Of a DNA stretch of 64,000 nt, positions 1-64,000 are shown one piece after another. The first letter of the stretch is position 1. Every line of letters starts with the position of its first letter. Source of the stretch: Pyramidobacter porci. Lineage in GTDB: Bacteria > Synergistota > Synergistia > Synergistales > Dethiosulfovibrionaceae. A model generated the notes under the pieces. That model saw nothing but the letters and a program-made list of their open reading frames with translations. It made no database searches and had not been told where the DNA came from. The translations under genes were made by a program, and so were the position numbers. Where the stretch lies: positions 62,001 through 126,000 of the forward strand of contig NZ_VUNH01000008.1 of assembly GCF_009695745.1 (NCBI RefSeq), read 5' to 3'.

Positions 1-121
1 CGGCGTCGTACGCCCAGTGGTTCATCGGCACGTCGCTGAACGGGTTCGCGGCGAACGCCGGCGCGGCTGCGGCCGCCAGCGATGCGGCGGCGACTACGGC
101 GAGCATTTTCTTCATACTCAT
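1..121 (-). CDS. SLH-domain envelope protein, N-terminal fragment
   Basis: Only the first 40 or so codons lie in the window; the gene runs off the left edge. The product begins MSMKKMLAVVAAASLAA, a lysine-plus-alanine Sec signal peptide ending in a typical AFA-A cleavage site. The mature part starts NPFSDVPMNHWAYDA, which matches the opening of an S-layer-homology domain (F-x-D-V-P-x-x-H-W-A). In Synergistota this arrangement is usual for SLH-porin-type outer-membrane proteins. I chose the ATG at 121 because an AGGAGGAG sequence lies about 8 bases upstream; a second ATG at 115 would place it too far away. The porin part is not visible, so the exact family is inference. Confidence 0.7.
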   Translation of the reverse strand, partial: MSMKKMLAVVAAASLAAAAAPAFAANPFSDVPMNHWAYDA

Positions 122-336
122 TCTCGAAACTCCTCCTCAAAACGGAACCATGACTTGCGGCGTCTCATGACGCCGTTTCCCGGCCGGGAACAAACCGTCA
201 GGAGAGAGTTCACAAAAAGCTTTGGGAAGGAGTGGCCTCGTTTCCTCATTCCTCTTCGCCTTTTTTCGTCTCGTTCCCCTGAGTCTTCTCCAGACCGTGA
301 AACCGTGTTCTCTATCGTACAGGAAACCATTCTTTT

Positions 337-708
337 TCATGATTTCCCTGAACGCAGATCCTCTTCGGCGCAGTTGGAATTCTCTTTTCGTTCGAGATAT
401 TTCACGCGCTTTTTCAGCACATGGCGTTCAGCTTTCAGGTTTCCGATGCTGGCTTTCAGACAACGGTTCTCCACTTTCAAGCGTTCCAACTCGCCCATGG
501 GCGGGCTTTCCTTACGGCTGCGTCCCGTTCCGCGAAGATCGTCAAGACCGTGCTCGCCGTATTTGCGGAACTTGCTGACCCAAGAATACACCTGACCATA
601 ACTGACGCCGTACTTGCGAATGGCTTGAAGGTAGTCGGCACCGTGATCAATGCAATAGTTCACGATCTCCAGCCGTTGCTCTTTACTTGTCTGTTTTACC
701 CCGCTCAT
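337..708 (-). CDS. Orphan IS3-type transposase OrfA (HTH protein)
   Basis: A 123-residue protein with an N-terminal helix-turn-helix (about residues 8-50, including YLQAIRKYGVSYGQVYSWV) and a C-terminal leucine/lysine-rich coiled coil (about 70-110, LERLKVENRCLKASIGNL). This is the build of IS3/IS150-family OrfA proteins, which bind the element ends and help the catalytic OrfB. An AGGAGG sequence precedes the ATG at 708. No OrfB with a DDE domain follows in any frame before the next gene begins at 121, and I find no matching right end. It is therefore probably a remnant of an insertion element, although a domesticated DNA-binding protein cannot be excluded. Confidence 0.6.
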   Translation of the reverse strand: MSGVKQTSKEQRLEIVNYCIDHGADYLQAIRKYGVSYGQVYSWVSKFRKYGEHGLDDLRGTGRSRKESPPMGELERLKVENRCLKASIGNLKAERHVLKKRVKYLERKENSNCAEEDLRSGKS

Positions 709-1092
709 GGAAATTCCTCCTCAGTTCATCGGGAAAGGCTTGCAAAAGACCGAAAACTTCTTTCCAGAATCGCTGTGGAATTTCGCCCGACGCGCGGTCT
801 TTATGCCCAAAAGCCACACAGGCACCCTCTACGAACCGACGCTCAGCCCCGCTGTTCACAAAACAGAACTCTCGAGGTTTTTCGGAATCATTTTACGAAA
901 CTCACATCTTTTCTCAATTGTCAGTAATTGAAAGTGACCATTTTTTGTTCACTTTCAAAGAGCTGTATAGAATTTAACGATTTTTAAACGGACGGGAACT
1001 GTCCAACCGGGGACAAACGCCGCCGCGATACCCAAACTCAGGCGCAAAGCCCGGCGTCGTCCTCCAAACCCAAGGGACATGCTCCACAGGGA
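709..1092. other. Intergenic region upstream of the OrfA remnant
   Basis: I see no coding region here. The stretch 880-960 is more AT-rich than its surroundings and holds the inverted repeat described separately. It may include the outer end of the former insertion element. Confidence 0.4.
928..958. repeat. 10-bp inverted repeat TTGAAAGTGA/TCACTTTCAA
   Basis: Arms 928-937 and 949-958 are perfectly complementary and enclose an 11-base T-rich spacer. Position and sequence suit either the left terminal repeat of the IS3-like element or a small terminator or operator. No partner copy is visible on the other side of the transposase gene. Confidence 0.4.
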
Positions 1093-1150
1093 ACAAAAGA
1101 GCGCGGAATGCCGATGACTCGGGAGTCATCGGCATTCCGCGCTCTTTTGT
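1093..1150. terminator. Perfect 28-bp hairpin, bidirectional terminator
   Basis: Two 28-base arms (1093-1120 and 1123-1150) are exact reverse complements. A-rich and T-rich ends give a T-run on either strand. It lies just beyond the 3' end of the minus-strand YhcH-like gene, whose transcript it would end. Confidence 0.85.
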
Positions 1151-1181
1151 TTTTCGTTTCGCCACTCCAGACGGTCAGACG

Positions 1182-1658
1182 TTACGACAGTTCCCGGTGC
1201 GGGATCAGCGAGCGGTGAATCTTCGCCACGATCTTGCGGATCCGCCGCGGCGTTCCCGGCGCCACGCAGGGACGATGGGCGTCCTCGGGGAAGAAGACGG
1301 CGAACATGCCGCCCGTGCAGTCCAGCGTCAGCCCTTCGCCCTTGAAGAACTGGATGTCGCGATCTTCGTCGTACTCCCCAAGCGGCGTCACCCGCCCCAG
1401 CGGCGCGCAGCCGATCAGCTCGTCTCCGGCGATCGTCATCTGCACGTCCACAAACTCGCGGTGCGCCTCGAAAAGCGTCCGCTCGAGCGGCTTCGTCTCC
1501 GGCTCGTCGATGGAAAACCACGCCTTGCCGGGAATCAGCTCCGTCGTGCCGGGACTCAGCTCCTTCAGGTCGGCGCGGGCCAGCTGGCGCACGGCCCAGG
1601 CGAAGACTTCGCCGAGGCCGCTGTAATTTCTCGCGTCGTCGATATGCGCGTAAATCAT
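1182..1658 (-). CDS. YhcH/YjgK/YiaL family protein
   Basis: The 158-residue product begins MIYAHIDDARNYSGLG and has the single-domain cupin-like pattern of the YhcH/YjgK/YiaL (DUF386) family: EFVDVQMTIAGDELIGC near residue 68 and FAVFFPEDAHRPCVAPG near residue 118. The latter contains the conserved PxDxHxP-like metal-binding stretch. Members are often found beside sialic-acid or sugar-acid genes and are thought to bind small anomeric sugars, but no such genes are nearby. An AAGGAG ribosome-binding site lies 9 bases before the ATG. The same strand carries the HD hydrolase 32 bases upstream, so the two are probably cotranscribed. Specific function unknown. Confidence 0.85.
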   Translation of the reverse strand: MIYAHIDDARNYSGLGEVFAWAVRQLARADLKELSPGTTELIPGKAWFSIDEPETKPLERTLFEAHREFVDVQMTIAGDELIGCAPLGRVTPLGEYDEDRDIQFFKGEGLTLDCTGGMFAVFFPEDAHRPCVAPGTPRRIRKIVAKIHRSLIPHRELS

Positions 1659-1690
1659 AGACTCTCTCTCCTTCGGATAAAAAACGCCGT

Positions 1691-2884
1691 TTATCTGAAA
1701 CAGTCGAAAAGCTCTTTCACCTCGTAGCCGGCCACCCGGCGCGAGGCGAAAGAGTCGTACAGGCGCATGGACGCCTCCTCGAGCGCCGAGGGGCGCACGC
1801 CGATGCGGATCGACTCGCGCGCTTCGATGTAGGCCGACAGCTTGTCGCAGACTTCGATAACGCGGCCGTCGACGGGATCCATCTCGTCGCGCCCCTCGGC
1901 GTCGGCAAGATCGCGGCCGATGACGCGCACGCGGCCGTTCGTGCGGACGCGGTTTTCGAACTCGTCCATGACCATGTAGAGCACGTCGTCGCGCCACGCC
2001 GGCGGCAGCAGCGGGAACAGGTTCTCCTCGACGCCGCGGCGTTCCAGCTTTTTGACCAGCTCGTCGAGCCCCTTGACGGAGCGCTTCACGGGCGAAATGA
2101 TGTCGCGCGTCAGCACCTCGGGCAGGTCGTGGAAGAGACCGCCGTAAAAATCGTTGCGCCGCCGCCGCGCGCCCGCGCCGATCTCGAGCGAGATGAGCCA
2201 GCTCAGCAGCGCGACCACCAGCAGATGGCCGAGCACCGACGTGGGCGGCAGGCGCTGGACCTGCGCCCAGCGCTTCTGGAACTGCAGCTGCCCGACGAGG
2301 CTGATCAGGTCGTTGAAGGCACCGCCCTCCGGCGAGAGGATGTCCTCCACCGCGGCCAGATCGCGGTATTTTTCGATCTCGCCCATGATCTCTTCGCGCG
2401 TCTTTTCGATGCCGTACAGCGGCTTGCTCCAATAGTAGATGAAGCCGAACTCCCAGCGCGTGGCGATGTAGTGCGCGGCGCCGAGGATGCGGTCTTCGAG
2501 GCTGTCGGGCACCGATCCGAGATAGGCGCGGCACTGCCCGCACAGCGGATAATCGAGCGGCGACAACAGCGGCTCGAGCTGGGCGTAAACCCAATCGTTG
2601 AGCTGACGCTGCTGCGCGCGGTCCTGCATGAGGCGGTGGAAGACGGGCGGCTTGATGTCAGTGACGAGCACGCGGTGCAAAAAGCTGAACGCGCCGTTGG
2701 CGACGAGCCGGTTCCAGTCGACGGCGCGGCCGCGGTCTTCTTCGGCGCGGGCGATGAAATAGGCGATCATCGCCTTGTGCGCCTGCTTGTCGATCTCGGT
2801 GAACTGGGCCGTGCGCGGATGGTCGTTCCAGCGCTCGATGCTCGAGGCGGAAAAAATCAATTCCATCAGGCCTTTTGAAATCAT
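1691..2884 (-). CDS. HD-domain phosphohydrolase (YfbR/HD_3-like)
   Basis: 397 residues. The C-terminal half carries an HD-domain core: H at about 221 (SVLGHLLVVALL), then NDFYGGLFHDLPEVLTRD followed by IISPVKRS. The HDLPE...DIISPVK pattern is characteristic of the YfbR/HD_3 group of metal-dependent nucleotide phosphohydrolases. The N-terminal 190 residues are helical and unlike the short 5'-nucleotidase YfbR, so the substrate cannot be assigned. GGAGGG lies about 11 bases before the ATG at 2884; a second possible start is the methionine at residue 7. It lies directly upstream of the YhcH-like gene on the same strand. Confidence 0.8.
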   Translation of the reverse strand: MISKGLMELIFSASSIERWNDHPRTAQFTEIDKQAHKAMIAYFIARAEEDRGRAVDWNRLVANGAFSFLHRVLVTDIKPPVFHRLMQDRAQQRQLNDWVYAQLEPLLSPLDYPLCGQCRAYLGSVPDSLEDRILGAAHYIATRWEFGFIYYWSKPLYGIEKTREEIMGEIEKYRDLAAVEDILSPEGGAFNDLISLVGQLQFQKRWAQVQRLPPTSVLGHLLVVALLSWLISLEIGAGARRRRNDFYGGLFHDLPEVLTRDIISPVKRSVKGLDELVKKLERRGVEENLFPLLPPAWRDDVLYMVMDEFENRVRTNGRVRVIGRDLADAEGRDEMDPVDGRVIEVCDKLSAYIEARESIRIGVRPSALEEASMRLYDSFASRRVAGYEVKELFDCFR

Positions 2885-3031
2885 GAAACGTTCGTCCCTC
2901 CTTCAGCGGGGATTCCGCACCGATTATAATGGATGGCGCCGTTTTATGACAGCCCGGCCGGTCTTCATGTATTATAATAAAGGATCTTCGAAACCGCGCT
3001 CTCGTTTCGAGGACGAACAGGAGGTTTGACC

Positions 3032-5080
3032 ATGAAAAAAATCATTCGGACGCTGCTGACGTTTCTGATCCTGACAGTCCCGCCGCTGACGGCGGCGGCG
3101 CAACAGCCTTCCCCCGAAGAACAGGCCGCGGAGAAATTCTTCTTGAGCCGCAACTGGAAGTCCGTCGAGACGCTGCTCGAACAACGGGAAAAACTTTCGC
3201 CGCGCGCCCTGTCGCTGGCGGCGAACGCGCTTTGGTATCAGTCGCGCTGGGGCGACGCTCTGGAAGTGATGGAACAGATCGGCAGCCGCTATCCCAGAAG
3301 CGTCGTCCCCTATGCGAGCCTGCTCAAAGCGCTGGCGCTGGAACGCACCGGACGGCCCGGGGAGGCCTATCAAGCCGGACTGGCGCTCTATCAGGCAAAA
3401 TTCACGCCGCGGCTGGCACGCTACTACGCCATGTATTTGCTCTTCCGCCTCACCGAGAACGTCGACGAGAAGGAAAAATGGCTGCGCCGCATGGCCGACG
3501 CGACCAGCAGCGACGATCAGGAAGCGGAAATGCTGAGCGAGCTGGCCAAGCTCGGCCGCATGAAGTCCGCCGACGCGCTGCGCCTGCTCAAGCTGGAGCC
3601 GCGCAACGCCGCCGCGCTCAAGATCGCCGCAAAAGCGCCTTCGTCGCTGCAGCGCAGCTACCGCCTCGGCTACGCCGCCTACCTCGACGGCCGTTATCAG
3701 GACGGCGTCAAATTCCTGAGCCAGCTCAAATGGGACGGGGCTTACGGCGAGTCGGGGACTTACTACCTGGCCATGTGCTATCAGCGCCTGGGGAAACCGC
3801 AGCTGGCCGCGCCGCTTTTCGAGAAGCTCGCCTTCAAAAAAGACGGCGATTACGTGGCCCGATCGCTCTCGCGCCTGTCGCTGATGATCGGCGGCGCGGC
3901 GGAAAAAGCGGCGCTGAGCGCCATGCTCAAGGCCGCCGATGACAAAAACGCGTTCCGCGCCGCGTCGGCGCTCTATTCGCTGGCCACCAGCCACTGGAGC
4001 AAAGCCGAAGAAGCCCGTGACGATTACATCGAACGCTTTCCCAATGGGACGCGCGCGAACGCGCTGCTCTGGGGCAAGGGCTGGGACGCTTTCCGCCGCA
4101 AAGATTACGAGACGGCGCTGAAAAACTGGAAACTTTCGGCCGCTCAACCCGGCGACCTGAGCGCCGCCCGCCTGCTCTACTGGCACGTCAGAGCGCTGAA
4201 CGATCTGGGGCGCGCCGCCGAAGCGGAAAAATACGAGAAAGAACTGGGAGACGATCACGCCCTGAGCATCTACAGCTTTATGGCCTTCGACGGAGGCTCG
4301 CTCAAAATCGCTGACGCGCCGCTGCCGAAGGACCTCGCCCCCGCTCCCGCGAGCGAACTGGAACGCTGGGGCTTCATGACCCACGCCCGCATGCTGCTGA
4401 CCGGCAGAAACGATCTGCCCAGCCGGATGCGCCGCTCTCAGCTGGCTCGCTGGCTCGGCCTCGAAGGACAGGCGTACGCCGACCTGCACGGCGCCATCGA
4501 GAGCAAACTGAAAGGCCGCGAGATCCCCCGCGCCCTGCTGGAGCTCGTCTACCCGCGCCCCTATCGCGCCGCCGTCGAAGCGCAGGCCGAAAAGTTCGGC
4601 GTCGATCCTCTCCTGGTCTGGTCGATCATGAAGCAGGAAAGCTCGTTCGATCCCCGCGCCACCAGCTGGGTGGGCGCGGCCGGCCTGATGCAGCTCATGC
4701 CGGCCACGGCGGCCGGCGAAGCCAAAAAGATCGGCCTGAAAAAGTACAGTCCCTACAATCCCGCCGACAACATCGCCATGGGCGCGTCGCACATCGGCGG
4801 CCTGATCGCCCGCTTCAAGCGCCTCGACTGGGCCGTATCGGCCTACAACGCCGGCGGCGGCAACGTGAACAAATGGAACGCCGAGCGCGGCGGCTGGGAA
4901 CAGGACGCCTGGATGGAAGGCGTTCCCTTTCGCGAGACCAACGATTACGTCAAAAAAGTCCTCGGCAACTACGAAGTGTACAAAAAGCTCTACGGCGACT
5001 TCTACGCCAAGCAGAAAGAGAAGCGCGAAACCGCCCAAAAGGCGCCCCCCAGCGGCCAGACTCCGCCCGTCCATGAATAA
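3032..5080 (+). CDS. slt: Soluble lytic murein transglycosylase
   Basis: 682 residues with a Sec signal peptide (MKKIIRTLLTFLILTVPPL, cleaved near residue 24) that sends it to the periplasm. Residues about 30-480 are alpha-helical repeats like the doughnut-shaped U/L domains of Slt70. The catalytic SLT domain follows at about 510-650: WSIMKQESSFDPRA carries the catalytic glutamate (Glu536), followed by GLMQLMPATA and AYNAGGGNV. It would cleave the MurNAc-GlcNAc bond with 1,6-anhydro product formation during wall turnover. AGGAGG lies 7 bases before the ATG at 3032; an in-frame TTG two codons earlier is less likely. Its end overlaps thiN by 8 bases. Confidence 0.93.
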   Translation: MKKIIRTLLTFLILTVPPLTAAAQQPSPEEQAAEKFFLSRNWKSVETLLEQREKLSPRALSLAANALWYQSRWGDALEVMEQIGSRYPRSVVPYASLLKALALERTGRPGEAYQAGLALYQAKFTPRLARYYAMYLLFRLTENVDEKEKWLRRMADATSSDDQEAEMLSELAKLGRMKSADALRLLKLEPRNAAALKIAAKAPSSLQRSYRLGYAAYLDGRYQDGVKFLSQLKWDGAYGESGTYYLAMCYQRLGKPQLAAPLFEKLAFKKDGDYVARSLSRLSLMIGGAAEKAALSAMLKAADDKNAFRAASALYSLATSHWSKAEEARDDYIERFPNGTRANALLWGKGWDAFRRKDYETALKNWKLSAAQPGDLSAARLLYWHVRALNDLGRAAEAEKYEKELGDDHALSIYSFMAFDGGSLKIADAPLPKDLAPAPASELERWGFMTHARMLLTGRNDLPSRMRRSQLARWLGLEGQAYADLHGAIESKLKGREIPRALLELVYPRPYRAAVEAQAEKFGVDPLLVWSIMKQESSFDPRATSWVGAAGLMQLMPATAAGEAKKIGLKKYSPYNPADNIAMGASHIGGLIARFKRLDWAVSAYNAGGGNVNKWNAERGGWEQDAWMEGVPFRETNDYVKKVLGNYEVYKKLYGDFYAKQKEKRETAQKAPPSGQTPPVHE

Positions 5081-5717
5081 GTCCGTCTGCTGGATCGCGG
5101 GAGCCGGCGAGTTCTACGCCCCCGCCTTCGCGCCTCTGCCCGGCGATTACGTGATCGCGGCCGACGGCGGCTATGAATCGCTGCGCCGCCACGGAGCGAC
5201 GATCGACATGGCGCTGGGTGACTTCGACTCGCTGGGCTATGTGCCTAAACACCGCAACGTCGTGCGCTGCTCTCCCGTCAAGGACGATACCGACATGGCG
5301 CTCGCCGTCAAAGAAGGACTGTCGCTCGGCTACGAGCGCTTCGCCCTGCTGGGGGGGCTCGGCGGGCGGCTGGGGCACACGCTCGCCAACCTGCAGACGC
5401 TGATGTACCTTTCACGTCGCGGCGCGCGCGGCTTTCTGATCGGAAAAAACGAAACCGCCACAGCGCTGACCGACGGCGAGCTGTATTTCAGCGACGCGCA
5501 CCGCGGTTACCTCTCGCTGTTTTGCCTGAGCGAACCAGCCTGCGGCGTCACGCTGCGGGGCCTCAAATACGAACTGACGGACGCGACGCTGGAAAGTTTC
5601 GTCGCCCTCGGCGTCAGCAACGAATTCACCGGCCGGGAAAGCTCCGTGGCCGTCGCCCGCGGCACGCTCGTCGTCCTGTGGCAGGACGGCCGTCTGGAAG
5701 AAATGCTGCGCGCTTGA
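5073..5717 (+). CDS. thiN: Thiamine pyrophosphokinase
   Basis: 214 residues. It transfers pyrophosphate from ATP to thiamine, giving thiamine diphosphate. Family motifs appear in order: AADGGYESL (about 29), LGDFDSLG (about 48), SPVKDDTDMALAV (about 68) and LLGGLGGRLGHTLANLQ (about 90), which form the nucleotide- and Mg-binding site. The start codon lies inside the end of the transglycosylase gene, so translation is probably coupled. It lies upstream of, and outside, the TPP riboswitch that controls thiE-thiD. The cofactor is needed by the AcoAB E1 enzyme encoded in this window. Confidence 0.93.
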   Translation: MNKSVCWIAGAGEFYAPAFAPLPGDYVIAADGGYESLRRHGATIDMALGDFDSLGYVPKHRNVVRCSPVKDDTDMALAVKEGLSLGYERFALLGGLGGRLGHTLANLQTLMYLSRRGARGFLIGKNETATALTDGELYFSDAHRGYLSLFCLSEPACGVTLRGLKYELTDATLESFVALGVSNEFTGRESSVAVARGTLVVLWQDGRLEEMLRA

Positions 5718-5741
5718 CGCGGGCGCCGCAGGAACTATAAT
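5714..5741 (+). promoter_or_regulatory. Sigma-70 promoter for the thiE-thiD leader
   Basis: TTGACG (5714-5719), a 16-base spacer and TATAAT (5736-5741). The -35 box overlaps the thiN stop codon. Predicted transcription would begin near 5748, about ten bases before the TPP aptamer. Confidence 0.7.
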
Positions 5742-5756
5742 TTCAAACGGGAACTT

Positions 5757-5851
5757 CATCACGCAGGGGAGCCCGCACAGACGGGCTGAGAGGAGGCCGC
5801 ACGGCCTCGACCCTTTGAACCTGATACGGGATCATGCCGGCGAAGGAAGCG
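5757..5851 (+). ncRNA. TPP riboswitch (THI element)
   Basis: The sequence contains the conserved THI-box elements in order: GGGGAGCCC, then CGGGCTGAGAGG, a variable stem (GGCCGCACGGCC), ACCCTTTGAACCTGAT, and ATGCCGGCGAAGGAAGC. These form the pyrimidine- and pyrophosphate-binding arms of the TPP aptamer. It is followed at once by a strong hairpin and then thiE-thiD, so high TPP should switch these genes off. TPP riboswitches are well known for this pathway; the mechanism here is inferred from layout. Confidence 0.95.
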
Positions 5852-5860
5852 CTTTCTGAA

Positions 5861-5902
5861 AAGGACGGGGGAGAGCCGGCACGCCGGCTCTCCCCCGTCC
5901 TT
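5861..5902 (+). terminator. Riboswitch-linked hairpin upstream of thiE
   Basis: Perfect 20-bp arms (5861-5880 and 5883-5902) start ten bases after the aptamer. This is the expected place for the expression platform. The tail is only TTATCT rather than a clean U-run, so termination may be weak or regulation may act partly on translation. Confidence 0.7.
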
Positions 5903-5972
5903 ATCTGCGGCGAAAATCGCCCCCCGCGGCGAACGCCTCTGGTGAACACTTCTGATGAAAGAAGGGAAACTC

Positions 5973-6614
5973 ATGATCTGCTCAAGAGAATCGCTGCGTC
6001 TCTACGCCGTCACCGACCGCCATTGGCTGGGCGCGAAGACGCTGGCGCAGGCGGTGGAAGAAGCGTTGCGCGGCGGCGCCACGATGGTGCAGCTGCGCGA
6101 GAAAGATCTGCCCGACGACCTTTTTCTGGCCGAAGCGTTGGCGATCAAATCCGTCGTGAAAAGGTACAACGCGCCGCTGATCGTCAACGACCGCGTCGAG
6201 ATCGCGCTGGCCTGCGGCGCTGACGGCGTCCACCTCGGGCAGGACGATGCGGATCCGCGCGCGGCGCGTCTGCGGCTCGGCCCGCGCAAAATCATCGGCG
6301 TCTCGGCACACAGCGTGGCGGAGGCCGTCGTTGCCGAGCGTAACGGCGCCGATTATCTCGGTTCGGGGGCGCTGTTTCCGACCGGCACCAAGGACAACGC
6401 CGCCGCGCTGCCGCTGGACGAACTGAAACGCATCGCTGAGGCTGTCTCCATCCCCGTCGTGGGCATCGGCGGCATCACGGCGGACAATCTGCCGCGGCTG
6501 AAAGGCTCGGGGCTGTGCGGCGCGGCCGTCGTCTCGGCGCTCTTCGCCGCGCCCGACGTCGAAGTGTCGGCGCGCCGCCTGCGCCGTCTCGCCGACGAAA
6601 TTTTCGGCGCCTGA
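5973..6614 (+). CDS. thiE: Thiamine-phosphate synthase
   Basis: 213 residues, TIM-barrel fold. It joins HMP-diphosphate and thiazole phosphate to give thiamine monophosphate. Visible motifs are LRLYAVTDRHWL (N-terminal strand), ATMVQLREKDL (diphosphate site), IVNDRVEIAL, GADGVHLGQDDADP (Mg-binding aspartates), GSGALFPTGTKDN and GIGGIT near the C terminus. I chose the ATG at 5973 because GAAGGGA precedes it by five bases; the ATG at 5955 would include that ribosome site in the coding region. It forms an operon with thiD 26 bases downstream under the TPP riboswitch. No thiC or thiazole genes are present here, which suggests salvage. Confidence 0.94.
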   Translation: MICSRESLRLYAVTDRHWLGAKTLAQAVEEALRGGATMVQLREKDLPDDLFLAEALAIKSVVKRYNAPLIVNDRVEIALACGADGVHLGQDDADPRAARLRLGPRKIIGVSAHSVAEAVVAERNGADYLGSGALFPTGTKDNAAALPLDELKRIAEAVSIPVVGIGGITADNLPRLKGSGLCGAAVVSALFAAPDVEVSARRLRRLADEIFGA

Positions 6615-6640
6615 ATTTTTTTCGCAAAGGAGTCTTTCCG

Positions 6641-7435
6641 ATGATATATAAAGTTCTCACGATCGCCGGTTCCGACTGCTCCGGCGGCGCCGGCGTCCAG
6701 GCCGACCTCAAGACCATGGCGGCCCACAAGGTGTACGGCATGAGCGCGATCACGGCGCTGACCGCTCAAAACACCACCGGCGTCTTCGGCGTGCTCGAAG
6801 CTTCGCCGGAATTCGTGGCGCAGCAGATCGACTGCGTCTTCGACGACATCCGCCCCGACGCCGTGAAAATCGGCATGGTGTCCAGCGCCGCCATCATCTC
6901 GGCCATCGCCGCCCGGCTCAAGGCTTTCGGCGCGCGCAACATCGTTGTCGACCCCGTCATGGTCGCCACCAGCGGCTCGCGCCTGCTCGACGAAGACGCG
7001 ACCGGCGCGCTGCGCGGCGAACTGCTGCCATTGGGAACGGTGATCACGCCCAACATCCCCGAGGCGGAAACGCTCTGCGGCTTCGCCATCGCCGATCACG
7101 ACGACATGGAACGGGCGGCCCGGCGCCTCGCCGCCGGTTTGGGCGGCGCCGTGTTGATCAAGGGCGGACACCTGACCGACTGCGCCGACGACCTGCTCTT
7201 CAGCGAAGGACGCCCCGTCTGGCTGAACTCGCCGCGTCTGGACAATCACAACACGCACGGCACGGGCTGCACGCTCTCGTCGGCCATCGCCTGCCATCTC
7301 GCCATGGGCCGCAGCGTCGAAGAAAGCGTGCGCCGCGCCAAAGCCTACGTCACCGGCGCGCTGCGGGCCGGGCTGAATCTCGGGCGCGGCCCGGGACCGC
7401 TCGATCACGCCTGGGCCGTCAGAGAAGCGGACTGA
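6641..7435 (+). CDS. thiD: Hydroxymethylpyrimidine (phosphate) kinase
   Basis: 264 residues, ribokinase fold. It phosphorylates HMP and HMP-P to supply ThiE. Motifs: TIAGSDCSGGAGVQADLKT at residues 6-24, GVFGVLEASPEFVAQQ, KIGMVSSA, VVDPVMVATSGSRLL (about 105), PNIPEAETLCG, LIKGGH, and the anion-hole and catalytic stretch NTHGTGCTLSSAIA near residue 207 (catalytic Asp replaced by the usual Cys-containing GTGC form of ThiD). AAGGAG precedes the ATG by 9 bases. It is the second gene of the TPP-controlled operon. Confidence 0.95.
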   Translation: MIYKVLTIAGSDCSGGAGVQADLKTMAAHKVYGMSAITALTAQNTTGVFGVLEASPEFVAQQIDCVFDDIRPDAVKIGMVSSAAIISAIAARLKAFGARNIVVDPVMVATSGSRLLDEDATGALRGELLPLGTVITPNIPEAETLCGFAIADHDDMERAARRLAAGLGGAVLIKGGHLTDCADDLLFSEGRPVWLNSPRLDNHNTHGTGCTLSSAIACHLAMGRSVEESVRRAKAYVTGALRAGLNLGRGPGPLDHAWAVREAD

Positions 7436-7449
7436 TACCGGATCTCACG

Positions 7450-7478
7450 TTGACACGGTGAGGCGGCATTGTTATAAT
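7450..7478 (+). promoter_or_regulatory. Consensus sigma-70 promoter of first YtcJ gene
   Basis: TTGACA (7450-7455), 17-base spacer and TATAAT (7473-7478): a perfect consensus promoter. The roughly 75-base AU-rich leader that follows contains a small ACCGT/ACGGT hairpin before the start codon. Confidence 0.8.
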
Positions 7479-7558
7479 TCTCCAAAATCAAAATTTTAAT
7501 AATCAAAAAACGACCGTTGAAAGCTGACGGTTTTATACAAATAAGGCGAGGTGTTTGC

Positions 7559-9190
7559 ATGTCGTTATGGATTCGCAATGCGGCGATCGCCACCATGGAC
7601 CGCGAAAACCCGGGCGCCGATTCGGCGGTCGTCGTCGGAGATTTCTTCGCCTACGTGGGCAGCGACAGGGGGGCGGAAGCGTATCTGAAGGAGCATCCGC
7701 AAAAAGATCTCGAAGTGCTGGACTGCGGCGGGGCGTTTTTGATGCCCGGCTTCAACGACAGCCACATGCACTTTCTCCATTACGCGAAGTCGAAGCTGGG
7801 CGCCGTCGATCTGCGCGGCACGAAATCCGTCGGCGAGATCGTCGAGCGCATGAAGAAAGGTCTTGAAAAGTACGATCCGGCCGCGGGGCTGTGGCTGCTC
7901 GGCGAGGGCTGGAACCACGATTACTTCACCGATGAAAAGCGCTATCCCACGGCGGCCGATCTCGACGCGGTGACGACGGAGTACCCGCTGCTGGTCATGC
8001 GCACGTGCTTCCACGTCGGCGTACTCAACTCCAAGGCCATGGAGCTGATCGGACTCGACGCGGCCGCGGCGGAAAAGATGGGCGCTTTCGCCGGCAAAAA
8101 TCCCGACGGCTCGCCCGACGGCGTCGTCAAGGAACATATCGTCGACACCATCAAAGCCAACCTGCCGGCGCCCGAACTGAAGACGCTGCTGAACATGGTA
8201 CTGGTCTGCCAGAAGGATCTGTTCGCCTGCGGCATCACGAGCATCCAGTCGGACGACTTCAAGTACACGCCCGACGGCTGCGCCTACGAGATGATGCGCC
8301 TGCTGCGCGACGCCTCTGAAGACGGCCGGCTCAAGGTGCGCTGGGGAGAGCAGGCGCTGCTGCCCACCAAGGCCGAGCTCGACGAGTTCTTCGATCGCAA
8401 GGGACTGGACGACAGCTACGGCAACCGCAGCTTCAAGATTTCCACGGTCAAGCTGCTCACCGACGGATCGCTCGGGGCGCGCACGGCCTACATGCGCCGG
8501 CCCTACGCCGATGATCCCTCGACGCGCGGCCTGCCGACCTACACGCAGGAGGAACTCGACGCATTAGTGCTGAAGGCGCACGAGAACAACATGCCCGTGG
8601 CCATGCACGCCATCGGCGACGGCGCCATGGAAATGGCGCTGAACGCCGTCGAGCGCGCCCGCAAGGCTATGCCCTACGTGCATCCACGCCACGGCGTCGT
8701 TCACTGCCAGATCACCGACCGGCGCCAAGTCGAGCGCTTCAGGGAGCTCGACGTGGTCGCCTTCATCCAGCCGATTTTCATCGACTACGACATGCACATC
8801 GTCTTCGACCGCGTCGGCCGCGAACTGGGAAGCACTTCTTACGCCTGGAAGGATTACATCGAATCGGGAGTACACGCGCCGTTCGGCACCGACGCGCCCG
8901 TGGAAGATTTCAATCCCATGCGGGGCCTGTACTGCGCGGTCACCAGCCGCGACCTGAACGGCGAGGGACCGTTTTTGCCGCGGCAGATCCTCAGCCGCGA
9001 GCAGGCGCTCTACGGCTACACGGCGGCCGGAGCCTGGGCGACGCACGACGAGGACGTGAAGGGCAAGATCAAATCCGGCATGTACGCCGACTTCATCACG
9101 GTGGACCGCGATCTGCTGAACTGTCCGGAGCGCGACATCCTCGCCGCCAAGGTCACGGCGACGTATATCGGCGGCGAAAAAGTGTTTTAA
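7559..9190 (+). CDS. YtcJ-like metal-dependent amidohydrolase (Amidohydro_3)
   Basis: 543 residues. The metal-ligand set of the YtcJ/Amidohydro_3 branch is visible: NDSHMH near residue 66, HAIGDGAMEMAL near 348, HCQITDRR near 381 and GTDAPVEDFNP near 442. No signal peptide, so cytoplasmic. Family members hydrolyse amide or N-acyl bonds, but most have unknown substrates. The start at 7559 follows AAGGCGAGG; an upstream in-frame ATG at 7517 lacks a ribosome site. It has its own strong promoter and is followed 49 bases later by an APC permease and then a second YtcJ homologue, suggesting uptake and hydrolysis of a modified amino acid. Confidence 0.9.
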   Translation: MSLWIRNAAIATMDRENPGADSAVVVGDFFAYVGSDRGAEAYLKEHPQKDLEVLDCGGAFLMPGFNDSHMHFLHYAKSKLGAVDLRGTKSVGEIVERMKKGLEKYDPAAGLWLLGEGWNHDYFTDEKRYPTAADLDAVTTEYPLLVMRTCFHVGVLNSKAMELIGLDAAAAEKMGAFAGKNPDGSPDGVVKEHIVDTIKANLPAPELKTLLNMVLVCQKDLFACGITSIQSDDFKYTPDGCAYEMMRLLRDASEDGRLKVRWGEQALLPTKAELDEFFDRKGLDDSYGNRSFKISTVKLLTDGSLGARTAYMRRPYADDPSTRGLPTYTQEELDALVLKAHENNMPVAMHAIGDGAMEMALNAVERARKAMPYVHPRHGVVHCQITDRRQVERFRELDVVAFIQPIFIDYDMHIVFDRVGRELGSTSYAWKDYIESGVHAPFGTDAPVEDFNPMRGLYCAVTSRDLNGEGPFLPRQILSREQALYGYTAAGAWATHDEDVKGKIKSGMYADFITVDRDLLNCPERDILAAKVTATYIGGEKVF

Positions 9191-9239
9191 GGGACCGCGC
9201 ACGCGGATAAAACGACTTTTCTCAGGGGGAAAACAAAAA

Positions 9240-10616
9240 ATGGCGGACAATCAGAATCTCGTTTCTCAGCTCAGTTCCGAAAAGACGGAGTTCAAGCGCG
9301 AGATCACGCTGTTCGGCGGCGTCAGCATCCTCGGCGGCATCATGATCGGCGGCGGTATCTTCTATCTCGGCTCCTACGTTCTGCAGCGGGCCGGCTTCAG
9401 CCTCGGGCTGGCGCTGCTGTGCTGGTTCGCGGGCGGCGTCATTTCGCTGCTGGGCGGCCTGTGCTTCGCCGAACTGGGGGCGATGATCCCCAAGGCCGGC
9501 GGCGTCACGGTGTACCTGAACACAGCCTATCACCCGCTGGTCGGCTTTATCAGCGGTTTCAACAGCTGGCTTTTGACCGGTCCCGCTTCGCTGGCTGCGG
9601 GCGCGGTGGCGCTGACGGCCATGTTCGGCCTCGGCGGCGTGGCAGCGCAGATCGCCGCTTCCGCCATCCTGATCGCTTTTACGGCTTACAACTGCTTCGG
9701 CATCAAGCGCGGCTCCGTGCTGCAGAACGTCACGATGGTCGCCAAGCTGATCCCCATCTTCATCATCATGGGTTCGGCGTTTTTCATGGGCGACGTCTCG
9801 CCCGACCTTTCCTTCACGCCCATGGACGGACCGGTGCCCTTCTCCAAGGTGCTGAACATGATCGGCTTCGCCACGCTGGCGACGCTGTGGGCCTACGAGG
9901 GCTGGACGAACCTCAACGCCGTCACCGAGGAGATCAAGGACCCGAAGCGCAATCTGCCGCTGTCGCTGATTATCTCCATCTGCGGCATCGCCGTGCTTTA
10001 CATGCTGTTCAACTACGCGATCTATCGCGTGCTGCCCTTGGCCGAGATGCGCGCCATGATCGAGGCGAAAAAGCTCTATCTGGGCACGGAGGTCGCCCTG
10101 CGCCTGCTGGGCGGCGCCGGCGGCATTCTCGTCACCGTGGGCATGATGATCTCCATGCTCGGCTCCATCAACGGCATGGTCATCGCCTTCCCGCGCAACT
10201 ACTACGCCATGGCCAAGGAAGGGCACTTCTTCCGCTCGTTCGCCAGGCTGCACCCCACCTACAAGGTTCCCACCGCGCCGATCCTCTGCCAGTGCGTCAT
10301 CTCGATCGCCTACATCTGGGTGCGCAGCCTCGATCAGCTCACCAACCTGGTGGTCTTCGGCTCGATGCTCATCAACGTGCTGATCATCGCCGCCGTGCTG
10401 GTGCTGCGCAAAAAGCTGCCCGACCTCGAGCGCCCCTACAAGGTGTGGGGCGGCGCGTTCACCGTCTGTCTGACGCTGCTGATCAACTTCGGCATGATGG
10501 TCAACACGCTGGTCAACGATCCCGTCACCTGCGTCACCGGGCTCTCTATCCCCTGCATCGCGGCCTGCGTCTATTTTTACTTCGGCTTCAGGAACAAAAA
10601 GGAAGAACAGCGGTAG
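9240..10616 (+). CDS. APC-family amino acid permease
   Basis: 458 residues with about 12 hydrophobic segments. The first helix carries the substrate-binding GGIMIGGGIFYLGSYV, matching the unwound TM1 of APC-superfamily transporters; AYEGWTNLNAVTEEIKDPKR is the conserved TM6-loop element. The protein is therefore an inner-membrane amino acid/cation symporter or exchanger. GGGGGAAAA precedes the ATG. It lies between two YtcJ-like amidohydrolases on the same strand, so its substrate may be the compound they cleave or the amino acid they release. The exact substrate cannot be read from the sequence. Confidence 0.9.
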   Translation: MADNQNLVSQLSSEKTEFKREITLFGGVSILGGIMIGGGIFYLGSYVLQRAGFSLGLALLCWFAGGVISLLGGLCFAELGAMIPKAGGVTVYLNTAYHPLVGFISGFNSWLLTGPASLAAGAVALTAMFGLGGVAAQIAASAILIAFTAYNCFGIKRGSVLQNVTMVAKLIPIFIIMGSAFFMGDVSPDLSFTPMDGPVPFSKVLNMIGFATLATLWAYEGWTNLNAVTEEIKDPKRNLPLSLIISICGIAVLYMLFNYAIYRVLPLAEMRAMIEAKKLYLGTEVALRLLGGAGGILVTVGMMISMLGSINGMVIAFPRNYYAMAKEGHFFRSFARLHPTYKVPTAPILCQCVISIAYIWVRSLDQLTNLVVFGSMLINVLIIAAVLVLRKKLPDLERPYKVWGGAFTVCLTLLINFGMMVNTLVNDPVTCVTGLSIPCIAACVYFYFGFRNKKEEQR

Positions 10617-10629
10617 CCGAAAATGCGTC

Positions 10630-10663
10630 ACGCTGCGGGACAGAATGTTCCGCGGCGTTTTTT
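10630..10663 (+). terminator. Rho-independent terminator after the APC permease
   Basis: CGCTGCGG (10631-10638) pairs with CCGCGGCG (10650-10657) with one G-T wobble and is followed by six T. It ends or attenuates the permease transcript before the second YtcJ gene. Confidence 0.7.
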
Positions 10664-10703
10664 CATGACGGGGCGCGGCGCCCCATTCGGAGGAACGAGA
10701 AAA

Positions 10704-12329
10704 ATGAAAAGATTCGCTCTTGTCAACGGAAAAATCTACGTAGAGCGCGGCCGCTTCGCGCAGGCTCTCTACGCCGAAGACGGCGTGATCCGTCTCGTCG
10801 GACACGACGACGAGATCAGATCGGCCGCCGGGCGCGGCGCCGAAATCTTCGACTGTGAAGGCCGCACGGTGATCCCCGGCCTCAACGACAGCCACATGCA
10901 CCTGCTCGGCGTCGGCATGGAGATGTCGCAGCTGCGGCTGAACGGCGCACGCTCCGTCGGCGAGATCGTCGCGCGCGGCCGGCGCTTCCTCGCCGAGCAT
11001 CCCGAGCTGTGCCGCCACGGCGTCGCCGGCATCGGCTGGAATCAGGATCTCTTCGACGAAGGAGAACAGCGCCTGCCCGACCGCCACGACCTCGACCAAA
11101 TCTCCACCGACGTCCCCGTGATCGTCGAGCGCGTCTGCCGCCACATCGCCGCCGTCAACACTAGGGCCATCGAGATGCTCGGCCTCGGCAAAAATTCGCC
11201 CCAGTACGAAAACGGCGAGTTCGAGCTGGAAGCCGACGGATTCCCCAGCGGCGTCTTCAAGGAACAGGCCGTCGCCCGCGCCAGCCGGCTGATCCCGCCC
11301 AAGTCGGCGGCCGAATACGAAGACATGTTCGTCAAAGCCGCCGCTTACGCCGTCGCCCACGGGCTGACCAGCGTGCAGTCGAACGACGCCGGCTTCGTCC
11401 CCGTCCCCGTCGATGCGCTGATGGAGATCGTCGCTCGTGCCCACGCCGGCGGCCGCACGGCGCTGCGTTACCGCCACCAAACGACCTTCCGCAGCGTCGG
11501 CGATTTCGAAGACTTTCTGCGCGGCGGCGCGCGCGAAAAATATCACGACCCCGCCGCCCACGTGGAGATCGGTCCGCTCAAGCTCTTCAAGGACGGATCG
11601 CTGGGCGGCCGCAGCGCCCAAATGTGCCGCGATTACCGCGACGATCCCGGTAACCGCGGCGTGGAAACGCTCTCCAACGAGGAGATGGACCGTTTCTGCC
11701 GGGCTGCCCGCGACGCCGGCGTGCAGGTCATCACCCACGCCATCGGCGACCGGGCCGTCGCCGACACGGTCGCCTGCTACGAGCGCGTCATGGACGGCGG
11801 GAAAAATCCGCTGCGCCACATCGTCAACCACTGCCAGATCACCGACCGTCCCCTGCTCGAACGCATCGCCGCGGACGGACTCTGCGTCGCCTATCAGCCG
11901 ATCTTCCTCGATTACGACATGCACATCGTCGAGTCCCGCTGCGGCGCGGAACTGGCAGGCACGTCCTACGCCTTCGGCACGGCCGCCGCGCTCGGCATAC
12001 CCGTCGGCTACGGCACCGACGCGCCGGTCGAAGACTGCAGCCCGTTTCCCTGCATCGGCGCCGCCGTCACCCGCATGGACCACCTCGGCCAACCCGAGGG
12101 CGGCTGGTTTCCGCAGGAGAAAGTCGACGTCGAGACGGCGATCGACGCCTACACGGCCGGCAGCGCCTTCCTGGAATTCCACGAGCGCGACAAGGGGCGC
12201 CTCAAGCCCGGCTTCGTCGCCGATCTGGCCGTGCTCGACCGCGACATCTTCACCTGCCCGCCCGCGCGGATCCGCGAGATCCTGCCCGTGGCGACCGTGA
12301 TCGGCGGCGAGATCGTCTACCGCCGCTAG
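10704..12329 (+). CDS. Second YtcJ-like amidohydrolase (Amidohydro_3)
   Basis: 541 residues, clearly paralogous to the gene at 7559. It has the same metal-binding order: NDSHMH near 61, HAIGDRAVADTV near 345, HCQITDRPLLERI near 376 and GTDAPVEDCSPFP near 437, with FLDYDMHIVESRCG matching FIDYDMHIVFDRVG of the first copy. Many surface residues differ, so the pair is an old duplication with possibly different specificity. Start at 10704 after CGGAGGAACGAG; an earlier in-frame ATG at 10623 lies in the terminator region. Cytoplasmic; substrate unknown. Confidence 0.9.
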   Translation: MKRFALVNGKIYVERGRFAQALYAEDGVIRLVGHDDEIRSAAGRGAEIFDCEGRTVIPGLNDSHMHLLGVGMEMSQLRLNGARSVGEIVARGRRFLAEHPELCRHGVAGIGWNQDLFDEGEQRLPDRHDLDQISTDVPVIVERVCRHIAAVNTRAIEMLGLGKNSPQYENGEFELEADGFPSGVFKEQAVARASRLIPPKSAAEYEDMFVKAAAYAVAHGLTSVQSNDAGFVPVPVDALMEIVARAHAGGRTALRYRHQTTFRSVGDFEDFLRGGAREKYHDPAAHVEIGPLKLFKDGSLGGRSAQMCRDYRDDPGNRGVETLSNEEMDRFCRAARDAGVQVITHAIGDRAVADTVACYERVMDGGKNPLRHIVNHCQITDRPLLERIAADGLCVAYQPIFLDYDMHIVESRCGAELAGTSYAFGTAAALGIPVGYGTDAPVEDCSPFPCIGAAVTRMDHLGQPEGGWFPQEKVDVETAIDAYTAGSAFLEFHERDKGRLKPGFVADLAVLDRDIFTCPPARIREILPVATVIGGEIVYRR

Positions 12330-12488
12330 AGCCACGTTTTTTCGGAACGGGACGCCGAAAGCGCAGCGCCTCCTTTTCCGCCGTGATAGTCGATGAAGAG
12401 CCGCAGGACGCGCAGAAGCCCTCGCCGTCCGCATGGCGCCGTCGGCCGAAATCGGGCGGCGGCCGAGCGATGTTTCGCGCGAAAATCC

Positions 12489-12517
12489 TTGAACAAAACG
12501 CTTTTCAGGAGTAGAGT
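12489..12517 (+). promoter_or_regulatory. Promoter of first TSUP gene
   Basis: TTGAAC (12489-12494), 17-base spacer, TAGAGT (12512-12517), about 34 bases before the start codon. The rest of the 220-base gap after the amidohydrolase shows no gene. Confidence 0.5.
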
Positions 12518-12550
12518 AAGCGGGAGATCACCTAGAAACGGAGACCTGCC

Positions 12551-13276
12551 ATGAATGTCCTCACCCTCACGCTCCTGATGAGCTCCGCGGCCGCCGGCGG
12601 GATCATCAACACCGTCTGCGGCTTCGGGCTCGGCGCCGTGGCCATGTCGGTCTGGCCTTACCTGATGCCCTACATGCAGTCCGTATCGGTGGTCACTCTC
12701 TGCGGGCTGACGATCGATCTGCTGCTGCTGTGCAACACGTACCGCTTCATCAGCTGGAAAAAGCTGACGCCGTGCCTGATCTGCGGGATGCTCTTTTCCA
12801 GCCTGTCGGTTTATCTTTCCGTCGGAGCCGCCGAAAAGGCGCTCGTGCGCTCGTTGGGAGTCATACTCATCGCTCTGGGGATCTATTCGGTGTTCTTCAG
12901 CGGACGGATCCGCATCAAGGCGTCGCCGTTCAACGGCTGTATCGCCGGCACGCTGGCCGGCGCTTTTTCGGGGCTCTTCTCCGTCGGCGGACCGCCGGTG
13001 GCCATATACCTCCTCGCGGGGACCGATTCCAACAGCGAATACCGCGCCACGCTGAACGCTTACTTCTGTTTCATCAACGTCAGCACCACCTGGGCGCGCT
13101 GGCGCAACGGCATCATCACGGCGCAGGTGCTGCAGGTCTGGCTGCTGCTGGCCGGCGCCGTCGGCCTGAGCATTTTCGTCGGCAACAAAGTCTTCTATAA
13201 ACTCAACGGGGCGAAGCTGCGCAAAATAGTTTACGCTTACCTGATTTTCTCCGGCACGCTGCTGCTCTTCCGCTGA
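12551..13276 (+). CDS. TSUP-family membrane transporter (TauE/SafE-like)
   Basis: 241 residues, about eight hydrophobic segments in two halves. The repeated glycine/proline signature of the TSUP (TauE/SafE) family is present: NTVCGFGLGAVAMSVWPYLMP in the first half (given here in shortened reading, about residues 18-38) and GAFSGLFSVGGPPVAIYLL in the second (about 139-157). TSUP proteins export or import small organic or sulfonic anions through the inner membrane. GGAG precedes the ATG. A close paralogue follows 116 bases downstream with its own promoter. Substrate unknown. Confidence 0.88.
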   Translation: MNVLTLTLLMSSAAAGGIINTVCGFGLGAVAMSVWPYLMPYMQSVSVVTLCGLTIDLLLLCNTYRFISWKKLTPCLICGMLFSSLSVYLSVGAAEKALVRSLGVILIALGIYSVFFSGRIRIKASPFNGCIAGTLAGAFSGLFSVGGPPVAIYLLAGTDSNSEYRATLNAYFCFINVSTTWARWRNGIITAQVLQVWLLLAGAVGLSIFVGNKVFYKLNGAKLRKIVYAYLIFSGTLLLFR

Positions 13277-13331
13277 ACTTCGATCGCTGACAAGGATTGC
13301 TCTGCGGAAAGCGGCCTTCGTTTTTTCGCGC

Positions 13332-13360
13332 TTGAAAAGGCGCGCCGAAAAGCGTAAAGT
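13332..13360 (+). promoter_or_regulatory. Promoter of second TSUP gene
   Basis: TTGAAA (13332-13337), 17-base spacer, TAAAGT (13355-13360), about 32 bases before the start. The arrangement mirrors the promoter of the preceding paralogue, as if gene and promoter were duplicated together. Confidence 0.5.
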
Positions 13361-13392
13361 GGATACATTCCCCTTAAAAAGGAGTTTTCTTC

Positions 13393-14118
13393 ATGCCGCC
13401 TCTTACTTTCACTGCAGCCTTCTCGGTCAGCCTGGTCGGCGCGGTCATTCAGGCTGTCTGCGGTTTCGGTTATGGCCCGGTGAACATGTCGCTGCTGCCC
13501 TATCTTTTTCCCTATGCGCAGGCGGTCGCCCTCTCCGGCCTGTGCGGGTCGACGACCTCCGTTCTCGTGCTCGCTTCCAGTTTCAGACACATCCGCTGGA
13601 AGACTCTGCTGCCCTGCGTCGTCACGGCGATGATTTTCGCGCCGCTGTCGGTGCGGCTGTCCGTCGGCGCCGCCGACAAAATCATGGTCCACAGTCTTGG
13701 CGCGATGCTGATCGCGCTGGGGATCTATTCGATTTTTTTCAGCGACCGCATCCGCATCAAGCCGACATTGTTCAACGGCGCCGCCGTCGGCACGCTGGCC
13801 GGCGTCCTCTCCGGGCTTTTCGCCGTCGGCGGGCCGCCCATCGCCCTCTACATGCTGGCCGCCACCGACACCAACGATGCCTACCGCGCCACGCTGAGCG
13901 CCCAGTTCTGCATCACCGCCTGCGTCACCACGTTCGCGCGCTGGCGCAGCGGCGCCTTTACCGCCGCGACGATCCACGTCTACGTCCTCATGCTCGCCTC
14001 GCTGCTGATCGGCGCCTGGATCGGCGGCAAAATTTTCCATCGTCTCGATCCCAAGCGTCTGCGCCTGCTCGTCTACGGCTATCTGGTCCTCTCCGGGCTC
14101 CTGATGCTCTTCAAATAA
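13393..14118 (+). CDS. TSUP-family membrane transporter, tandem paralogue
   Basis: 241 residues, the same length as the gene before it and colinear with it: VCGFGYGPVNMSLLPYLFP near residue 21 and GVLSGLFAVGGPPIALYML near 139 replace the equivalent stretches of the first copy, and LIALGIYSIFFSDRIRIK matches LIALGIYSVFFSGRIRIK. It is an inner-membrane TSUP transporter of unknown anion substrate. AAGGAG precedes the ATG by nine bases. The gene is followed by a parS-like site and a strong terminator. Confidence 0.88.
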   Translation: MPPLTFTAAFSVSLVGAVIQAVCGFGYGPVNMSLLPYLFPYAQAVALSGLCGSTTSVLVLASSFRHIRWKTLLPCVVTAMIFAPLSVRLSVGAADKIMVHSLGAMLIALGIYSIFFSDRIRIKPTLFNGAAVGTLAGVLSGLFAVGGPPIALYMLAATDTNDAYRATLSAQFCITACVTTFARWRSGAFTAATIHVYVLMLASLLIGAWIGGKIFHRLDPKRLRLLVYGYLVLSGLLMLFK

Positions 14119-14172
14119 ATAGGTTCATCAAATATTTATCAAATCCGCTTCGTCGCTGCGTTGGCGACGGGG

Positions 14173-14188
14173 CGTTCCACGTGGAACA
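14173..14188. promoter_or_regulatory. parS-like centromere site (ParB binding)
   Basis: CGTTCCACGTGGAACA differs only in its first base from the 16-base palindrome found at 34491 and 47581. The core GTTCCACGTGGAAC matches the conserved bacterial parS sequence bound by ParB/Spo0J. It lies between convergent genes. Confidence 0.8.
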
Positions 14189-14201
14189 TTTTTTTCGATA
14201 C

Positions 14202-14242
14202 AAAAAGGTCCGCCGGCCGTCATACGACCGGCGGACCTTTTT
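14202..14242. terminator. Bidirectional terminator between TSUP and M20 genes
   Basis: Arms AAAAAGGTCCGCCGG (14202-14216) and CCGGCGGACCTTTTT (14228-14242) are perfect, with further pairing inside the loop. A/T ends serve both convergent transcripts. Confidence 0.85.
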
Positions 14243-14286
14243 CATAGCGGCTCTTCGGAAGGCTCCTTCGGCGTTTTGTCCGAAAG

Positions 14287-15477
14287 TCAGCGGCCGTGGC
14301 GCGCCAGCCACGTCATCGCGCTGCCGGCAGCCATGGCCGCGCCGCGCCAGAGGATGCCGTCGTCGATCTCGAAGCGCGGGCTGTGCTGCGGCGTGGGGCC
14401 GTGGGGCGAGGGCGTGTACATGAGCAGGAAGGTGCCGGGACCTTTGAGCAGATAACCGGCGAAATCCTCGCCGCCCGTGGTGGGCAGCGGCACGCGCAGG
14501 AAGGCTTCGTCGCCGAAGAGTTCGCGCCCGATGGCGACGACTTCTTCGGTCGCCGCCGGATCGTTGACGAGGTTGGCGGCGCCGCGCGTCCACACCAGCT
14601 CGGCCGCGGCGCCCGACGCTTCGGCGATCAGCTCCGCCATTTTCCTCATGCGTGCCTCGATGCGGCAGCGTTCCTCCTCGGAGAGGGCGCGGGCCGTGCC
14701 GTTCATCACGCAGGTCTCGGGGATGATGTTGAAAGCCGCGCCCGGCGTGCGCACCTTGCAGACCGACAGGACCATCGGCTTCGTGGCGCTCTGCTCGCGG
14801 CTGACGAGGCTCTGCCAGGCGTCGATGACGCGCGCAGCGATCAGCACGGGATCGACGGCCAGCGACGGGAACGCGCCGTGCCCTCCCTTGCCGGTGATGG
14901 TGCACTGCCAGCTGTCGAGGAAGGACATGAACGCGCCGGGATAATAGCCGAACGTGCCCGCCGGCCAGTCGTGCGGCGCGATCGAACCGGCATGAAGGCC
15001 GACGATGAAATCGGTGTGGGGATTCTCGAGGCAGCCGTCGGCGATCATGGCGTTGGCGCCGTTGCCGGTCTCCTCGCCGGGCTGGAAGAGGATCTTCACC
15101 GTGCCGGCCAGCTCATCTTTGCGTTTCATCAGCAGGGACGCCGCGCCCAGCGCCATGGCGGTGTGCGCGTCGTGGCCGCAGGCGTGCATGCAGCCGTTCT
15201 TCGAGGCGTAGTCCACCGGCGTCTGCTCCACGATGGGCAGGCCGTCGCAGTCGGCGCGCCAGGTGAAGCACTTGCCGGGACGTCCTTCGATCAGGGCGAC
15301 CACGCCGTGGCCGCCCACGCCCTTGCGGTAGGGCACGCCGAGCGAGTCGAGGGTTTTGCAGATGTAGGCTTCGGTCTTGGGAGTTTCCAGCCCCAGCTCG
15401 GGAATTTGGTGCAGCTCGCGCCGCCAGGCCACGATCTGGGAACCGAGCTCTTTCGCTTCGTCGAGGATCGTTTTCAT
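14287..15477 (-). CDS. M20-family amidohydrolase (N-acyl amino acid hydrolase type)
   Basis: 396 residues. Matches the HipO/AbgA-like branch of peptidase family M20D: WRRELHQIPELGLE at the N terminus, CMHACGHDAHTAMALG near residue 96 (metal Cys/His), FQPGEETGNGANAMI near 129 (catalytic Glu), GLHAG near 158, the dimerisation-domain GKGGHGAFPSLAVDPV, and TTGGEDFAGYLL near 330. These enzymes remove acyl or aminoacyl groups from amino acids. AAGGAGG lies upstream of the ATG, inside the end of the preceding gene. It is the last gene of a four-gene minus-strand operon with a paralogue and two membrane proteins. Confidence 0.92.
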   Translation of the reverse strand: MKTILDEAKELGSQIVAWRRELHQIPELGLETPKTEAYICKTLDSLGVPYRKGVGGHGVVALIEGRPGKCFTWRADCDGLPIVEQTPVDYASKNGCMHACGHDAHTAMALGAASLLMKRKDELAGTVKILFQPGEETGNGANAMIADGCLENPHTDFIVGLHAGSIAPHDWPAGTFGYYPGAFMSFLDSWQCTITGKGGHGAFPSLAVDPVLIAARVIDAWQSLVSREQSATKPMVLSVCKVRTPGAAFNIIPETCVMNGTARALSEEERCRIEARMRKMAELIAEASGAAAELVWTRGAANLVNDPAATEEVVAIGRELFGDEAFLRVPLPTTGGEDFAGYLLKGPGTFLLMYTPSPHGPTPQHSPRFEIDDGILWRGAAMAAGSAMTWLARHGR

Positions 15478-15478
15478 G

Positions 15479-16672
15479 TTATTCGCCCTCCTTCGCGAGC
15501 CAGTCGAACGCCAGCGCCGCGAACAGCGCCGCGCCGCGCCACAGCCAGCGGTCGTCGATGCGGAAATGGCAGTTGTGCATGTTGTACGCGGGCCCGTCGG
15601 GCGGCGGCGCGACAAGGAACGCCATGGCGCCGGGAACATGCTCCGTGTAAAAGGCGAAGTCGTCGCCGGCCAGCATCGGCTCGCTCACGAACAGCGCCTC
15701 TCCGTCGCCGAACAGTTCCGCGGCCGTCTTCTGCGCCGCGCCAAGCACCTTTTCGTCGTTCAGCAGCGGCGGCGCGCCGCGCGTGTATTTCACGTCGGCT
15801 CTCACGCCCACGCTTTCCGCCGTCAGGCGGGCGATCTCGCCCAGGCGCCGCTCGATCAGGTCGCGCGTCTGCGGCCACAGCGTGCGCGCCGTGCCCACCA
15901 GACGGGCCGTCTCGGGAATGACGTTGGCGGTCTCGCCGGCCTCGAACTGGCACACGGACACGACCGAGGGGCACATCGGGCAGACGTTGCGGCTGACGAT
16001 GGTCTGCAGTCCGGTGACGATCCGTCCCGCCGCCACGACGGGATCGCACGACAGTTCCGGGATCGCGCCGTGGCTGCCCTTGCCCGTCAGATCGATCTCG
16101 AACTTGTCCATGCAGGCCAGCGCCGCGCCCTTGATGAAGTGGAAAGAACCGGCTTTTCTGTTTTCGCCCGATCCCATCGACACGTGGAGCGCAAACGCCG
16201 CGTCGGGCGTCGGATCTTCGAGGCAGCCGTCGGCCATCATCGCCCGCGCGCCCGCGCCGATCTCCTCGGCGGGCTGGAACAGCACCTTGACCGCGCCTTT
16301 CAGTTCGCGCCGGCGCGCCAGCAGCAGCTTGACGGCTCCCAGCCCCATGGCGCTGTGGGCGTCGTGCCCGCAGGCGTGCATGTTCTCGTTCTGCGACGAG
16401 AACGATTCGCCCGATTCCTCGCGGATCGGCAGACCGTCGCAGTCGCAGCGGAACATCAGGCAGCGGCCCGGCAGTTCTCCTCTGACGACGGCGGCGACGC
16501 CGTGCCCGCCCACGCCGCGGCGGTATTCGGCTCCCATGGCGTCGAGCTGGCGGCACAGATACTCCTCGGTCCGCGGCGTCTCCAGCCCGACCTCGGGAAA
16601 GGCGTGAAGCTCGCGCCGCCAGCCGCGGATCCGTTCCTGGAGCGCCTGAGCTTCGTTCAAAACAGTGTCCAT
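15479..16672 (-). CDS. M20-family amidohydrolase, paralogue
   Basis: 397 residues. Colinear with the next gene and roughly half identical to it in the conserved blocks: WRRELHAFPEVGLETPRTEEY, NMHACGHDAHSAMGLGAV near 97, FQPAEEIGAGARAMM near 130, GKGSHGAIPELSCDPV and LAGDDFAFYTEHVPG near 335. All metal and catalytic residues of M20D enzymes appear intact. Start at 16672 follows AAGGAGAGTACGCA. The gap to the downstream paralogue is one base, so the two are translationally linked and may act on related N-acyl amino acids or form a mixed dimer (inference). Confidence 0.92.
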   Translation of the reverse strand: MDTVLNEAQALQERIRGWRRELHAFPEVGLETPRTEEYLCRQLDAMGAEYRRGVGGHGVAAVVRGELPGRCLMFRCDCDGLPIREESGESFSSQNENMHACGHDAHSAMGLGAVKLLLARRRELKGAVKVLFQPAEEIGAGARAMMADGCLEDPTPDAAFALHVSMGSGENRKAGSFHFIKGAALACMDKFEIDLTGKGSHGAIPELSCDPVVAAGRIVTGLQTIVSRNVCPMCPSVVSVCQFEAGETANVIPETARLVGTARTLWPQTRDLIERRLGEIARLTAESVGVRADVKYTRGAPPLLNDEKVLGAAQKTAAELFGDGEALFVSEPMLAGDDFAFYTEHVPGAMAFLVAPPPDGPAYNMHNCHFRIDDRWLWRGAALFAALAFDWLAKEGE

Positions 16673-16738
16673 TGCGTACTCTCCTTTGTTTTCATGAAAT
16701 TCCGCCTGCCCGGAACGGACAGGCGGAAAGGGCAACGG

Positions 16739-17422
16739 CTATTTCTTGATGATCCCCGCCTTGTAGAGCACGCGCGCCGTGACGATCGTGCCGAACACCG
16801 CGCCGAGGATCAGCGTGGCCGGATGCTGGAGCGCCGGCCTGCCGCTGGCGAAAAGCAGCCCGGGGATGCCGATGCCGGGGACGGCCAGCAGCGGTTCCTT
16901 GATGACGCAGGAAACGAACATGGCGCCGAAGACCGCCGGCACGGCACAGCTCTTGAACGCCGAGACGATGCCCGCGGGCAGCACGGAGAGCACCGAAGCG
17001 CCCGCCACCGCCGCCAGCGTGACGAAGAACAGGTTGACGACCACCGAGCCCGTCAGCCCCACGGTGGAGACGATCAGCGCCTCGGGCGAACCGCTCTCGG
17101 TGCCGACGGCTTCCTGAGCCGCCGCCGAGCAGGGCACGCGCAGATTGCCGATGTTGCCCGTCAGGAAGGCGATGTAGATGCCCACCTCGCCGAGCACGGG
17201 GAAATAGGAGATCGGTTCGATGAAGTACACGGCGCCGCAGATCGAGACGATCATCAGCCAGGCCTGGAACGCCGCGCCCCAGCCGGGCCACGCGCCGTGG
17301 ACGAGATAGAGATACAGGTTCGGGAAGAAGCAGGCCACGATCACGATCCACAGCGTCGTCACGCCGATGCCGCGGGCCGGACGGTTCCACACGCCGCCGA
17401 AAGCCGAAAGTTTGTCAGACAT
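16739..17422 (-). CDS. Integral membrane protein, partner of next gene
   Basis: 227 residues with about five or six hydrophobic segments (for example GVTTLWIVIVACFFPNLYLYL near 20 and GLTGSVVVNLFFVTLAAVAG near 125). No known transporter motif is recognisable to me. It lies between an integral membrane protein gene (24 bases upstream) and the two M20 amidohydrolases, all on the same strand, so a role in moving the hydrolase substrate is a reasonable guess. The two membrane proteins may form a two-subunit transporter. Function unknown. Confidence 0.75.
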   Translation of the reverse strand: MSDKLSAFGGVWNRPARGIGVTTLWIVIVACFFPNLYLYLVHGAWPGWGAAFQAWLMIVSICGAVYFIEPISYFPVLGEVGIYIAFLTGNIGNLRVPCSAAAQEAVGTESGSPEALIVSTVGLTGSVVVNLFFVTLAAVAGASVLSVLPAGIVSAFKSCAVPAVFGAMFVSCVIKEPLLAVPGIGIPGLLFASGRPALQHPATLILGAVFGTIVTARVLYKAGIIKK

Positions 17423-17446
17423 GAGTTTTTCCCTCTTTTCCTGCGA

Positions 17447-18193
17447 TCAAAAGAACGCGGCCACGATCATGCCGGCCAGCATGGCCAGGCCCAGATTGTA
17501 CTCGCGCAGCTTGGGACGTTTTTTCGAGGCGCGGATCAGGACCGCCATGGCGATACCGGCCGCGATCGTGGCGATCATCGGCTGCAGCGGCGTCATGCCC
17601 GAGCCGCCCGCGGCGAGCGCCTTGCGGTAATTGCGCAGCGCCTTGCCGATCGTGTCGGCGCTGAGATAGCCGTAGCAGCCCGTCGTCGCCGCCACGGCGA
17701 TGAGCACCAGCCAGCGGGCGTCGCCGCCGCCGAACTTGGCGCGCACCTTTTCCAGATGGGGCGTCAGCACCGCGGCCACGATCAGCCAGCCGATGCCGTT
17801 GACGGACATCGTCCACCACGAGGCGGCCAGCGCGTTCAGATCGTACTGGGGCGAGTTGAGCTCCACGCCGTACGCCTGGGCCCCCAGCATCGCTCCCGTC
17901 ATCTCGATCGGCGCCGAGCCGATGATCGAGCAGCGCAGCCACGCGATCGGCGCGCCCACCGCGCTGATCAGGCCGACCATGACGAGGAACACCGCGAACG
18001 ACGGCCCCACCGAAGAGACCGCCCCCGTCCACAAGCCCTTGTACACGTTGCGTCGTTCGAAGCCGATCGCATCCGCGGCCTTCAGCGACAGACGGATGTA
18101 GAGCAGCGACTGGATCAGCGCCACCGCCACGACGATAAAGCACAAAAACCATACCACCGCGTTGTTCGCAACTCGAAAAACTTCCTGCGGCAT
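17447..18193 (-). CDS. Integral membrane protein, possibly DUF5058-type
   Basis: 248 residues with about six hydrophobic segments, beginning MPQEVFRVANNAVVWFLCFI. Length and the N-terminal helix followed by SLLYIRLSLKAADAIG recall the uncharacterised DUF5058 family, but I cannot confirm this without a profile search. Start at 18193 follows GGGGAGGTTTT; an in-frame extension to 18382 would cross the hairpin and lacks a ribosome site. First gene of the operon with the second membrane protein and the two M20 hydrolases. A PucR-type regulator lies just upstream on the same strand. Confidence 0.75.
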   Translation of the reverse strand: MPQEVFRVANNAVVWFLCFIVVAVALIQSLLYIRLSLKAADAIGFERRNVYKGLWTGAVSSVGPSFAVFLVMVGLISAVGAPIAWLRCSIIGSAPIEMTGAMLGAQAYGVELNSPQYDLNALAASWWTMSVNGIGWLIVAAVLTPHLEKVRAKFGGGDARWLVLIAVAATTGCYGYLSADTIGKALRNYRKALAAGGSGMTPLQPMIATIAAGIAMAVLIRASKKRPKLREYNLGLAMLAGMIVAAFF

Positions 18194-18229
18194 CAGAAAA
18201 CCTCCCCATACAAGATAAAAAACAAAAAC

Positions 18230-18271
18230 GATCTCCGCGGGCGAGAGTTCGGCCTTTCGCCCGCGGAGATC
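18230..18271 (-). terminator. Terminator after pucR-type gene, or leader attenuator
   Basis: Perfect 15-bp arms GATCTCCGCGGGCGA (18230-18244) and its complement (18257-18271), followed on the minus strand by GTTTTTGTTTTTTATC. It ends the regulator transcript. Because it lies only 37 bases before the start of the membrane-protein gene, and GATAAT (a possible -10) falls at its upstream edge, it might also work as an attenuator for that operon. Confidence 0.8.
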
Positions 18272-18378
18272 ATTATCGCCTTTCCCGTTTTCCGTTTCAT
18301 CGTCTTGTCGCGACGAAAAATGGCGACGAAATTTGAATATTTCGTTCTCAAAACAAATATCCAGGCGCGCATGAACCA

Positions 18379-20001
18379 TCAAGACAAAGATTCGCCTTCG
18401 AATTCGTCTATTTGTTTCAGTTTGAGCGCCAGTTCCACGCAGAAACGGCTTTCGCTGTCGGAAAAATCGTCGCTCAGCAGCGAACAGATCTTTCCCCAGC
18501 GGTACTTGAGCGTGTTGTAATGAAGCCCCAGAGCCGCCGCGCTCTTTTTCACGCTCCAGTTGCAGGCGATCATCGCCTCCAGCGTGCGCAGCAGCGGCTC
18601 TTCCCGTTTCGCCGCGTCGAAACGGAGCAGCGCCCCCAGCCGGGCTTCGACGAACTCACGCGCCGCCGGATTCTGAAGCGTCGTACAAAGCACGCGCGGC
18701 GCGCCCATGCGGTTCCACCAGGCGATGCGGTTGCCGCCCGCCGTCCGCCGCGTCAGTTCCAGCGCCGTGCGCGCCTGATTGTAGCCCTTCCAGCAGAGAA
18801 ACACGTCGCCGCAGCGGCCGCTGACGCCTACCGTGACGGAAAAGCCCGTCTGTTCGACGATCTGTTTCATCATCGGCGTAAGCGCGCTCTCGAGCCGGCG
18901 CTGCTCCTCCTCGAACAGCCCTTCGGAGGCGAGGATGAACGCCGCCGAATCGCTCATCTCGGCAAACGGGACGCGTTTGCCCATGCGGCCGATGAACTCG
19001 CGGCAGACGGCGAAAATACGCGCCTTCGACTCTTCCATGGCCGCGGGGCCCTGCCCGGCGGCCATGGCTCGGGTGAGTCGGTCCTTGTAATCGTCGATGT
19101 CGCAGACCACGACCTTCTTGGCGCCGTCCAGATCCCAGCCGAACGAACGGGCGCGGTTCCAGACCTCGTCCTTGAGGCGCAGGTTGTTCATGAGGATGTC
19201 CATGACGAATTCGTTGCGGTAACGCCGCTCCACCTGAGCGCCCGAGCTCCAGCGCTGGAAAAACAGCAGCAGCGCGCCCTTGGCCTGGGTGATGGGGATC
19301 TCGTTCCACGGCTCGCGCAGCCGCTCGGGAGAGGCGTCGAAAACGAGCCAGGCGGAAACGTTCTCGCCGCAGAGGGAGATTTTCTCCCACGGATAACGCT
19401 TCAGTACCTCCGAAAACGGCAGCGACGCCAGTACCTCTTTGAAATCGCCTTCGTCGGCGCAGACGCGGTCGAAGGAACTTTCGGTGCAGCGCAGCGCCAG
19501 ATTGAGATGGGTGAAGCTGCGCAGCGTTTCCAGCAGATCTTCGAGACTCGCGCACTGCACGTTCAGGTCGAAAAAAGCCTTCTGCACCGTCCCCGAATAG
19601 CGGAGCAGATGGGCCTGATCGCTGATCACGCGCGACTGCACGGGATGAAGGATCTCGGCGAACGGCATCTCCGGCGGGATGGAGATCAGCGGGAAGCCGA
19701 GCGCGTCCGCCAGATCGAGAGCCCCCCGCGGCAGCTCGCCGACGTAGCGCCCCAGCTTGATTCCCAAAGCGGCGTTTCCCGACTCGCAGCAGCCGCGGAT
19801 CAGCCGTTCCATGCCTTCCAAGTCGCGGAACGGGTACCCCGAGGTGATCACGAACTCGCCGCCCTGCGACCATTTGTAACAGTCCGGCGCATCGCCCACC
19901 GTCGTGCGCAGCACCTCGCGCCCCAGCCCGCCGGATCCGGCCAGCAGACAAAAGCCCTTGAACTCGGGCATGTTGAGAATGTCCCGCACGGTTACAGCCA
20001 T
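18379..20001 (-). CDS. PucR-family transcriptional regulator
   Basis: 540 residues. N-terminal PucR domain (about 1-130) starting MAVTVRDILNMPEFKGFCLL and containing the typical GEFVITSGYPFRD; a middle GGDEF-like region (about 310-420, KKVVVCDIDDYKDRL); and a C-terminal HTH_30 helix-turn-helix (about 480-530, NWSVKKSAAALGLHYNTLKYRW). Such regulators control purine, amino acid or amine catabolism. It lies upstream of the M20/membrane-protein operon on the same strand, the likely target. GGGGGAGAGGAAA precedes the ATG at 20001; upstream in-frame starts lack a ribosome site. Confidence 0.92.
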   Translation of the reverse strand: MAVTVRDILNMPEFKGFCLLAGSGGLGREVLRTTVGDAPDCYKWSQGGEFVITSGYPFRDLEGMERLIRGCCESGNAALGIKLGRYVGELPRGALDLADALGFPLISIPPEMPFAEILHPVQSRVISDQAHLLRYSGTVQKAFFDLNVQCASLEDLLETLRSFTHLNLALRCTESSFDRVCADEGDFKEVLASLPFSEVLKRYPWEKISLCGENVSAWLVFDASPERLREPWNEIPITQAKGALLLFFQRWSSGAQVERRYRNEFVMDILMNNLRLKDEVWNRARSFGWDLDGAKKVVVCDIDDYKDRLTRAMAAGQGPAAMEESKARIFAVCREFIGRMGKRVPFAEMSDSAAFILASEGLFEEEQRRLESALTPMMKQIVEQTGFSVTVGVSGRCGDVFLCWKGYNQARTALELTRRTAGGNRIAWWNRMGAPRVLCTTLQNPAAREFVEARLGALLRFDAAKREEPLLRTLEAMIACNWSVKKSAAALGLHYNTLKYRWGKICSLLSDDFSDSESRFCVELALKLKQIDEFEGESLS

Positions 20002-20518
20002 TTTCCTCTCCCCCTTGACCGCCGCTTCAGCTTGCGGATTTTGCCGCGGCGGAACCGATCCACACTCCGGCGACGATCGCCGTGACGACGTACGAAGCGC
20101 TCCGAAAGACGACGGCCGCCATGATCGCAAGACAATGTCTGGCCATGATCGGAACTCCATTCCGAAAATGCGAACATCCATGCGCGAAAGCACGGACAAT
20201 TTATCATATCACACCGCCGCCGGCCAGCGAGAGCCGCGCCGCTCTTTTCATCCAGATCCCGCGGGATCTTCCGGACAAGGCGCGCCTTTTCATGAACGCT
20301 TTTGCGTCTCAAGAAATTGACTTTAACTGATTTTTATCTTTCCGCGGAAAAGAGACCGCCGCACTCCCCTCCGATGCGATTTTATGGAAAGGGGCCGGCG
20401 CCTGTGTTACAATGCCTGTGAATTTTCTTTCAACTGAATAGAGAAACTCCCGCGTCGCCCCGCAAAAATTTCTCGCCGCGCGGAGCTTCATTCTCAATAA
20501 AGAAAGGACTGCCTGAAA
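20002..20518. other. Intergenic region between pucR-type and membrane-protein genes
   Basis: No convincing gene. It holds the divergent promoters of the two flanking genes (a TATGAT box on the minus strand at 20213-20218 and TTACAAT on the plus strand near 20407 are candidates). It also holds a 16-base perfect palindrome, AGATCCCGCGGGATCT, at 20254-20269. Confidence 0.5.
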
Positions 20519-21118
20519 ATGCCTTCCGACGTTACGAAACGGCAGGAACCGGAGCTGAGCTGGCGCGTCGGCGTACCGGTCGGTTCCAATCCGCTGATCC
20601 TGCTCGACTTCGCTTCGATCCTCGTGGTCGCCTTCCTGCTCGCCTGGCTGGTGCTGCTCGCCGCGCAATTTTACTTTGACGGATTCGTTACCGCCGCCCA
20701 CGTATGGAGCGGCGCCATCGTCGCCTTCGACTTCTGCGTCCTGCTCGCGATCTTCTACGCGCTCGTTTGTTTCCTGGTCATGCGCAACCGCTACGCCGCG
20801 CTCTACCGCTTCGACCGCACGGGAGCGCACTGCGACAACCTGAAATGCTATCCCCAAGCGCTGTCGCGGAAAGCGCTCCACTGCCTCTGCTACCCGATCG
20901 AGCCGCCGCCGGTCTCCGCGCGCAGTGTCGAAAAACACGTCGGCTGGGGCGACGTCACCCGCTTCGCCGAGCTGCGTTCCCTGCGCGTTCTCCTGCTCAA
21001 GGGAAAGCGCGGCACGCTGATGCGCGTTTACTGTCCCGACCCGGAAAGCTACGCCGCCGCGCTCCGCTTCGTCGAGGCGAAGATCGCCGCCGAACAAACG
21101 CCGCCCGGCAGCCAATGA
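20519..21118 (+). CDS. Uncharacterised two-helix membrane protein
   Basis: 199 residues. Two adjacent hydrophobic segments (about 26-52, ILLDFASILVVAFLLAWLVL, and 65-90, AIVAFDFCVLLAIFYALVCF) are followed by a soluble C-terminal domain of about 110 residues with several cysteines (HCDNLKCY, HCLCYP). I do not recognise the family. AAAGGA lies nine bases before the ATG. It stands alone between a minus-strand regulator and a convergent LarA-like gene, with a shared terminator at its end. Confidence 0.65.
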   Translation: MPSDVTKRQEPELSWRVGVPVGSNPLILLDFASILVVAFLLAWLVLLAAQFYFDGFVTAAHVWSGAIVAFDFCVLLAIFYALVCFLVMRNRYAALYRFDRTGAHCDNLKCYPQALSRKALHCLCYPIEPPPVSARSVEKHVGWGDVTRFAELRSLRVLLLKGKRGTLMRVYCPDPESYAAALRFVEAKIAAEQTPPGSQ

Positions 21119-21232
21119 AGCCGGCGGCGGACGCCCGACGCCCGGATATCCGTTGAAAAAGCGCGCTCCGTAAAGAGCCTATGAGCGCCCCTCTGTTCCC
21201 AAGACGCGGTGCGCCCCGTCAGCAAAAAAAAC

Positions 21233-21272
21233 GAGCGCGGATGGCTGGATCTTGCTCCAGTCATCCGCACTC
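21233..21272. terminator. Bidirectional terminator
   Basis: GCGGATGGCTGGA (21237-21249) pairs with TCCAGTCATCCGC (21256-21268) with one wobble, extended by GAG/CTC. An A-run on the left and T-rich sequence on the right serve the two convergent genes. Confidence 0.7.
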
Positions 21273-21285
21273 TTTGTTCTCATGC

Positions 21286-22548
21286 TTATTCCGCGGCGAG
21301 GACGTGGACGGCGTTGCCGCTGGGGACCAAAACCGACAGACCGCCCGTTTCCGACTGTTCCTGCAGCCATCTCTCGGCCGACTGCATGTCGCGGAAAACC
21401 GGCCCGGGGAAAGGCACGTTCTCGCGCGAAGTGACCAGAGCCGCGGGGCGCCCCCGCATTTCCAGCACGGTGCGCAGGGCGATATAGCCGGGGATCGTGA
21501 ACGCCGTTTCCATGTGGCGCACAAAGGCCGGCGCGTCGCGCAGCGAACTGCGCAGCGACGCCTCGAAATCGCCGGGGCCGAGGCTGTCTTCCAGATCGGC
21601 GACCAGCACGATCGGCGCCTTCGGTTCCAGGGCCGACAACGGAGAAAACAGCGCCTTGGTGGCCTGATAGAGATCGAGGTCCAGAGGGAAGCCGCCGCAG
21701 GAGGAGACGGCGCGTGCCGCCCGGCGCGGGATCCACAGCGAGGCGAAGGAGCGGCTCGCTTCGCAGCCCGTCTCCCACGCCTGCCAGATGTCGCCCGCCA
21801 CCCACGCCGCCGGCTCTCCCACGCTGTCGGCGATCGTGTTGAGGATGAAGCACTTTTTGCCGCGCAGCGCCAGATCGGCGTAAGCGCGCTGGTCCTGCGC
21901 CATCGGATTGTGCTCCAGCAGGCCGCTGTCGGTGGCGGGATTCAGTCCGCCGTCTTTGAGGCAGTGGTTGTGATTTTTGACGATCGAACGGCGTCCGGAA
22001 ACGCCGGGCATGATCATCTTGCGCCCGCCCGAAAAGCCGGCCATGTCGTGGAACGTGATGCCGCCCACCAGCACCGCCAGATCGGCGGCGGCGAAGGCCG
22101 GATCGAGCGTGACCGGCGTGCCCAGCGGCGTGACCAGACCTGTGTCCACGACTTCTTCGCAGTTGTGGCTGAGCCAGCGGTCGCCGGGCATCATCGCGCC
22201 GCCGAAGACCAGATCTTTATCCCGCTCTTCCACGGCGCGGTGCTGCCCCGTGGCAACGATCCACGTCACTGCGGCCGATTTGTTGACGGCAAGGCGCTTT
22301 CTGACCGCCGCGCTCATCTCGGGGGCGCGGCACCAGCCGCGCGTGACGTCGGGCACGACGATGGCGATGCGGCGGGCGCCCTTCGCCAGTTCTTCCAGCG
22401 CGGGAGAACCGATGGGGCGGTCAAGCGCCTCCTCGACGGAGCACGACGCGCCGCACAGGCCGCGGCCGCGCGGCTGCGGGACGATATAGTCATACGGGCT
22501 CTGCCAGCGCTGCACGCCGCGGCCCATCTTCACCTCGTAAGTTTTCAT
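21286..22548 (-). CDS. LarA-like nickel-dependent racemase/epimerase
   Basis: 420 residues. The DUF2088/LarA signature is present: IVVPDVTRGWCRAPEM near residue 65, TWIVATGQHRA near 95, GGITFHDMAGFSGGRKMIMPG near 165 (shortened here to its core HDMAGFSGGRK, with the His and Lys used by LarA to hold the pincer cofactor) and NPATDSGLLEHNPM near 206. LarA racemises lactate; homologues act on other alpha-hydroxy acids. The cofactor genes larB, larC and larE are not in the window. AAGGAG precedes the ATG. Divergent from the aminotransferase gene. Confidence 0.85.
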   Translation of the reverse strand: MKTYEVKMGRGVQRWQSPYDYIVPQPRGRGLCGASCSVEEALDRPIGSPALEELAKGARRIAIVVPDVTRGWCRAPEMSAAVRKRLAVNKSAAVTWIVATGQHRAVEERDKDLVFGGAMMPGDRWLSHNCEEVVDTGLVTPLGTPVTLDPAFAAADLAVLVGGITFHDMAGFSGGRKMIMPGVSGRRSIVKNHNHCLKDGGLNPATDSGLLEHNPMAQDQRAYADLALRGKKCFILNTIADSVGEPAAWVAGDIWQAWETGCEASRSFASLWIPRRAARAVSSCGGFPLDLDLYQATKALFSPLSALEPKAPIVLVADLEDSLGPGDFEASLRSSLRDAPAFVRHMETAFTIPGYIALRTVLEMRGRPAALVTSRENVPFPGPVFRDMQSAERWLQEQSETGGLSVLVPSGNAVHVLAAE

Positions 22549-22574
22549 GGCGGACTCCTTGCGACAGAAATTTT

Positions 22575-22609
22575 GCCTCATTATAGCCTCATTTGAGCTA
22601 AAAGATCAA
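22575..22609 (-). promoter_or_regulatory. Promoter and direct repeats upstream of LarA-like gene
   Basis: On the minus strand TTGATC (22604-22609), 18-base spacer, TATAAT (22580-22585). The -10 box is flanked by two exact GCCTCATT repeats (22575-22582 and 22586-22593, 11-base period) and overlaps CTCATTTGAG, a small palindrome. This could be a regulator-binding region. Confidence 0.55.
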
Positions 22610-22680
22610 TCATCATTTCAAAAATAAATTCTTGTACATAAATTTGCCGCGGGCGGCCGTGTCGATCCAGCGGAGCGTTT

Positions 22681-22708
22681 TTGATTTCCGCCGGCGCCGT
22701 ACTATAAT
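22681..22708 (+). promoter_or_regulatory. Promoter of the aminotransferase gene
   Basis: TTGATT (22681-22686), 16-base spacer and TATAAT (22703-22708), about 30 bases before the ribosome-binding site. Confidence 0.65.
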
Positions 22709-22738
22709 GTGCACATCAACGTTTTTCAGGAGGACGCC

Positions 22739-23830
22739 ATGGAATATCGCATCACCCGCACTGTCAGAAACCAGGCCCGCGTCAGCTACGCGCTCGGGGC
22801 GGAAACGCCGCCCTGCGAGGTGGACTGCGGCGAAGGCGTTAACGTCGAACTGGCCTCGCCGGCGGCGCGTCGGGCCTTCGCGGCGCTCGATTTCGCCATG
22901 TGCGCGCCGTATCCCCACGCCAACGAACTGAAGGAGGCGATCGCCGCTTATTGGAAGGGGTATGCCGCGTTGAAAAACGAAAACATCGTCCTCACCGAAG
23001 GCTCCGTCAGCGGCCTGTATCTCGTCAACCGGCTGTTTCTGGAACCGGGCGAGCGCGTGCTGGGCGGCGCTTCGCTGTTTTTCGAGTACGGCGCCGATGT
23101 GCGTCTGCACGACGCCTTTTTCGAAACGGTGCCGCTGAAAACGGAAGAGAATTACCGTTTCAGCGCCGCGCGTTTTGCGGCAGCGCTGTCGCCGCGCTTC
23201 AAGCTGGCGGCGTTCGACAATCCCAACAATCCGACGGGGCAGGCGATCCCGCCCGCCGCGCTCGAAGAGATCCTCGCCGCGGCGCGGGAGGCGAACGTCT
23301 GCGTGCTCGTCGACGAAGCCTACGGCGATTACGTGCCGCGCGGGCGTTCGGCCGTGAGCCTGTTCGACGCGTACGACAACCTGATCATCGCCCGTTCCTT
23401 CTCCAAGGGATTCGGGCTGGCGGGACTGCGCGCCGGCTATCTGCTCCTGCCTCCCGAGCTGGCCGCGGCGGCGAACAATCTTTCCAATCCCTATGCCGTG
23501 TCGTCGCTCTCGCGCCGCGTGGCCGCCGCCGCGTTGAGCGAACCGAAGTTTCTGGACGAACTGCGCGCCCGCACCGCCGCTGCGAAAAAAAGCCTGATGC
23601 GGCCGTGGCGGCATCTTTCTTTCGCGCATACGACCGACAGCGTGGCGATCTGCATGATCGTTCACGACGATGCCGGCGTCGACCTGGCGCGCGAGTTCGC
23701 CCGCCGCGGCGTGCGTGTCGTCTCCTGCGAAGGCTTTGCGGGGCGCAACGCGGCGCGCCTGCGCGTGCCCATCGGGCTTCGCCTCGAAAAAGTTCTGACA
23801 GCCATGGAACGGATCGACGCGGAGCAATAG
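22739..23830 (+). CDS. PLP-dependent aminotransferase (class I/II, HisC-like)
   Basis: 363 residues, fold type I. Conserved elements: LTEGSVSGLYLVNRLFLEPG (cofactor phosphate region), FDNPNNPTGQAIP near 163, VLVDEAYGDYVPRG near 189, and SFSKGFGLAGLRAGYL near 222 holding the PLP-binding lysine. Overall closest to histidinol-phosphate/aromatic aminotransferases, but no histidine operon is nearby, so it more likely transaminates an amino acid during catabolism. AGGAGG lies 5 bases before the ATG at 22739; the ATG at 22709 lies in the promoter region. Followed by its own terminator. Confidence 0.88.
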   Translation: MEYRITRTVRNQARVSYALGAETPPCEVDCGEGVNVELASPAARRAFAALDFAMCAPYPHANELKEAIAAYWKGYAALKNENIVLTEGSVSGLYLVNRLFLEPGERVLGGASLFFEYGADVRLHDAFFETVPLKTEENYRFSAARFAAALSPRFKLAAFDNPNNPTGQAIPPAALEEILAAAREANVCVLVDEAYGDYVPRGRSAVSLFDAYDNLIIARSFSKGFGLAGLRAGYLLLPPELAAAANNLSNPYAVSSLSRRVAAAALSEPKFLDELRARTAAAKKSLMRPWRHLSFAHTTDSVAICMIVHDDAGVDLAREFARRGVRVVSCEGFAGRNAARLRVPIGLRLEKVLTAMERIDAEQ

Positions 23831-23838
23831 AGCGAGAG

Positions 23839-23862
23839 GACGCCCCGCCGGGCGTCTTTTTT
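23839..23862 (+). terminator. Terminator after aminotransferase gene
   Basis: GACGCCC-CGCC-GGGCGTC followed by six T: a textbook short intrinsic terminator. Confidence 0.85.
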
Positions 23863-23883
23863 GCGCGACAAACGGCGGCAATC

Positions 23884-23912
23884 TTGTCAGCGAGGAATAA
23901 AACTGTTATGCT
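23884..23912 (+). promoter_or_regulatory. Promoter of rlmN
   Basis: TTGTCA (23884-23889), 17-base spacer and TATGCT (23907-23912). Confidence 0.5.
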
Positions 23913-23990
23913 TTTTCGTAATCGAAAGGCCGGACGGCGCTTTGCCGTTGGAGGGAAGCGTCGGCCTTCATGAAAGGGAAAAGGGGAAAA

Positions 23991-25064
23991 ATGGAAAACA
24001 ACGAACTGAACGTGACGAACGCGCCCGAAGCTGCGGCGAAACGGAACGCCTTCGAGATGACGCTGGCCGACTGGGAGCGTTTCGCGCAGGAAGAGCTGAA
24101 CATGCCGCGCTACACGGCCGATCAGCTGTGTCAGTGGATCTACAAGAAAAAAGTCTTCAGCTTCGGCGCCATGACCAACCTGTCCAAAGCGCTGCGCGAG
24201 CGTCTGCCCGAGCTGCTGGAGATCCGGCTGCCGAAACTGGCCAAGCGACAGGTGGCCGCCGACGGCACGCGCAAGTATCTGTGGCGGCTCGACGACGGCG
24301 AGTACGTCGAGTCGGTGCTGATGGACCACGGCAACCATTACACGGCCTGCCTCTCCTCGCAGGTCGGCTGTCCGCTGCGCTGCGAGTTCTGCGCCACGGG
24401 GCAGCAGGGATTCAAGCGCAACCTCAGCGCCGGCGAGATCGTCTCGCATTTCGCGGCCATGGAATCCGACGTCGGGCACGACATCAACAACGTCGTCTTC
24501 ATGGGCATGGGCGAGCCGCTGCTCAATTACGAGAACGTCGTCAAAGCCGTGCGCATCTTCCTCGAGCCGAAGATGCGGGGCTTGAGCGTGCGGCACGTCA
24601 CCATCTCCACGTCGGGCATCCCCGAGGGCATCCGCCGCCTCGCCGACGAAGGGCTGGACATCTACCTGTGCCTGTCGCTGCACGCGCCCAACAACGAACT
24701 GAGGTCGCGCATCATGCCCGTGAACGAGCGCTTCCCGCTCGGCGCCGTGTTCAGCGCGCTCGAATACTGGCAGAAGAAGACCGACGTGCGCCTCACCATC
24801 GAGTACGTCATGCTCAAGAACGTCAACGACACGCCGGACTGCGCCTACGAGCTGGCGACGCTGTTCTCGAACCTGCAAGTCTACGTGAACCTGATCCCCT
24901 ACAATCCCGTGGCCGGCACGCAATTCGCCCGCCCTTCGGCCAGCCGCATCGCGCCGTTCATGAAGATCCTCAGGGAGCTGAACGTGGAGTGCGAGGTGCG
25001 CAAGGAACACGGGGCCGACATCGACGCCGCCTGCGGACAGCTGCGCGGCAAGACGGTCAGTTAA
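23991..25064 (+). CDS. rlmN: 23S rRNA (adenine-2503-C2)/tRNA methyltransferase RlmN
   Basis: 357 residues, radical SAM enzyme. N-terminal helical accessory domain, then SSQVGCPLRCEFCATGQQG near residue 123 with the CxxxCxxC cluster motif, NNVVFMGMGEPLLNY near 166, VTISTSGIPEGI, LSLHAPNNELRSRIMP near 229, and the C-terminal CEVRKEHGADIDAACGQL with the second methyl-carrying cysteine. All signature residues of RlmN are present. ATG at 23991 follows AAGGGGAAAA; the ATG at 23970 has no ribosome site. It methylates A2503 of 23S rRNA and tRNA. Confidence 0.96.
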   Translation: MENNELNVTNAPEAAAKRNAFEMTLADWERFAQEELNMPRYTADQLCQWIYKKKVFSFGAMTNLSKALRERLPELLEIRLPKLAKRQVAADGTRKYLWRLDDGEYVESVLMDHGNHYTACLSSQVGCPLRCEFCATGQQGFKRNLSAGEIVSHFAAMESDVGHDINNVVFMGMGEPLLNYENVVKAVRIFLEPKMRGLSVRHVTISTSGIPEGIRRLADEGLDIYLCLSLHAPNNELRSRIMPVNERFPLGAVFSALEYWQKKTDVRLTIEYVMLKNVNDTPDCAYELATLFSNLQVYVNLIPYNPVAGTQFARPSASRIAPFMKILRELNVECEVRKEHGADIDAACGQLRGKTVS

Positions 25065-25433
25065 ATGAAGCCCAATCCTCTCGGCCCGTCGGCGAAAGTC
25101 ATGGCGCTCACGGCCGCGCTGGCGCTCGTCGTCTGCACCGTCGTGCTCTGGGGCGTCGTCGCCCGCAGCGGCAAAGTGACGCGGGACGCCGCCGAGCTGG
25201 CAGCGCGGATGCGCCTGATGGCTCCCGAACCGCAATGGAATGACCGCCTGAACCGCGCGGCGCTGGAGAAGTCTCTGCGCGCGGCCCGTCCCAATCTGCC
25301 CGAAAACGCCCAGCTCTGTTTCGTCGCGCCGTGCTGGGCCGTCGTGCACCTTGCCGACTCCTCGCTGCTGCTGCGCTGGCAGTCCGAAGCCAAGGATTTT
25401 GGCTGGACCGAACTGGACCGGGCAACGCGCTGA
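25065..25433 (+). CDS. Small single-pass membrane protein, unknown
   Basis: 122 residues. One N-terminal transmembrane segment (about 12-31, MALTAALALVVCTVVLWGVV) and an extracytoplasmic domain of about 90 residues without recognised motif; two cysteines (AQLCFVAPCWAVV) could form a disulfide. The start codon directly follows the rlmN stop codon (TAAATG), so it is in the rlmN operon and probably translationally coupled. It has no upstream ribosome site outside rlmN. I do not recognise the family. Confidence 0.6.
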   Translation: MKPNPLGPSAKVMALTAALALVVCTVVLWGVVARSGKVTRDAAELAARMRLMAPEPQWNDRLNRAALEKSLRAARPNLPENAQLCFVAPCWAVVHLADSSLLLRWQSEAKDFGWTELDRATR

Positions 25434-25457
25434 GCGCTCCGGGGGAGAACCGCAAGG

Positions 25458-25555
25458 CAAGTTACGCAGGCCGCGCAGCTCGCTTTGCGAATCTTTCTCG
25501 CAGAGCCCTTGAGTTCAGCCTTGCAACCTTATTAATAAAGAAATCGTATGACGTT
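25458..25555. repeat. Degenerate half-copy of the 47.6-kb inverted-repeat element
   Basis: The stretch GCGCAGCTCGCTTTGCGAAT followed by a CGCAGAGCC block and an AT-rich end (AATAAAGAAATCGTATG) lines up with the right half of the element at 47640-47799 (GCGCAACTCGCTTCGTGAAT, CGCAGCGCC, GAGAAATAGTAT). Aligned by eye only; no left half is seen. Confidence 0.4.
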
Positions 25556-25587
25556 ATCACTGAACAGCGACGCATCAGGTGAGCCCC

Positions 25588-25618
25588 TTGACTTATTATT
25601 TCAAAAATCGATAATTAT
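25588..25618 (+). promoter_or_regulatory. Promoter region and ATAATTAT box upstream of gntR-type gene
   Basis: TTGACT (25588-25593) with an AT-rich -10 region 17-18 bases on. The palindrome ATAATTAT (25611-25618) overlaps the -10 position. The same 8-mer falls in the promoter spacer of the divergent-end amide operon at 34380-34387, which makes it a candidate operator. Confidence 0.4.
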
Positions 25619-25656
25619 AGGGAAAGCGATCGCATACTTCTATTGGAGACAATGAG

Positions 25657-26376
25657 ATGACTATACCCCTTTATTATCAAATTTATCGCGATTTACAGTA
25701 CAAAATCTGCGAAGGGCTCTATAAGCCGGGGGCAATGCTGCCGACGGAGGCCGATCTCGAGAAAATTTACGGTACCAGCCGCGCCCCGGTACGACAGGCG
25801 CTGGGAGCGCTTGAAAATGAAGGGCTCGTTCTCCGCCTCCAAGGGAAGGGAACGTTTGTCACCAAACAGGTGCGCACGCGCCCTTGGTTTACCGCCACAG
25901 GCTTCGTGAACGTGTATGAGCAACATTGGGACCGGCTTTCAACCCAAACGCTGGAGATTTCCCTGAAGATCCCGCACGATCAGGACATTCAGACCTTCCT
26001 GAATTTGGGCAAAAAGGAACAAACGACCTATTTGGTCCGCAGCCAATGTATCGAAGAAACCCCCGTCTTCGTCTTTGAACATTATCTTCCGCGACGTTTT
26101 GACCTCTCCATTTTCAAAGCGGCGGGAGACTTTATCTCCATGAAGGAGATGCTGACCTCTAAATTCAACATCGTGATCTGCCGCGTTCACGAGAAACTTG
26201 CCGTTCGTATCCCGCCTAAAAAGATCACGGATTATTTGCAGGTCGCTGAACACACCCCGGTTCTCAGAGTTCGTCGTTTTTTCTCCGACAATCAGGGAAA
26301 AGCCGTGTGGGTAAGCAATCAATATGTTTTTACTGAAAAATGGGAATACGAGATGGATTCCACGCTTAACTATTGA
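25657..26376 (+). CDS. GntR/HutC-family transcriptional regulator
   Basis: 239 residues. N-terminal winged helix-turn-helix (PLYYQIYRDLQYKICEGLYK, then LPTEADLEKIYGTSRAPVRQ and LVLRLQGKGTFV) and a C-terminal UTRA ligand-binding domain (about 95-230, with YLVRSQCIEETPVFVFEHYL and PVLRVRRFFSDNQGKAVWVS). This is the HutC subfamily, whose members usually repress a neighbouring catabolic or uptake operon until the ligand is bound. It converges on the ABC transporter/hydrolase operon at 26486-34301, the likely target. Coding GC is visibly lower than that of its neighbours. Confidence 0.92.
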   Translation: MTIPLYYQIYRDLQYKICEGLYKPGAMLPTEADLEKIYGTSRAPVRQALGALENEGLVLRLQGKGTFVTKQVRTRPWFTATGFVNVYEQHWDRLSTQTLEISLKIPHDQDIQTFLNLGKKEQTTYLVRSQCIEETPVFVFEHYLPRRFDLSIFKAAGDFISMKEMLTSKFNIVICRVHEKLAVRIPPKKITDYLQVAEHTPVLRVRRFFSDNQGKAVWVSNQYVFTEKWEYEMDSTLNY

Positions 26377-26427
26377 CGCTCGTAATCCGGACATTCTATC
26401 GCCACGCATAAAGCACGCTTTTAAAGT

Positions 26428-26477
26428 TGTTGGGATGGCGGAAACGTAACCCTTTCCGCCATCCCAACAGTTTTTTT
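26428..26477 (+). terminator. Terminator between gntR-type gene and ABC operon
   Basis: Perfect 17-bp arms (26428-26444 and 26453-26469), 8-base loop, then TTTTTTT on the plus strand. It ends the regulator transcript and probably also blocks read-through from the convergent operon. Confidence 0.9.
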
Positions 26478-26485
26478 ACAAGGTT

Positions 26486-27496
<1,011 letters not shown>

Positions 27497-27498
27497 GG

Positions 27499-28482
27499 CT
27501 ACTCCCCTCTGCACGCAAAGTTCAGGCAGCGCACAAAATGACCGGGCGCAATCTCCACGTTGGGAATAGCACCGCGACGGCAAGCTTCCTTCGCCTCCGG
27601 ACAACGGGCGGCGAATACGCATCCGTCGGGCAAGTTGGCCGGATCGGGCATCAGACCGGCGATCGGTTTGAGGCGGTGAACTTTTTTGTCGAAGTTGGGA
27701 ATCGAGCCGAACAGTCCCTGCGTATAGGGATGGGATGTGTGGTTGTAAATGTGCTCCAGCGTGCCGTACTCCACGATGTTTCCGGCGTAGACGATGCCCA
27801 CGCGATCGCAGACTTCGGCCACAACGCCGAGATCATGGGTGATCAGCAGCAACGACGTGCCGAAACGCTTCTTGAGCGTTTCGATGAGGTGCAGCACCTG
27901 TTCCTGAATGGTCACATCCAGCGCCGTCGTCGGCTCGTCGGCCAGCAGCAGCGAAGGATTGCAGGCCAGCGCAATGGCGATGACAATGCGCTGCTGCATG
28001 CCGCCGGAAAACTGGTGCGGGTATTCGTGGCAGCGTTCGCCCTCAATGCCGACCATTTCCATCATTTCCATGGCTTTGCGCAGCGCTTCCTTCCTGGTGA
28101 TCTTCCGGTGCAGGCCGATGACCTCGGCGATCTGGTCGCCGACGGTCAGTACGGGGTTCAGCGCCGTCATCGGATCCTGAAAGATCATGGAGATCTCGTG
28201 ACCGCGGATTTTGCGCATCTCTTCTTCGGACTTTTTGCAGAGATCCTCTCCTTTGTAGAGGAGAGAGCCGCCGACGATACGCCCGGGAGGATTGGGGACC
28301 AAACGCATAATGCCAAGAGCCGTCGTGGTTTTTCCGGCGCCGGTTTCGCCGACCAGGCCGAGAGATTCTCCCTGCGCCAGGGCGAAACTGATGCCGTTGA
28401 CCGCTTTGACCACCGTCTTATCAACAAAATAATGAATCGTCAGATCTCTGACTTCGAGGATGTTCTTGTCGTTTCCACTCAT
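27499..28482 (-). CDS. Peptide-type ABC importer ATPase (OppD/DppD-like)
   Basis: 327 residues. Walker A GETGAGKTTTALGIMR near 45, MIFQDPMTALNPVLTVG, signature HQFSGGMQQRIVIAIALACN near 160, Walker B LLLADEPTTALDVT, H-loop LLITHDLGVVAE, and the C-terminal extension with the cysteine cluster (GCVFAARCPEAKEACRRG) typical of dipeptide/nickel importers, which may hold an Fe-S cluster. Pairs with the OppF-like ATPase, whose gene begins two bases after its stop codon. Energises uptake of the substrate caught by the binding protein encoded upstream. Confidence 0.94.
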   Translation of the reverse strand: MSGNDKNILEVRDLTIHYFVDKTVVKAVNGISFALAQGESLGLVGETGAGKTTTALGIMRLVPNPPGRIVGGSLLYKGEDLCKKSEEEMRKIRGHEISMIFQDPMTALNPVLTVGDQIAEVIGLHRKITRKEALRKAMEMMEMVGIEGERCHEYPHQFSGGMQQRIVIAIALACNPSLLLADEPTTALDVTIQEQVLHLIETLKKRFGTSLLLITHDLGVVAEVCDRVGIVYAGNIVEYGTLEHIYNHTSHPYTQGLFGSIPNFDKKVHRLKPIAGLMPDPANLPDGCVFAARCPEAKEACRRGAIPNVEIAPGHFVRCLNFACRGE

Positions 28483-28500
28483 GGCGTCGGCCTCCGCTCA

Positions 28501-29412
28501 TCAGGATTTCAAACGGGGATCCAGCGCGTCGCGCAGACCGTCGCCGAACAGGTTGAATGCGAACACCGTGATCATGATGGCCACTCCGGGAAACGTGATC
28601 AGGTTCCAGTGGTCACGGATGAACTGACGGCCGCTGGAAAGCATGCCGCCCCACTCGGGTGTCGGCGCCGGCACTCCCAAACCGATGAAGCTCAGACCGG
28701 AAATGGTCAGAATCGCCGTCGCGATGCCCATGGACACCTGGACGATGATCGGCGCCATGGCGTTCGGCAGCACATATTTCCAGATGATGCGCAGATTTGA
28801 GGCCCCCGTGGAACGGGCCGCTTCGATATACTGCTCGCCGCGCACCGTGATCACGGCCGAGCGGGTGACGCGCGCAAAACTCGACATCAGCCCCAGGCCG
28901 ATCGCCAAGATCAGGTTGGGAATGCTGTTCCCCAACGCGGCCACGATGGAGATGCCCAGCAGCAAGTTGGGAACCGCCAGCAGCACGTCGATGCAGCGCA
29001 TCAGCACGTTGTCAAGCCAACCGCCGTAAAATCCGGCCACGCAGCCCACTGCCGTGCCAATGACGCAGGCGATCACGACCGAGCTCAGTCCGATCGTCAG
29101 AGACGTGCGGCAGCCCCAGATCACGCGGGTAAAGATATCGCGCCCCAGCTCGTCGGTCCCCATCCAGTGCTCCGCCGACAGCGGCAGATAACGCATGCGA
29201 AGGTTGGGGCGGGCATAATCGAATCCGCTGATCTGGCCGGGAAACAGCGCACAGACGACGAGGACGACGATGATCGCCAGTCCGAGCACAGCGGCTCGAT
29301 TCTTCAGGAAGCGTTTGCAAACGTCTTTCAGCTGTCCGCGGCTGCTGATGGAAATTTCTTCGCATTCAGCTGCGTTTTCAGACGCCGCTGTTTTGTTCTC
29401 GAAATCAGACAC
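28501..29412 (-). CDS. Peptide-type ABC importer permease (DppC-like)
   Basis: 303 residues. OppC-N region followed by a five-to-six-helix permease domain; EAA-loop motif EAARSTGASNLRIIWKYVLPN near residue 205 (contact with the ATPases) and GLGVPAPTPEWGGMLSSGR, a hallmark of DppC/OppC proteins. GTG start at 29412 that overlaps the end of the upstream permease gene, consistent with coupled synthesis of the two membrane subunits. The cytoplasmic N-terminus of about 40 residues is longer than usual. Confidence 0.93.
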   Translation of the reverse strand: MSDFENKTAASENAAECEEISISSRGQLKDVCKRFLKNRAAVLGLAIIVVLVVCALFPGQISGFDYARPNLRMRYLPLSAEHWMGTDELGRDIFTRVIWGCRTSLTIGLSSVVIACVIGTAVGCVAGFYGGWLDNVLMRCIDVLLAVPNLLLGISIVAALGNSIPNLILAIGLGLMSSFARVTRSAVITVRGEQYIEAARSTGASNLRIIWKYVLPNAMAPIIVQVSMGIATAILTISGLSFIGLGVPAPTPEWGGMLSSGRQFIRDHWNLITFPGVAIMITVFAFNLFGDGLRDALDPRLKS

Positions 29413-30387
29413 CTACGCCGCCTCCTTCGCCGTTTTCTTTTCGGGCCGCGACCGCCGCGGCTTCAGATACTGCGAACGGATGCGCGGATCCACGTAAGCG
29501 TAAAGCACGTCGACGATCAGATTGACGATCGACATGGCCAGAGCGATGAACATGATGCCTCCCTGGACCAGCGGCGCGTTCTTCACCTTAATGGCGCCGA
29601 TGATCAGGTTCCCCAGGCCGGGAATGGCGAAAACGACCTCGCTGATCGCCGCGCCGCCCAACATCTTGCCGAAGTTGACCCCCACCACCGTCATGACGGG
29701 AATGATCGCGTTGCGGAAGGCGTGATGCCAGACGACTTTTATTTCAGACTGTCCCTTGGAACGAGCCGTGCGCACATAATCCTGACGGATGGCCTCCAGC
29801 ATGCTGGAACGGGTCATGCGCATCACGGCAGCCGCCGAAGAAGTGCCGATAGTCAGCGCCGGGAGCACCACATGTTTCCAGCTGCTGAATCCCGACGACG
29901 GAAACCACTTCAGAACAACCGAAAAGAGAATGATCAGCAGCAGTCCCTGCCAGAAATTCGGCATGGACACGCCGATCATGGCCAGCACGCGGCAGATATT
30001 GTCCCACACAGTATACTGTTTGACCGCCGAAACGATGCCGGTGACGATTCCCAGAGCCACCGCGATCAACGTGCTGAAAAAAGCCAGCTGAAACGTGGTC
30101 GGGAAGCGGCTCATGATCTCGGTGACCACAGGCTGCTTCGTCGTGTAGGAAATGCCCAGATCCCCCGTCAGGGCTTTCCTGATGTAGTTGAAATACTGGA
30201 TGATGAATGGATCGTTCAAGCCGTTTTCAGCCCGGAATTTTGCCTTGTCCTCTGCGGTTGCCATGTCGCCGAGGATGTAATCCTCGGGCTTTCCGGGAGA
30301 AAAGTACATCATGCTGAAAACCAGCAGCACAACGCCCAGCATGACCGGAACCATCATCAGGATGCGTTTGCCGATGAATTTAAGCAT
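29413..30387 (-). CDS. Peptide-type ABC importer permease (DppB-like)
   Basis: 324 residues, six predicted helices. The N-terminal MLKFIGKRILMMVPVMLGVV helix, GDLGISYTTKQPV, and the EAA motif YVRTARSKGQSEIKVVWHHA near 210 are typical of DppB/OppB. The C-terminal stretch IVDVLYAYVDPRIR is the usual family ending. First permease gene of the operon after the attenuator hairpin; its product and DppC form the membrane channel. Confidence 0.94.
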   Translation of the reverse strand: MLKFIGKRILMMVPVMLGVVLLVFSMMYFSPGKPEDYILGDMATAEDKAKFRAENGLNDPFIIQYFNYIRKALTGDLGISYTTKQPVVTEIMSRFPTTFQLAFFSTLIAVALGIVTGIVSAVKQYTVWDNICRVLAMIGVSMPNFWQGLLLIILFSVVLKWFPSSGFSSWKHVVLPALTIGTSSAAAVMRMTRSSMLEAIRQDYVRTARSKGQSEIKVVWHHAFRNAIIPVMTVVGVNFGKMLGGAAISEVVFAIPGLGNLIIGAIKVKNAPLVQGGIMFIALAMSIVNLIVDVLYAYVDPRIRSQYLKPRRSRPEKKTAKEAA

Positions 30388-30424
30388 ACGCCGGATTTCC
30401 CCTTCCTCGTGAAACGCTCATTCT

Positions 30425-30461
30425 AAAAAGCAGCCGGATCCTTCGAAAGAGTCCGGCTGCT
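30425..30461 (-). terminator. Attenuating terminator between binding-protein and permease genes
   Basis: On the minus strand AGCAGCCGGA pairs with TCCGGCTGCT (30429-30438/30452-30461) and is followed by TTTTTAGAAT. Such partial terminators after the binding-protein gene commonly make that protein more abundant than the transporter itself. Confidence 0.75.
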
Positions 30462-30493
30462 CACTTATGGCGCGTAAAGACAAGATGCGAATA

Positions 30494-31981
30494 CTACTCT
30501 TCGACTTCCCAGTCCTTGACGTTGACGCGGAAAATCGTCGTAGGCATGACGAAATTTTTGATCTTGTCGCTGACGCCAAAGATCGTGTCGGCTTCGGCAA
30601 AGGGAATGGAATAGCGCTTCTCATAGAGATAATCCTGAATCTCGTCGAGCAGGACCTTCCGTTCCTCCCGATCGTACAACGTCTTCAACTTCTTAAGCAT
30701 GCCGTCGAGTTTCACGTCGTTGGGAGCCAAGCGTGAACCGAATTCTTTCTCGTAAATGATGAGAATATTGGAGATCTCGTTGGCCGTCGCCGTGCGGATC
30801 GAGGCCTCCCAGGGCCCCTGCGCCTCGCGGGTCGCCAGGGCGCTCTGTTCGATGCGAGCGTTCACGCCCACGGCTGCCCAGTACGCCTGAACGATCTCGC
30901 CCATCTGCTGGTAAAGCGCCTCGGGCAGAAGGTGCAGCTCGATGTCGAAGCCGTTGGGATAGCCGGCCTCGACCAGAAGCTGCTTAGCTTTCTCCGGGTT
31001 GTATTCCCAGCCGCCCATATCCTTCCAGCCCTCGACGATGGAGGGATATACGCCCGTCATGGCGTGAGCGTGACCGTCGAAGGCCGCGTCGGCCAAAGCG
31101 GGAATGTCAACGGCGTAGGACAGGGCGTGACGGACTTTCTGATTCGACAGAATCGGGTGGTTCATGGCCATCGTGATCAGATAATACTTTTCAGAACGCC
31201 CCGATTCGACGTGACAGCCGTCAATCGCGTTGACGCGGTCGATGTCGGATCCGTTGATGTAGAACGCGAAGTCGGCGGCGCCGGTTTCAAGTTCGATGAC
31301 GCGGGAAGCCGGTTCGGGAACGAACTTGAGCAGGACGTTTTTCGTCTTGGCAGGCGTTCCCCAATATTTTTCGTTGCGCTCAAACAGCATGCTGGCGCCG
31401 TTGGTCCACTTGACCAGCTTGTAAGCGCCGGAACCGACGGGCGCTCGGGCATAATCCTTTTCGCCCATCTCCTCCACGGCTTTCTTGCAGCCGATCCAGC
31501 AGCGTCCGCTGGCCAGCACGTTGAACACGGGAGCGTAAGGCTGATGCATGGCCAGGACCACCGTGTAGGGATCTTCGGCTTTGGAGTTTTTCTCGTCGTA
31601 CCAGATCATCGTCGAATAGGAGGTGGAATCGTCCTTGGTGCGCCCCAGGCTGAAGAGGACATCCTCGGCAGTCAGAGGATAACCGTTGGAAAACACCACG
31701 TCGCGGCGCAGATGCATTCTCAGGTGCGTGCTGTCGATGAACTCCCAGCTCGTCGCCAGACGGGGAATCTCTTTGCCCTCGCGGTCAAGATCCACCAGCG
31801 AGTCGTAGATCAGCGTCATGACGATGTTGTTGGAAATGCCGTTGCCGCGCCGCGGGTCCAACGTGTCCGGCTCCAGCTCGTTCACCATCGTGATCGTGTC
31901 CTTGAAAGCCGCCGGGGCAGACGCAGCGCACAGTCCCATCAGGGACACGACGCACAGGACCATTGCAAAAAATTTCTTCAT
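30494..31981 (-). CDS. Extracytoplasmic solute-binding protein, family 5
   Basis: 495 residues. Sec signal peptide (MKKFFAMVLCVVSLMGLCAA...APAA, cleaved about residue 25; the LMGLC stretch is not a good lipobox). SBP_bac_5 signatures: ELEPDTLDPRRGNGISNN at the mature N-terminus, LATSWEFIDSTHLRMHLR near 78, VVFSNGYPLTAEDVLFSLGR near 96 and RKVLLDEIQDYLYEKRYSIP near the end. Family members bind di/oligopeptides, nickel or opines. The ligand here is unknown; genetic linkage to nitrilase and creatininase-type enzymes suggests an amide-containing compound. Confidence 0.93.
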   Translation of the reverse strand: MKKFFAMVLCVVSLMGLCAASAPAAFKDTITMVNELEPDTLDPRRGNGISNNIVMTLIYDSLVDLDREGKEIPRLATSWEFIDSTHLRMHLRRDVVFSNGYPLTAEDVLFSLGRTKDDSTSYSTMIWYDEKNSKAEDPYTVVLAMHQPYAPVFNVLASGRCWIGCKKAVEEMGEKDYARAPVGSGAYKLVKWTNGASMLFERNEKYWGTPAKTKNVLLKFVPEPASRVIELETGAADFAFYINGSDIDRVNAIDGCHVESGRSEKYYLITMAMNHPILSNQKVRHALSYAVDIPALADAAFDGHAHAMTGVYPSIVEGWKDMGGWEYNPEKAKQLLVEAGYPNGFDIELHLLPEALYQQMGEIVQAYWAAVGVNARIEQSALATREAQGPWEASIRTATANEISNILIIYEKEFGSRLAPNDVKLDGMLKKLKTLYDREERKVLLDEIQDYLYEKRYSIPFAEADTIFGVSDKIKNFVMPTTIFRVNVKDWEVEE

Positions 31982-32043
31982 ATTTCTCCCTCCTGCTGAA
32001 CAAATATAACAAGATTCAACCCGCGGCCGCAGAGCCGCAAAGG

Positions 32044-32715
32044 TTACAGTTTCTTCGCGCCGGAACGAATATCGGCGACAACTTGTTCCATGTTCGCCTC
32101 GATAAGAGGATCGACGCTGCGCAGCGAAAATTTTCCCTCGGCAAAGTCCTCGCGCATCTTCGCTTCTCGTATCGCCGCCGCTTCGGCTTTGGCCAAGTAC
32201 GCTTCGCAGTTATCGGGCGGCATCACGATCACGCCGTCGGCGTCGCCAAAAACGATATCGCCGGGATGCACGACGGCGCCGCCGCAGTTGACGGGAATGT
32301 CGTACTGCCCCGAGAGCCCCCAGACGTTGGTCGTCGCTGCCGAGATGCCGGCGCAGAACACGGGGAACCCCATACGGTCGAGCCAGACCGAATCGGTCGC
32401 CGGACCGTCGATGACGATCCCTGCCAGACCGAGAGCCTGGGCGTTGCGCGCCACCATTTCCCCGACACAGGCAAAGACCTCGTCGCCAGCGCGATCGACC
32501 ACCAGCACAGAACCTCCGGGAGCTTCCTGAATAGCCTTATACATGGCGCAGGAATCCTTACCGAGGATGCGCGCCGTGTAAGCGGGGCCGACCATTTTCA
32601 TCGAACGGCTGATCGGTTTGATGCGCGGCATCATGAAGCTGACGCCGGGAAAATGTCCATAAGTCGCCGGATCGGTGCTCATAAACCGCTTTGTCAGTTC
32701 AGGCGTCCATTCCAT
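32044..32715 (-). CDS. RraA-like aldolase/decarboxylase
   Basis: 223 residues of the RraA/HMG-aldolase fold. Visible: MVGPAYTARILGKD near 40, GGSVLVVDRAGDEVFACVGE near 66, GIVIDGPATDSVWLDRMGFPVF near 97 (shortened: DGPATDS replaces the usual DGxxRD), and GDIVFGDADGVIVMP near 155. Family members include 4-hydroxy-4-methyl-2-oxoglutarate aldolase, oxaloacetate decarboxylase and the RNase E inhibitor RraA; catalytic members need an R-D pair after DG, which here reads A-T-D-S, so chemistry may differ. Nine bases downstream of the nitrilase gene. Confidence 0.85.
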   Translation of the reverse strand: MEWTPELTKRFMSTDPATYGHFPGVSFMMPRIKPISRSMKMVGPAYTARILGKDSCAMYKAIQEAPGGSVLVVDRAGDEVFACVGEMVARNAQALGLAGIVIDGPATDSVWLDRMGFPVFCAGISAATTNVWGLSGQYDIPVNCGGAVVHPGDIVFGDADGVIVMPPDNCEAYLAKAEAAAIREAKMREDFAEGKFSLRSVDPLIEANMEQVVADIRSGAKKL

Positions 32716-32724
32716 GACAGGCGC

Positions 32725-33549
32725 CTACTTCCTGACCGTGTCGTACACGTCGGCGCGGCGGTTTTTCAACGACGGCAGATGAGCGCGTACCTTGTCGAGA
32801 TACTCGAGGTCGATCTCGCCGACGGCGATTCCGGCGCCTTCGGAGGCGCGGGCGACAACCGTTCCCCACGGGTCGACGATCATGCTGTTGCCGAAGGAAT
32901 CGGACGTTCCGTGTTTTTTGCCGTACTGCCCGGCCGCCGCCACGTAACAGGTGTTCTCGATAGCGCGGGCGCGCAGGAGCGCTTCCCAGTGATCCTTTCC
33001 CGTCGCCATGCGGAAGTTGGCCGGCGCGAACAGGATCTGAGCGCCGTGCAGGGCCAGATAGCGGTACAGCTCGGGAAAACGGATATCGTAGCAGATCGAC
33101 AGCCCGAGACAGCCCATTTCCGTGCCCACCGTCACCATCTCCCGGCCGGGCTTGATGCGGGCCGATTCCTCAGCCACGCTGCCATCGGGGAGCGTGATGT
33201 CGAACGTGTGAAGCTTGCGGTATTTGGCAACCATTTCGCCTTGGGGATTCAACACCGCGGTCGTGTTGAACTTGCGGTCGCCCTCGGGGTTCACTTCGGC
33301 AATGCTGCCGCAATGGATCCAGAGGTGATGCCGGCGGGCTTTTTCGGCCATCAGGGAAATCGTTCGTCCTTCGGGAACAAGTTCAGGCGCTTCCTGCCCC
33401 TCGTCGATCACATTGAAAACTTCCGGGAAAGAGACGAACTTCGCGCCTTTGGACGCCGCCTCGTCGATAAAATCACAGGCGGCCTTCAGATTGGCGTCTT
33501 TATTGCCGCGCGTATCCATTTGAATCACGGCCATCAGGTATTTTCTCAT
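32725..33549 (-). CDS. Nitrilase-superfamily amidase (carbon-nitrogen hydrolase)
   Basis: 274 residues. The Glu-Lys-Cys triad of the superfamily is visible: FPEVFN (Glu43), KYRKLHTFD (Lys112) and LSICYDIRFPELYR (Cys153). Overall similar to the Nit2/omega-amidase branch (SCYDIRFPEL, HWEALLRARAIENTCYVAA). It hydrolyses a C-N amide bond to an acid and ammonia. I chose the ATG at 33549 because the product then opens MRKYLMAVIQMD as in relatives; AAGGAG lies a rather long 12 bases upstream, and an in-frame ATG at 33585 has no ribosome site. Second gene of the operon. Confidence 0.9.
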   Translation of the reverse strand: MRKYLMAVIQMDTRGNKDANLKAACDFIDEAASKGAKFVSFPEVFNVIDEGQEAPELVPEGRTISLMAEKARRHHLWIHCGSIAEVNPEGDRKFNTTAVLNPQGEMVAKYRKLHTFDITLPDGSVAEESARIKPGREMVTVGTEMGCLGLSICYDIRFPELYRYLALHGAQILFAPANFRMATGKDHWEALLRARAIENTCYVAAAGQYGKKHGTSDSFGNSMIVDPWGTVVARASEGAGIAVGEIDLEYLDKVRAHLPSLKNRRADVYDTVRK

Positions 33550-33575
33550 CTGTTTCGCAATCTCCTTTGGCTGCT

Positions 33576-34301
33576 TTAATGCCATTGCTTGAGGAACTCG
33601 ACCACACGCTCCACTGTTTTGCCGACGATCTGTTCGCCTTTTTCCGCGCTGGCCGGCGTGGGATCCCCTACGTGGGCCTCGGGATACGTTTCCACAAAGG
33701 GAGCGAACTGAGGAATATCGGGATATTCGTTGGCGGCAAGCCCCACGTCCTTCAGACGCTCGGCCTTGACCAGGTCGGGACGCAGATACATAAACGTGGA
33801 GGTGCCGGCCTCAGCGGCATGAGCGTGGGCAGGCCGGCCGTCATACTTGAGAATGCCCTTGCAAATGGGCTGAATGATCCGCCACCAGTCGATCAGACAG
33901 CACTTCACGTTCCTGGTACGGCGCAGATGCGTGGCGATCTCGGTAATGATGGGCACGTTGCCCAGATGCGGCCCAACAAAACAGAAACGCTTCACTCCCG
34001 TTTCCGCAAGGCTCTCGACAATGTCATAAAGATAATTGCGCAGCGATTCGGGGCGAACCGTAATCGTACCGCCTTCAGGCGCAAAAAGACTCTCCGAATA
34101 GCCAACGGGAACCGAAGGGCCAACGACCCAGCCAATCTTTTCGGAAATACGATTGGCGATTTCTTCGGCCACCAGCGTATCGGCGCCGACAGGAAGATGC
34201 GGCCCCCAGACCTCGAATGCGCCAACCGGAAGAATTATCGCGCGAGTTTTGGCAACCTCGGCACGGTAATCAACAAAGTTCATCTCTTTCATCAACAGCA
34301 T
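33576..34301 (-). CDS. Creatininase-family metal amidohydrolase
   Basis: 241 residues. The creatininase-family metal site is seen as GAFEVWGPHLPVGADT near residues 27-42 (family pattern G-x-x-E-x-H-G-x-H-L-P), with W replacing the usual His in the E-x-H-G segment, then PSVPVGYSESLFAPEGGTIT, RFCFVGPHLGNVP near 120 and AHAAEAGTSTFMYLRPDLV near 170 (the conserved H-A-x-x-x-E-T/S site). GGAGG lies 7-8 bases before the ATG at 34301; earlier in-frame starts overlap the promoter. First gene of the eight-gene operon. Substrate unknown; family members open creatinine and other cyclic amides or mature modified peptides. Confidence 0.87.
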   Translation of the reverse strand: MLLMKEMNFVDYRAEVAKTRAIILPVGAFEVWGPHLPVGADTLVAEEIANRISEKIGWVVGPSVPVGYSESLFAPEGGTITVRPESLRNYLYDIVESLAETGVKRFCFVGPHLGNVPIITEIATHLRRTRNVKCCLIDWWRIIQPICKGILKYDGRPAHAHAAEAGTSTFMYLRPDLVKAERLKDVGLAANEYPDIPQFAPFVETYPEAHVGDPTPASAEKGEQIVGKTVERVVEFLKQWH

Positions 34302-34368
34302 CGGACAGCCTCCATATCGCACCACAAAAACCTTAAATTTAATCATGGAACCCTGTGAATTGCATGTG

Positions 34369-34397
34369 ATTATAACATCATAATTATTTGACCGCAA
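34369..34397 (-). promoter_or_regulatory. Promoter of the amide-catabolism/ABC operon
   Basis: On the minus strand TTGCGG (34392-34397), 17-base spacer and TATAAT (34369-34374). The spacer contains the palindrome ATAATTAT (34380-34387), also present upstream of the gntR-type gene. Confidence 0.65.
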
Positions 34398-34490
34398 GTT
34401 TTCCGTCAGCTCTCCTGAATCGTGAAACGCTCTTTTTGGCGCAGCACAACAGGCACAAAAGCGCAGCAGACAACAATCTTCCGTGCAAAA

Positions 34491-34506
34491 TGTTCCACGT
34501 GGAACA
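34491..34506. promoter_or_regulatory. parS centromere site (ParB binding)
   Basis: TGTTCCACGTGGAACA, a perfect 16-base palindrome that matches the bacterial parS consensus. It lies in a non-coding gap between the creatininase-type operon promoter and the lplA terminator. Confidence 0.88.
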
Positions 34507-34516
34507 TTCCTCATGA

Positions 34517-34570
34517 AAAAGAGTCTGTCTCTCAATTCCCGTTTCCAGGGAAATAGAGACAGACTCTTTT
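34517..34570 (-). terminator. Terminator after lplA
   Basis: Perfect 16-bp arms AAAAGAGTCTGTCTCT (34517-34532) and its complement (34555-34570) around a 22-base loop with some inner pairing. On the minus strand it ends in TTTTTCATG. Confidence 0.85.
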
Positions 34571-34584
34571 GCACTCATACAGTT

Positions 34585-35592
34585 CTACTCGGCAAGGAAG
34601 GCACGGAATTCCCCTGGCGAAACGGAGAGAAAACTCCTCTCGAGCAGTTCGTCGGGAAGCAGCGCTTCCAATCCCACAAAAGGATAACGTTGGCCGCGGA
34701 TGCGCGCTTCGACTTCTCCGGGAGTTCCCAAGCTGAAAAAATCGCCGTAAATGCGGCAGTCTTCCACGCGCCCTTCCTTGACGACAAGGCCTATCTGCAC
34801 GGTGCCGCCGGAAAAACGGCGTTCGTTGTTCACGGTGAAATCGGGTGAATTGCCCCACGTCCAGTTCCACGAGGCGTATTTGCTTACGGCCAGCTCCTGC
34901 GCATTGAGCGCCTCGGCTGCCGCAGGCGGCCGCACGGTCTCTGCGTGGTAAAAACGGATCAACGCCGCCGCGAATCCGGCCTGAAAGCGTTCGAGCGTCA
35001 TTTTCTGCGGGAGGTGCGGCAGAAGGTTGGTAACGCGGCTGCGGACGGATCGAAAGCCTTTTGACTGATATTTCTCCGGTTTGACCCGCAGGGCGCGTTC
35101 CACGTCTTCAAGGCGGGAATCGAAGAGGATCGTGCCATGGTGAAGCACCATTCCGGCCGCTGCGTACTGCGCCACGCCGGAGATCTTGCAGCCTTTCACC
35201 GTCACGTCGTTGCGTCCCGTGTGTTCCGCCGCGACTCCCAAAGACCGGAGATATTGCAAAAGCGGGACGCTGAACGCTTGGATATCCAAACGTGATTCAT
35301 CCTGAGACGGCAGGATCACGGAGTAATTGAGGTTGCCGCGGTCATGATACACGGCGCCGCCGCCTGTTATGCGCCGCACGACGTGAATTCCGCGCGGCGC
35401 GATGAACTCGCGCATCACTTCCTGAGCGGTGTTCTGAAACCGTCCCACGACGACGGTGGGGTCGTTGCTCCACAGCATGAGGAATCCTTCCCGCCTTTTC
35501 GCGGCTTCTTCACAAAGGACTTCCTCAAGGGCAAGGTTGTAGCGCGGATCGTGCGCGTCGTTCAAAATATAATTGAAATTCATTTGATCCAT
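34585..35592 (-). CDS. lplA: Lipoate-protein ligase A
   Basis: 335 residues. It activates free lipoate with ATP and attaches it to lysines of lipoyl domains. Motifs: VVGRFQNTAQEV near 48, VVRRITGGGAVYHDRGNLNYS near 70 (core RRITGGGAVYHD), NDVTVKGCKISGVAQY near 125 with the catalytic lysine, and a C-terminal accessory domain (about 240-335, NWTWGNSPDFTVNNERRFSG). Start uncertain: ATG at 35592 or 35583, both with weak ribosome sites. Its substrates in this window would be the AcoC-type E2 and, off-window, GcvH. Confidence 0.92.
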   Translation of the reverse strand: MDQMNFNYILNDAHDPRYNLALEEVLCEEAAKRREGFLMLWSNDPTVVVGRFQNTAQEVMREFIAPRGIHVVRRITGGGAVYHDRGNLNYSVILPSQDESRLDIQAFSVPLLQYLRSLGVAAEHTGRNDVTVKGCKISGVAQYAAAGMVLHHGTILFDSRLEDVERALRVKPEKYQSKGFRSVRSRVTNLLPHLPQKMTLERFQAGFAAALIRFYHAETVRPPAAAEALNAQELAVSKYASWNWTWGNSPDFTVNNERRFSGGTVQIGLVVKEGRVEDCRIYGDFFSLGTPGEVEARIRGQRYPFVGLEALLPDELLERSFLSVSPGEFRAFLAE

Positions 35593-35622
35593 CCCATCGT
35601 TTCCGTAAAATCTTCTCCCTTG

Positions 35623-35659
35623 AAAAGTCCCCGTGCGGCCGCACTGCACGGGGACTTTT
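35623..35659. terminator. Terminator between gldA-type gene and lplA
   Basis: AAAAGTCCCCGTGC (35623-35636) and its exact complement (35646-35659). It ends the minus-strand operon that starts with the PocR-type kinase. Confidence 0.85.
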
Positions 35660-35717
35660 TTGCGGACAGACTGTTTTTAAGCCCTCTTTAACAGCGCCGG
35701 AAAGCGCGCCGCGCGGT

Positions 35718-36821
35718 TTAACGTTTGGCGCTTAACGCCCTGCGCCCGTATGTGTCGGCGGCGATCATGGCGTTGTAGACCATTTCCGCGTCGACCTCGA
35801 AGGGCATGTTATGCAGCGTGTCCGTCGGCGCGCATGCGGCGTCCGCCACCGGCATCAGATGTTCGCGGCTGGTGTCGGTGACGCCGAGTTCCGCGAAGGT
35901 GACCGGCAACCCGACGGCGATCATCCAATCGAGCATCTCGGTCAGTTCCTCCTCGGGAACGTTTTCCATCACCAGCTGGGTCAGCGTGCCGAAGTTCACT
36001 TTTTCGCCGTGCTGCATGTGATGGCATTCCGGAAGCTGAGTCAGCCCATTGTGAATCGCGTGCGCGGCGGCGATGCCGCAGGATTCGAAGCCAAGCCCCG
36101 AAAGCAAGGTGTTCGCTTCGATGATGCGTTCGACGGCGGGGGTCAGCGCCTGTGATTCAAGAGCGATTTTCGCTTTCAAGCCGTCGCTGACGAGCGTGTC
36201 GTAGCACAGTTTGGCGATGCCGAACGACGTGACGCCAACGGTGCCGCCGGCAAAATTGCCGGCGCCGGAGTTCACGCAGGCGCGCGCTTCGAAGTACGTG
36301 GCCATGGCATCCCCCATGCCGGAGACGGTGAGGCGCAGCGGGCTTTGGGCAATGACTTCAGTGTCCATCAGCACAAGATTGGGGTTGGCCGGCAGGAACA
36401 GATACTCTGCAAAAGCGCCCTCGTCGGTATAAATGACCGAAAGGGCGGAGCAGGGCGCGTCGGTGGAAGCGACCGTGGGGCAAATGGCGACAGGGATCCC
36501 GGCGTAGTACGCCGCGGCCTTGGCCGTGTCGAAAATCTTGCCGCCGCCGACGCCGATCATCACGTCAAAACCCTGTTCCTTCACGAGCTTTACAAGGCGG
36601 TCGATTTCCGTCCGCGAGCATTCGCCATTGAATTTCTCAAAGACGACGGGAGCTTCGCTTTGGGCAAAGCTCTTTTCGATCCGCTCGCCGACGCGGTCGA
36701 TGCCGCCGGCAGAAATCAAACAGAGCGCTTTGCTTCCGAGTTTGGCCGCATACATGCCGAGGTCGTTCATCGCTCCGCGCCCCTGAACATAACGCGACGG
36801 TGAAATAACCGTGACTGCCAT
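35718..36821 (-). CDS. Glycerol dehydrogenase-type (GldA) NAD-dependent oxidoreductase
   Basis: 367 residues, iron-type alcohol dehydrogenase fold. NAD-binding GVGGGKIFDTAKAAAYYAG near 92, PTVASTDAPCSALSVIYTDEG near 119 (core STDAPCSALS), metal ligands in SGMGDAMATYFEARAC near 164 (Asp) and AAAHAIHNGLTQL / HHMQHGEKVNFG near 250-270 (His). GldA oxidises glycerol and also vicinal diols such as 2,3-butanediol. AGGAGG precedes the ATG. Last gene of the minus-strand operon with kinase, response regulator, E3 and a short-chain dehydrogenase; a homologue follows the acoC-type gene, so the two bracket the module. Confidence 0.9.
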   Translation of the reverse strand: MAVTVISPSRYVQGRGAMNDLGMYAAKLGSKALCLISAGGIDRVGERIEKSFAQSEAPVVFEKFNGECSRTEIDRLVKLVKEQGFDVMIGVGGGKIFDTAKAAAYYAGIPVAICPTVASTDAPCSALSVIYTDEGAFAEYLFLPANPNLVLMDTEVIAQSPLRLTVSGMGDAMATYFEARACVNSGAGNFAGGTVGVTSFGIAKLCYDTLVSDGLKAKIALESQALTPAVERIIEANTLLSGLGFESCGIAAAHAIHNGLTQLPECHHMQHGEKVNFGTLTQLVMENVPEEELTEMLDWMIAVGLPVTFAELGVTDTSREHLMPVADAACAPTDTLHNMPFEVDAEMVYNAMIAADTYGRRALSAKR

Positions 36822-36922
36822 GCTGAAACCTCCTTTTCATTCTTGCTGTCATCCGTAAATCATCGTGCGTATCCCCACAAGGAAACCGCATTCTCTCCGG
36901 GGCAATCTCAGACGGAGCCGGC

Positions 36923-37720
36923 CTAGGCCGTCGTGCCGCCGTCTACGACAATCACCTGCCCCGTAATTTCCTTGGAGAGATGGCTGCACAGGAAGAGAAC
37001 TGCGTTGGCGATATCCTCCTCCACCTGGGGAACGCCGAAGGGAATCAGCTTCTTGACGCTGTCGTCGAAAGTGCTGTTGCGGCGGTCGACATTGTCGGAA
37101 CCGCCCGTCATGGAGTCCAGGATCTCCTCCCACATGTTCGTGCGGATGATCCCCGGGGCAACGCTGTTGACGTTGATGTGGTAGGGTGCTGCCACTTTGG
37201 CGAGGTTCTTCGTCAGGGAAACGACAGCCGTCTTCGTAGCGCTGTAATGCTCCAGCATCCCGAGCTGGGCGACCCCGGCGATGGAGGAAGTCGTCACGAT
37301 CCGTCCCTCCTTCTGGGCGATCATTTTCTTCAGAGCGCAGCGCACCACGTTGGAGAGCCCAATGACGTTGATGTCGTAGACCCTTTTGGCGCGTTCCCCG
37401 CTCAGCTCCAGAAAAGGAACCGTCTCGATGACCCCGGCGTTGTTGACGACAAAATCGATTTTGCCGCCGGCAAATGCCTCGCCGGCCTTAAAGAATTCCT
37501 CTACCTCGGCATCGACGGAGACGTCCACCTTTTTGAAATCGGCCTTGACTCCCAGTTTGCGGAGTTCCTCGACGACGCTGGTGCCTTCGGCTTCTTTCCG
37601 GTTGCCGATGAAGACGTTGGCGCCCGCTTGTGCCAGCACTTCCGCGACCGTTTTGCCCAAGCCGCGTCCGCCTCCGGTGAGCAGCGCGGTTTTTCCTTTC
37701 AAATCAATCTGAATGCTCAC
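36923..37720 (-). CDS. Short-chain dehydrogenase/reductase
   Basis: 265 residues, classical SDR. TGGGRGLGKTVAEVL at residue 15 (NAD(P)-binding TGxxxGxG), NNAGVIETVPF near 92, catalytic Ser in TSSIAGVAQ near 143, and YSATKTAVVSL (Tyr-x-x-x-Lys) near 158, with VAPGIIRTNMWEE and a C-terminal VDGGTTA. Substrate not predictable; in an acetoin/diol setting an acetoin or butanediol reductase is plausible but unproved. GTG start at 37720 after GAGGAGGGAG. Between the E3 and gldA-type genes on the same strand. Confidence 0.88.
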   Translation of the reverse strand: MSIQIDLKGKTALLTGGGRGLGKTVAEVLAQAGANVFIGNRKEAEGTSVVEELRKLGVKADFKKVDVSVDAEVEEFFKAGEAFAGGKIDFVVNNAGVIETVPFLELSGERAKRVYDINVIGLSNVVRCALKKMIAQKEGRIVTTSSIAGVAQLGMLEHYSATKTAVVSLTKNLAKVAAPYHINVNSVAPGIIRTNMWEEILDSMTGGSDNVDRRNSTFDDSVKKLIPFGVPQVEEDIANAVLFLCSHLSKEITGQVIVVDGGTTA

Positions 37721-37813
37721 GAGAACTCCCTCCTCTTTTCACGTTATGCTAATTTTCCGATTTTACCTTTCGACACCTAGACATTGACATAGATTTTCTT
37801 TCCGTACTCCGCC

Positions 37814-39217
37814 TCATTCCTTTGGCGGCAGGTGCAAAGCCCTGCTCAGAACGTCCAGCGACGCCTCCTTGACCGTCTCGCCGAGGGTAGGATGCGCGTG
37901 GATCGTGGCGACGATCTCGTCGACCGTCAGCTCGGATTTCATGGCAAGCGTCCCTTCCACGATCAGATCCGTGGCCCTGGGGCCCAAAACGTGCATGCCC
38001 AGGATCTCGCCAGTCTCTTTGTCCGCAAGGACCTTGACCATCCCGTCGGGCATCCCCGCGATCAGCGCCTTGGCGTTGGAGTTCATCGGGAAACGCCCTA
38101 CGATGAAGGGGCGTCCCGACTTGGCCAACTCCGCCTCCGTCGATCCCACTCCCGCGAGCTCGGGAGCGGTGTAGACGCCGCTCGGGACGCACCGGTAATC
38201 CATGGCCGCTTTGCGTCCCATGATAACCTCCGCCGCGACCTCTCCCTCGGCCGAGGCGACGTGCGCCAGCATGATGGGCGAGGCACAGTCGCCGACGGCG
38301 TAGATGCCGGGGACGCTGGTCCTCATCTGTCCATCGACCGCGACGCGCCCCCGCTCGGTGCGGACCCCGATCTCCTCGAGTCCGAGTCCCTGCGTGAAAG
38401 GACGGCGCCCCGTACAGACGAAAACCTTTTCCGTGGCGATCTCTTCCTCCGCGTCCGTCGCGACGACTGTCGCGTATCCGTCTTCCGTGAGGCGAACCGC
38501 CTTGACCGTGGCCGAGGTCAGGATTCGAATGCCCCTGGCCTCCAGGATCTGCCTGAGGTACCCGACAAGTTCGGCATCCATATTCGGCAGGATCTCCGGC
38601 AGCATTTCGACGACGGTGACCTTGACGCCCAAAGCAGAGAAGACGGAAGCGAATTCAACGCCAATGACGCCGCCGCCGACAAGAAGGATGGATTTCGGCA
38701 AAGCATCCAGCTCCAAAGCTCCGTCGCTCGTGAGGATCCCGGGGAGGTCGAACCCGGGCACAGGCGGCAGCGCCGGAACGGATCCCGTGGCGACAATGAA
38801 GGCATCGGCTGACAGGGATCGCACCGCGCCGTCCTCCTGCGCGACGACGATCTCTCCCGGAGAACGAAAGACCGCGTTTCCCCGCACAACTTCCACGCTA
38901 TTGGCCCCCAGCAGGAAACCGACTCCCTCGACAAGGCGCGCGACGATCTCCGCCTTGTGCTGCATCAGGACCTTCCAGTCGACGCGGGCCCCTTTTACGA
39001 AAAGCCCGACGGACTCCCCCTCCCTGACGGCCGAGGCCAGCTCCGCCGTGTGCAGCAGCACTTTGGTCGGAATGCAGCCTCTGTTGAGACAGGTTCCTCC
39101 CAGCGCATTCTTCTCCACAAGGACGACGGAGGCTCCCAGCTGCGCGGCGCGCAGCGCGGCAACGTATCCTCCGGTTCCTCCGCCGATGACCACGACCTTC
39201 TTTGATCCTTCCGCCAT
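37814..39217 (-). CDS. lpdA: Dihydrolipoyl dehydrogenase (E3) of the acetoin-type complex
   Basis: 467 residues. FAD-binding GGGTGGYVAALRAAQLG at 12, redox-active disulfide GGTCLNRGCIPTK at 40, NAD-binding VGGGVIGVEFASVFSALG near 177, second FAD motif YAVGDCASP near 310, and C-terminal catalytic HAHPTLGETVKEAS near 445. It reoxidises the lipoyl group of the E2 subunit with NAD. No N-terminal lipoyl domain. AAGGAGGG precedes the ATG. It is transcribed with its regulators on the minus strand rather than with the other subunits on the plus strand. A second E3 lies at 60448. Confidence 0.94.
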   Translation of the reverse strand: MAEGSKKVVVIGGGTGGYVAALRAAQLGASVVLVEKNALGGTCLNRGCIPTKVLLHTAELASAVREGESVGLFVKGARVDWKVLMQHKAEIVARLVEGVGFLLGANSVEVVRGNAVFRSPGEIVVAQEDGAVRSLSADAFIVATGSVPALPPVPGFDLPGILTSDGALELDALPKSILLVGGGVIGVEFASVFSALGVKVTVVEMLPEILPNMDAELVGYLRQILEARGIRILTSATVKAVRLTEDGYATVVATDAEEEIATEKVFVCTGRRPFTQGLGLEEIGVRTERGRVAVDGQMRTSVPGIYAVGDCASPIMLAHVASAEGEVAAEVIMGRKAAMDYRCVPSGVYTAPELAGVGSTEAELAKSGRPFIVGRFPMNSNAKALIAGMPDGMVKVLADKETGEILGMHVLGPRATDLIVEGTLAMKSELTVDEIVATIHAHPTLGETVKEASLDVLSRALHLPPKE

Positions 39218-39232
39218 AATTTTCCCTCCTTG

Positions 39233-40129
39233 TCACACAAATTGGGATCGCTCTGCCGAAGAGCCGGGATTTTCCTTGGACAGCACTGGCCTTCTCCGCA
39301 ATGTGCTCGGAGCGATTCCAAATATTTTCTTGAAGGCGAGCCCAAAGTAGGCAGCATTGCCGTATCCCGATTCCCGGGCAGCTTGCCGCACGGAAGCCCC
39401 CGAGAGAAGGAGAGTACGCGCCCGCTGCATCCTGGCGTCCTTCAATACATCCATGAAACGGACGCCCTCCTCCCGGAACAGGCGGCTGAGATGCCCGGGG
39501 CTGACGCCGACGTGCCTCGCGGCTTCTTCCAGGGACGCCTTGCCAGGTTCCTCCCGGATGAAAGCCACGGCTCTGCGGACAGGCGAGCACTCCGTATCGT
39601 CCACCCCTTCCACAGAGGCGGAGAGAAGTTCTCCGTGCTCCGCTAACTCTTTGAGCGCCTCCTTGAACCTTTGTTCCAGCGCTTTGATGCGCATGGCCTG
39701 GCGGATCTCCGTCTCCCGGCGATGGACGCACTTTTCCACTGCCTCCCGCAGAGCCTCTGCCCGGACCGGCTTCCAGAGGAAAGAGGCGACCTCGTCCTCC
39801 AAAGCGCGGGCCAGGTTCGCGAGGGTATTGTAGGCCGTGACGACCACGACTTGAGCGCCCAAACCTTCGCGGCGCAACCGCTCCAGGCTCAGCATCCCGT
39901 TTCCGCCGGGAAGACTGATGTCCAGCAGCACAATGTCCGGAGGGCGTTCCCGGGCAAAGCGCTCGAACTCAGGAACGTTTCCGGCCTCGTCGATCTCGAG
40001 CGACGGGAAAAAACCGCGGAGCAGCAAGACCAACGCGTCGCGCTCCAGCTTCTCATCTTCAACGACGAGCGCTCTCAACGGCGGAATCGATGGAAGTTCA
40101 AGCGCAGACACAGCGGACTCCAAGTTCAT
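39233..40129 (-). CDS. Response regulator with AraC-type DNA-binding domain
   Basis: 298 residues. N-terminal receiver domain (about 18-135): VVEDEKLERDAL acidic pocket, phosphoacceptor Asp in DIVLLDISLPGGNG near 68, VTAYNTL and the lysine in FLWKPVRAEAL. A coiled-coil linker leads to a C-terminal AraC/XylS helix-turn-helix pair (about 200-285: SLEEAARHVGVSPGHLSRLF, GYGNAAYFGLAFKKIFG). YesN-type architecture. The start ATG overlaps the stop of the upstream kinase gene (ATGA), so they are coupled. It probably activates the flanking aco-type genes. Confidence 0.92.
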   Translation of the reverse strand: MNLESAVSALELPSIPPLRALVVEDEKLERDALVLLLRGFFPSLEIDEAGNVPEFERFARERPPDIVLLDISLPGGNGMLSLERLRREGLGAQVVVVTAYNTLANLARALEDEVASFLWKPVRAEALREAVEKCVHRRETEIRQAMRIKALEQRFKEALKELAEHGELLSASVEGVDDTECSPVRRAVAFIREEPGKASLEEAARHVGVSPGHLSRLFREEGVRFMDVLKDARMQRARTLLLSGASVRQAARESGYGNAAYFGLAFKKIFGIAPSTLRRRPVLSKENPGSSAERSQFV

Positions 40130-41442
40130 GGAAGGTTCACCGGCCTTTCCGGAAGCCGCAGTTCGATGCGGGTTCCTCCGCGGGGGATACTCCTGACTTC
40201 TATGGAAGCAGACTTCTCGTAGTAGAGGTGCAAACGTTTCCGAACGTTCGCCAGTCCCATCCCTTCCCGAAAACGGTTCATCTCGAACCCCACTCCGTTG
40301 TCCTTCAGAACGATATGGATGGAGTCCTTTTCTTTTTTCGCCGCCAAGAGGAGTTTCCCCTTCCGAAGCGAGGGTTCGAGCCCATGGATCAGGGCGTTCT
40401 CCACCAAAGGCTGAAGCAGCATGAAAGGGATCAGACACTCGCGCACCTCCGGGTCCTCCTCGACGGAAAAAGAGAGGCGGTCTCCGAAGCGAACCCGGTA
40501 GATCGCAAGGTAGCTGCGCACGCACTGGAGTTCTTCGCCGAAGCAGACCAATCCATGTTCACTCTGCTCCTGCAGGGTATAGCGCAGATAGTCCGCAAGC
40601 TGCTCGGTCATCTCCATCGTTTTCTTGGCGGTCTCGAAAAGAGCCAAGCGCGCGATACAGTTCAGACTGTTGAAGAGGAAGTGCGGATTGATCTGGTTCC
40701 TCAGAGCTTTCAGCTGGGCACGATGGAGCGCGTGTTCCATATCCGCACCTCTTTGCCTCTGCTGGGACAACAAAAGGCTCTGCTCGAGAATCTTCTGCCG
40801 AGCCAGATTGATCTCGCATAATTCGACGATCTGCGTGGAAAGAAGGCGCATGATCTCGAGCGCCCGTTTCAGTTCGGTCTCATCCAGGATAGGAAGCTGC
40901 CGGTACTTTTCGATCAAAAACGCGCGCTCCTCGTCATTTCTCACAAAGGTCCAGCGTTTTGAAACGGCCTCAAGTCCCGCGCCGTCAACGGTCTTGGACT
41001 GGACCTGCCCCGAGGCCAGAAATCCCGCCAGGCGTCCGTTGATATAAAGCGGAGCGCACAGATCGGTCAGACCGTTCGCGCAGGTATAAATGTGAATGTC
41101 CCCCTGTTTCAGCGAGGTTCGTGTGGCCCTTTTATCGCACGCATCGCAAGTGGCCTTGCCCTTGCGTATCGAGTGCACGTGATCGCAGAATTCCGAGGCA
41201 TTGACCAAGATCACCTTCTGCCCCTTCGGAGTCATCAAGCAAACTCCCACCTGGAAGAGACGAGCGAAACTCCGGAAAAGATCTTCCAGTTTCACGACGT
41301 CTACCGTCTCCTGCCACCATTCGAAGGAACCGTATTCGAACTCCCCGTGGGGCAATGCCATCTCTTCGCCTTGTCCGTCTTGTCTTGACGACATTTTTTC
41401 TGCTGGCATGTCGTCTTTTATGACAATATTTTTCAACCCCAT
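40126..41442 (-). CDS. Sensor histidine kinase with PocR ligand-binding domain
   Basis: 438 residues, no transmembrane segments, so cytoplasmic. N-terminal PocR domain (about 45-190) with its conserved cysteine/histidine set: EFCDHVHS, CDACDKRA, CANGLTDLCAPLYINGRLAG. PocR domains are thought to sense small diol-like metabolites. Then a LytS/YesM-type kinase core: RNQINPHFLFNSLNCIARL near 255 (phosphorylated His in NPHFLFNSL) and an ATPase domain with QPLVENALIHGL and KDNGVGFEMNR. Drives the downstream response regulator. AAGGGAG precedes the ATG. Divergent from the Lin0512/aco genes across a 148-base AT-rich gap that must hold both promoters. Confidence 0.9.
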   Translation of the reverse strand: MGLKNIVIKDDMPAEKMSSRQDGQGEEMALPHGEFEYGSFEWWQETVDVVKLEDLFRSFARLFQVGVCLMTPKGQKVILVNASEFCDHVHSIRKGKATCDACDKRATRTSLKQGDIHIYTCANGLTDLCAPLYINGRLAGFLASGQVQSKTVDGAGLEAVSKRWTFVRNDEERAFLIEKYRQLPILDETELKRALEIMRLLSTQIVELCEINLARQKILEQSLLLSQQRQRGADMEHALHRAQLKALRNQINPHFLFNSLNCIARLALFETAKKTMEMTEQLADYLRYTLQEQSEHGLVCFGEELQCVRSYLAIYRVRFGDRLSFSVEEDPEVRECLIPFMLLQPLVENALIHGLEPSLRKGKLLLAAKKEKDSIHIVLKDNGVGFEMNRFREGMGLANVRKRLHLYYEKSASIEVRSIPRGGTRIELRLPERPVNLP

Positions 41443-41590
41443 TGATCTAACAACTCCCTTGGTGTAAAATATAACATAAAGATAAAAAATATGCTACTTC
41501 TTCTTGTAAATATTTTATTCCGATGCGGTGAAGCGGATTTTGCCACTCGGAACAGGCTTAACATCAAGAAATGAAAGGGGGTTTGCATCT

Positions 41591-41941
41591 ATGAAGCGTT
41601 TCATTGTGGAGCTGGGCATGGGGGCAGATCTTCACGGCGGGGACGTCACGAAGGCGGCGAAGCGAGCGGTACGCGACGCCGTTTCTAAAAGCTGCCTCTG
41701 CGGGATCTTCGAGGTAGCCAAGCTGGAGAAACCGGACGACATGTCCATTCGCCTGAAGATATGCTGCCCCACGCCGGAACTGCTGGACAAAGAACAAGTG
41801 ATCAAGTCGGTTCCCTTTGGCACAGTGGAGCTCACAGTTCAGGAAGGGGGAATGCTTACCGAAGGGCTTCATCTTCCTCAGTTGGGAAAAGGCAGCTCCA
41901 TCGTCGTGGCACTGGCGTCCCTGACCGTCTACGTGGAATGA
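41591..41941 (+). CDS. Lin0512-family protein
   Basis: 116 residues beginning MKRFIVELGMGADLHGGDVT, the typical opening of the Lin0512 family (conserved hypothetical, about 110-120 residues). Further family blocks are KAAKRAVRDAVSKSCLCG near 20 and VPFGTVELTVQEGGMLTEGL near 75. Function unknown. AGGGGG lies 11 bases before the ATG at 41591; an upstream in-frame ATG at 41528 lacks one. It is the first gene of the plus-strand acetoin-type operon, 50 bases before acoA, suggesting a role in that pathway or complex. Confidence 0.8.
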   Translation: MKRFIVELGMGADLHGGDVTKAAKRAVRDAVSKSCLCGIFEVAKLEKPDDMSIRLKICCPTPELLDKEQVIKSVPFGTVELTVQEGGMLTEGLHLPQLGKGSSIVVALASLTVYVE

Positions 41942-41991
41942 ACGGCCGGCAGGGATTCGTGTGAATGAGAAATTCTTAAGGAGGTAAAGGC

Positions 41992-42951
41992 ATGAAGGTC
42001 ACGAAAGAGAAACTTCTGGACATGTACAGGACGATGTTCATGATTCGCTCCTTCGAACTGAAGGCGGCCGAGCTCTTCGCGGCCGGAAGGATCCCCGGCT
42101 TCGTTCACCTTTATGTGGGAGAAGAGGCCGTCGCCACGGGAGTATGTGCCAATCTGAAGAAAGGCGACTACATCACAAGCACCCATCGTGGGCACGGACA
42201 TCTTCTGGCCAAGGGGGGCGACGTCAACCTGATGATGGCCGAGCTCTTTGGAAAGGCCTCAGGGTATTGCAAGGGCAAGGGAGGATCCATGCATATCGCT
42301 GACGTGGACCTGGGCATCCTCGGGGCCAACGGGATCGTCGGAGCGGGATTCCCGATCGCCGTAGGCGCGGCGTTTTCCTGCAAATACCGCAAGACAGGCG
42401 ATGTGACAGTCTGTTTCTTCGGAGACGCTGCCTCGAATCGGGGCACGTTCCATGAAGGAATCAACTTCGCCTCGATCCACAAACTGCCGGTCGTCTTCGT
42501 CTGCGAGAACAACATGTACGGCATTTCCAACTACCAGAAAGCGGGCATGAACATCAACGACATCGCCGACCGCAGCGAAGGATACGGCATACCGGGCGCG
42601 AGCGTGGACGGCAACGACGTCATGGCGGTCTACGAGGCAGCCAGCGCGGCCATCGAAAACGCCCGCAAGGGCGACGGGCCCAGCCTGATCGAATGCAAAA
42701 CCTGGCGCCAGCGCGGTCACTTCGAGGGCGATCCGGGAAAATACAAGGATCCCGAAGAGCAGAAGAACTGGGTTGCCAAGGATCCGCTGCCACGTCTTGA
42801 AAAGCGTTTGGAGGAACTGGGATACGCCTCCAAGGACGAGCTCGCGGCCATGCAGAAGGAAATCCTTCAGAAGATCGAAGCCGCGGTTCAGTTTGCGGAG
42901 AGCGGCCCCGATCCGTCGCCAAGCGAGCTGCTCACCGACGTACTGGCCTGA
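41992..42951 (+). CDS. acoA: Acetoin/pyruvate-type dehydrogenase E1 alpha
   Basis: 319 residues. TPP-dependent E1 alpha subunit: HLYVGEEAVATGVCANL near 38, THRGHGHLLAKGGDVNLMMAE, GKGGSMHIAD near 100, the TPP/Mg motif GDAASNRGTFHEGINFASI near 144 (core GDAASN), VCENNMYGIS and TWRQRGHFEGDP near 240 with the phosphorylation-loop residues. Followed by E1 beta, AcoX and E2, an order known from acetoin dehydrogenase operons; AcoX is the specific marker that favours acetoin over pyruvate. AGGAGG precedes the ATG. Confidence 0.92.
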   Translation: MKVTKEKLLDMYRTMFMIRSFELKAAELFAAGRIPGFVHLYVGEEAVATGVCANLKKGDYITSTHRGHGHLLAKGGDVNLMMAELFGKASGYCKGKGGSMHIADVDLGILGANGIVGAGFPIAVGAAFSCKYRKTGDVTVCFFGDAASNRGTFHEGINFASIHKLPVVFVCENNMYGISNYQKAGMNINDIADRSEGYGIPGASVDGNDVMAVYEAASAAIENARKGDGPSLIECKTWRQRGHFEGDPGKYKDPEEQKNWVAKDPLPRLEKRLEELGYASKDELAAMQKEILQKIEAAVQFAESGPDPSPSELLTDVLA

Positions 42952-42984
42952 GTGATTCCATCCGGACAAGAAGAGGTGAAAACG

Positions 42985-43962
42985 ATGACTCAGATGAGTT
43001 ACAGTGAAGCGATCAGGGACGGCATCCGCATGGAGATGCGCAGGGACTCCGGCGTGTTTTTGGCCGGGGAAGACGTGGGAATTTTCGGCGGCTGCTTCGG
43101 CGTAACGGCGGGCCTGCAGGAGGAGTTCGGCAAGGAACGCGTCGTGGACACGCCAGTTACCGAGACGGCGATCATGGGGCTCGGAGTGGGCTCGGCCGCT
43201 ACGGGACTGCGTCCGATCGTGGAAATCATGTTCGCCGACTTCATGGGCGTCTGCTTGGACGAGCTCTACAATCAGGCGGCCAAGATGCGCTACATGTTCG
43301 GCGGCAAGACAAAAATCCCGATGGTGATTCGCGCGCCCGTCGGCGCCGGAGTTTCGGCTGCCGCCCAGCATTCACAGTCCAATGAAGCGTGGTTTGCTCA
43401 TATTCCGGGCATCAAGGTGGTCATGCCGGGGTCGCCGGCGGACGCCAAAGGGCTCTTGGAGGCTGCCGTCCGCGACGACAACCCCGTTGTGTTCTTGGAG
43501 CACAAGCTGATGCTGGGGATGCAAGGGGACGTCCCGGAAGGAGAGTATGTCGTCCCGATCGGCAAGGCGGACATCAAGCGCTCCGGCACGGACGTCAGCC
43601 TCATCACATGGTCCGGCATGGTGCCGAAGACCCTTGCCGCGGCCGAGATGCTGGCGGCGGAGGGCATCAACGCAGAGGTCGTAGACCTGCGGACTCTTAC
43701 GCCTCTGGACAAAGAGACCCTGCTGAGCTCTGTGGAGAAGACCGGACGCGCGGTGATCGTGCACGAGGCCGTCAAGACCGGCGGATTCGGCGGAGAAGTC
43801 GCCGCCGTCATCGCCGACGAAGGATTCGGTTACCTGGACGCTCCCGTCAAGCGCGTCACCGCCCCCGACACCCCCATTCCCTTCAGCCCCGCTCTGGAGA
43901 AGCTCTGGATTCCCGACGAGACGCGAATCGTCGCGGCGGCAAAGGAACTTGTCCGGGGTTAA
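42985..43962 (+). CDS. acoB: Acetoin/pyruvate-type dehydrogenase E1 beta
   Basis: 325 residues. Transketolase-like pyrimidine-binding domain with GVFLAGEDVGIFGGCFGVT near 24, DTPVTETAIMGLGVGSAATG near 58 (Glu that activates TPP), FADFMGVCLDELYNQAAKMRYM near 92 (core DELYNQAAK), RAPVGAGVSAAAQHSQSNEA near 121, and a C-terminal domain (TWSGMVPKTLAAA, VHEAVKTGGFGGEV). With AcoA it forms the alpha2beta2 E1. I start at the ATG at 42985 after AAGAGGTGAAAACG; an earlier in-frame start at 42952 overlaps the acoA stop region. 26 bases before acoX. Confidence 0.93.
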   Translation: MTQMSYSEAIRDGIRMEMRRDSGVFLAGEDVGIFGGCFGVTAGLQEEFGKERVVDTPVTETAIMGLGVGSAATGLRPIVEIMFADFMGVCLDELYNQAAKMRYMFGGKTKIPMVIRAPVGAGVSAAAQHSQSNEAWFAHIPGIKVVMPGSPADAKGLLEAAVRDDNPVVFLEHKLMLGMQGDVPEGEYVVPIGKADIKRSGTDVSLITWSGMVPKTLAAAEMLAAEGINAEVVDLRTLTPLDKETLLSSVEKTGRAVIVHEAVKTGGFGGEVAAVIADEGFGYLDAPVKRVTAPDTPIPFSPALEKLWIPDETRIVAAAKELVRG

Positions 43963-43987
43963 GCTCGGACCGAAAGGGGATATGAGG

Positions 43988-45013
43988 ATGGCAGCTCCCG
44001 CGACGGTGGGAATCATCGCCAATCCGGCGTCCGGCAAGGACATTCGCCGTTTGGTCGCCTATGGCACGGTCTTCGACAATCAGGAGAAGGTAAACATCGT
44101 CCGCAGGGTTCTGCTCGCCCTCTCGGGTACAGGGGTCGAGCGCGTGCTCTACATGCCCGACTACTACGGCATTGTCGCCAAAGCGGTTGCGGGCATGCGC
44201 CGCAGTGACTCCCTGAATCTGGAAATCGCGCCGCTGGAAATGGAGCTGACAGCGACGCAGCTCGACTCCAGCAACGCAGCCGCCGCCCTTGCCGAGGCGG
44301 GGGCGGGGTGCATCGTGACACTGGGGGGCGACGGGACGAACCGCATGGTCGCCAAAAGCTGTGGGGATGTCCCCCTGCTCCCCATCTCTACGGGCACGAA
44401 CAACGTCTTTCCCTTTTTCTTGGAGGGGACGATCGCGGGGCTTGCCGCCGGAGCCGTTGCCCAAGGATACGCCGGCGCCGACGCCGTGCACCGTTCAAAA
44501 CGCCTCACCGTGTTTCGGAACGGCGTCCTCGCGGACATCGCCCTGATCGACGCGGTGGTTTTGGACAACCCGTTTGTCGCTTCCCGCGCCATGTGGGATG
44601 TGGAGGACATGCGGATGGCGGTTTTTACGCGCGGCGAGGCCCATAACATCGGTATCGCCTCTCTGCTGGGGACGTTGGCTCCCGTGACCGTCCACGATCC
44701 GTGGGGTGCCTTCATCGCCTTGGATCCCTCGAGGCGGGACCGCGTCGCCGCCATCGCTCCGGGATTGCTGCTTCCGGTCGGGACATCCGCCCCATGCCGC
44801 ATGGAACTTGGGGAAAGCGTGGAGATCGCACCTATTCCCTGTATCGTCGCCTTGGACGGCGAACGGGAGGTAGAGTTCCAAGAGGGAGATCGCGGGAAGA
44901 TCCGCTTGGATCGGGATGGTCCGAACGTGGTGGCCCCGGATCGGGCTCTCAGGAATGCTGTTGCCGACGGCTTCTTCAGTCGGCCGGAGGTGCTGGGGAT
45001 TCATCTGCAATGA
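43988..45013 (+). CDS. acoX: AcoX-type ATP-NAD-kinase-like protein
   Basis: 341 residues. N-terminal NAD-kinase-like fold: VGIIANPASGKDIRRLVAYG at residue 7 and the diagnostic TLGGDGTNRMVAKSC near 111 (GGDGT nucleotide motif), then PISTGTNNVFPF near 131. AcoX accompanies acetoin dehydrogenase genes in many bacteria; its biochemical role is not settled, and NAD(H)-related control has been suggested. AAAGGGGA lies seven bases before the ATG at 43988; an ATG at 43982 is too close to it. Between the E1 beta and E2 genes. Confidence 0.9.
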   Translation: MAAPATVGIIANPASGKDIRRLVAYGTVFDNQEKVNIVRRVLLALSGTGVERVLYMPDYYGIVAKAVAGMRRSDSLNLEIAPLEMELTATQLDSSNAAAALAEAGAGCIVTLGGDGTNRMVAKSCGDVPLLPISTGTNNVFPFFLEGTIAGLAAGAVAQGYAGADAVHRSKRLTVFRNGVLADIALIDAVVLDNPFVASRAMWDVEDMRMAVFTRGEAHNIGIASLLGTLAPVTVHDPWGAFIALDPSRRDRVAAIAPGLLLPVGTSAPCRMELGESVEIAPIPCIVALDGEREVEFQEGDRGKIRLDRDGPNVVAPDRALRNAVADGFFSRPEVLGIHLQ

Positions 45014-45032
45014 CAATTGCTGGAGGTCATCT

Positions 45033-46229
45033 ATGGCAACCGAGATCACAATGCCCAAATTAGGGCTCACCATGAAAGTCGGCAGGATAGGCAAATGGCT
45101 CAAAAAAGAAGGCGATCCCGTCAGGAAGGGGGAGGCGATCGCGGAAGTGTTGACGGACAAGATCGCGAACGTGCTCGAGGCCACGGCGGAAGGGGTGCTT
45201 CTGAGGATAACGGCCCCTGTCGGAACGCAACTTCCCGTGGGGGGACTGATGGGCTACATCGGAGCGGCCGGCGAGAGCGTTCCCGACGCGGCAGGCGCAG
45301 CGCCGGCCCTTGAGGCGGCACAGCCAGCCGCGGCTGCGGCCGTATCGAAATCGGCGCCCGGCGCCGGCGGAAAAAAGCCGAGAGCGACTCCCGTGGCTCG
45401 CAAGCTGGCCGAACAGCACGGCCTCGATCTGTCGCGCCTCGCAGGGACGGGGCCGAACGGCAGTATCGTGCGCGAGGACGTGGAAAGGGCCCTGGCGCAG
45501 GGGCTTCCCCAGGAAACTTCGCCGGCGCCAGGCGAGCCTGACGCCTTCGAGATCATGCCCTATGCCGGAATACGCCAGGTCATCGGGGAGAACATGCTGA
45601 GGAGCTGGCTGGAGATCCCGAAGGTCGACCATCATGCCAGCGTCAACATGACGGAACTGCTGGCCGCACGGCGGGCTATCAACGAAAACCTGCCGGAGAG
45701 CGAAAAAGTCACCGTGACGGATCTTCTCGTCATGCTCACCGCCCGTGCTCTGGAGACGAAGCGAATTTTCAACGCCCTCATGGAGCCGGACGGGATCAAA
45801 ATCTATCGCAACGTCCACATGGGAATCGCCATCGCGCTGGAAAACGGCCTCGTGGTACCCGTCGTGCGCGACGCCAACAAAAAACGGCTCCGCGAGATCA
45901 GCGCGGAGATCAAGGACCTGGCGGCGCGCGCACGGGAAAATCGCCTGACGGAGACAGATTTTACCGGCGCAACCTTTACCCTGACGAATCTGGGCGGCTA
46001 CCGCTCGACGGAGCACTTCACCCCGATCATCAACCCGCCTCAGGCGGCCATTCTCGGCGTCGGCCGCACCAAAGACGTGCCGGTCGCGGTGGACGGAGAG
46101 GTTCGCATCCGTCCGATGATGGCGCTGTCGCTGTCTCACGACCACAGGATCGTGGACGGCGCTCCGGCAGCCGAGTTTCTGGGCATCCTGATGCGGATGA
46201 TCGAAATGCCCTCCAGAGCGCTGTATTAG
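45033..46229 (+). CDS. acoC: Dihydrolipoamide acyltransferase (E2) of the acetoin-type complex
   Basis: 398 residues in three parts. Lipoyl domain (about 1-78) with the lipoylated lysine in VLTDKIANVLEA (Lys43); an Ala/Pro linker; a peripheral subunit-binding domain (about 118-155, ATPVARKLAEQHGLDLSRLA, GTGPNGSIVREDV); and a C-terminal acyltransferase domain (about 175-398) ending with the catalytic HDHRIVDGAPAAEFL near 368. GGAGG precedes the ATG at 45033, 20 bases after the acoX stop codon. Needs LplA for lipoylation and the E3 encoded at 37814 for turnover. Confidence 0.93.
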   Translation: MATEITMPKLGLTMKVGRIGKWLKKEGDPVRKGEAIAEVLTDKIANVLEATAEGVLLRITAPVGTQLPVGGLMGYIGAAGESVPDAAGAAPALEAAQPAAAAAVSKSAPGAGGKKPRATPVARKLAEQHGLDLSRLAGTGPNGSIVREDVERALAQGLPQETSPAPGEPDAFEIMPYAGIRQVIGENMLRSWLEIPKVDHHASVNMTELLAARRAINENLPESEKVTVTDLLVMLTARALETKRIFNALMEPDGIKIYRNVHMGIAIALENGLVVPVVRDANKKRLREISAEIKDLAARARENRLTETDFTGATFTLTNLGGYRSTEHFTPIINPPQAAILGVGRTKDVPVAVDGEVRIRPMMALSLSHDHRIVDGAPAAEFLGILMRMIEMPSRALY

Positions 46230-46372
46230 AGCGCGTTTCCGCCGCTTCGAGAGTGACGCGGGCGCGCTCCCACCAGCGCAAGACCGATAGCGAGTCTCAA
46301 TCGAAACACCTCATAACGGAACGCGACGTTGCTGCCGCACCCTCAATCCCCGAAAACAGGAGGAAACGAACA

Positions 46373-47464
46373 ATGCTGAAACTGATGAGAGCCCCGCACA
46401 AATACGTTCAGGGAGAAAACGCGCTGAACGAATTCTACGACATCGTCAAGGACATGGGCACGTCGTTCCTGTTCATCTGCTCGAAAAGCGGCGAAAAGGC
46501 GTGCCGCCCCAAGATCGAGAAGAGCTGCGCCGGCAAGGACGTGACGCTGCGTTTCGAAGTGTTCGGCGGCGTCAGCTCCGTGGGCGAGATCGAGAAGATG
46601 CGCAAGATCATCCGCGACGAGAACATCGACGTGGTCGCCGGCATAGGCGGCGGCAGCGCCATCGACACGGCCAAGCCGGCAGCTTATTACGAGGGGCGCA
46701 AAGTCATCTCCATCCCCACCGTCTGCGCGACCGACGCTCCCTGCACCGGGCTGTCCGTGCTGTACGAAAACGACCACACGTTCAAGGAATACATCTTCTA
46801 CCCCAACAATCCCGACGCCGTCATCGTCGATTCCTCGATCATCTGCCAAGCTCCCGTGCGCTTCCTCGTCTCCGGCATGGGCGACGCGCTGGGAACCTAC
46901 TTCGAGGCCCGCATGTGCGAGAAGGCCAAGGCCCCCTCGCTGGAAAACGGCGGCATCACCCGTTCGGCCATGGCCCTGTGCCGGCTCTGCTACGAGACGC
47001 TGCTCGCTCACGGCGAACGCGCCAAAGCCGCCGTCGAGCTGAAACTCCTCACCCCCGACGTCGAGGCCATCATCGAGGCCAACACCTACCTCTCCGGCGT
47101 CGGCGCCGACAACGGCGGTCTGGCCACAGCCCACTCCGTTTACAACGGATTCACCGCCCTCAAGGAGCTGACGGCCATGCACGGCGAAGCCGTCGCCTTC
47201 GGCACGCTCGTGCAGCTGATCCTCGAAGGCGCGGGACGCGACGAGTTTCTCACCGTCATGGATTTCTGCCAAAAAGTCGGCCTGCCCATCACGCTGGCGG
47301 AAATGGGCGTCGCCGATCCCGAGCGGGTCATGCTCGCCGCCGAAAAAGCCTGCATTGCCGGCGAATCCATCCACAACATGATCGGCGACGTCACCCCGGC
47401 ACAGCTGTTCGACGCCATTCTCGCCGCCGACAAACTCGGCAGCGAATTCGCCGGCAAAAAATAG
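46373..47464 (+). CDS. gldA: Second glycerol dehydrogenase-type (GldA) oxidoreductase
   Basis: 363 residues, homologous over its whole length to the gene at 35718 but clearly diverged. GIGGGSAIDTAKPAAYYEG near 89, PTVCATDAPCTGLSVLYEND near 118 (core CATDAPCTGLS), SGMGDALGTYFEARMCEKA near 163, ATAHSVYNGFTALKE near 250 and AMHGEAVAFGTLVQL near 267 supply NAD and metal-binding residues. AGGAGG precedes the ATG at 46373. It follows the E2 gene after 143 bases in which I see no clear terminator, so it may be the last gene of the aco-type operon. Diol or glycerol oxidation is likely; exact substrate unknown. Confidence 0.9.
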   Translation: MLKLMRAPHKYVQGENALNEFYDIVKDMGTSFLFICSKSGEKACRPKIEKSCAGKDVTLRFEVFGGVSSVGEIEKMRKIIRDENIDVVAGIGGGSAIDTAKPAAYYEGRKVISIPTVCATDAPCTGLSVLYENDHTFKEYIFYPNNPDAVIVDSSIICQAPVRFLVSGMGDALGTYFEARMCEKAKAPSLENGGITRSAMALCRLCYETLLAHGERAKAAVELKLLTPDVEAIIEANTYLSGVGADNGGLATAHSVYNGFTALKELTAMHGEAVAFGTLVQLILEGAGRDEFLTVMDFCQKVGLPITLAEMGVADPERVMLAAEKACIAGESIHNMIGDVTPAQLFDAILAADKLGSEFAGKK

Positions 47465-47535
47465 AGCCGCTCCGCTGCCAAAAGGGGCTCATCTCGTCGT
47501 TTCAGCGCGCAAGGAAACAGGCGAATAATGCAAAG

Positions 47536-47571
47536 AAATCCCTGACGGTTACTGAAACGTCAGGGATTTTT
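47536..47571 (+). terminator. Terminator of the aco/gldA transcript
   Basis: AAATCCCTGACG (47536-47547) pairs with CGTCAGGGATTT (47558-47569) and is followed by a T-run. It precedes the third parS site. Confidence 0.85.
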
Positions 47572-47580
47572 CATAGGCAG

Positions 47581-47596
47581 TGTTCCACGTGGAACA
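47581..47596. promoter_or_regulatory. parS centromere site (ParB binding)
   Basis: TGTTCCACGTGGAACA, identical to the site at 34491. It sits in a 334-base non-coding gap just behind a terminator. Confidence 0.88.
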
Positions 47597-47639
47597 TCGC
47601 GGTCGGCACGTCTCTCTCGCTGCGGCTCCCGAGAATATC

Positions 47640-47799
47640 ATACTATTTCTCAATAGAAAGCACTCATATAGTTTGCAGGGCGCTGCGGAGGAGTTCAGTC
47701 GCTCAAGACTACCCCGACCGCTGCGCGGTCTGCGCAACTCGCTTCGTGAATCTCCCCCGCAGCGCCTCTGTGTTCGGTATTTTGATTGAGAAATAGTAT
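47640..47799. repeat. 160-bp element with 15-bp terminal inverted repeats
   Basis: ATACTATTTCTCAAT at 47640-47654 and its exact complement ATTGAGAAATAGTAT at 47785-47799 bound a 160-base segment without coding capacity. Inside, GGCGCTGCGGAGGAG and the complement of its right half also pair imperfectly, so the whole unit can fold into a long hairpin. It resembles a miniature inverted-repeat element. Its right end touches the stop codon of the next gene. A degenerate half-copy lies at 25458. Confidence 0.6.
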
Positions 47800-48311
47800 C
47801 AGAACTCCGTCAGCATCAGCGAACCGTCCTCGCCGCTCACGTTGACGGCGAAGTTCCGCGTCGCGCCGTCTTCGCCGACGTAAGAGACGCCGTTGTTGGG
47901 CAGGTCGCCGAAAAACGTTGTCACGACCGCCAGAGGATGTTCCGGCGTGAGCTGGTCGAGCCGATACAATTCCTTGACCGCGAACGAGACTTTTCCGTTT
48001 TCGTCCACGCTTTCAAACGCCAACGCCAGCACCTTGAAGTCTTTTACGGCGCGATCGGTCGAAAAGAGGATTTTTGCCTGCGGTTCCGAACTGCTGGCGA
48101 CGAACTCGCCGCAGACGGGGATTCCGGCCGGGGCGTCTTTCGCCCACTGCGCGCGCACGCGCGATTCGACGCGGTTCGCGGCCGGTGCGTTTTCTTTCGC
48201 CGGCTTGTACCCTGAAAACGGGGTCAGCTCCCGTGAAGCTGCGTTTGCCGTCGCGGCCAGCATAGCGCAGAGCGCCGACACTCCCAAAAACGATAACAAC
48301 GTGCGCTTCAT
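47799..48311 (-). CDS. Secreted protein of unknown function
   Basis: 170 residues with a Sec signal peptide (MKRTLLSFLGVSALCAMLAA, cleaved after ANA near residue 25). The mature part of about 145 residues is mainly polar with a beta-rich look (QAKILFSTDRAVKDFKVLAL, FGDLPNNGVSYVGEDGATRN) and I recognise no family. GAGGGGAAAAAC precedes the ATG at 48311. Its last codons overlap by one base the end of the inverted-repeat element, so that element may have supplied or replaced the original 3' end. Stands alone, transcribed away from the MFS gene's 3' end on the same strand. Confidence 0.65.
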   Translation of the reverse strand: MKRTLLSFLGVSALCAMLAATANAASRELTPFSGYKPAKENAPAANRVESRVRAQWAKDAPAGIPVCGEFVASSSEPQAKILFSTDRAVKDFKVLALAFESVDENGKVSFAVKELYRLDQLTPEHPLAVVTTFFGDLPNNGVSYVGEDGATRNFAVNVSGEDGSLMLTEF

Positions 48312-48431
48312 GTTTTTCCCCTCTGCCTTTCTCGAATGTCTTTCTCGCCGCAAAATTCCGCCGGCTGAGTTCAAGCACATTATAGCACGGCGTCCGCGTT
48401 CTCCGGGGATTGCCGGCCGGTTCCGACGCGT

Positions 48432-49670
48432 TTACGCGGCGGCTTTTCCTTCGCCGCCCCGCTCCGGCCGCGCCGTACGCCAAAAAAGCGCGGCCGCGCC
48501 CAGTTCGGCCGACATGGAGAAGATCGCCATCCCCGCCGGGGAACGGTCGTACAGACAGCCCATCAGCCAGCCGCCCGCGAACAGGCAGACACCGAACGCC
48601 GCCTGGAACGAACCGTAGCCCGAGCTGCGGCACTCCTTGGGAACCAGCGTCGCCACCGCCGCCTTGAGGATCGATTCCTGCGCCCCCATGCCGGCGCCCC
48701 ACAGCGCCGCGCCGGCGTACAGCGCCCCGCCGCCCGGCAGCAGGAAGATCAGCGCGCTGAAAGGCGCCGTCAGCAACGCCGACAGCGCCAGCGCCTTCAT
48801 GCCCCAGCGATCGTAAAGCCAGCCGAAAGCGAGCGCCGCCGCCGCGTCGACGCCCATCGCCGCGGCGTAAAGCAGCGGCAGAGCGCCCGGCGGCATCAAG
48901 CCGCGCCGCGAGACGTGCATGGAAATCATCGCAAAATCCATGAAGCCCAGCGCGAACAGGCTGATCCCGGAGATATAGATCGTGAATTTTTTTCCGGGGG
49001 CGAAACGTCCGGCCGCGCCCCTCTTCGTATCCGGCTCGAAATTCTCCGGCCGCGGAAAGAGCCGGCGCGCCGCCAGCAGCAGCCCCAGCGTGACCAAGGC
49101 CGGCGCGGCCAGCAGCGCGAAACAGCGGCGGTAATCAGCCAAGCTGTCGCCGGAACCTTTGAAGTACATCACGGCAAACAGCGCCGCGGGCCCCAAAAAC
49201 GCCCCCAGCTGGTCGAGAAATTCCTGCAGCGCGAAGCTCCTCCCCACGCCGTTCTGCGCGGCGGCAAAGGACAGCAGCGTGTCCTTGGCGGGCTTTTTGA
49301 CGGCTTTGCCGGCGCGTTCCGCGACGATCAGCGCCGCCGCCCAGAGCCAGCCGTTTTCGGGAACCAGCGCCAGCGCCGGAACGGCGAGAAGGTCCACGGC
49401 GTAGCCGACGATCGTCAGCAGCCAATACCTCTTCGTGCGGTCGGCCAGACGCCCCGTCGCGCAGCGCAGCGAATAGCCGATCAGCTCGCCGAAACCGGAA
49501 ACGAACCCCACGGCCGCCGCCGACGCTCCCGTCAAGCTCAGATAAGCGCCGAGAATGCTCTTGCCGCCCTCGTGCGTCATGTCCGAAAAGAGGCTGACGA
49601 CGCCCATCAGCACGATGAACGACAGCGCGGCGCGCTTCAGATCCTTGTTTTCATTGACTCGTTCATTCAC
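48432..49670 (-). CDS. Major facilitator superfamily permease
   Basis: 412 residues with about 12 hydrophobic segments in two six-helix halves. The loop between helices 2 and 3 reads GRLADRTKRYWLL, the MFS motif A region (G-x-L-a-D-r-x-g-r-k), and the matching place in the second half is GWLYDRWGMKAL. No drug or sugar marker allows a substrate call. The reading frame opens with GTG at 49670 and a weak ribosome site; translation could begin a few codons later. Same strand as the methyltransferase-like gene 51 bases upstream. Confidence 0.87.
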   Translation of the reverse strand: MNERVNENKDLKRAALSFIVLMGVVSLFSDMTHEGGKSILGAYLSLTGASAAAVGFVSGFGELIGYSLRCATGRLADRTKRYWLLTIVGYAVDLLAVPALALVPENGWLWAAALIVAERAGKAVKKPAKDTLLSFAAAQNGVGRSFALQEFLDQLGAFLGPAALFAVMYFKGSGDSLADYRRCFALLAAPALVTLGLLLAARRLFPRPENFEPDTKRGAAGRFAPGKKFTIYISGISLFALGFMDFAMISMHVSRRGLMPPGALPLLYAAAMGVDAAAALAFGWLYDRWGMKALALSALLTAPFSALIFLLPGGGALYAGAALWGAGMGAQESILKAAVATLVPKECRSSGYGSFQAAFGVCLFAGGWLMGCLYDRSPAGMAIFSMSAELGAAALFWRTARPERGGEGKAAA

Positions 49671-49721
49671 GAAGACTCACGGCTTTCGAGAAAATTTTTT
49701 TTAAGCGCTCACGCCCGTATT

Positions 49722-50327
49722 TTAATAGATCCAGAACAGTTTGGGGAGAGCCCCCGCCTCGCCCAGCACCTCAAGCAGCTCCAGCAGCCCGGCGAGCCAG
49801 ACGAACCACACCGCGTCGAAGACTTCGCGCCGGAACACGCGCGGCGTCACGACATATTCCCGCGGCTCTGCAAAGAGCGAAAGACGGGGGATAAAGCGCG
49901 GCACGGCCGCCATGTAGCGCCGGTAATCGTCGCCGAAGCGCTCCAGCAAGTCCCTTTCTTCGGACAGGATCACGCCCGGATACGTCAGCGCGAAGGCCGC
50001 GGCAACGCCCAGCGCCAGCGTCGCCGATTCAGTGCAGCAGCCCACGCCGACGGCGCCGAGAAAGCTGAAAAAGTACAGCGGATTGCGGCAGAGCGAATAA
50101 GGCCCTTTGTCGATCAAGCGGTCCGCCTTGTAACCGGCGATATACTGCGCGCACCAGATCCGTCCCACCGCCCCAAGCCCGGCCAAAAGACAGCCCGCGG
50201 CGAACATCGCCTCGGCCGCCGCCGGAAACGAAAGTTCCAGTTTTTTCCCCGAAAAGGCGCACAGTCCCGCGAAAAAAACGCCGGCCAGCTGCGACAGCCT
50301 GGTCCGATAACGAACGAAGAATTCCAC
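49722..50327 (-). CDS. Isoprenylcysteine carboxyl methyltransferase-like membrane protein
   Basis: About 201 residues with four or five membrane segments. The ICMT/PEMT-type cofactor region reads DKGPYSLCRNPLYFFSFLGA near residue 75 (family: G-P-Y-x-x-x-R-H-P-x-Y, here R-N-P-x-Y), followed by EERDLLERFGDDYRRYMAAVPRFIP near 125 (core SEERDLLERFGDDY), the typical acidic C-terminal motif. Such proteins methylate small thiols or lipids in the membrane. No ATG: GTG at 50327 has AAAGGGG at the right spacing, while GTG at 50336 abuts that sequence. Substrate unknown. Confidence 0.8.
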   Translation of the reverse strand: MEFFVRYRTRLSQLAGVFFAGLCAFSGKKLELSFPAAAEAMFAAGCLLAGLGAVGRIWCAQYIAGYKADRLIDKGPYSLCRNPLYFFSFLGAVGVGCCTESATLALGVAAAFALTYPGVILSEERDLLERFGDDYRRYMAAVPRFIPRLSLFAEPREYVVTPRVFRREVFDAVWFVWLAGLLELLEVLGEAGALPKLFWIY

Positions 50328-50336
50328 GAACGCCAC

Positions 50337-50745
50337 CCCTTTGTCCCATTCAGTTCGCCGTCCACCTGACGGCGCGCTGTGCCGCGGCCCTTTTCAACAG
50401 ACCGAAACGGTACAAACAGCTCGCGCCCTGATACCACGTCACCTGCGCCAGATCAAGCGGCGCGGCGGAGACGGAGCGCCGCGTAAACAAAGAACCGAAA
50501 ACGAAGGCAGCGAAGTCTTTTGTACGTCACGTTTCTCTCTTCCGAAGCGACACCGTCATGATTTTTCGGGAAAGCCCCCGGCCTTCCTTTCAGGCAGAGA
50601 TTGTACGCCCGAGACCTAACGCTTCTCTTAGCGAATTCTAAACAATTCCTAAACTCTGTCTCGCGCAGCCGCGTAAAAAGATCCCTTCCGTTTTCTTCGG
50701 CGCGCGCCGGAGGCAAACAGAAGGGATTTTTTTCGGAGCTTCAGC
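50337..50745. other. Intergenic region with terminator of the two-component genes
   Basis: I see no gene in this 409-base gap. At 50678-50733 an imperfect hairpin (ATCCCTTC...GAAGGGAT around a GGCGCGCGCC core) with A/T-rich flanks is the likely terminator of the response-regulator transcript. The rest would carry the promoter of the methyltransferase-like gene. Confidence 0.55.
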
Positions 50746-51441
50746 CTAGCCGGCCGTAAAGCGATAGCCGGCGCCCCAGACCGTTTCGATATATTCGGGA
50801 CGGGAAGGATCCTTTTCGATCTTGTCGCGAATGCGGTTGACGTGCACGGTGACGGTGGCCGCGTCGCCAAGGGGATCTTCGCCCCAAACGCGCTCGAACA
50901 GCGTCTCGCGGGAAAAGACGATATCGGGGTTGGAGGCGAGGAACAGAAGCAGTTCGTATTCCCGCCGCGCCAGCGCCACTTCGCGCCCGCCGACGAACAC
51001 GCGGCGGGACAAGGGCAGAATTTTCAACTCTTTCAGCTCTATGGGGCGTTCCGCGCCGGCCGAGGCTCCGTTTGAAAGCCGTTCGTGGATTTGGATATGG
51101 GCCCGGCAGCGCGCCACCAGTTCCGACGGGCTGAAGGGCTTGACCACGTAATCGTCGGCGCCGAGTCCGAGCCCGCGGATCTTGTCCACGTCGTCCTTGC
51201 GGGCGGTGACCATGACGACGGGCACGTTTTTGCTCCGCCGCACCTCGCGGCAGATTTCGAAGCCGCCAATTCCCGGCAGCATCACGTCGAGCAGCAGCAG
51301 CGCGTATTCCTCCGTCCGCGCCAGACGCAGCCCCTCGCGGCCGTCGAAAGCGATCTCCACCGCGAAGCCGTTGGCTTCCAGATAGTCGCGCTCCAGTTCC
51401 GCGATCAGGCGATCGTCCTCCACAATCAGGATTTTCCGCAT
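50746..51441 (-). CDS. OmpR/PhoB-family response regulator
   Basis: 231 residues. Receiver domain (1-120): ILIVEDDRLIAELERDYL, phosphoacceptor Asp in ALLLLDVMLPGIGGFE near 52, VTARKDDVDKIRGLGLGADD and YVVKPFSPSELVARC. C-terminal winged-helix domain (about 135-230): RREYELLLFLASNPDIVFSR, VWGEDPLGDAATVTVHVNRI and IETVWGAGYRF. Activated by the sensor kinase encoded one base upstream. Target genes cannot be read from the sequence. Confidence 0.95.
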   Translation of the reverse strand: MRKILIVEDDRLIAELERDYLEANGFAVEIAFDGREGLRLARTEEYALLLLDVMLPGIGGFEICREVRRSKNVPVVMVTARKDDVDKIRGLGLGADDYVVKPFSPSELVARCRAHIQIHERLSNGASAGAERPIELKELKILPLSRRVFVGGREVALARREYELLLFLASNPDIVFSRETLFERVWGEDPLGDAATVTVHVNRIRDKIEKDPSRPEYIETVWGAGYRFTAG

Positions 51442-51442
51442 G

Positions 51443-52954
51443 CTATCCCGCTCCTTTCGCCGGCGCGGCTTCGGGAATTCTGATCTCGACGGTCAGTCCG
51501 CCGTCGTTGCGCGCCGTGATCGTTCCCCCGTGCCCTTCCACGACTTGCCGGGCAATCGCCAACCCCAAGCCGCTGCCGCTTTCGGGATGGGCGCGCGACT
51601 TGTCGCCGCAGTAAAAACTCTCGAAAATGTGCGGCAGATCGTCCGCGGCGACGCCGGGACCGTCGTCGGCCACGGAAATCTTCGCCCAGCCGGCTTCCGC
51701 TTCGACGCGCACCGAGACCGAAACGCCGTCTTTTCCGGCGTGCTTGACGCTGTTGTCGAACAGGTTGGCGAACACGCGGCGCATCTCCTGAGCGTCGAGT
51801 TCCACCTCAAGGGACGGAGCGCGGTTCTCGTAGTTCAGCCGCAGCCGGCCGCCGGACGCGGCGCGGCAGTGACGGATCAGTTCGTCGAGCCAGCCGTCGA
51901 GGCGGACGCGCTCGCGGCGGTAGCGGTAGCGTTTGTTTTCCAGCCGCGAAAAGAGCAGGAGCGAATCCGCCAGCGCCTCCACTTCCATGGTGCCGCTGCA
52001 GATGGCCTGGCAGTATTTTCTTTGTTTTTCGGGCGTGTCGGCGACGCCGTCCGTCAGTCCCTCGGCGTAACCGCGAATCGCCGTCAGCGGCGTGCGCAGG
52101 TCGTGGGAAATGCCCGAAAGCAGTTCGCGGCGGTAGTTCTCGTACCGCAGTTTTTCCGCCACGGACTCTTTGAGGCGGTCGCGCATCCGGTCGAATTCGC
52201 GGCAGACGTCGCCGAACTCGTCGTCTTTCGCATAATCCGGCCTGAAGTCAAGGTTTCCGCCGGCGATTTCGCGCGCGCCGAGTTTGAGGATGCGCAGCGG
52301 CTTGAGGATCGTGCGGCTGATGGCTCCGCTGAGAAGATAATTGGTGAGCGCCACCGTCAGTAGAATGAAAATCAAAAAGGCAGCCAGAAAAGCAACCACG
52401 TATTTCTGCACATAGGAATCGCCGCGAACGCCGCCGCGCCGCTTCGTCAGAAACACGGCAGTGATGCTGCCGCGTTCGCGCTCCGGTCCGAAGCCGTTTT
52501 TGACGATGGAACCGCCGGCGTCGGTCATGGTCAGACTTTCGACGCTGTCCAACGACGAGCCGAAATTCCTGTCGATATACGCCCGGTCTTCGCTCAGAAA
52601 ATTGCTGTAAACGACTTTCCGGCTGATCGCAATCTCGAAGTGGTAGCCCATGTCTCGCAGCGTTTCCTCGAGCATTCTCATCTTCGGCGACGCTTGCTCG
52701 CTCATGACCATGCCGTGATCCTCGTACCAGTCGTACTTCTCCCATTCCTCCGGAGACGAGAGCACATCCTTGCAGGCGTAAATGACATTCTGCGCGGAGT
52801 AAACGCCGTTTTCGGCCTCGTACATTTCCAGCACGGGGGCTACGTAGCTGTGACCGTACGTGCTCAGGGCGGCGGCCGCGAACGCCGCCGCGAGAAGCAC
52901 GGGCACCGCGATCATGAGAATATTCGAAAGGATCAGCTTCTTTTTGATTGTCAC
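51443..52954 (-). CDS. Membrane sensor histidine kinase
   Basis: 503 residues. Two transmembrane segments (about 9-30 and 177-198) enclose a periplasmic sensor domain of about 145 residues without recognised motif. A HAMP linker follows (ISRTILKPLRILKLGAREIA), then the dimerisation H-box LLSGISHDLRTPLTAIRGYA near 280 with the phosphorylated His, and ATPase motifs FANLFDNSVKHA (N box), VADDGPGVAADD (G1) and SGSGLGLAIARQVVEGHGG (G2). GTG start at 52954. Upstream partner of the OmpR-type regulator. Confidence 0.94.
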   Translation of the reverse strand: MTIKKKLILSNILMIAVPVLLAAAFAAAALSTYGHSYVAPVLEMYEAENGVYSAQNVIYACKDVLSSPEEWEKYDWYEDHGMVMSEQASPKMRMLEETLRDMGYHFEIAISRKVVYSNFLSEDRAYIDRNFGSSLDSVESLTMTDAGGSIVKNGFGPERERGSITAVFLTKRRGGVRGDSYVQKYVVAFLAAFLIFILLTVALTNYLLSGAISRTILKPLRILKLGAREIAGGNLDFRPDYAKDDEFGDVCREFDRMRDRLKESVAEKLRYENYRRELLSGISHDLRTPLTAIRGYAEGLTDGVADTPEKQRKYCQAICSGTMEVEALADSLLLFSRLENKRYRYRRERVRLDGWLDELIRHCRAASGGRLRLNYENRAPSLEVELDAQEMRRVFANLFDNSVKHAGKDGVSVSVRVEAEAGWAKISVADDGPGVAADDLPHIFESFYCGDKSRAHPESGSGLGLAIARQVVEGHGGTITARNDGGLTVEIRIPEAAPAKGAG

Positions 52955-53248
52955 CGCACATCACGCTTTCTCCGTTCAAGATTCTCGAAAACACGCCCTG
53001 CGCGTTTCGCCGGGCACCCCGCCGCCGTCAGTTTACCACAATTATACGCGTTTGCCCGCAGGCGCGGCGGTTCTCGCTTCATCCCGCCGAAACGGCGCGG
53101 CTTTTCCGCGTTTACGTCCGCGCCGGCAAGGACGTCGCCCGAAGATTACCCGGTCGGCGCGGCGCCTCGATGACCCGGCACCGTGAAGACTACGACTACG
53201 TGACGCGCCTCTACCTGCCCGTACGGGGCTGCGCCATCTGAACGGCCC
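52955..53248. other. Intergenic region between kinase and MerR genes
   Basis: I see no convincing gene. Several short open frames exist but have no ribosome site or recognised motif. The kinase promoter should lie at the left side and the MerR operator follows immediately to the right. Confidence 0.4.
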
Positions 53249-53279
53249 TTGACATTGAAGCCCACTTCAATGTTAGATT
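53249..53279 (+). promoter_or_regulatory. MerR-type promoter and operator
   Basis: TTGACA (53249-53254) and TAGATT (53274-53279) are separated by 19 bases, the long spacer typical of MerR-controlled promoters. The region is filled by a perfect inverted repeat ACATTGAAG-CCCA-CTTCAATGT (53252-53273). This strongly suggests control by the adjacent MerR protein of its own gene. Confidence 0.8.
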
Positions 53280-53318
53280 ATCACCGTTGTGATCTTATTG
53301 AAGAGCAGGGTGAGAGCC

Positions 53319-53759
53319 ATGGAGTATTCGATCAAAGAGGCGGCGCAGATGTTGAACATTCCCGTCAGCACAATTCGGTACTACGACAAGGAGGGGCTGC
53401 TGCCCTCCCTCGAGCGCAAAAGTTCGGGCTACCGCGCGTTTTCGGAAGGCGACATCGAGACGTTGAAAATCGTGCTGTGGCTGAAAAAGGCCCATATGCC
53501 GCTGAAGGAGATCGCCCGCTTCATCCAGCTGCTGAAGGAGGGCGACGCCTCGCTGCGGCAGCGCCTCGAACTGTTCGAACGCCGCCGTCAGGCCATGGAA
53601 CGGCAGCTCAGCGAGGATCAGGCCGTCCTTGATTTCATCAATTACAAATGCAATTATTACCGTACCGCCGTCGACGCCGGTACGGAAAAAATCCACCGCG
53701 GCGGCGAAAAACTGAAAATGCCGCCTTGCGCCTGCGATCCGTCCGGGAAACTTCTATGA
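53319..53759 (+). CDS. MerR-family transcriptional regulator
   Basis: 146 residues. N-terminal winged helix: YSIKEAAQMLNIPVSTIRYY, DKEGLLPSLERKSSGYRAFS, then IETLKIVLWLKKAHMPLKEI, followed by a long dimerisation helix (about 75-115). The C-terminus has scattered cysteines (INYKCNYYR, PPCACDP) that might bind metal or sense redox state, though not the fixed pattern of metal-type MerR proteins. Overall closest to the aldehyde/drug-responsive group. AGGGTGAG precedes the ATG at 53319. Own promoter carries a palindromic operator. No divergent target gene is evident, so autoregulation or remote targets are likely. Confidence 0.9.
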   Translation: MEYSIKEAAQMLNIPVSTIRYYDKEGLLPSLERKSSGYRAFSEGDIETLKIVLWLKKAHMPLKEIARFIQLLKEGDASLRQRLELFERRRQAMERQLSEDQAVLDFINYKCNYYRTAVDAGTEKIHRGGEKLKMPPCACDPSGKLL

Positions 53760-53767
53760 AAAATATC

Positions 53768-53805
53768 AGCCGGGATTCCGCGAACGATCGGGATCCCGGC
53801 TTTTG
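53768..53805 (+). terminator. Terminator after merR-type gene
   Basis: AGCCGGGAT (53768-53776) pairs with ATCCCGGCT (53793-53801), followed by TTTTG. Confidence 0.75.
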
Positions 53806-53909
53806 TTTCGCCTTTTGCGAGGTTCCACGCGCCGCAGGAAGACGAATGAAGCGCAATGGAATTTCGCCGTGCCGACGCGGCGTTTTTATATAAAATCTTT
53901 GCGCCATTA

Positions 53910-53937
53910 TTCACATCATTATATTTTCAAGTATAAT
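53910..53937 (+). promoter_or_regulatory. Probable promoter of the rnf operon
   Basis: TTCACA (53910-53915), 16-base spacer, TATAAT (53932-53937) within an AT-rich 315-base gap. It leaves a leader of about 130 bases before rnfC, in which I see no recognised riboswitch. Confidence 0.55.
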
Positions 53938-54075
53938 TTACATGTTTCTTGCTTCATCAATCTTTTGTTTTCCATAAAAAATGCTATCATTAAAAACGAA
54001 TCGATCCGCGTATACAAAATACGTCGATCCGGCAGACTCAGCCGCTGTCGGAAAAGGCAAAAGGGGGAAAGATTT

Positions 54076-55419
54076 ATGGGATTTCCTACTTTTTGGGGCG
54101 GCGTGCATCCGCCTCAGAACAAGGATCTGACGCGGGACAAGCAGATCGAGCCGTATCTGCCCGCAGGCGATCTGGCGTTTCCGATGTCGCAGCACATCGG
54201 CGCGCCGAACGCGCCCGTCGTCGCCAAGGGGGACAAAGTCAAAGTCGGCACGCCGCTGGGCAGCGCCGATGCGTTCGTTTCCGCGCCGGTGCTCTCGAGC
54301 GTCTCGGGAACGGTGAAGGAAGTGGGGCCGCGCCAAACGGTGCCCGGCTCGTTCGACACCTGCGTGGTCGTGGAAAACGACGGACTTTACGAGAAAGAAG
54401 AACGCTGGGTTCCGCTGCCCGATTACGAGAACTGCGATCCCAAAGAATATCTCCAGCGCATCCGCGAGGCGGGCATCGTCGGCTTCGGCGGCGCCACGTT
54501 CCCGGCGGCCGTCAAGTTCGCGCCGCCGCCTCAGGACAAGATTAAATGGTTCATCGTCAACGGCGCCGAGTGCGAGCCGTACCTCAACTGCGACTTCCGC
54601 CTGATGATGGAATCGACCGACGAGATCGTCAAAGGCACGGCGCTGCTGCTGCGCCTCTTCCCCGAGGCCGAGGGCGTGATCGCCGTGGAGAACAACAAAC
54701 CCGAGGCCATCGCGGCGCTGTCCGAGTCGGTCGCGCGCCTGGGCGTGAAGAACGTGCGCGTGCAGCCGCTGACGGTCAAGTATCCGCAAGGCTCCGAAAA
54801 AATGCTGATCGAGGCGCTGACGGGGCAGGAGTACGTGGTCACGGCGCTGCCGGCCGACGTGGGCTGTATTATCGCCAACGTGCGCACCGTGCAGCAGTGC
54901 TGGCGCGCCATCGCCCTCGGCGAACCGTCGACGGAGCGTGTCGTCACCGTCACCGGCGACGCAATCGCCGAACCCAAGAACGTGCGGATCCCGCTGGGCA
55001 CGTCCATTCGGGAGCTGGTCGATTTCTGCGGCGGCTTCAAAGAAACGCCCGTCAAAGTTTTGGCCGGCGGCCCGATGATGGGCATGTCGATGCGCTCGCT
55101 TGACGTTCCCGCCGTCAAGGGCACGTCCGGCGTTCTGGCGCTGACGGCGCGATCGACACTGCTTAAACGCGCTTCGGCCTGTCTTCACTGCGGGCGCTGC
55201 GTCGACGCCTGCCCGATGGGGCTGGTGCCCAGCGCGCTGGATTCTCTGGTGCTGAACAAGGAATACGAGCGCTTCGAAGCGGAAGGCGGCATGAACTGCA
55301 TCGAGTGCGGCAGCTGCACGTACGTGTGCCCGGCCTGCCGGCCGCTGACGCAGAGCTGCCGCGACGGCAAGAGCTTCGTCATGGCGCAGCGCAAAAAGAG
55401 AAAGGCGGCGGGGAAATAA
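54076..55419 (+). CDS. rnfC: Rnf complex subunit C (NADH/flavin/Fe-S)
   Basis: 447 residues, peripheral cytoplasmic subunit that takes part in ferredoxin:NAD oxidoreduction. It starts with the RnfC-specific GGVHPPQNKDLTRDKQIEPY, has an SLBB/Complex1_51K-type nucleotide-binding core (GIVGFGGATFPAAVKF near 137, VNGAECEPYLNCD near 158) and two C-terminal [4Fe-4S] motifs, CLHCGRCVDACP near 372 and CIECGSCTYVCP near 411. GGGGGAAA precedes the ATG. First gene of rnfCDGEAB. The C-terminal tail is short, without the long Ala/Lys-rich extension of enterobacterial RsxC. Confidence 0.96.
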   Translation: MGFPTFWGGVHPPQNKDLTRDKQIEPYLPAGDLAFPMSQHIGAPNAPVVAKGDKVKVGTPLGSADAFVSAPVLSSVSGTVKEVGPRQTVPGSFDTCVVVENDGLYEKEERWVPLPDYENCDPKEYLQRIREAGIVGFGGATFPAAVKFAPPPQDKIKWFIVNGAECEPYLNCDFRLMMESTDEIVKGTALLLRLFPEAEGVIAVENNKPEAIAALSESVARLGVKNVRVQPLTVKYPQGSEKMLIEALTGQEYVVTALPADVGCIIANVRTVQQCWRAIALGEPSTERVVTVTGDAIAEPKNVRIPLGTSIRELVDFCGGFKETPVKVLAGGPMMGMSMRSLDVPAVKGTSGVLALTARSTLLKRASACLHCGRCVDACPMGLVPSALDSLVLNKEYERFEAEGGMNCIECGSCTYVCPACRPLTQSCRDGKSFVMAQRKKRKAAGK

Positions 55420-56357
55420 TGGATTATAAGCTGGTCGTTTCAAGTTCTCCGCACGCCCACGCCGGTCTGACGACGCCGCAGATCATGGCCTGGGTGCTGG
55501 CGGCGCTGGTTCCCGCCGGCGTCATGGGCGTCGTCCGCTACGGCGCTCGCGCCGCGGCGGTGATGGCGGTATGCGTGCTCGCCTGCGTCTTCTGCGAATT
55601 CTTGTGGCAAAAATGCACGGGGCGCGCGGTCACGGTGGGCGACGGCTCGGCGGCTGTGACGGGCCTGCTGCTGGCCTACAATCTGCCGCCCACGATCCCT
55701 TACTGGATGGCCGTCGGCGGCTCGCTGTTCGCCATTGTCGTCGTCAAACAGTTTTACGGCGGCCTCGGCGGCAACATCGTCAACCCCGCGCTGGCCGGAC
55801 GCGCCATGATGCTGGCCAGCTGGCCGGTGCCGATGACGACCTGGACGCTGGATGGGGTGTCTACGGCTACGCCGCTGGCGCTGATGAAATCCGGCGACGT
55901 GAGCGCCCTGCCCTCGTACCTCGATTTGTTCCTCGGCAGGACGGGCGGCTGCATCGGCGAGAGCTGCACGCTGGCGCTGCTGATCGGATTCGCCGTGCTG
56001 CTCTGGAAAGATATTATCAAATGGCAGGTTCCGGCGGTCTACGTTGCCGTTGTCGCCGCGCTGTGCACGGTTTTCGGCCGTCCGGCGGCGCCGCTGGCTG
56101 AGATTTTGTCCGGCGGGCTGTTCCTCGGCGCCATTTTCATGGCCACCGACTACACCACGTCGCCGATCGCGCTCAAAGGGCAGATCGTCTTCGCCGCTGG
56201 CTGCGGCCTGCTCACGGCGGTAATCCGCACGTGGGGCGGCTATCCCGAGGGCGTCTCCTACTCGATCCTGATCATGAACCTGCTGGTGCCGCTGATCGAC
56301 CGCGCCACAAAGCCGCGCGTTTTCGGAGAGGTGAAAAGCCATGCCAAAAATCGCTAA
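55419..56357 (+). CDS. rnfD: Rnf complex subunit D (membrane flavoprotein)
   Basis: 312 residues, about nine to ten membrane helices. Hallmarks: GDGSAAVTGLLLAYNLPPTI near 78, GGLGGNIVNPALAGRAMMLA near 112, and SLSTAT-type flavinylation site here read as GVSTATPLALM near 146, where Thr would hold FMN through a phosphoester. The C-terminal YTTSPIALKGQIVFAAGCG is also typical of RnfD/NqrB. The start codon shares one base with the rnfC stop codon (TAATG), so translation is coupled. Confidence 0.95.
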   Translation: MDYKLVVSSSPHAHAGLTTPQIMAWVLAALVPAGVMGVVRYGARAAAVMAVCVLACVFCEFLWQKCTGRAVTVGDGSAAVTGLLLAYNLPPTIPYWMAVGGSLFAIVVVKQFYGGLGGNIVNPALAGRAMMLASWPVPMTTWTLDGVSTATPLALMKSGDVSALPSYLDLFLGRTGGCIGESCTLALLIGFAVLLWKDIIKWQVPAVYVAVVAALCTVFGRPAAPLAEILSGGLFLGAIFMATDYTTSPIALKGQIVFAAGCGLLTAVIRTWGGYPEGVSYSILIMNLLVPLIDRATKPRVFGEVKSHAKNR

Positions 56358-56913
56358 GCTCGGTTCGATCCTGTTCGCGATCACGGCCGTCACGGGGCTG
56401 GTCCTCGGCGCCGTGCAGAACGTCACCAGCGGCTCCATCGCCGCCCAGCGCGTCCGCCAGAAGAACGAGGCGCTGGCGGCCACGCTGCCAGGCGCCAAAA
56501 ACTTCACGCCCGTGGCGCTCAAAGCCGACGCCGGCATCATCAGTGAGATTTTTGCCGGCTCCGACGGCGGCACAACGCTCGGCTATAACTTCACGCTTAC
56601 GCCCAAAGGCTTCGGCGGCTTGATGACGTTGATCTGCGGCATCGACGCCGCCGGGCGCGTCATGGACATCGCGATCCTCGAGTCCAGCGAGACGCCCGGC
56701 CTTGGGGCGCGCGCTTCCGAACCCGCGTTCGCCGGCCAGTTCCACGGGCGGCTGGCCGACGGCGATCTGCACGTCACCAAGACGCCGCCCGAGAACGGCA
56801 GCCAGATCCAGGCCATCTCCGGCGCCACGATCACGTCACGCGCCGTAACCGACGCCGTCAATGCCGCACGCGCTTACTGGAAAGCCCATTTGGAAAAAGA
56901 GGAGGCAAAGTAA
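56341..56913 (+). CDS. rnfG: Rnf complex subunit G (covalent FMN)
   Basis: 190 residues. One N-terminal membrane helix (LGSILFAITAVTGLVLGAVQ) anchors a periplasm-facing FMN-binding domain. ESSETPGLGARASEPAFAGQF near 118 (core SSETPGLG) and AISGATITSRAVTDAV near 158, with the SGAT motif whose threonine (about 163) carries FMN. Overlaps the end of rnfD by 17 bases. Confidence 0.95.
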   Translation: MPKIAKLGSILFAITAVTGLVLGAVQNVTSGSIAAQRVRQKNEALAATLPGAKNFTPVALKADAGIISEIFAGSDGGTTLGYNFTLTPKGFGGLMTLICGIDAAGRVMDIAILESSETPGLGARASEPAFAGQFHGRLADGDLHVTKTPPENGSQIQAISGATITSRAVTDAVNAARAYWKAHLEKEEAK

Positions 56914-57645
56914 ATGAGCAGTCCTCTCAAAACAATTGTCAACGGCCTTTTCGCCGAAAATCCGATCTTCGTCCTCGTGCTGGGCATGTGCCCGACCATC
57001 GCCGTCACATCCAGCGCCATGAACGGATTCAGCATGGGGCTGGCCGCCACGGCCGTACTGATCGGCTCCAACGTGGCCATCTCGGCGCTGCGGCGCTTCA
57101 TCCCCGACGAGATCCGCATCCCATCGTTCATCGTCGTCATCGCCGGATTCGTCACCGTCCTGCAGCTGATCATCGCCGCCTATTTCCCTACGCTTGACAA
57201 GGCGCTGGGCATCTTCATCCCGCTGATCGTCGTCAACTGCATCATCCTCGCGCGCGCCGAGGCGTTTGCCTCCAAAAACGGTGTCTTTGTCTCGGCCTGC
57301 GACGGACTGGGCATGGGGCTTGGCTTCACGCTGGCGCTGGTGATCATCGGTTCGCTCCGCGAACTGATCGGCGCCGGGACTGTCTTCGGCGTTCAGGTCT
57401 TCGCGCCTGATTTCTACCAGCCCGCGCTGCTGGCCATTCTCGCCCCCGGCGGCTTCATCACGCTGGGCGTGCTCATGGCCGTCATGCATCAGCTCAAGAT
57501 CCGCAAGGAACTGAAAAGCCGCGCGCCTTTGGCCGAATCCACTTACGACGGCTGGGCCGAGCTCGGCTCGTGCAGCGGCTGCGCGCTGGCGGGCGCGTGC
57601 CATAAGACGGACTGCGCCGCGAAAAAGGACGGTGAGGCGAAATGA
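56914..57645 (+). CDS. rnfE: Rnf complex subunit E with cysteine-rich C-terminal tail
   Basis: 243 residues, six membrane helices of the RnfA/RnfE (NqrD/E) type: NGLFAENPIFVLVLGMCPTI near 8, the symmetric cysteine-bearing VVNCIILARAEAFASKNG near 107. Cysteines on both half-channels probably hold the intramembrane Fe centre shared with RnfA. After the last helix comes a tail with C220, C223, C229 and C234 (CSGCALAGACHKTDC), a possible metal or Fe-S site not present in the classical short RnfE. Starts at the base after the rnfG stop codon. Confidence 0.94.
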   Translation: MSSPLKTIVNGLFAENPIFVLVLGMCPTIAVTSSAMNGFSMGLAATAVLIGSNVAISALRRFIPDEIRIPSFIVVIAGFVTVLQLIIAAYFPTLDKALGIFIPLIVVNCIILARAEAFASKNGVFVSACDGLGMGLGFTLALVIIGSLRELIGAGTVFGVQVFAPDFYQPALLAILAPGGFITLGVLMAVMHQLKIRKELKSRAPLAESTYDGWAELGSCSGCALAGACHKTDCAAKKDGEAK

Positions 57646-58220
57646 ATCTGCTGGGTCTGCTGGTCAGCTCCATCTTCGTCAACAACATCGTTTTCATGCG
57701 CTTCCTCGGCTGCTGCCCGTTCCTCGGCGTTTCCAGCAAACTGGAGACCGCCAAGGGCATGGGCCTGGCCGTGGTGTTCGTGATCACCTTCTCGTCGGTG
57801 ATGACCTGGCTGGCCTACAACTTCCTGCTCGTGCCGCTCGGACTGGAGTACCTCTACACACTGGCCTTCATCCTCATCATCGCCGCGCTCGTGCAGTTCG
57901 TCGAGATCGTCATGAAGAAGATGATGCCGGCGCTGTACAAGTCGCTGGGCATCTTCCTGCCGCTGATCACCACCAACTGCGCCGTGCTCGGCGTGGCCGT
58001 AATCAACATGAACGAGAAATACGATCTGCTCACCGCCGTCGTCAACGCCTTCGGTACCGCCGTCGGCTACATGCTGGCGATCGTGATGATGGCCGGCATC
58101 CGCGAGAAGATCGAGCTGAACGCGGAAATGCCCCGCTGCATGCGCGGCCTGCCGATCGCGCTCATCACCGCCGGGCTGATGTCCATCGCTTTCATGGGCT
58201 TCAGCGGCCTGGTCAAGTAG
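57642..58220 (+). CDS. rnfA: Rnf complex subunit A
   Basis: 192 residues, six membrane helices. SSIFVNNIVFMRFLGCCPFL at residue 12 and ITTNCAVLGVAVINMNEKY near 108 contain the paired conserved cysteines of RnfA/NqrE proteins. It is the inverted-topology partner of RnfE; together they hold a Fe centre in the membrane. The ATG overlaps the rnfE stop codon (ATGA). Length is normal for the family. Confidence 0.96.
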   Translation: MNLLGLLVSSIFVNNIVFMRFLGCCPFLGVSSKLETAKGMGLAVVFVITFSSVMTWLAYNFLLVPLGLEYLYTLAFILIIAALVQFVEIVMKKMMPALYKSLGIFLPLITTNCAVLGVAVINMNEKYDLLTAVVNAFGTAVGYMLAIVMMAGIREKIELNAEMPRCMRGLPIALITAGLMSIAFMGFSGLVK

Positions 58221-58229
58221 GTGACAGCC

Positions 58230-59060
58230 ATGACTGCCATCATTTACCCCATGTTTGTCATGGGCGGTCTGGGCGTCGTCTTCGGCTGCCTGCTCGCCTT
58301 CGCCTCCAAAAAGTTCGCCGTCGCCGTCGATCCGCGCCAGATCAAGATCCGCGCCGCGCTCCCAGGGGCCAACTGCGGCGGCTGCGGCTACCCCGGCTGC
58401 GACGGCTACGCCGAAGGCTGCGTCCTCGGCGCCTGCGCGCTGAACAAGTGCGTCGTCGGCGGCGCCCCCGTAGCGGAAAAAATCGCCGAGATCATGGGCG
58501 TCTCCGCCGACGGAACCGAGCCCGAAGTCGCCTTCGTGCGCTGCCAGGGAGCGTTCGACAAGACACACAAGGACTGCGTTTATCTGGGCATCGGCGACTG
58601 CCAGAGCGCCTCCGTCGTGCCGGGGCACGGCCCCACGTCCTGCGCTTTCGCCTGCATGGGTTTCGGCACCTGCGTCAAAGCCTGCAAGTTCGACGCCATC
58701 CACGTCATTAACGGCGTCGCCAAAGTCGACCGCAACAAGTGCGTGGGCTGTAAAGCCTGCGTCGAAGCCTGTCCGCGCGGCATCATCGCCATGGTGCCCA
58801 AAAAGAAAATGGTTCACGTCGCCTGCAGCAACCCCATGCCCGGCGCTTTCGTGCGCAAAGTCTGCACGATCGGCTGCATCGGCTGCCAGATGTGCGTGAA
58901 AGTATGCCCCAAGCAGACCATCTCCATGAAAGGCGCGCTCGCCGTCATCGACCCGGCCGGCTGCGTCAACTGCGGACTGTGCGCCTCCAAGTGCCCCGTG
59001 CACGCCATCGACAATTCCAAGGCCAAGCCTGTCGTCGTGCCGCCGGCGTCGGTGGCGTAA
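58230..59060 (+). CDS. rnfB: Rnf complex subunit B (polyferredoxin)
   Basis: 276 residues. N-terminal membrane helix (MTAIIYPMFVMGGLGVVFGC), then the Fe-S (CxxCx4Cx16C-type) domain GANCGGCGYPGCDGYAEGC near 45, and ferredoxin-like clusters: CAFACMGFGTCVKACKFDA near 137, CVGCKACVEACPRG near 171, CIGCQMCVKVCPKQ near 214 and CVNCGLCASKCPVHAI near 243. It passes electrons from ferredoxin into the complex. ATG at 58230 follows TAGGTGA; the GTG at 58221 is less likely. Last gene of the operon, followed by a strong terminator. Confidence 0.95.
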   Translation: MTAIIYPMFVMGGLGVVFGCLLAFASKKFAVAVDPRQIKIRAALPGANCGGCGYPGCDGYAEGCVLGACALNKCVVGGAPVAEKIAEIMGVSADGTEPEVAFVRCQGAFDKTHKDCVYLGIGDCQSASVVPGHGPTSCAFACMGFGTCVKACKFDAIHVINGVAKVDRNKCVGCKACVEACPRGIIAMVPKKKMVHVACSNPMPGAFVRKVCTIGCIGCQMCVKVCPKQTISMKGALAVIDPAGCVNCGLCASKCPVHAIDNSKAKPVVVPPASVA

Positions 59061-59083
59061 TATCCGCGTCGTCAAAGAAACAA

Positions 59084-59133
59084 AAAAACGTCTCGCGCCG
59101 GACATCACGATGTCCGGCGCGAGACGTTTTTTA
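59084..59133. terminator. Perfect 24-bp hairpin, bidirectional terminator
   Basis: Arms 59084-59107 and 59110-59133 are exact reverse complements with A6/T6 ends. It closes the rnf operon and the convergent fic remnant, whose last codons lie at its right edge. Confidence 0.92.
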
Positions 59134-59672
59134 ATGACGGTACCCTTCGTACCAGTACGACTGTTCGAGACCCTTGAAAATGGCTTCGCGGTCGTCGATG
59201 CGATCGGTAAGGTTGGACAGAAGGAGGCAGCGCAACTCCAGGTCATTGACGGGGCTGCGCTCCATCGCCTGAAGATAGAGGGCTTTGTCGACGTTCTGCC
59301 AGTCGACGACGCGGCGCAGTTTTTTCCTGAGCATTAGGTCGAGCCAGATGCGCATGGCGCGCCCGTTGCCCTCCATAAACGGGTGAGCGACGTTCATCTC
59401 CACGTACTTGGCGGTAATCTCCTCAAAAGAATTTTCGGGCATTTTTTCAATGGCGCGGAGCGCTTCTTGCAAATAAAGACAGCTGGCGAAGCGGAAATTG
59501 CCCCCGGAGACGTTGAGCGTGCGAATCTGCCCGGCGAAATCGTACAACCCGCCGAACAGGGCCTCGTGGATCTACCGCAGCCCCGCGACGGTACCGACCT
59601 CGACGTGATCGATGTCACCGCTCTCGTAAAGACAGCGGGCGTTCGCAGGCTTTTTTCATCAACGTCATTCAT
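59131..59672 (-). pseudogene. fic: Class III Fic protein gene, disrupted
   Basis: The intact 3' part encodes [15 protein letters not shown] (the Fic HxFxxGNGRxxR active site, for AMP transfer) and ends with [12 protein letters not shown], the C-terminal S-x-x-x-E-G inhibitory helix of class III Fic proteins. Upstream, the expected sequence continues in frame as ANARCLYESGDIDHVEVGTV...AGLR, but a TAG stands where relatives have CAG (Gln) before [14 protein letters not shown]. Further up, the start MNDVDEK at 59672 joins only if one base is added to a run of six A. Two lesions therefore separate the start from the catalytic domain. An internal ATG at 59547 could still give a 138-residue fragment with the active site. 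Confidence 0.8.
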
Positions 59673-59723
59673 CCTTGAATCCCCTCTTTCTTCCGGCGTT
59701 TTGCGCTTTCATGACGGCATCGA

Positions 59724-60446
59724 TCATACCACAGCGGCCAAAAACGCAGCGATCGTTTGAGCCAATTCTTCGGGGCGGTCGTACATGACGGCGTGTCCGG
59801 CGGGGAAGAGGCGGAAGCGCGCGTTCGGCAGGGCGGCGGCGAGCTTTTCGACTTCTTCCGGCGGGAACAGAAGATCGTGTTCTCCGGCGCAGACCAGCGC
59901 CGGCTGTTTGATTCGCGGCAGGGCGGGGCCCAGCGGGGGCGCGGCTTTCAGAGCTTCGCGCTGGGCGTTCCACAGGAGCGCGTCGTCCGGCGTTCGGCGC
60001 GCCGCCGTCAGGCGCATAAAGTTCCGCGCCGCCGCGGGGCGGGCGCGCAGCGATTGCGGCATGATGGCCTGCATCAGCAGTTCGTGCCAGCGCGGCCACG
60101 GCGCTTCGAGCAGTTGGCGCAGCGCGGCGCCCCGCCGCGCCTGCGCCGGTTGGTCGGCGCAGGCGGCGCACAGTACGAGCGCACCTACAAGCTCCGGGCG
60201 TTCCAGCGCCAGACGCAGGGCGACTTCCGCGCCCATGGACCAGCCCAGCACGGCGCAGGGCGCGCCGCGCCGTTCGATCTGCGCGGCGGCCGCGGCGACG
60301 GCGCGATCGAACGAATAATCCCGCGGCGGCGCGTAAAGCAGCGGGTTCGCGCCGGCCCGCCGCAGGTCGGCGAGGAATGGCTGGCCCCAGCAGTCCGCGC
60401 CGCCGGCCAGTCCCGGCAGCAACAGCAGCGAGACGCTCGGCGCCAT
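59724..60446 (-). CDS. Alpha/beta hydrolase (BioH-like esterase)
   Basis: 240 residues, alpha/beta-hydrolase fold: LLLLPGLAGGADCWGQPFL (oxyanion loop), nucleophile Ser in VLGWSMGAEVALRLAL near 77, acid in VCAGEHDLLFPPEE near 185 and His in FPAGHAVMYDRPEEL near 215. Length and motif spacing resemble BioH/MhpC-type esterases; without neighbouring biotin genes the substrate stays open. The ATG at 60446 overlaps the end region of the upstream E3 gene, which suggests cotranscription with it; a TTG at 60461 is an alternative start. Confidence 0.83.
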   Translation of the reverse strand: MAPSVSLLLLPGLAGGADCWGQPFLADLRRAGANPLLYAPPRDYSFDRAVAAAAAQIERRGAPCAVLGWSMGAEVALRLALERPELVGALVLCAACADQPAQARRGAALRQLLEAPWPRWHELLMQAIMPQSLRARPAAARNFMRLTAARRTPDDALLWNAQREALKAAPPLGPALPRIKQPALVCAGEHDLLFPPEEVEKLAAALPNARFRLFPAGHAVMYDRPEELAQTIAAFLAAVV

Positions 60447-60447
60447 T

Positions 60448-61803
60448 TTAGCCCTCGACAATCCTCAGGCAGGCGTCGCGGAAGCACTCGCACAGCGTGG
60501 GATGCGCGTGGATGGAATAGGCCACGTCGCGCGCGGTCAGCCCCTTGGACACGGCCAGCGCCGCTTCGCCCAGCAGAGACGCCGCTTCCGGCCCCATGAT
60601 GTGCACGCCCAGCAGCACGCCGTCGGCCTTGCGCGCGACGACCTTGACGAAGCCGTCGCCCTCGCCCATGGCCAGCGCCATGCCGTTGGCGGCGAAGTAG
60701 GCGCGCGAGGTCGCGTAGTCGATGCCGCGGGATTTTGCTTCCTCTTCGGTAAGGCCGACGGTCCCGACTTCCGGCTCGATGAACACGCAGGCGGGCAGGG
60801 CGTCGAGGTTGACGGCGTACTCGCCGCCGGTCATGCTGCTGACGGCCGCCAGCGCCTGATACTCGGCCAGGTGCGCCAGCATGGCGCCGCCGGTACAGTC
60901 GCCGATGGCCCAGACGCCGTCGACGGAGGCGCGCATCTGCGCGTCTACGGCGAGGCAGCCTTTTTCGATCTTCACGCCGCTGTTTTCCAGGCCGTAGCCC
61001 TCGAGGATCGGCGTCATGCTGGAGCCGACGATGAGGCGGTCGCAACGCTCCTCGAACGGCTCGTCTTTCGACGTGCCGCGCAGGATCAGGCCGTCGCCGT
61101 CGGCCACGGCTTCCGTCAAGCGCACGTAGTCTTTGACGACGGTCTTGCGGCGCTTGACGGCCAGGGCGACCTTTTTCTTGATGTCGCCGTCGAGGCGGCG
61201 CAGGATCTGATCGGAATGCTTGAGCAGGATCACCTTTTTCCCCAGCCCCTGCAGGATCATGCCCATTTCCAGCGCGATGACGCCGGCGCCGAGCACGGCC
61301 ACGGTCTGCACGGCGGCGTTGCGCTCGGGATCCCAGAGCTGCGGATCGGTGATGGCCCAGTCGCCGGTCAGCACCTGGGGCAGGTCGTTGCCGACGAACT
61401 CGGGGCGCACGGAACGCGCGCCGACGGCGATCAGCAGGCGTTTGCCTTCGATCTGTTCCGTCGTGCCGTCGTCGTGGGCGACGGTCATTTTTTTGGTCCC
61501 TTCCCATTGGGTGACGACGCCGGTCCCGCGCAGCACTTTGACGCCGGCCATCTTCATGAGCTGGGCGTTGCCCTTGCGCAGCGTGTCGATCACGCCTTCG
61601 AGGCGCGTCCACAGCCCTTCGCGCGCGCCCTTGCCGCCGATCACGTGGGAATAGAGGGCTTTGGTGGGGATGCAGCCGCGGTTCAGGCAGGTGCCGCCGA
61701 GGTGGGCTTTTTCCACGAGCGCGACCTGCATGCCGTGATGCGCCGCCAGCTCCGCGGCGCGCGTGCCGCCGGGGCCGCCGCCGAGAACGATCAGATCATA
61801 CAT
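60448..61803 (-). CDS. lpdA: Dihydrolipoyl dehydrogenase (E3), second copy
   Basis: 451 residues. FAD-binding LGGGPGGTRAAELAAHHG at 8, redox disulfide GGTCLNRGCIPTK near 37, NAD-binding LGAGVIALEMGMILQGLG near 174, second FAD motif WAIGDCTGGAMLAH near 296 and catalytic His in SIHAHPTLCECFRDA near 430. Differs widely from the E3 at 37814 outside these motifs. Location next to gcvPA/gcvPB on the same strand makes it the likely L-protein of the glycine cleavage system. AGGAGG lies 6 bases before the ATG at 61803. Confidence 0.93.
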   Translation of the reverse strand: MYDLIVLGGGPGGTRAAELAAHHGMQVALVEKAHLGGTCLNRGCIPTKALYSHVIGGKGAREGLWTRLEGVIDTLRKGNAQLMKMAGVKVLRGTGVVTQWEGTKKMTVAHDDGTTEQIEGKRLLIAVGARSVRPEFVGNDLPQVLTGDWAITDPQLWDPERNAAVQTVAVLGAGVIALEMGMILQGLGKKVILLKHSDQILRRLDGDIKKKVALAVKRRKTVVKDYVRLTEAVADGDGLILRGTSKDEPFEERCDRLIVGSSMTPILEGYGLENSGVKIEKGCLAVDAQMRASVDGVWAIGDCTGGAMLAHLAEYQALAAVSSMTGGEYAVNLDALPACVFIEPEVGTVGLTEEEAKSRGIDYATSRAYFAANGMALAMGEGDGFVKVVARKADGVLLGVHIMGPEAASLLGEAALAVSKGLTARDVAYSIHAHPTLCECFRDACLRIVEG

Positions 61804-61828
61804 GTGTCTTCCTCCTGTCATATTGCAA

Positions 61829-61902
61829 AAAACGCGAAACGAAGCGCCGCGGGGAGCCGCCTGTGGCGAAAAATCCCCCGCGGCGCGGCCGCTTCGCGTT
61901 TT
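61829..61902 (-). terminator. Hairpin between gcvPB and the E3 gene
   Basis: AAAACGCGAA (61829-61838) pairs with TTCGCGTTTT (61893-61902), and an inner GCGCCGCGGGG pairs with CCCCGCGGCGC, giving a long interrupted stem. Its T/A end is only about 20 bases before the E3 ribosome site, so it may reduce rather than abolish read-through. Confidence 0.7.
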
Positions 61903-61919
61903 AGCGTTTCACTTCAATG

Positions 61920-63380
61920 CTAGAACTGCCAGCGCAGAACCGGATGACGCGCCGCTTCGGTTTCGTCAGGACGCGCGATCACAGTGCTGTGCGGTTTGGA
62001 ATGGAACTCTTCCGCGCCCTTGGCTTTGCCCTCTTCAACGATCTTCTGCAGAGCGTCGACAAAGCCGTCGAGAGTTTCCTTGGATTCGGTCTCCGTCGGC
62101 TCGATCATCAGCGCTTCGTGGACGATGAGCGGGAAGTAGGTCGTGGGCGGGTGGTAGCCGGCGTCGATCAGAGCCTTGGCGACGTCCATGGTGGACACAC
62201 CGGTCTCGTGCTTCAGTTCGCTGCCGTCGGCCACGAATTCGTGCTTGCAGAAGCCGTTGACGGCGAGCGGGTAGAACTTTTTGATCTTCGCGGCCAGATA
62301 GTTGGCGTTCAGAACGGCGATGTCGGAAACTTCTTTCAGCCCGGCGGCGCCGAGATTGCGGATGTACGCGTAGGCGCGCACCAGCACGCCGAAGTTGCCG
62401 TAGAAGCTGCGCACGCTGCCGATGCTCTTGGGATGCTCGGCCTTCGTCTCCAGCGAATAGGCGCCGTCCTTGCGGACCACGATGGGCGTGGGCAGATAGG
62501 GCAGCAGCTTTTCGTTGACGCCGACCGCGCCCGCGCCGGGGCCGCCGCCGCCGTGCGGCGTGCTGAAGGTCTTGTGCAGGTTGAGGTGCAGCACGTCGAA
62601 GCCCATGTCGCCGGGGCGCACCTGGCCGACGATGGCGTTGGCGTTGGCGCCGTCGTAGTAGCACAGGCCGCCGGCCCTGTGGATCATGTCGGTCAGCTCG
62701 AGGATATTCTTCTCGAAGATGCCCAGCGTGTTGGGATTGGTCAACATCAACCCGGCCACGGTGTCGTCCATCAGCTTGGCCAGTTCGTTCAAGTCGACCA
62801 TGCCGTCCTTGTCGGAAGGAACGGCTACCGGCTCGAAGCCGGTGACGGTGGCCGAAGCGGGGTTGGTGCCGTGGGCGGAGTCTGGGACGATGATCTTGGT
62901 GCGCTTGAGGTCGCCGCGGTCTTCGTGGTACTTCTTGATCAGCATCAGGCCGGTCTGTTCGCCGTGAGCGCCGGCGGCCGGCTGCAGCGAGACGGCCGAC
63001 ATGCCGGTGATCTCCGCCAGCATCGCGGACAGGTCGTGGATCAGGCCGAGCGCCCCCTGCACAGTGCTTTCCGGCTGTAGCGGGTGGATGCGGGCGAATC
63101 CAGGCAGGCGGGCGGCCGCTTCGTTGATCTTGGGATTGTACTTCATGGTGCAGGAACCGAGCGGATAAAAGCCTTCGTCGACGGAGAAGTTCAGGTGTGA
63201 CAGGCGCGTGAAGTGGCGCACCACGTCCACTTCCGCCATCTCCGGCAGACGGGGAGCCTGGGCGCGGGCCATGCCGCCGAGCGCGTTCGCCGGCGCGGCG
63301 GGAACGTCGAGCCTGGGCAGCGAGTAACCGACGCGGCCGGGACGGCTGGCTTCGAACAGGGATTCAACAGAGCGGAGCAT
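61920..63380 (-). CDS. gcvPB: Glycine dehydrogenase (decarboxylating) subunit 2
   Basis: 486 residues, the C-terminal half of P-protein in organisms with a split enzyme. [17 protein letters not shown] near 91, [18 protein letters not shown] near 133, [18 protein letters not shown] near 165, [11 protein letters not shown] near 240, and the PLP-binding lysine in [19 protein letters not shown] near 262. Decarboxylates glycine and loads the aminomethyl group onto lipoylated H-protein. The start codon shares a base with the gcvPA stop (TAATG), so the two halves are made together. Confidence 0.96.
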
Positions 63381-64000
63381 TAGCGGTCACCTCCTGCGGC
63401 GATCGACACAAGGCGGTCGATTTCTTCTTTCGTACGCTGTTCGGTCACAGCCAGCAGCCAGGCGTTGCCGAGTTCGGGGCGGATTTTGGAGAGGTCGAGG
63501 CCGCCGAGGATCCCGGCTTCGAGCAGGCGCGCGTTGAGGCTGGCAACGGGTTCGTCGCAGATCAACACGACTTCGCGGAACGCGGGAGCGCCGGGAAAAG
63601 CCAGACGGAATTTGCCGGTCTTCACCAGCGCGTCCACGGCGTAAGCCGTTTTAGCCAAGATCTGCTCGTCCACTTCGCGCAGTCCCTGCGGCCCCATCAG
63701 GCTGAGGTAGACCGAGGCGGCGACGATGCACAAGTTCTGGTTGGAGCAGATATTCGACGTGGCCTTCTCGCGGCGGATGTGCTGCTCGCGGGCCTGCAGC
63801 GTGAGCACGTAGCAGTTGCGCCCCTTGACGTCCTTGGTCTGGCCGACGATGCGGCCGGGCATCTTGCGCATCAGTTTCTTGGTGGCGGCCATGAAGCCGA
63901 AGGCAGGGCCGCCGAAACTGACGTTGCTGCCGACGCTCTGCCCGTCGCCGACGACCACGTCCGCGCCGAGCTCGCCGGGAGCCTTGAGGCAGCCCAGCGC
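63380..64000 (-). CDS. gcvPA: Glycine dehydrogenase (decarboxylating) subunit 1, C-terminal part
   Basis: The 3' 206 codons of gcvPA; the 5' part lies beyond the right edge. Visible family stretches: [60 protein letters not shown] (all conserved in GcvPA) and [19 protein letters not shown]. GcvPA and GcvPB together form the active P-protein. gcvT and gcvH, normally next to it, would be expected to the right of the window. Confidence 0.95.

Follow-up and report, generated by a model that had tools for sequence, protein, structure and literature searches.

A 158-bp MITE of Pyramidobacter porci that duplicates TNA, lies at stop codons in excess and is probably moved by an IS630-family transposase

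RUP elements, described with IS630-Spn1, are short non-coding repeats whose ends resemble those of IS630-family insertion sequences (IS); their mobilization in trans has been proposed, and they are enriched between convergent genes, according to the available parts of the reports (PMC2229807, PMC3049150). Correia or NEMIS repeats of Neisseria measure 107–155 bp, have long inverted ends, give hairpin transcripts and occur in many copies, and their inversion has been reported (PMC2229807, PMC10969869, in the portions accessible). As for the wider IS630 group, the accessible text of two sources gives TA as the rule for the duplicated target, and TAA, TAAA or TATA for some branches (PMC7386202, PMC8533490). 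The locus described here has counterparts to these traits of RUP and Correia repeats. It lies in a 64,000-nucleotide stretch of P. porci DNA, the whole of which is referred to as the window. With a probability of roughly 0.88, we consider that its repeat is a MITE moved in trans by an IS630-family transposase into TNA targets, the surviving copies being concentrated at stop codons.

Alignment of 30 loci of the P. porci genome indicated that the repeat unit begins with TAC and finishes with GTA, and that it is flanked by a directly repeated TNA triplet; the element of the window is therefore the 158 bp lying between two TCA triplets (Table 1). An earlier sequence-only reading had proposed a 160-bp element with perfect 15-bp inverted ends (47640–47654 and 47785–47799). 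The repeat unit is real and these ends are perfect, but their outermost A/T pair is part of the TCA duplication and not of the element. Being short and dispersed, bounded by perfect terminal inverted repeats and devoid of a transposase gene, the 158-bp element is a MITE.

Table 1. Positions in the window of the MITE, its parts, its target and its decayed relative.
Feature	Positions	Strand	Basis or remark
MITE, 158 bp	47641–47798	+	Aligned copies; profile match E 5e-50; orthologous site empty in G004 and G005
Left copy of the TCA target duplication	47638–47640	.	Empty sites hold TCA once
Right TCA of the target duplication, which reads TGA as the stop of the gene on the minus strand	47799–47801	.	
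Left terminal inverted repeat, TACTATTTCTCAAT	47641–47654	+	First 12 bases equal to the IS end
Right terminal inverted repeat	47785–47798	-	
Inner inverted repeat, left arm (alignment columns 47–60)	47678–47691	+	Pair counts
Inner inverted repeat, right arm (alignment columns 129–142)	47754–47767	+	Pair counts
Central hairpin GACCGC-TGC-GCGGTC	47716–47730	+	One pair is C-G in 28 sequences and T-A in 14
Gene into whose TGA stop the MITE inserted; 170 aa, without a Pfam match	47799–48311	-	
Second, decayed copy	25432–25548	+	Without about 37 bp of the left end; profile E 7.1e-16; TGA at 25549–25551 follows

Many further copies were found in the P. porci genome and its relatives, and their presence or absence varied between related genomes. 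The DNA search gave 67 matched stretches in the P. porci genome, partial and inverted ones included. A covariance model built from 58 copies gave 67 matches in this genome, 69 in the congener G002 and 93 in each of the congeners G004 and G005, the number of distinct copies being somewhat lower because some palindromic copies match on both strands; among the nine genomes examined it gave none in G001, G003, G006, G007, and G010, of which the first and second, congeners without the MITE, are only 82 and 83% complete. With a plain DNA query, matches appeared in 4 out of 61 genomes, all belonging to the genus of the window. A 26-base core of the element matched GTDB contigs exactly at 16 places, every one of them in Pyramidobacter sp. 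C12-8, in a search that may omit records of the window's own genome. Plasmid and phage collections contained no match to the MITE, and no publication linking Pyramidobacter with a MITE was found in a literature search. Identity of the window copy with the 69 others ranged from 74 to 89% (70 copies of 140–166 bp compared).

Some copies differed in their architecture. Three from the P. porci genome (L031, L036, and L057) were shorter derivatives with deleted cores, and L057, of 68 bp, displays a clean TGA duplication, which suggests that very short versions may still move. The core was inverted relative to the ends in two of the 70 full-length copies (L027 in P. porci and L235 in G002), as if recombination between the inner inverted repeats had flipped it. 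The decayed half-copy noticed in the first reading proved to be real, since the profile built from the 58 family copies matched it at profile positions 38–158. The called gene preceding it ends at 25433 with TGA; together with the TGA on its right, this hints that the half-copy may also have entered a stop codon, although the evidence is suggestive only.

TNA triplets were directly repeated around the copies, the target duplication of the window copy being TCA. In a set of 79 distinct copies with both ends recognizable, a TNA flanked the left end in 72, the right end in 68 and both ends in 63, the two triplets being identical in 47; this set comprised loci of the P. porci genome, G002, and G005 plus one locus of G004, was restricted by length, core motifs and the mismatches allowed in the ends, and excluded copies without a recognizable end. 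The window locus was empty in two congeners, which read GGGAATATCAGAACTCC (G004) and GGAAATATCAGAACTCC (G005) with TCA present once, whereas the occupied site reads AATATCA, then the element, and then TCAGAACTCC. This indicated a real insertion with target duplication. One locus of G005 contained two MITEs with a common TCA where G004 had one, in flanks about 99% identical. Two other candidate empty sites (in G000 for L084 and in G005 for L003) had junctions too diverged or rearranged for the duplication to be read. Duplication of TA by an element starting with CTATTT was ruled out, as empty sites hold one TNA and not TNA-TA-TNA. The duplication could formally be the 3-bp TNA, or 1 or 2 bp beside a conserved T and A. 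The wider target context leaned weakly to T-Y-TNA-R-A.

Searching G005 with the end pattern yielded 95 matches, in contrast with 10 for the reversed pattern, and led to an IS of 1114–1116 bp with ends TACTATTTCTCATT and TACTATTTCATTAT. In its two reading frames it matches NF033545, a model of IS630 transposases, as well as HTH_33 and DDE_3. Of the terminal bases of the window MITE, 12 agree with one end of the IS and 9 with its opposite end. Identical TNA triplets bordered the nine full-length IS copies (9/9; ten loci with the first end were taken, of which nine were full-length), and the G004 site corresponding to one of them was empty, with a single TCA. A transposase whose element has matching ends, for which the sequence-only reading had suggested looking, is present in G005, in an element alike also in its duplication. 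The core of the MITE is not derived from this IS; in the subterminal sequence the window copy resembled the IS weakly (154 of 2,000 shuffles were as good) and L010 more closely (3 of 2,000). The repeat family, its inverted ends, the target duplications, the empty orthologous sites, the nested-insertion difference and an IS with matching ends and duplication bear out the idea of a non-autonomous transposon. Judging from these common ends and targets, the G005 transposase probably moves the MITE in trans: it would recognize ends like TACTATTTCTYRAT and insert the 158-bp unit at TNA, with duplication of the triplet.

The condition of the IS varied among genomes. The second frame was uninterrupted in four IS copies. 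No intact IS630-type transposase was found in a search of the P. porci genome, whose IS copy (C4) was decayed (88.6% identity over 1,062 of 1,116 bp) and had a broken second frame; in G002 the IS copies were damaged or partial, and in G004 there was no transposase match at all despite its 93 MITE matches. The family thus seems to persist in G004 although its likely driver has been lost or is missing from the assembly. In a survey of 185 genomes belonging to the phylum, six had matches to the first frame (E up to 1e-15). Two plasmid relatives with about 42% identity, from Caballeronia and Paraburkholderia, had inverted ends flanked by TTA at either side, and two further plasmid relatives inspected had no clear ends. 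The TTA flanks suggest that TNA duplication may mark a subgroup of IS630, a variant with respect to the TA usual in the wider group; in the literature searched we found no usable report of an IS630 element duplicating TNA, a paper on Shigella strains being judged irrelevant.

The first reading also placed the right junction of the element at a stop codon, and the TCA there indeed reads TGA for the minus-strand gene. Each of the four TNA triplets (TAA, TGA, TCA, and TTA) corresponds, on one of the two strands, to the stop codon TAA or TGA; consequently, insertion into a stop codon would rebuild the stop and leave the protein intact. Exactly in a stop codon were 16 of the 46 copies with clean duplications; the corresponding figure for the remaining eligible TNA sites in these loci was 67 of 2,331. 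One further copy lay inside a called gene. Genes were called with our own codon-usage caller, which considered 89% of the window as coding and assigned the expected strands to the genes flanking the element. Two discarded callers gave smaller excesses in the same direction (8/26 at stops, P = 0.003, and 5/40, P = 0.0017); they were judged faulty because one took long spurious frames and the other took the wrong strand beside the element. A Pfam family was above cut-off in 10 of 15 stop-site genes sent, and matches extended to the last few residues, e.g., in the Smr, 2HCT, AbrB, and L-PSP genes. None of the copies of the IS630-family IS was at a stop codon, only four of them being suitable for judgment. 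No report of an insertion pattern of this kind was found in the literature searched.

It is quite possible, if somewhat less probable than not, that the stop-codon excess reflects survival only, insertion being uniform over TNA and copies at other sites having been lost by selection. The partial texts available on RUP, BOX, and SPRITE repeats state that these survive better between convergent genes (PMC3049150), and here too 22 of 37 copies were in convergent gaps and none in divergent ones (of the 6,711 intergenic bases of the window, 848 lie in gaps of the convergent type and 1,435 in gaps of the divergent type). However, in a control restricted to the TNA sites found in the gap of each copy, 14 of 37 copies were still at stops against 6.5 expected (simulated P about 0.0008); this control covered copies with a gene on either side, six others being excluded. 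Before removal of three rows, corresponding to an orthologous insertion (L072) and to neighboring copies with a shared locus (L077 and L088), the figures were 15 of 40 and 6.9 expected. Insertion into nearby non-coding DNA, a few bases further on, should do about as little harm, yet sites just past the stop may hold terminators. Both target choice and selection may contribute to the excess; under the reading of a MITE moved in trans, rebuilding of the stop and the tolerance of gene 3′ ends would concentrate the surviving copies at stops and between convergent genes.

The partial self-complementarity perceived by the first reading was borne out, as the interior folds strongly on both strands: RNA of the element reached -70.9 and -75.9 kcal/mol for the two strands (z scores of -6.98 and -7.64), and none of 200 shuffles was as stable. 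The same reading had left the choice between a non-autonomous transposon and a structured-RNA repeat; the former stands and the latter is unneeded, even though the hairpin has been conserved and co-variation is seen at paired positions. We regard as improbable that selection maintains the repeat chiefly as a structured RNA with a function or as a 3′-end element (attenuator, stabilizer, or terminator), with transposition as its origin only. In its favor, copies sit at 3′ ends of genes and, in an alignment of 58 of the 70 copies (57 distinct; those with inverted core and some others left out), the named structure paired 93.3% of the cells and 57 cells had changed on both sides of a pair, as against 24.0 in shuffled and at most 13 in slid controls; the structure proposed by RNAalifold itself was weaker. 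On the other hand, equally strong folding on both strands is what a DNA palindrome would give, orientation with respect to the gene varied (9 opposite and 6 same), presence of a copy at the same locus differed between congeners, and subfamily descent, from which co-variation can arise, probably explains some part of it. Within positions 47400–48000 no Rfam family reached its gathering score, the two matches at E up to 1 both being below it and neither overlapping the element.

Duplication of TNA is typical of some IS5 and PIF/Harbinger elements, and IS5-family candidates were first considered for this reason. Movement of the MITE by an IS5-family transposase is very improbable: such elements do occur in the MITE-bearing genomes, some in or beside MITE copies, but their ends (TAGAGCGTGTTCAC and GGGCTTGTTTAAAAAAC) are unlike those of the MITE, their insertions had TA on both sides at nearly all sites listed, those inside a MITE are insertions into that MITE, and the IS630 element with matching ends already weakens this reading; the candidates were ruled out on ends and TA duplications. 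As a separate observation, the IS5-family element of G005 with ends GGGCTTGTTTAAAAAAC was inside a MITE in 6 of 20 distinct insertions (L264, L270, L271, L272, L278, and L280), although MITEs represent roughly 0.5% of the G005 sequence (93 matches, each of about 158 bp, in a genome of 2.78 Mb), which suggests that another transposon uses MITEs as landing pads. A second IS5-family element, with ends TAGAGCGTGTTCAC, adjoins or lies inside MITE ends in the P. porci genome (L093, L094, and L095).

With the MITE probably moved in trans by an IS630-family transposase, a TNA-duplicating IS630-type element is documented with its dependent MITE, and a MITE family is documented as persisting in genomes where an intact driver was not found. 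Coincidence of TNA with stops on both strands, together with rebuilding of the stop by the duplication, would provide a testable rule for the harmless landing of mini-transposons. A broader scenario, which we consider unlikely, is that an IS630 subgroup shifted from TA to TNA targets, stop codons became a self-repairing safe harbor, and the MITE colonized gene ends, leaving long hairpins of similar form immediately downstream of the stop in many unrelated mRNAs. If true, a set of 3′ untranslated regions spread over the whole genome would come from a single parasite.

Comparison with known systems places the element as follows. It resembles RUP in having ends that match an IS630-family IS of related genomes (12 and 9 bases; NF033545), but RUP is reported at TA targets in the source parts available, whereas the Pyramidobacter MITE and its partner IS both duplicate TNA, with one TNA in empty sites. 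RUP also differs in host phylum and ends, and is AT-rich in contrast with the GC-rich core of the MITE; a stop-codon excess was not found reported for it in those parts. Correia repeats have TA-bearing ends, according to the partial sources cited above, and the MITE is flanked by TNA. As in the IS630-Tc1-mariner group, the partner IS matches the IS630 model in two frames, unlike the group in its 3-bp TNA duplication, TA being usual there in the accessible text (PMC8533490). An IS5-derived MITE would have ends in common with an IS5-family IS, and the IS5-family elements examined had others. The MITE works like a RUP-type element, but it is not filed as a member of RUP or Correia; its movement by an IS630-family transposase is well supported, its kind is known from these two families, and its TNA duplication and stop-codon excess constitute a variant worth recording.
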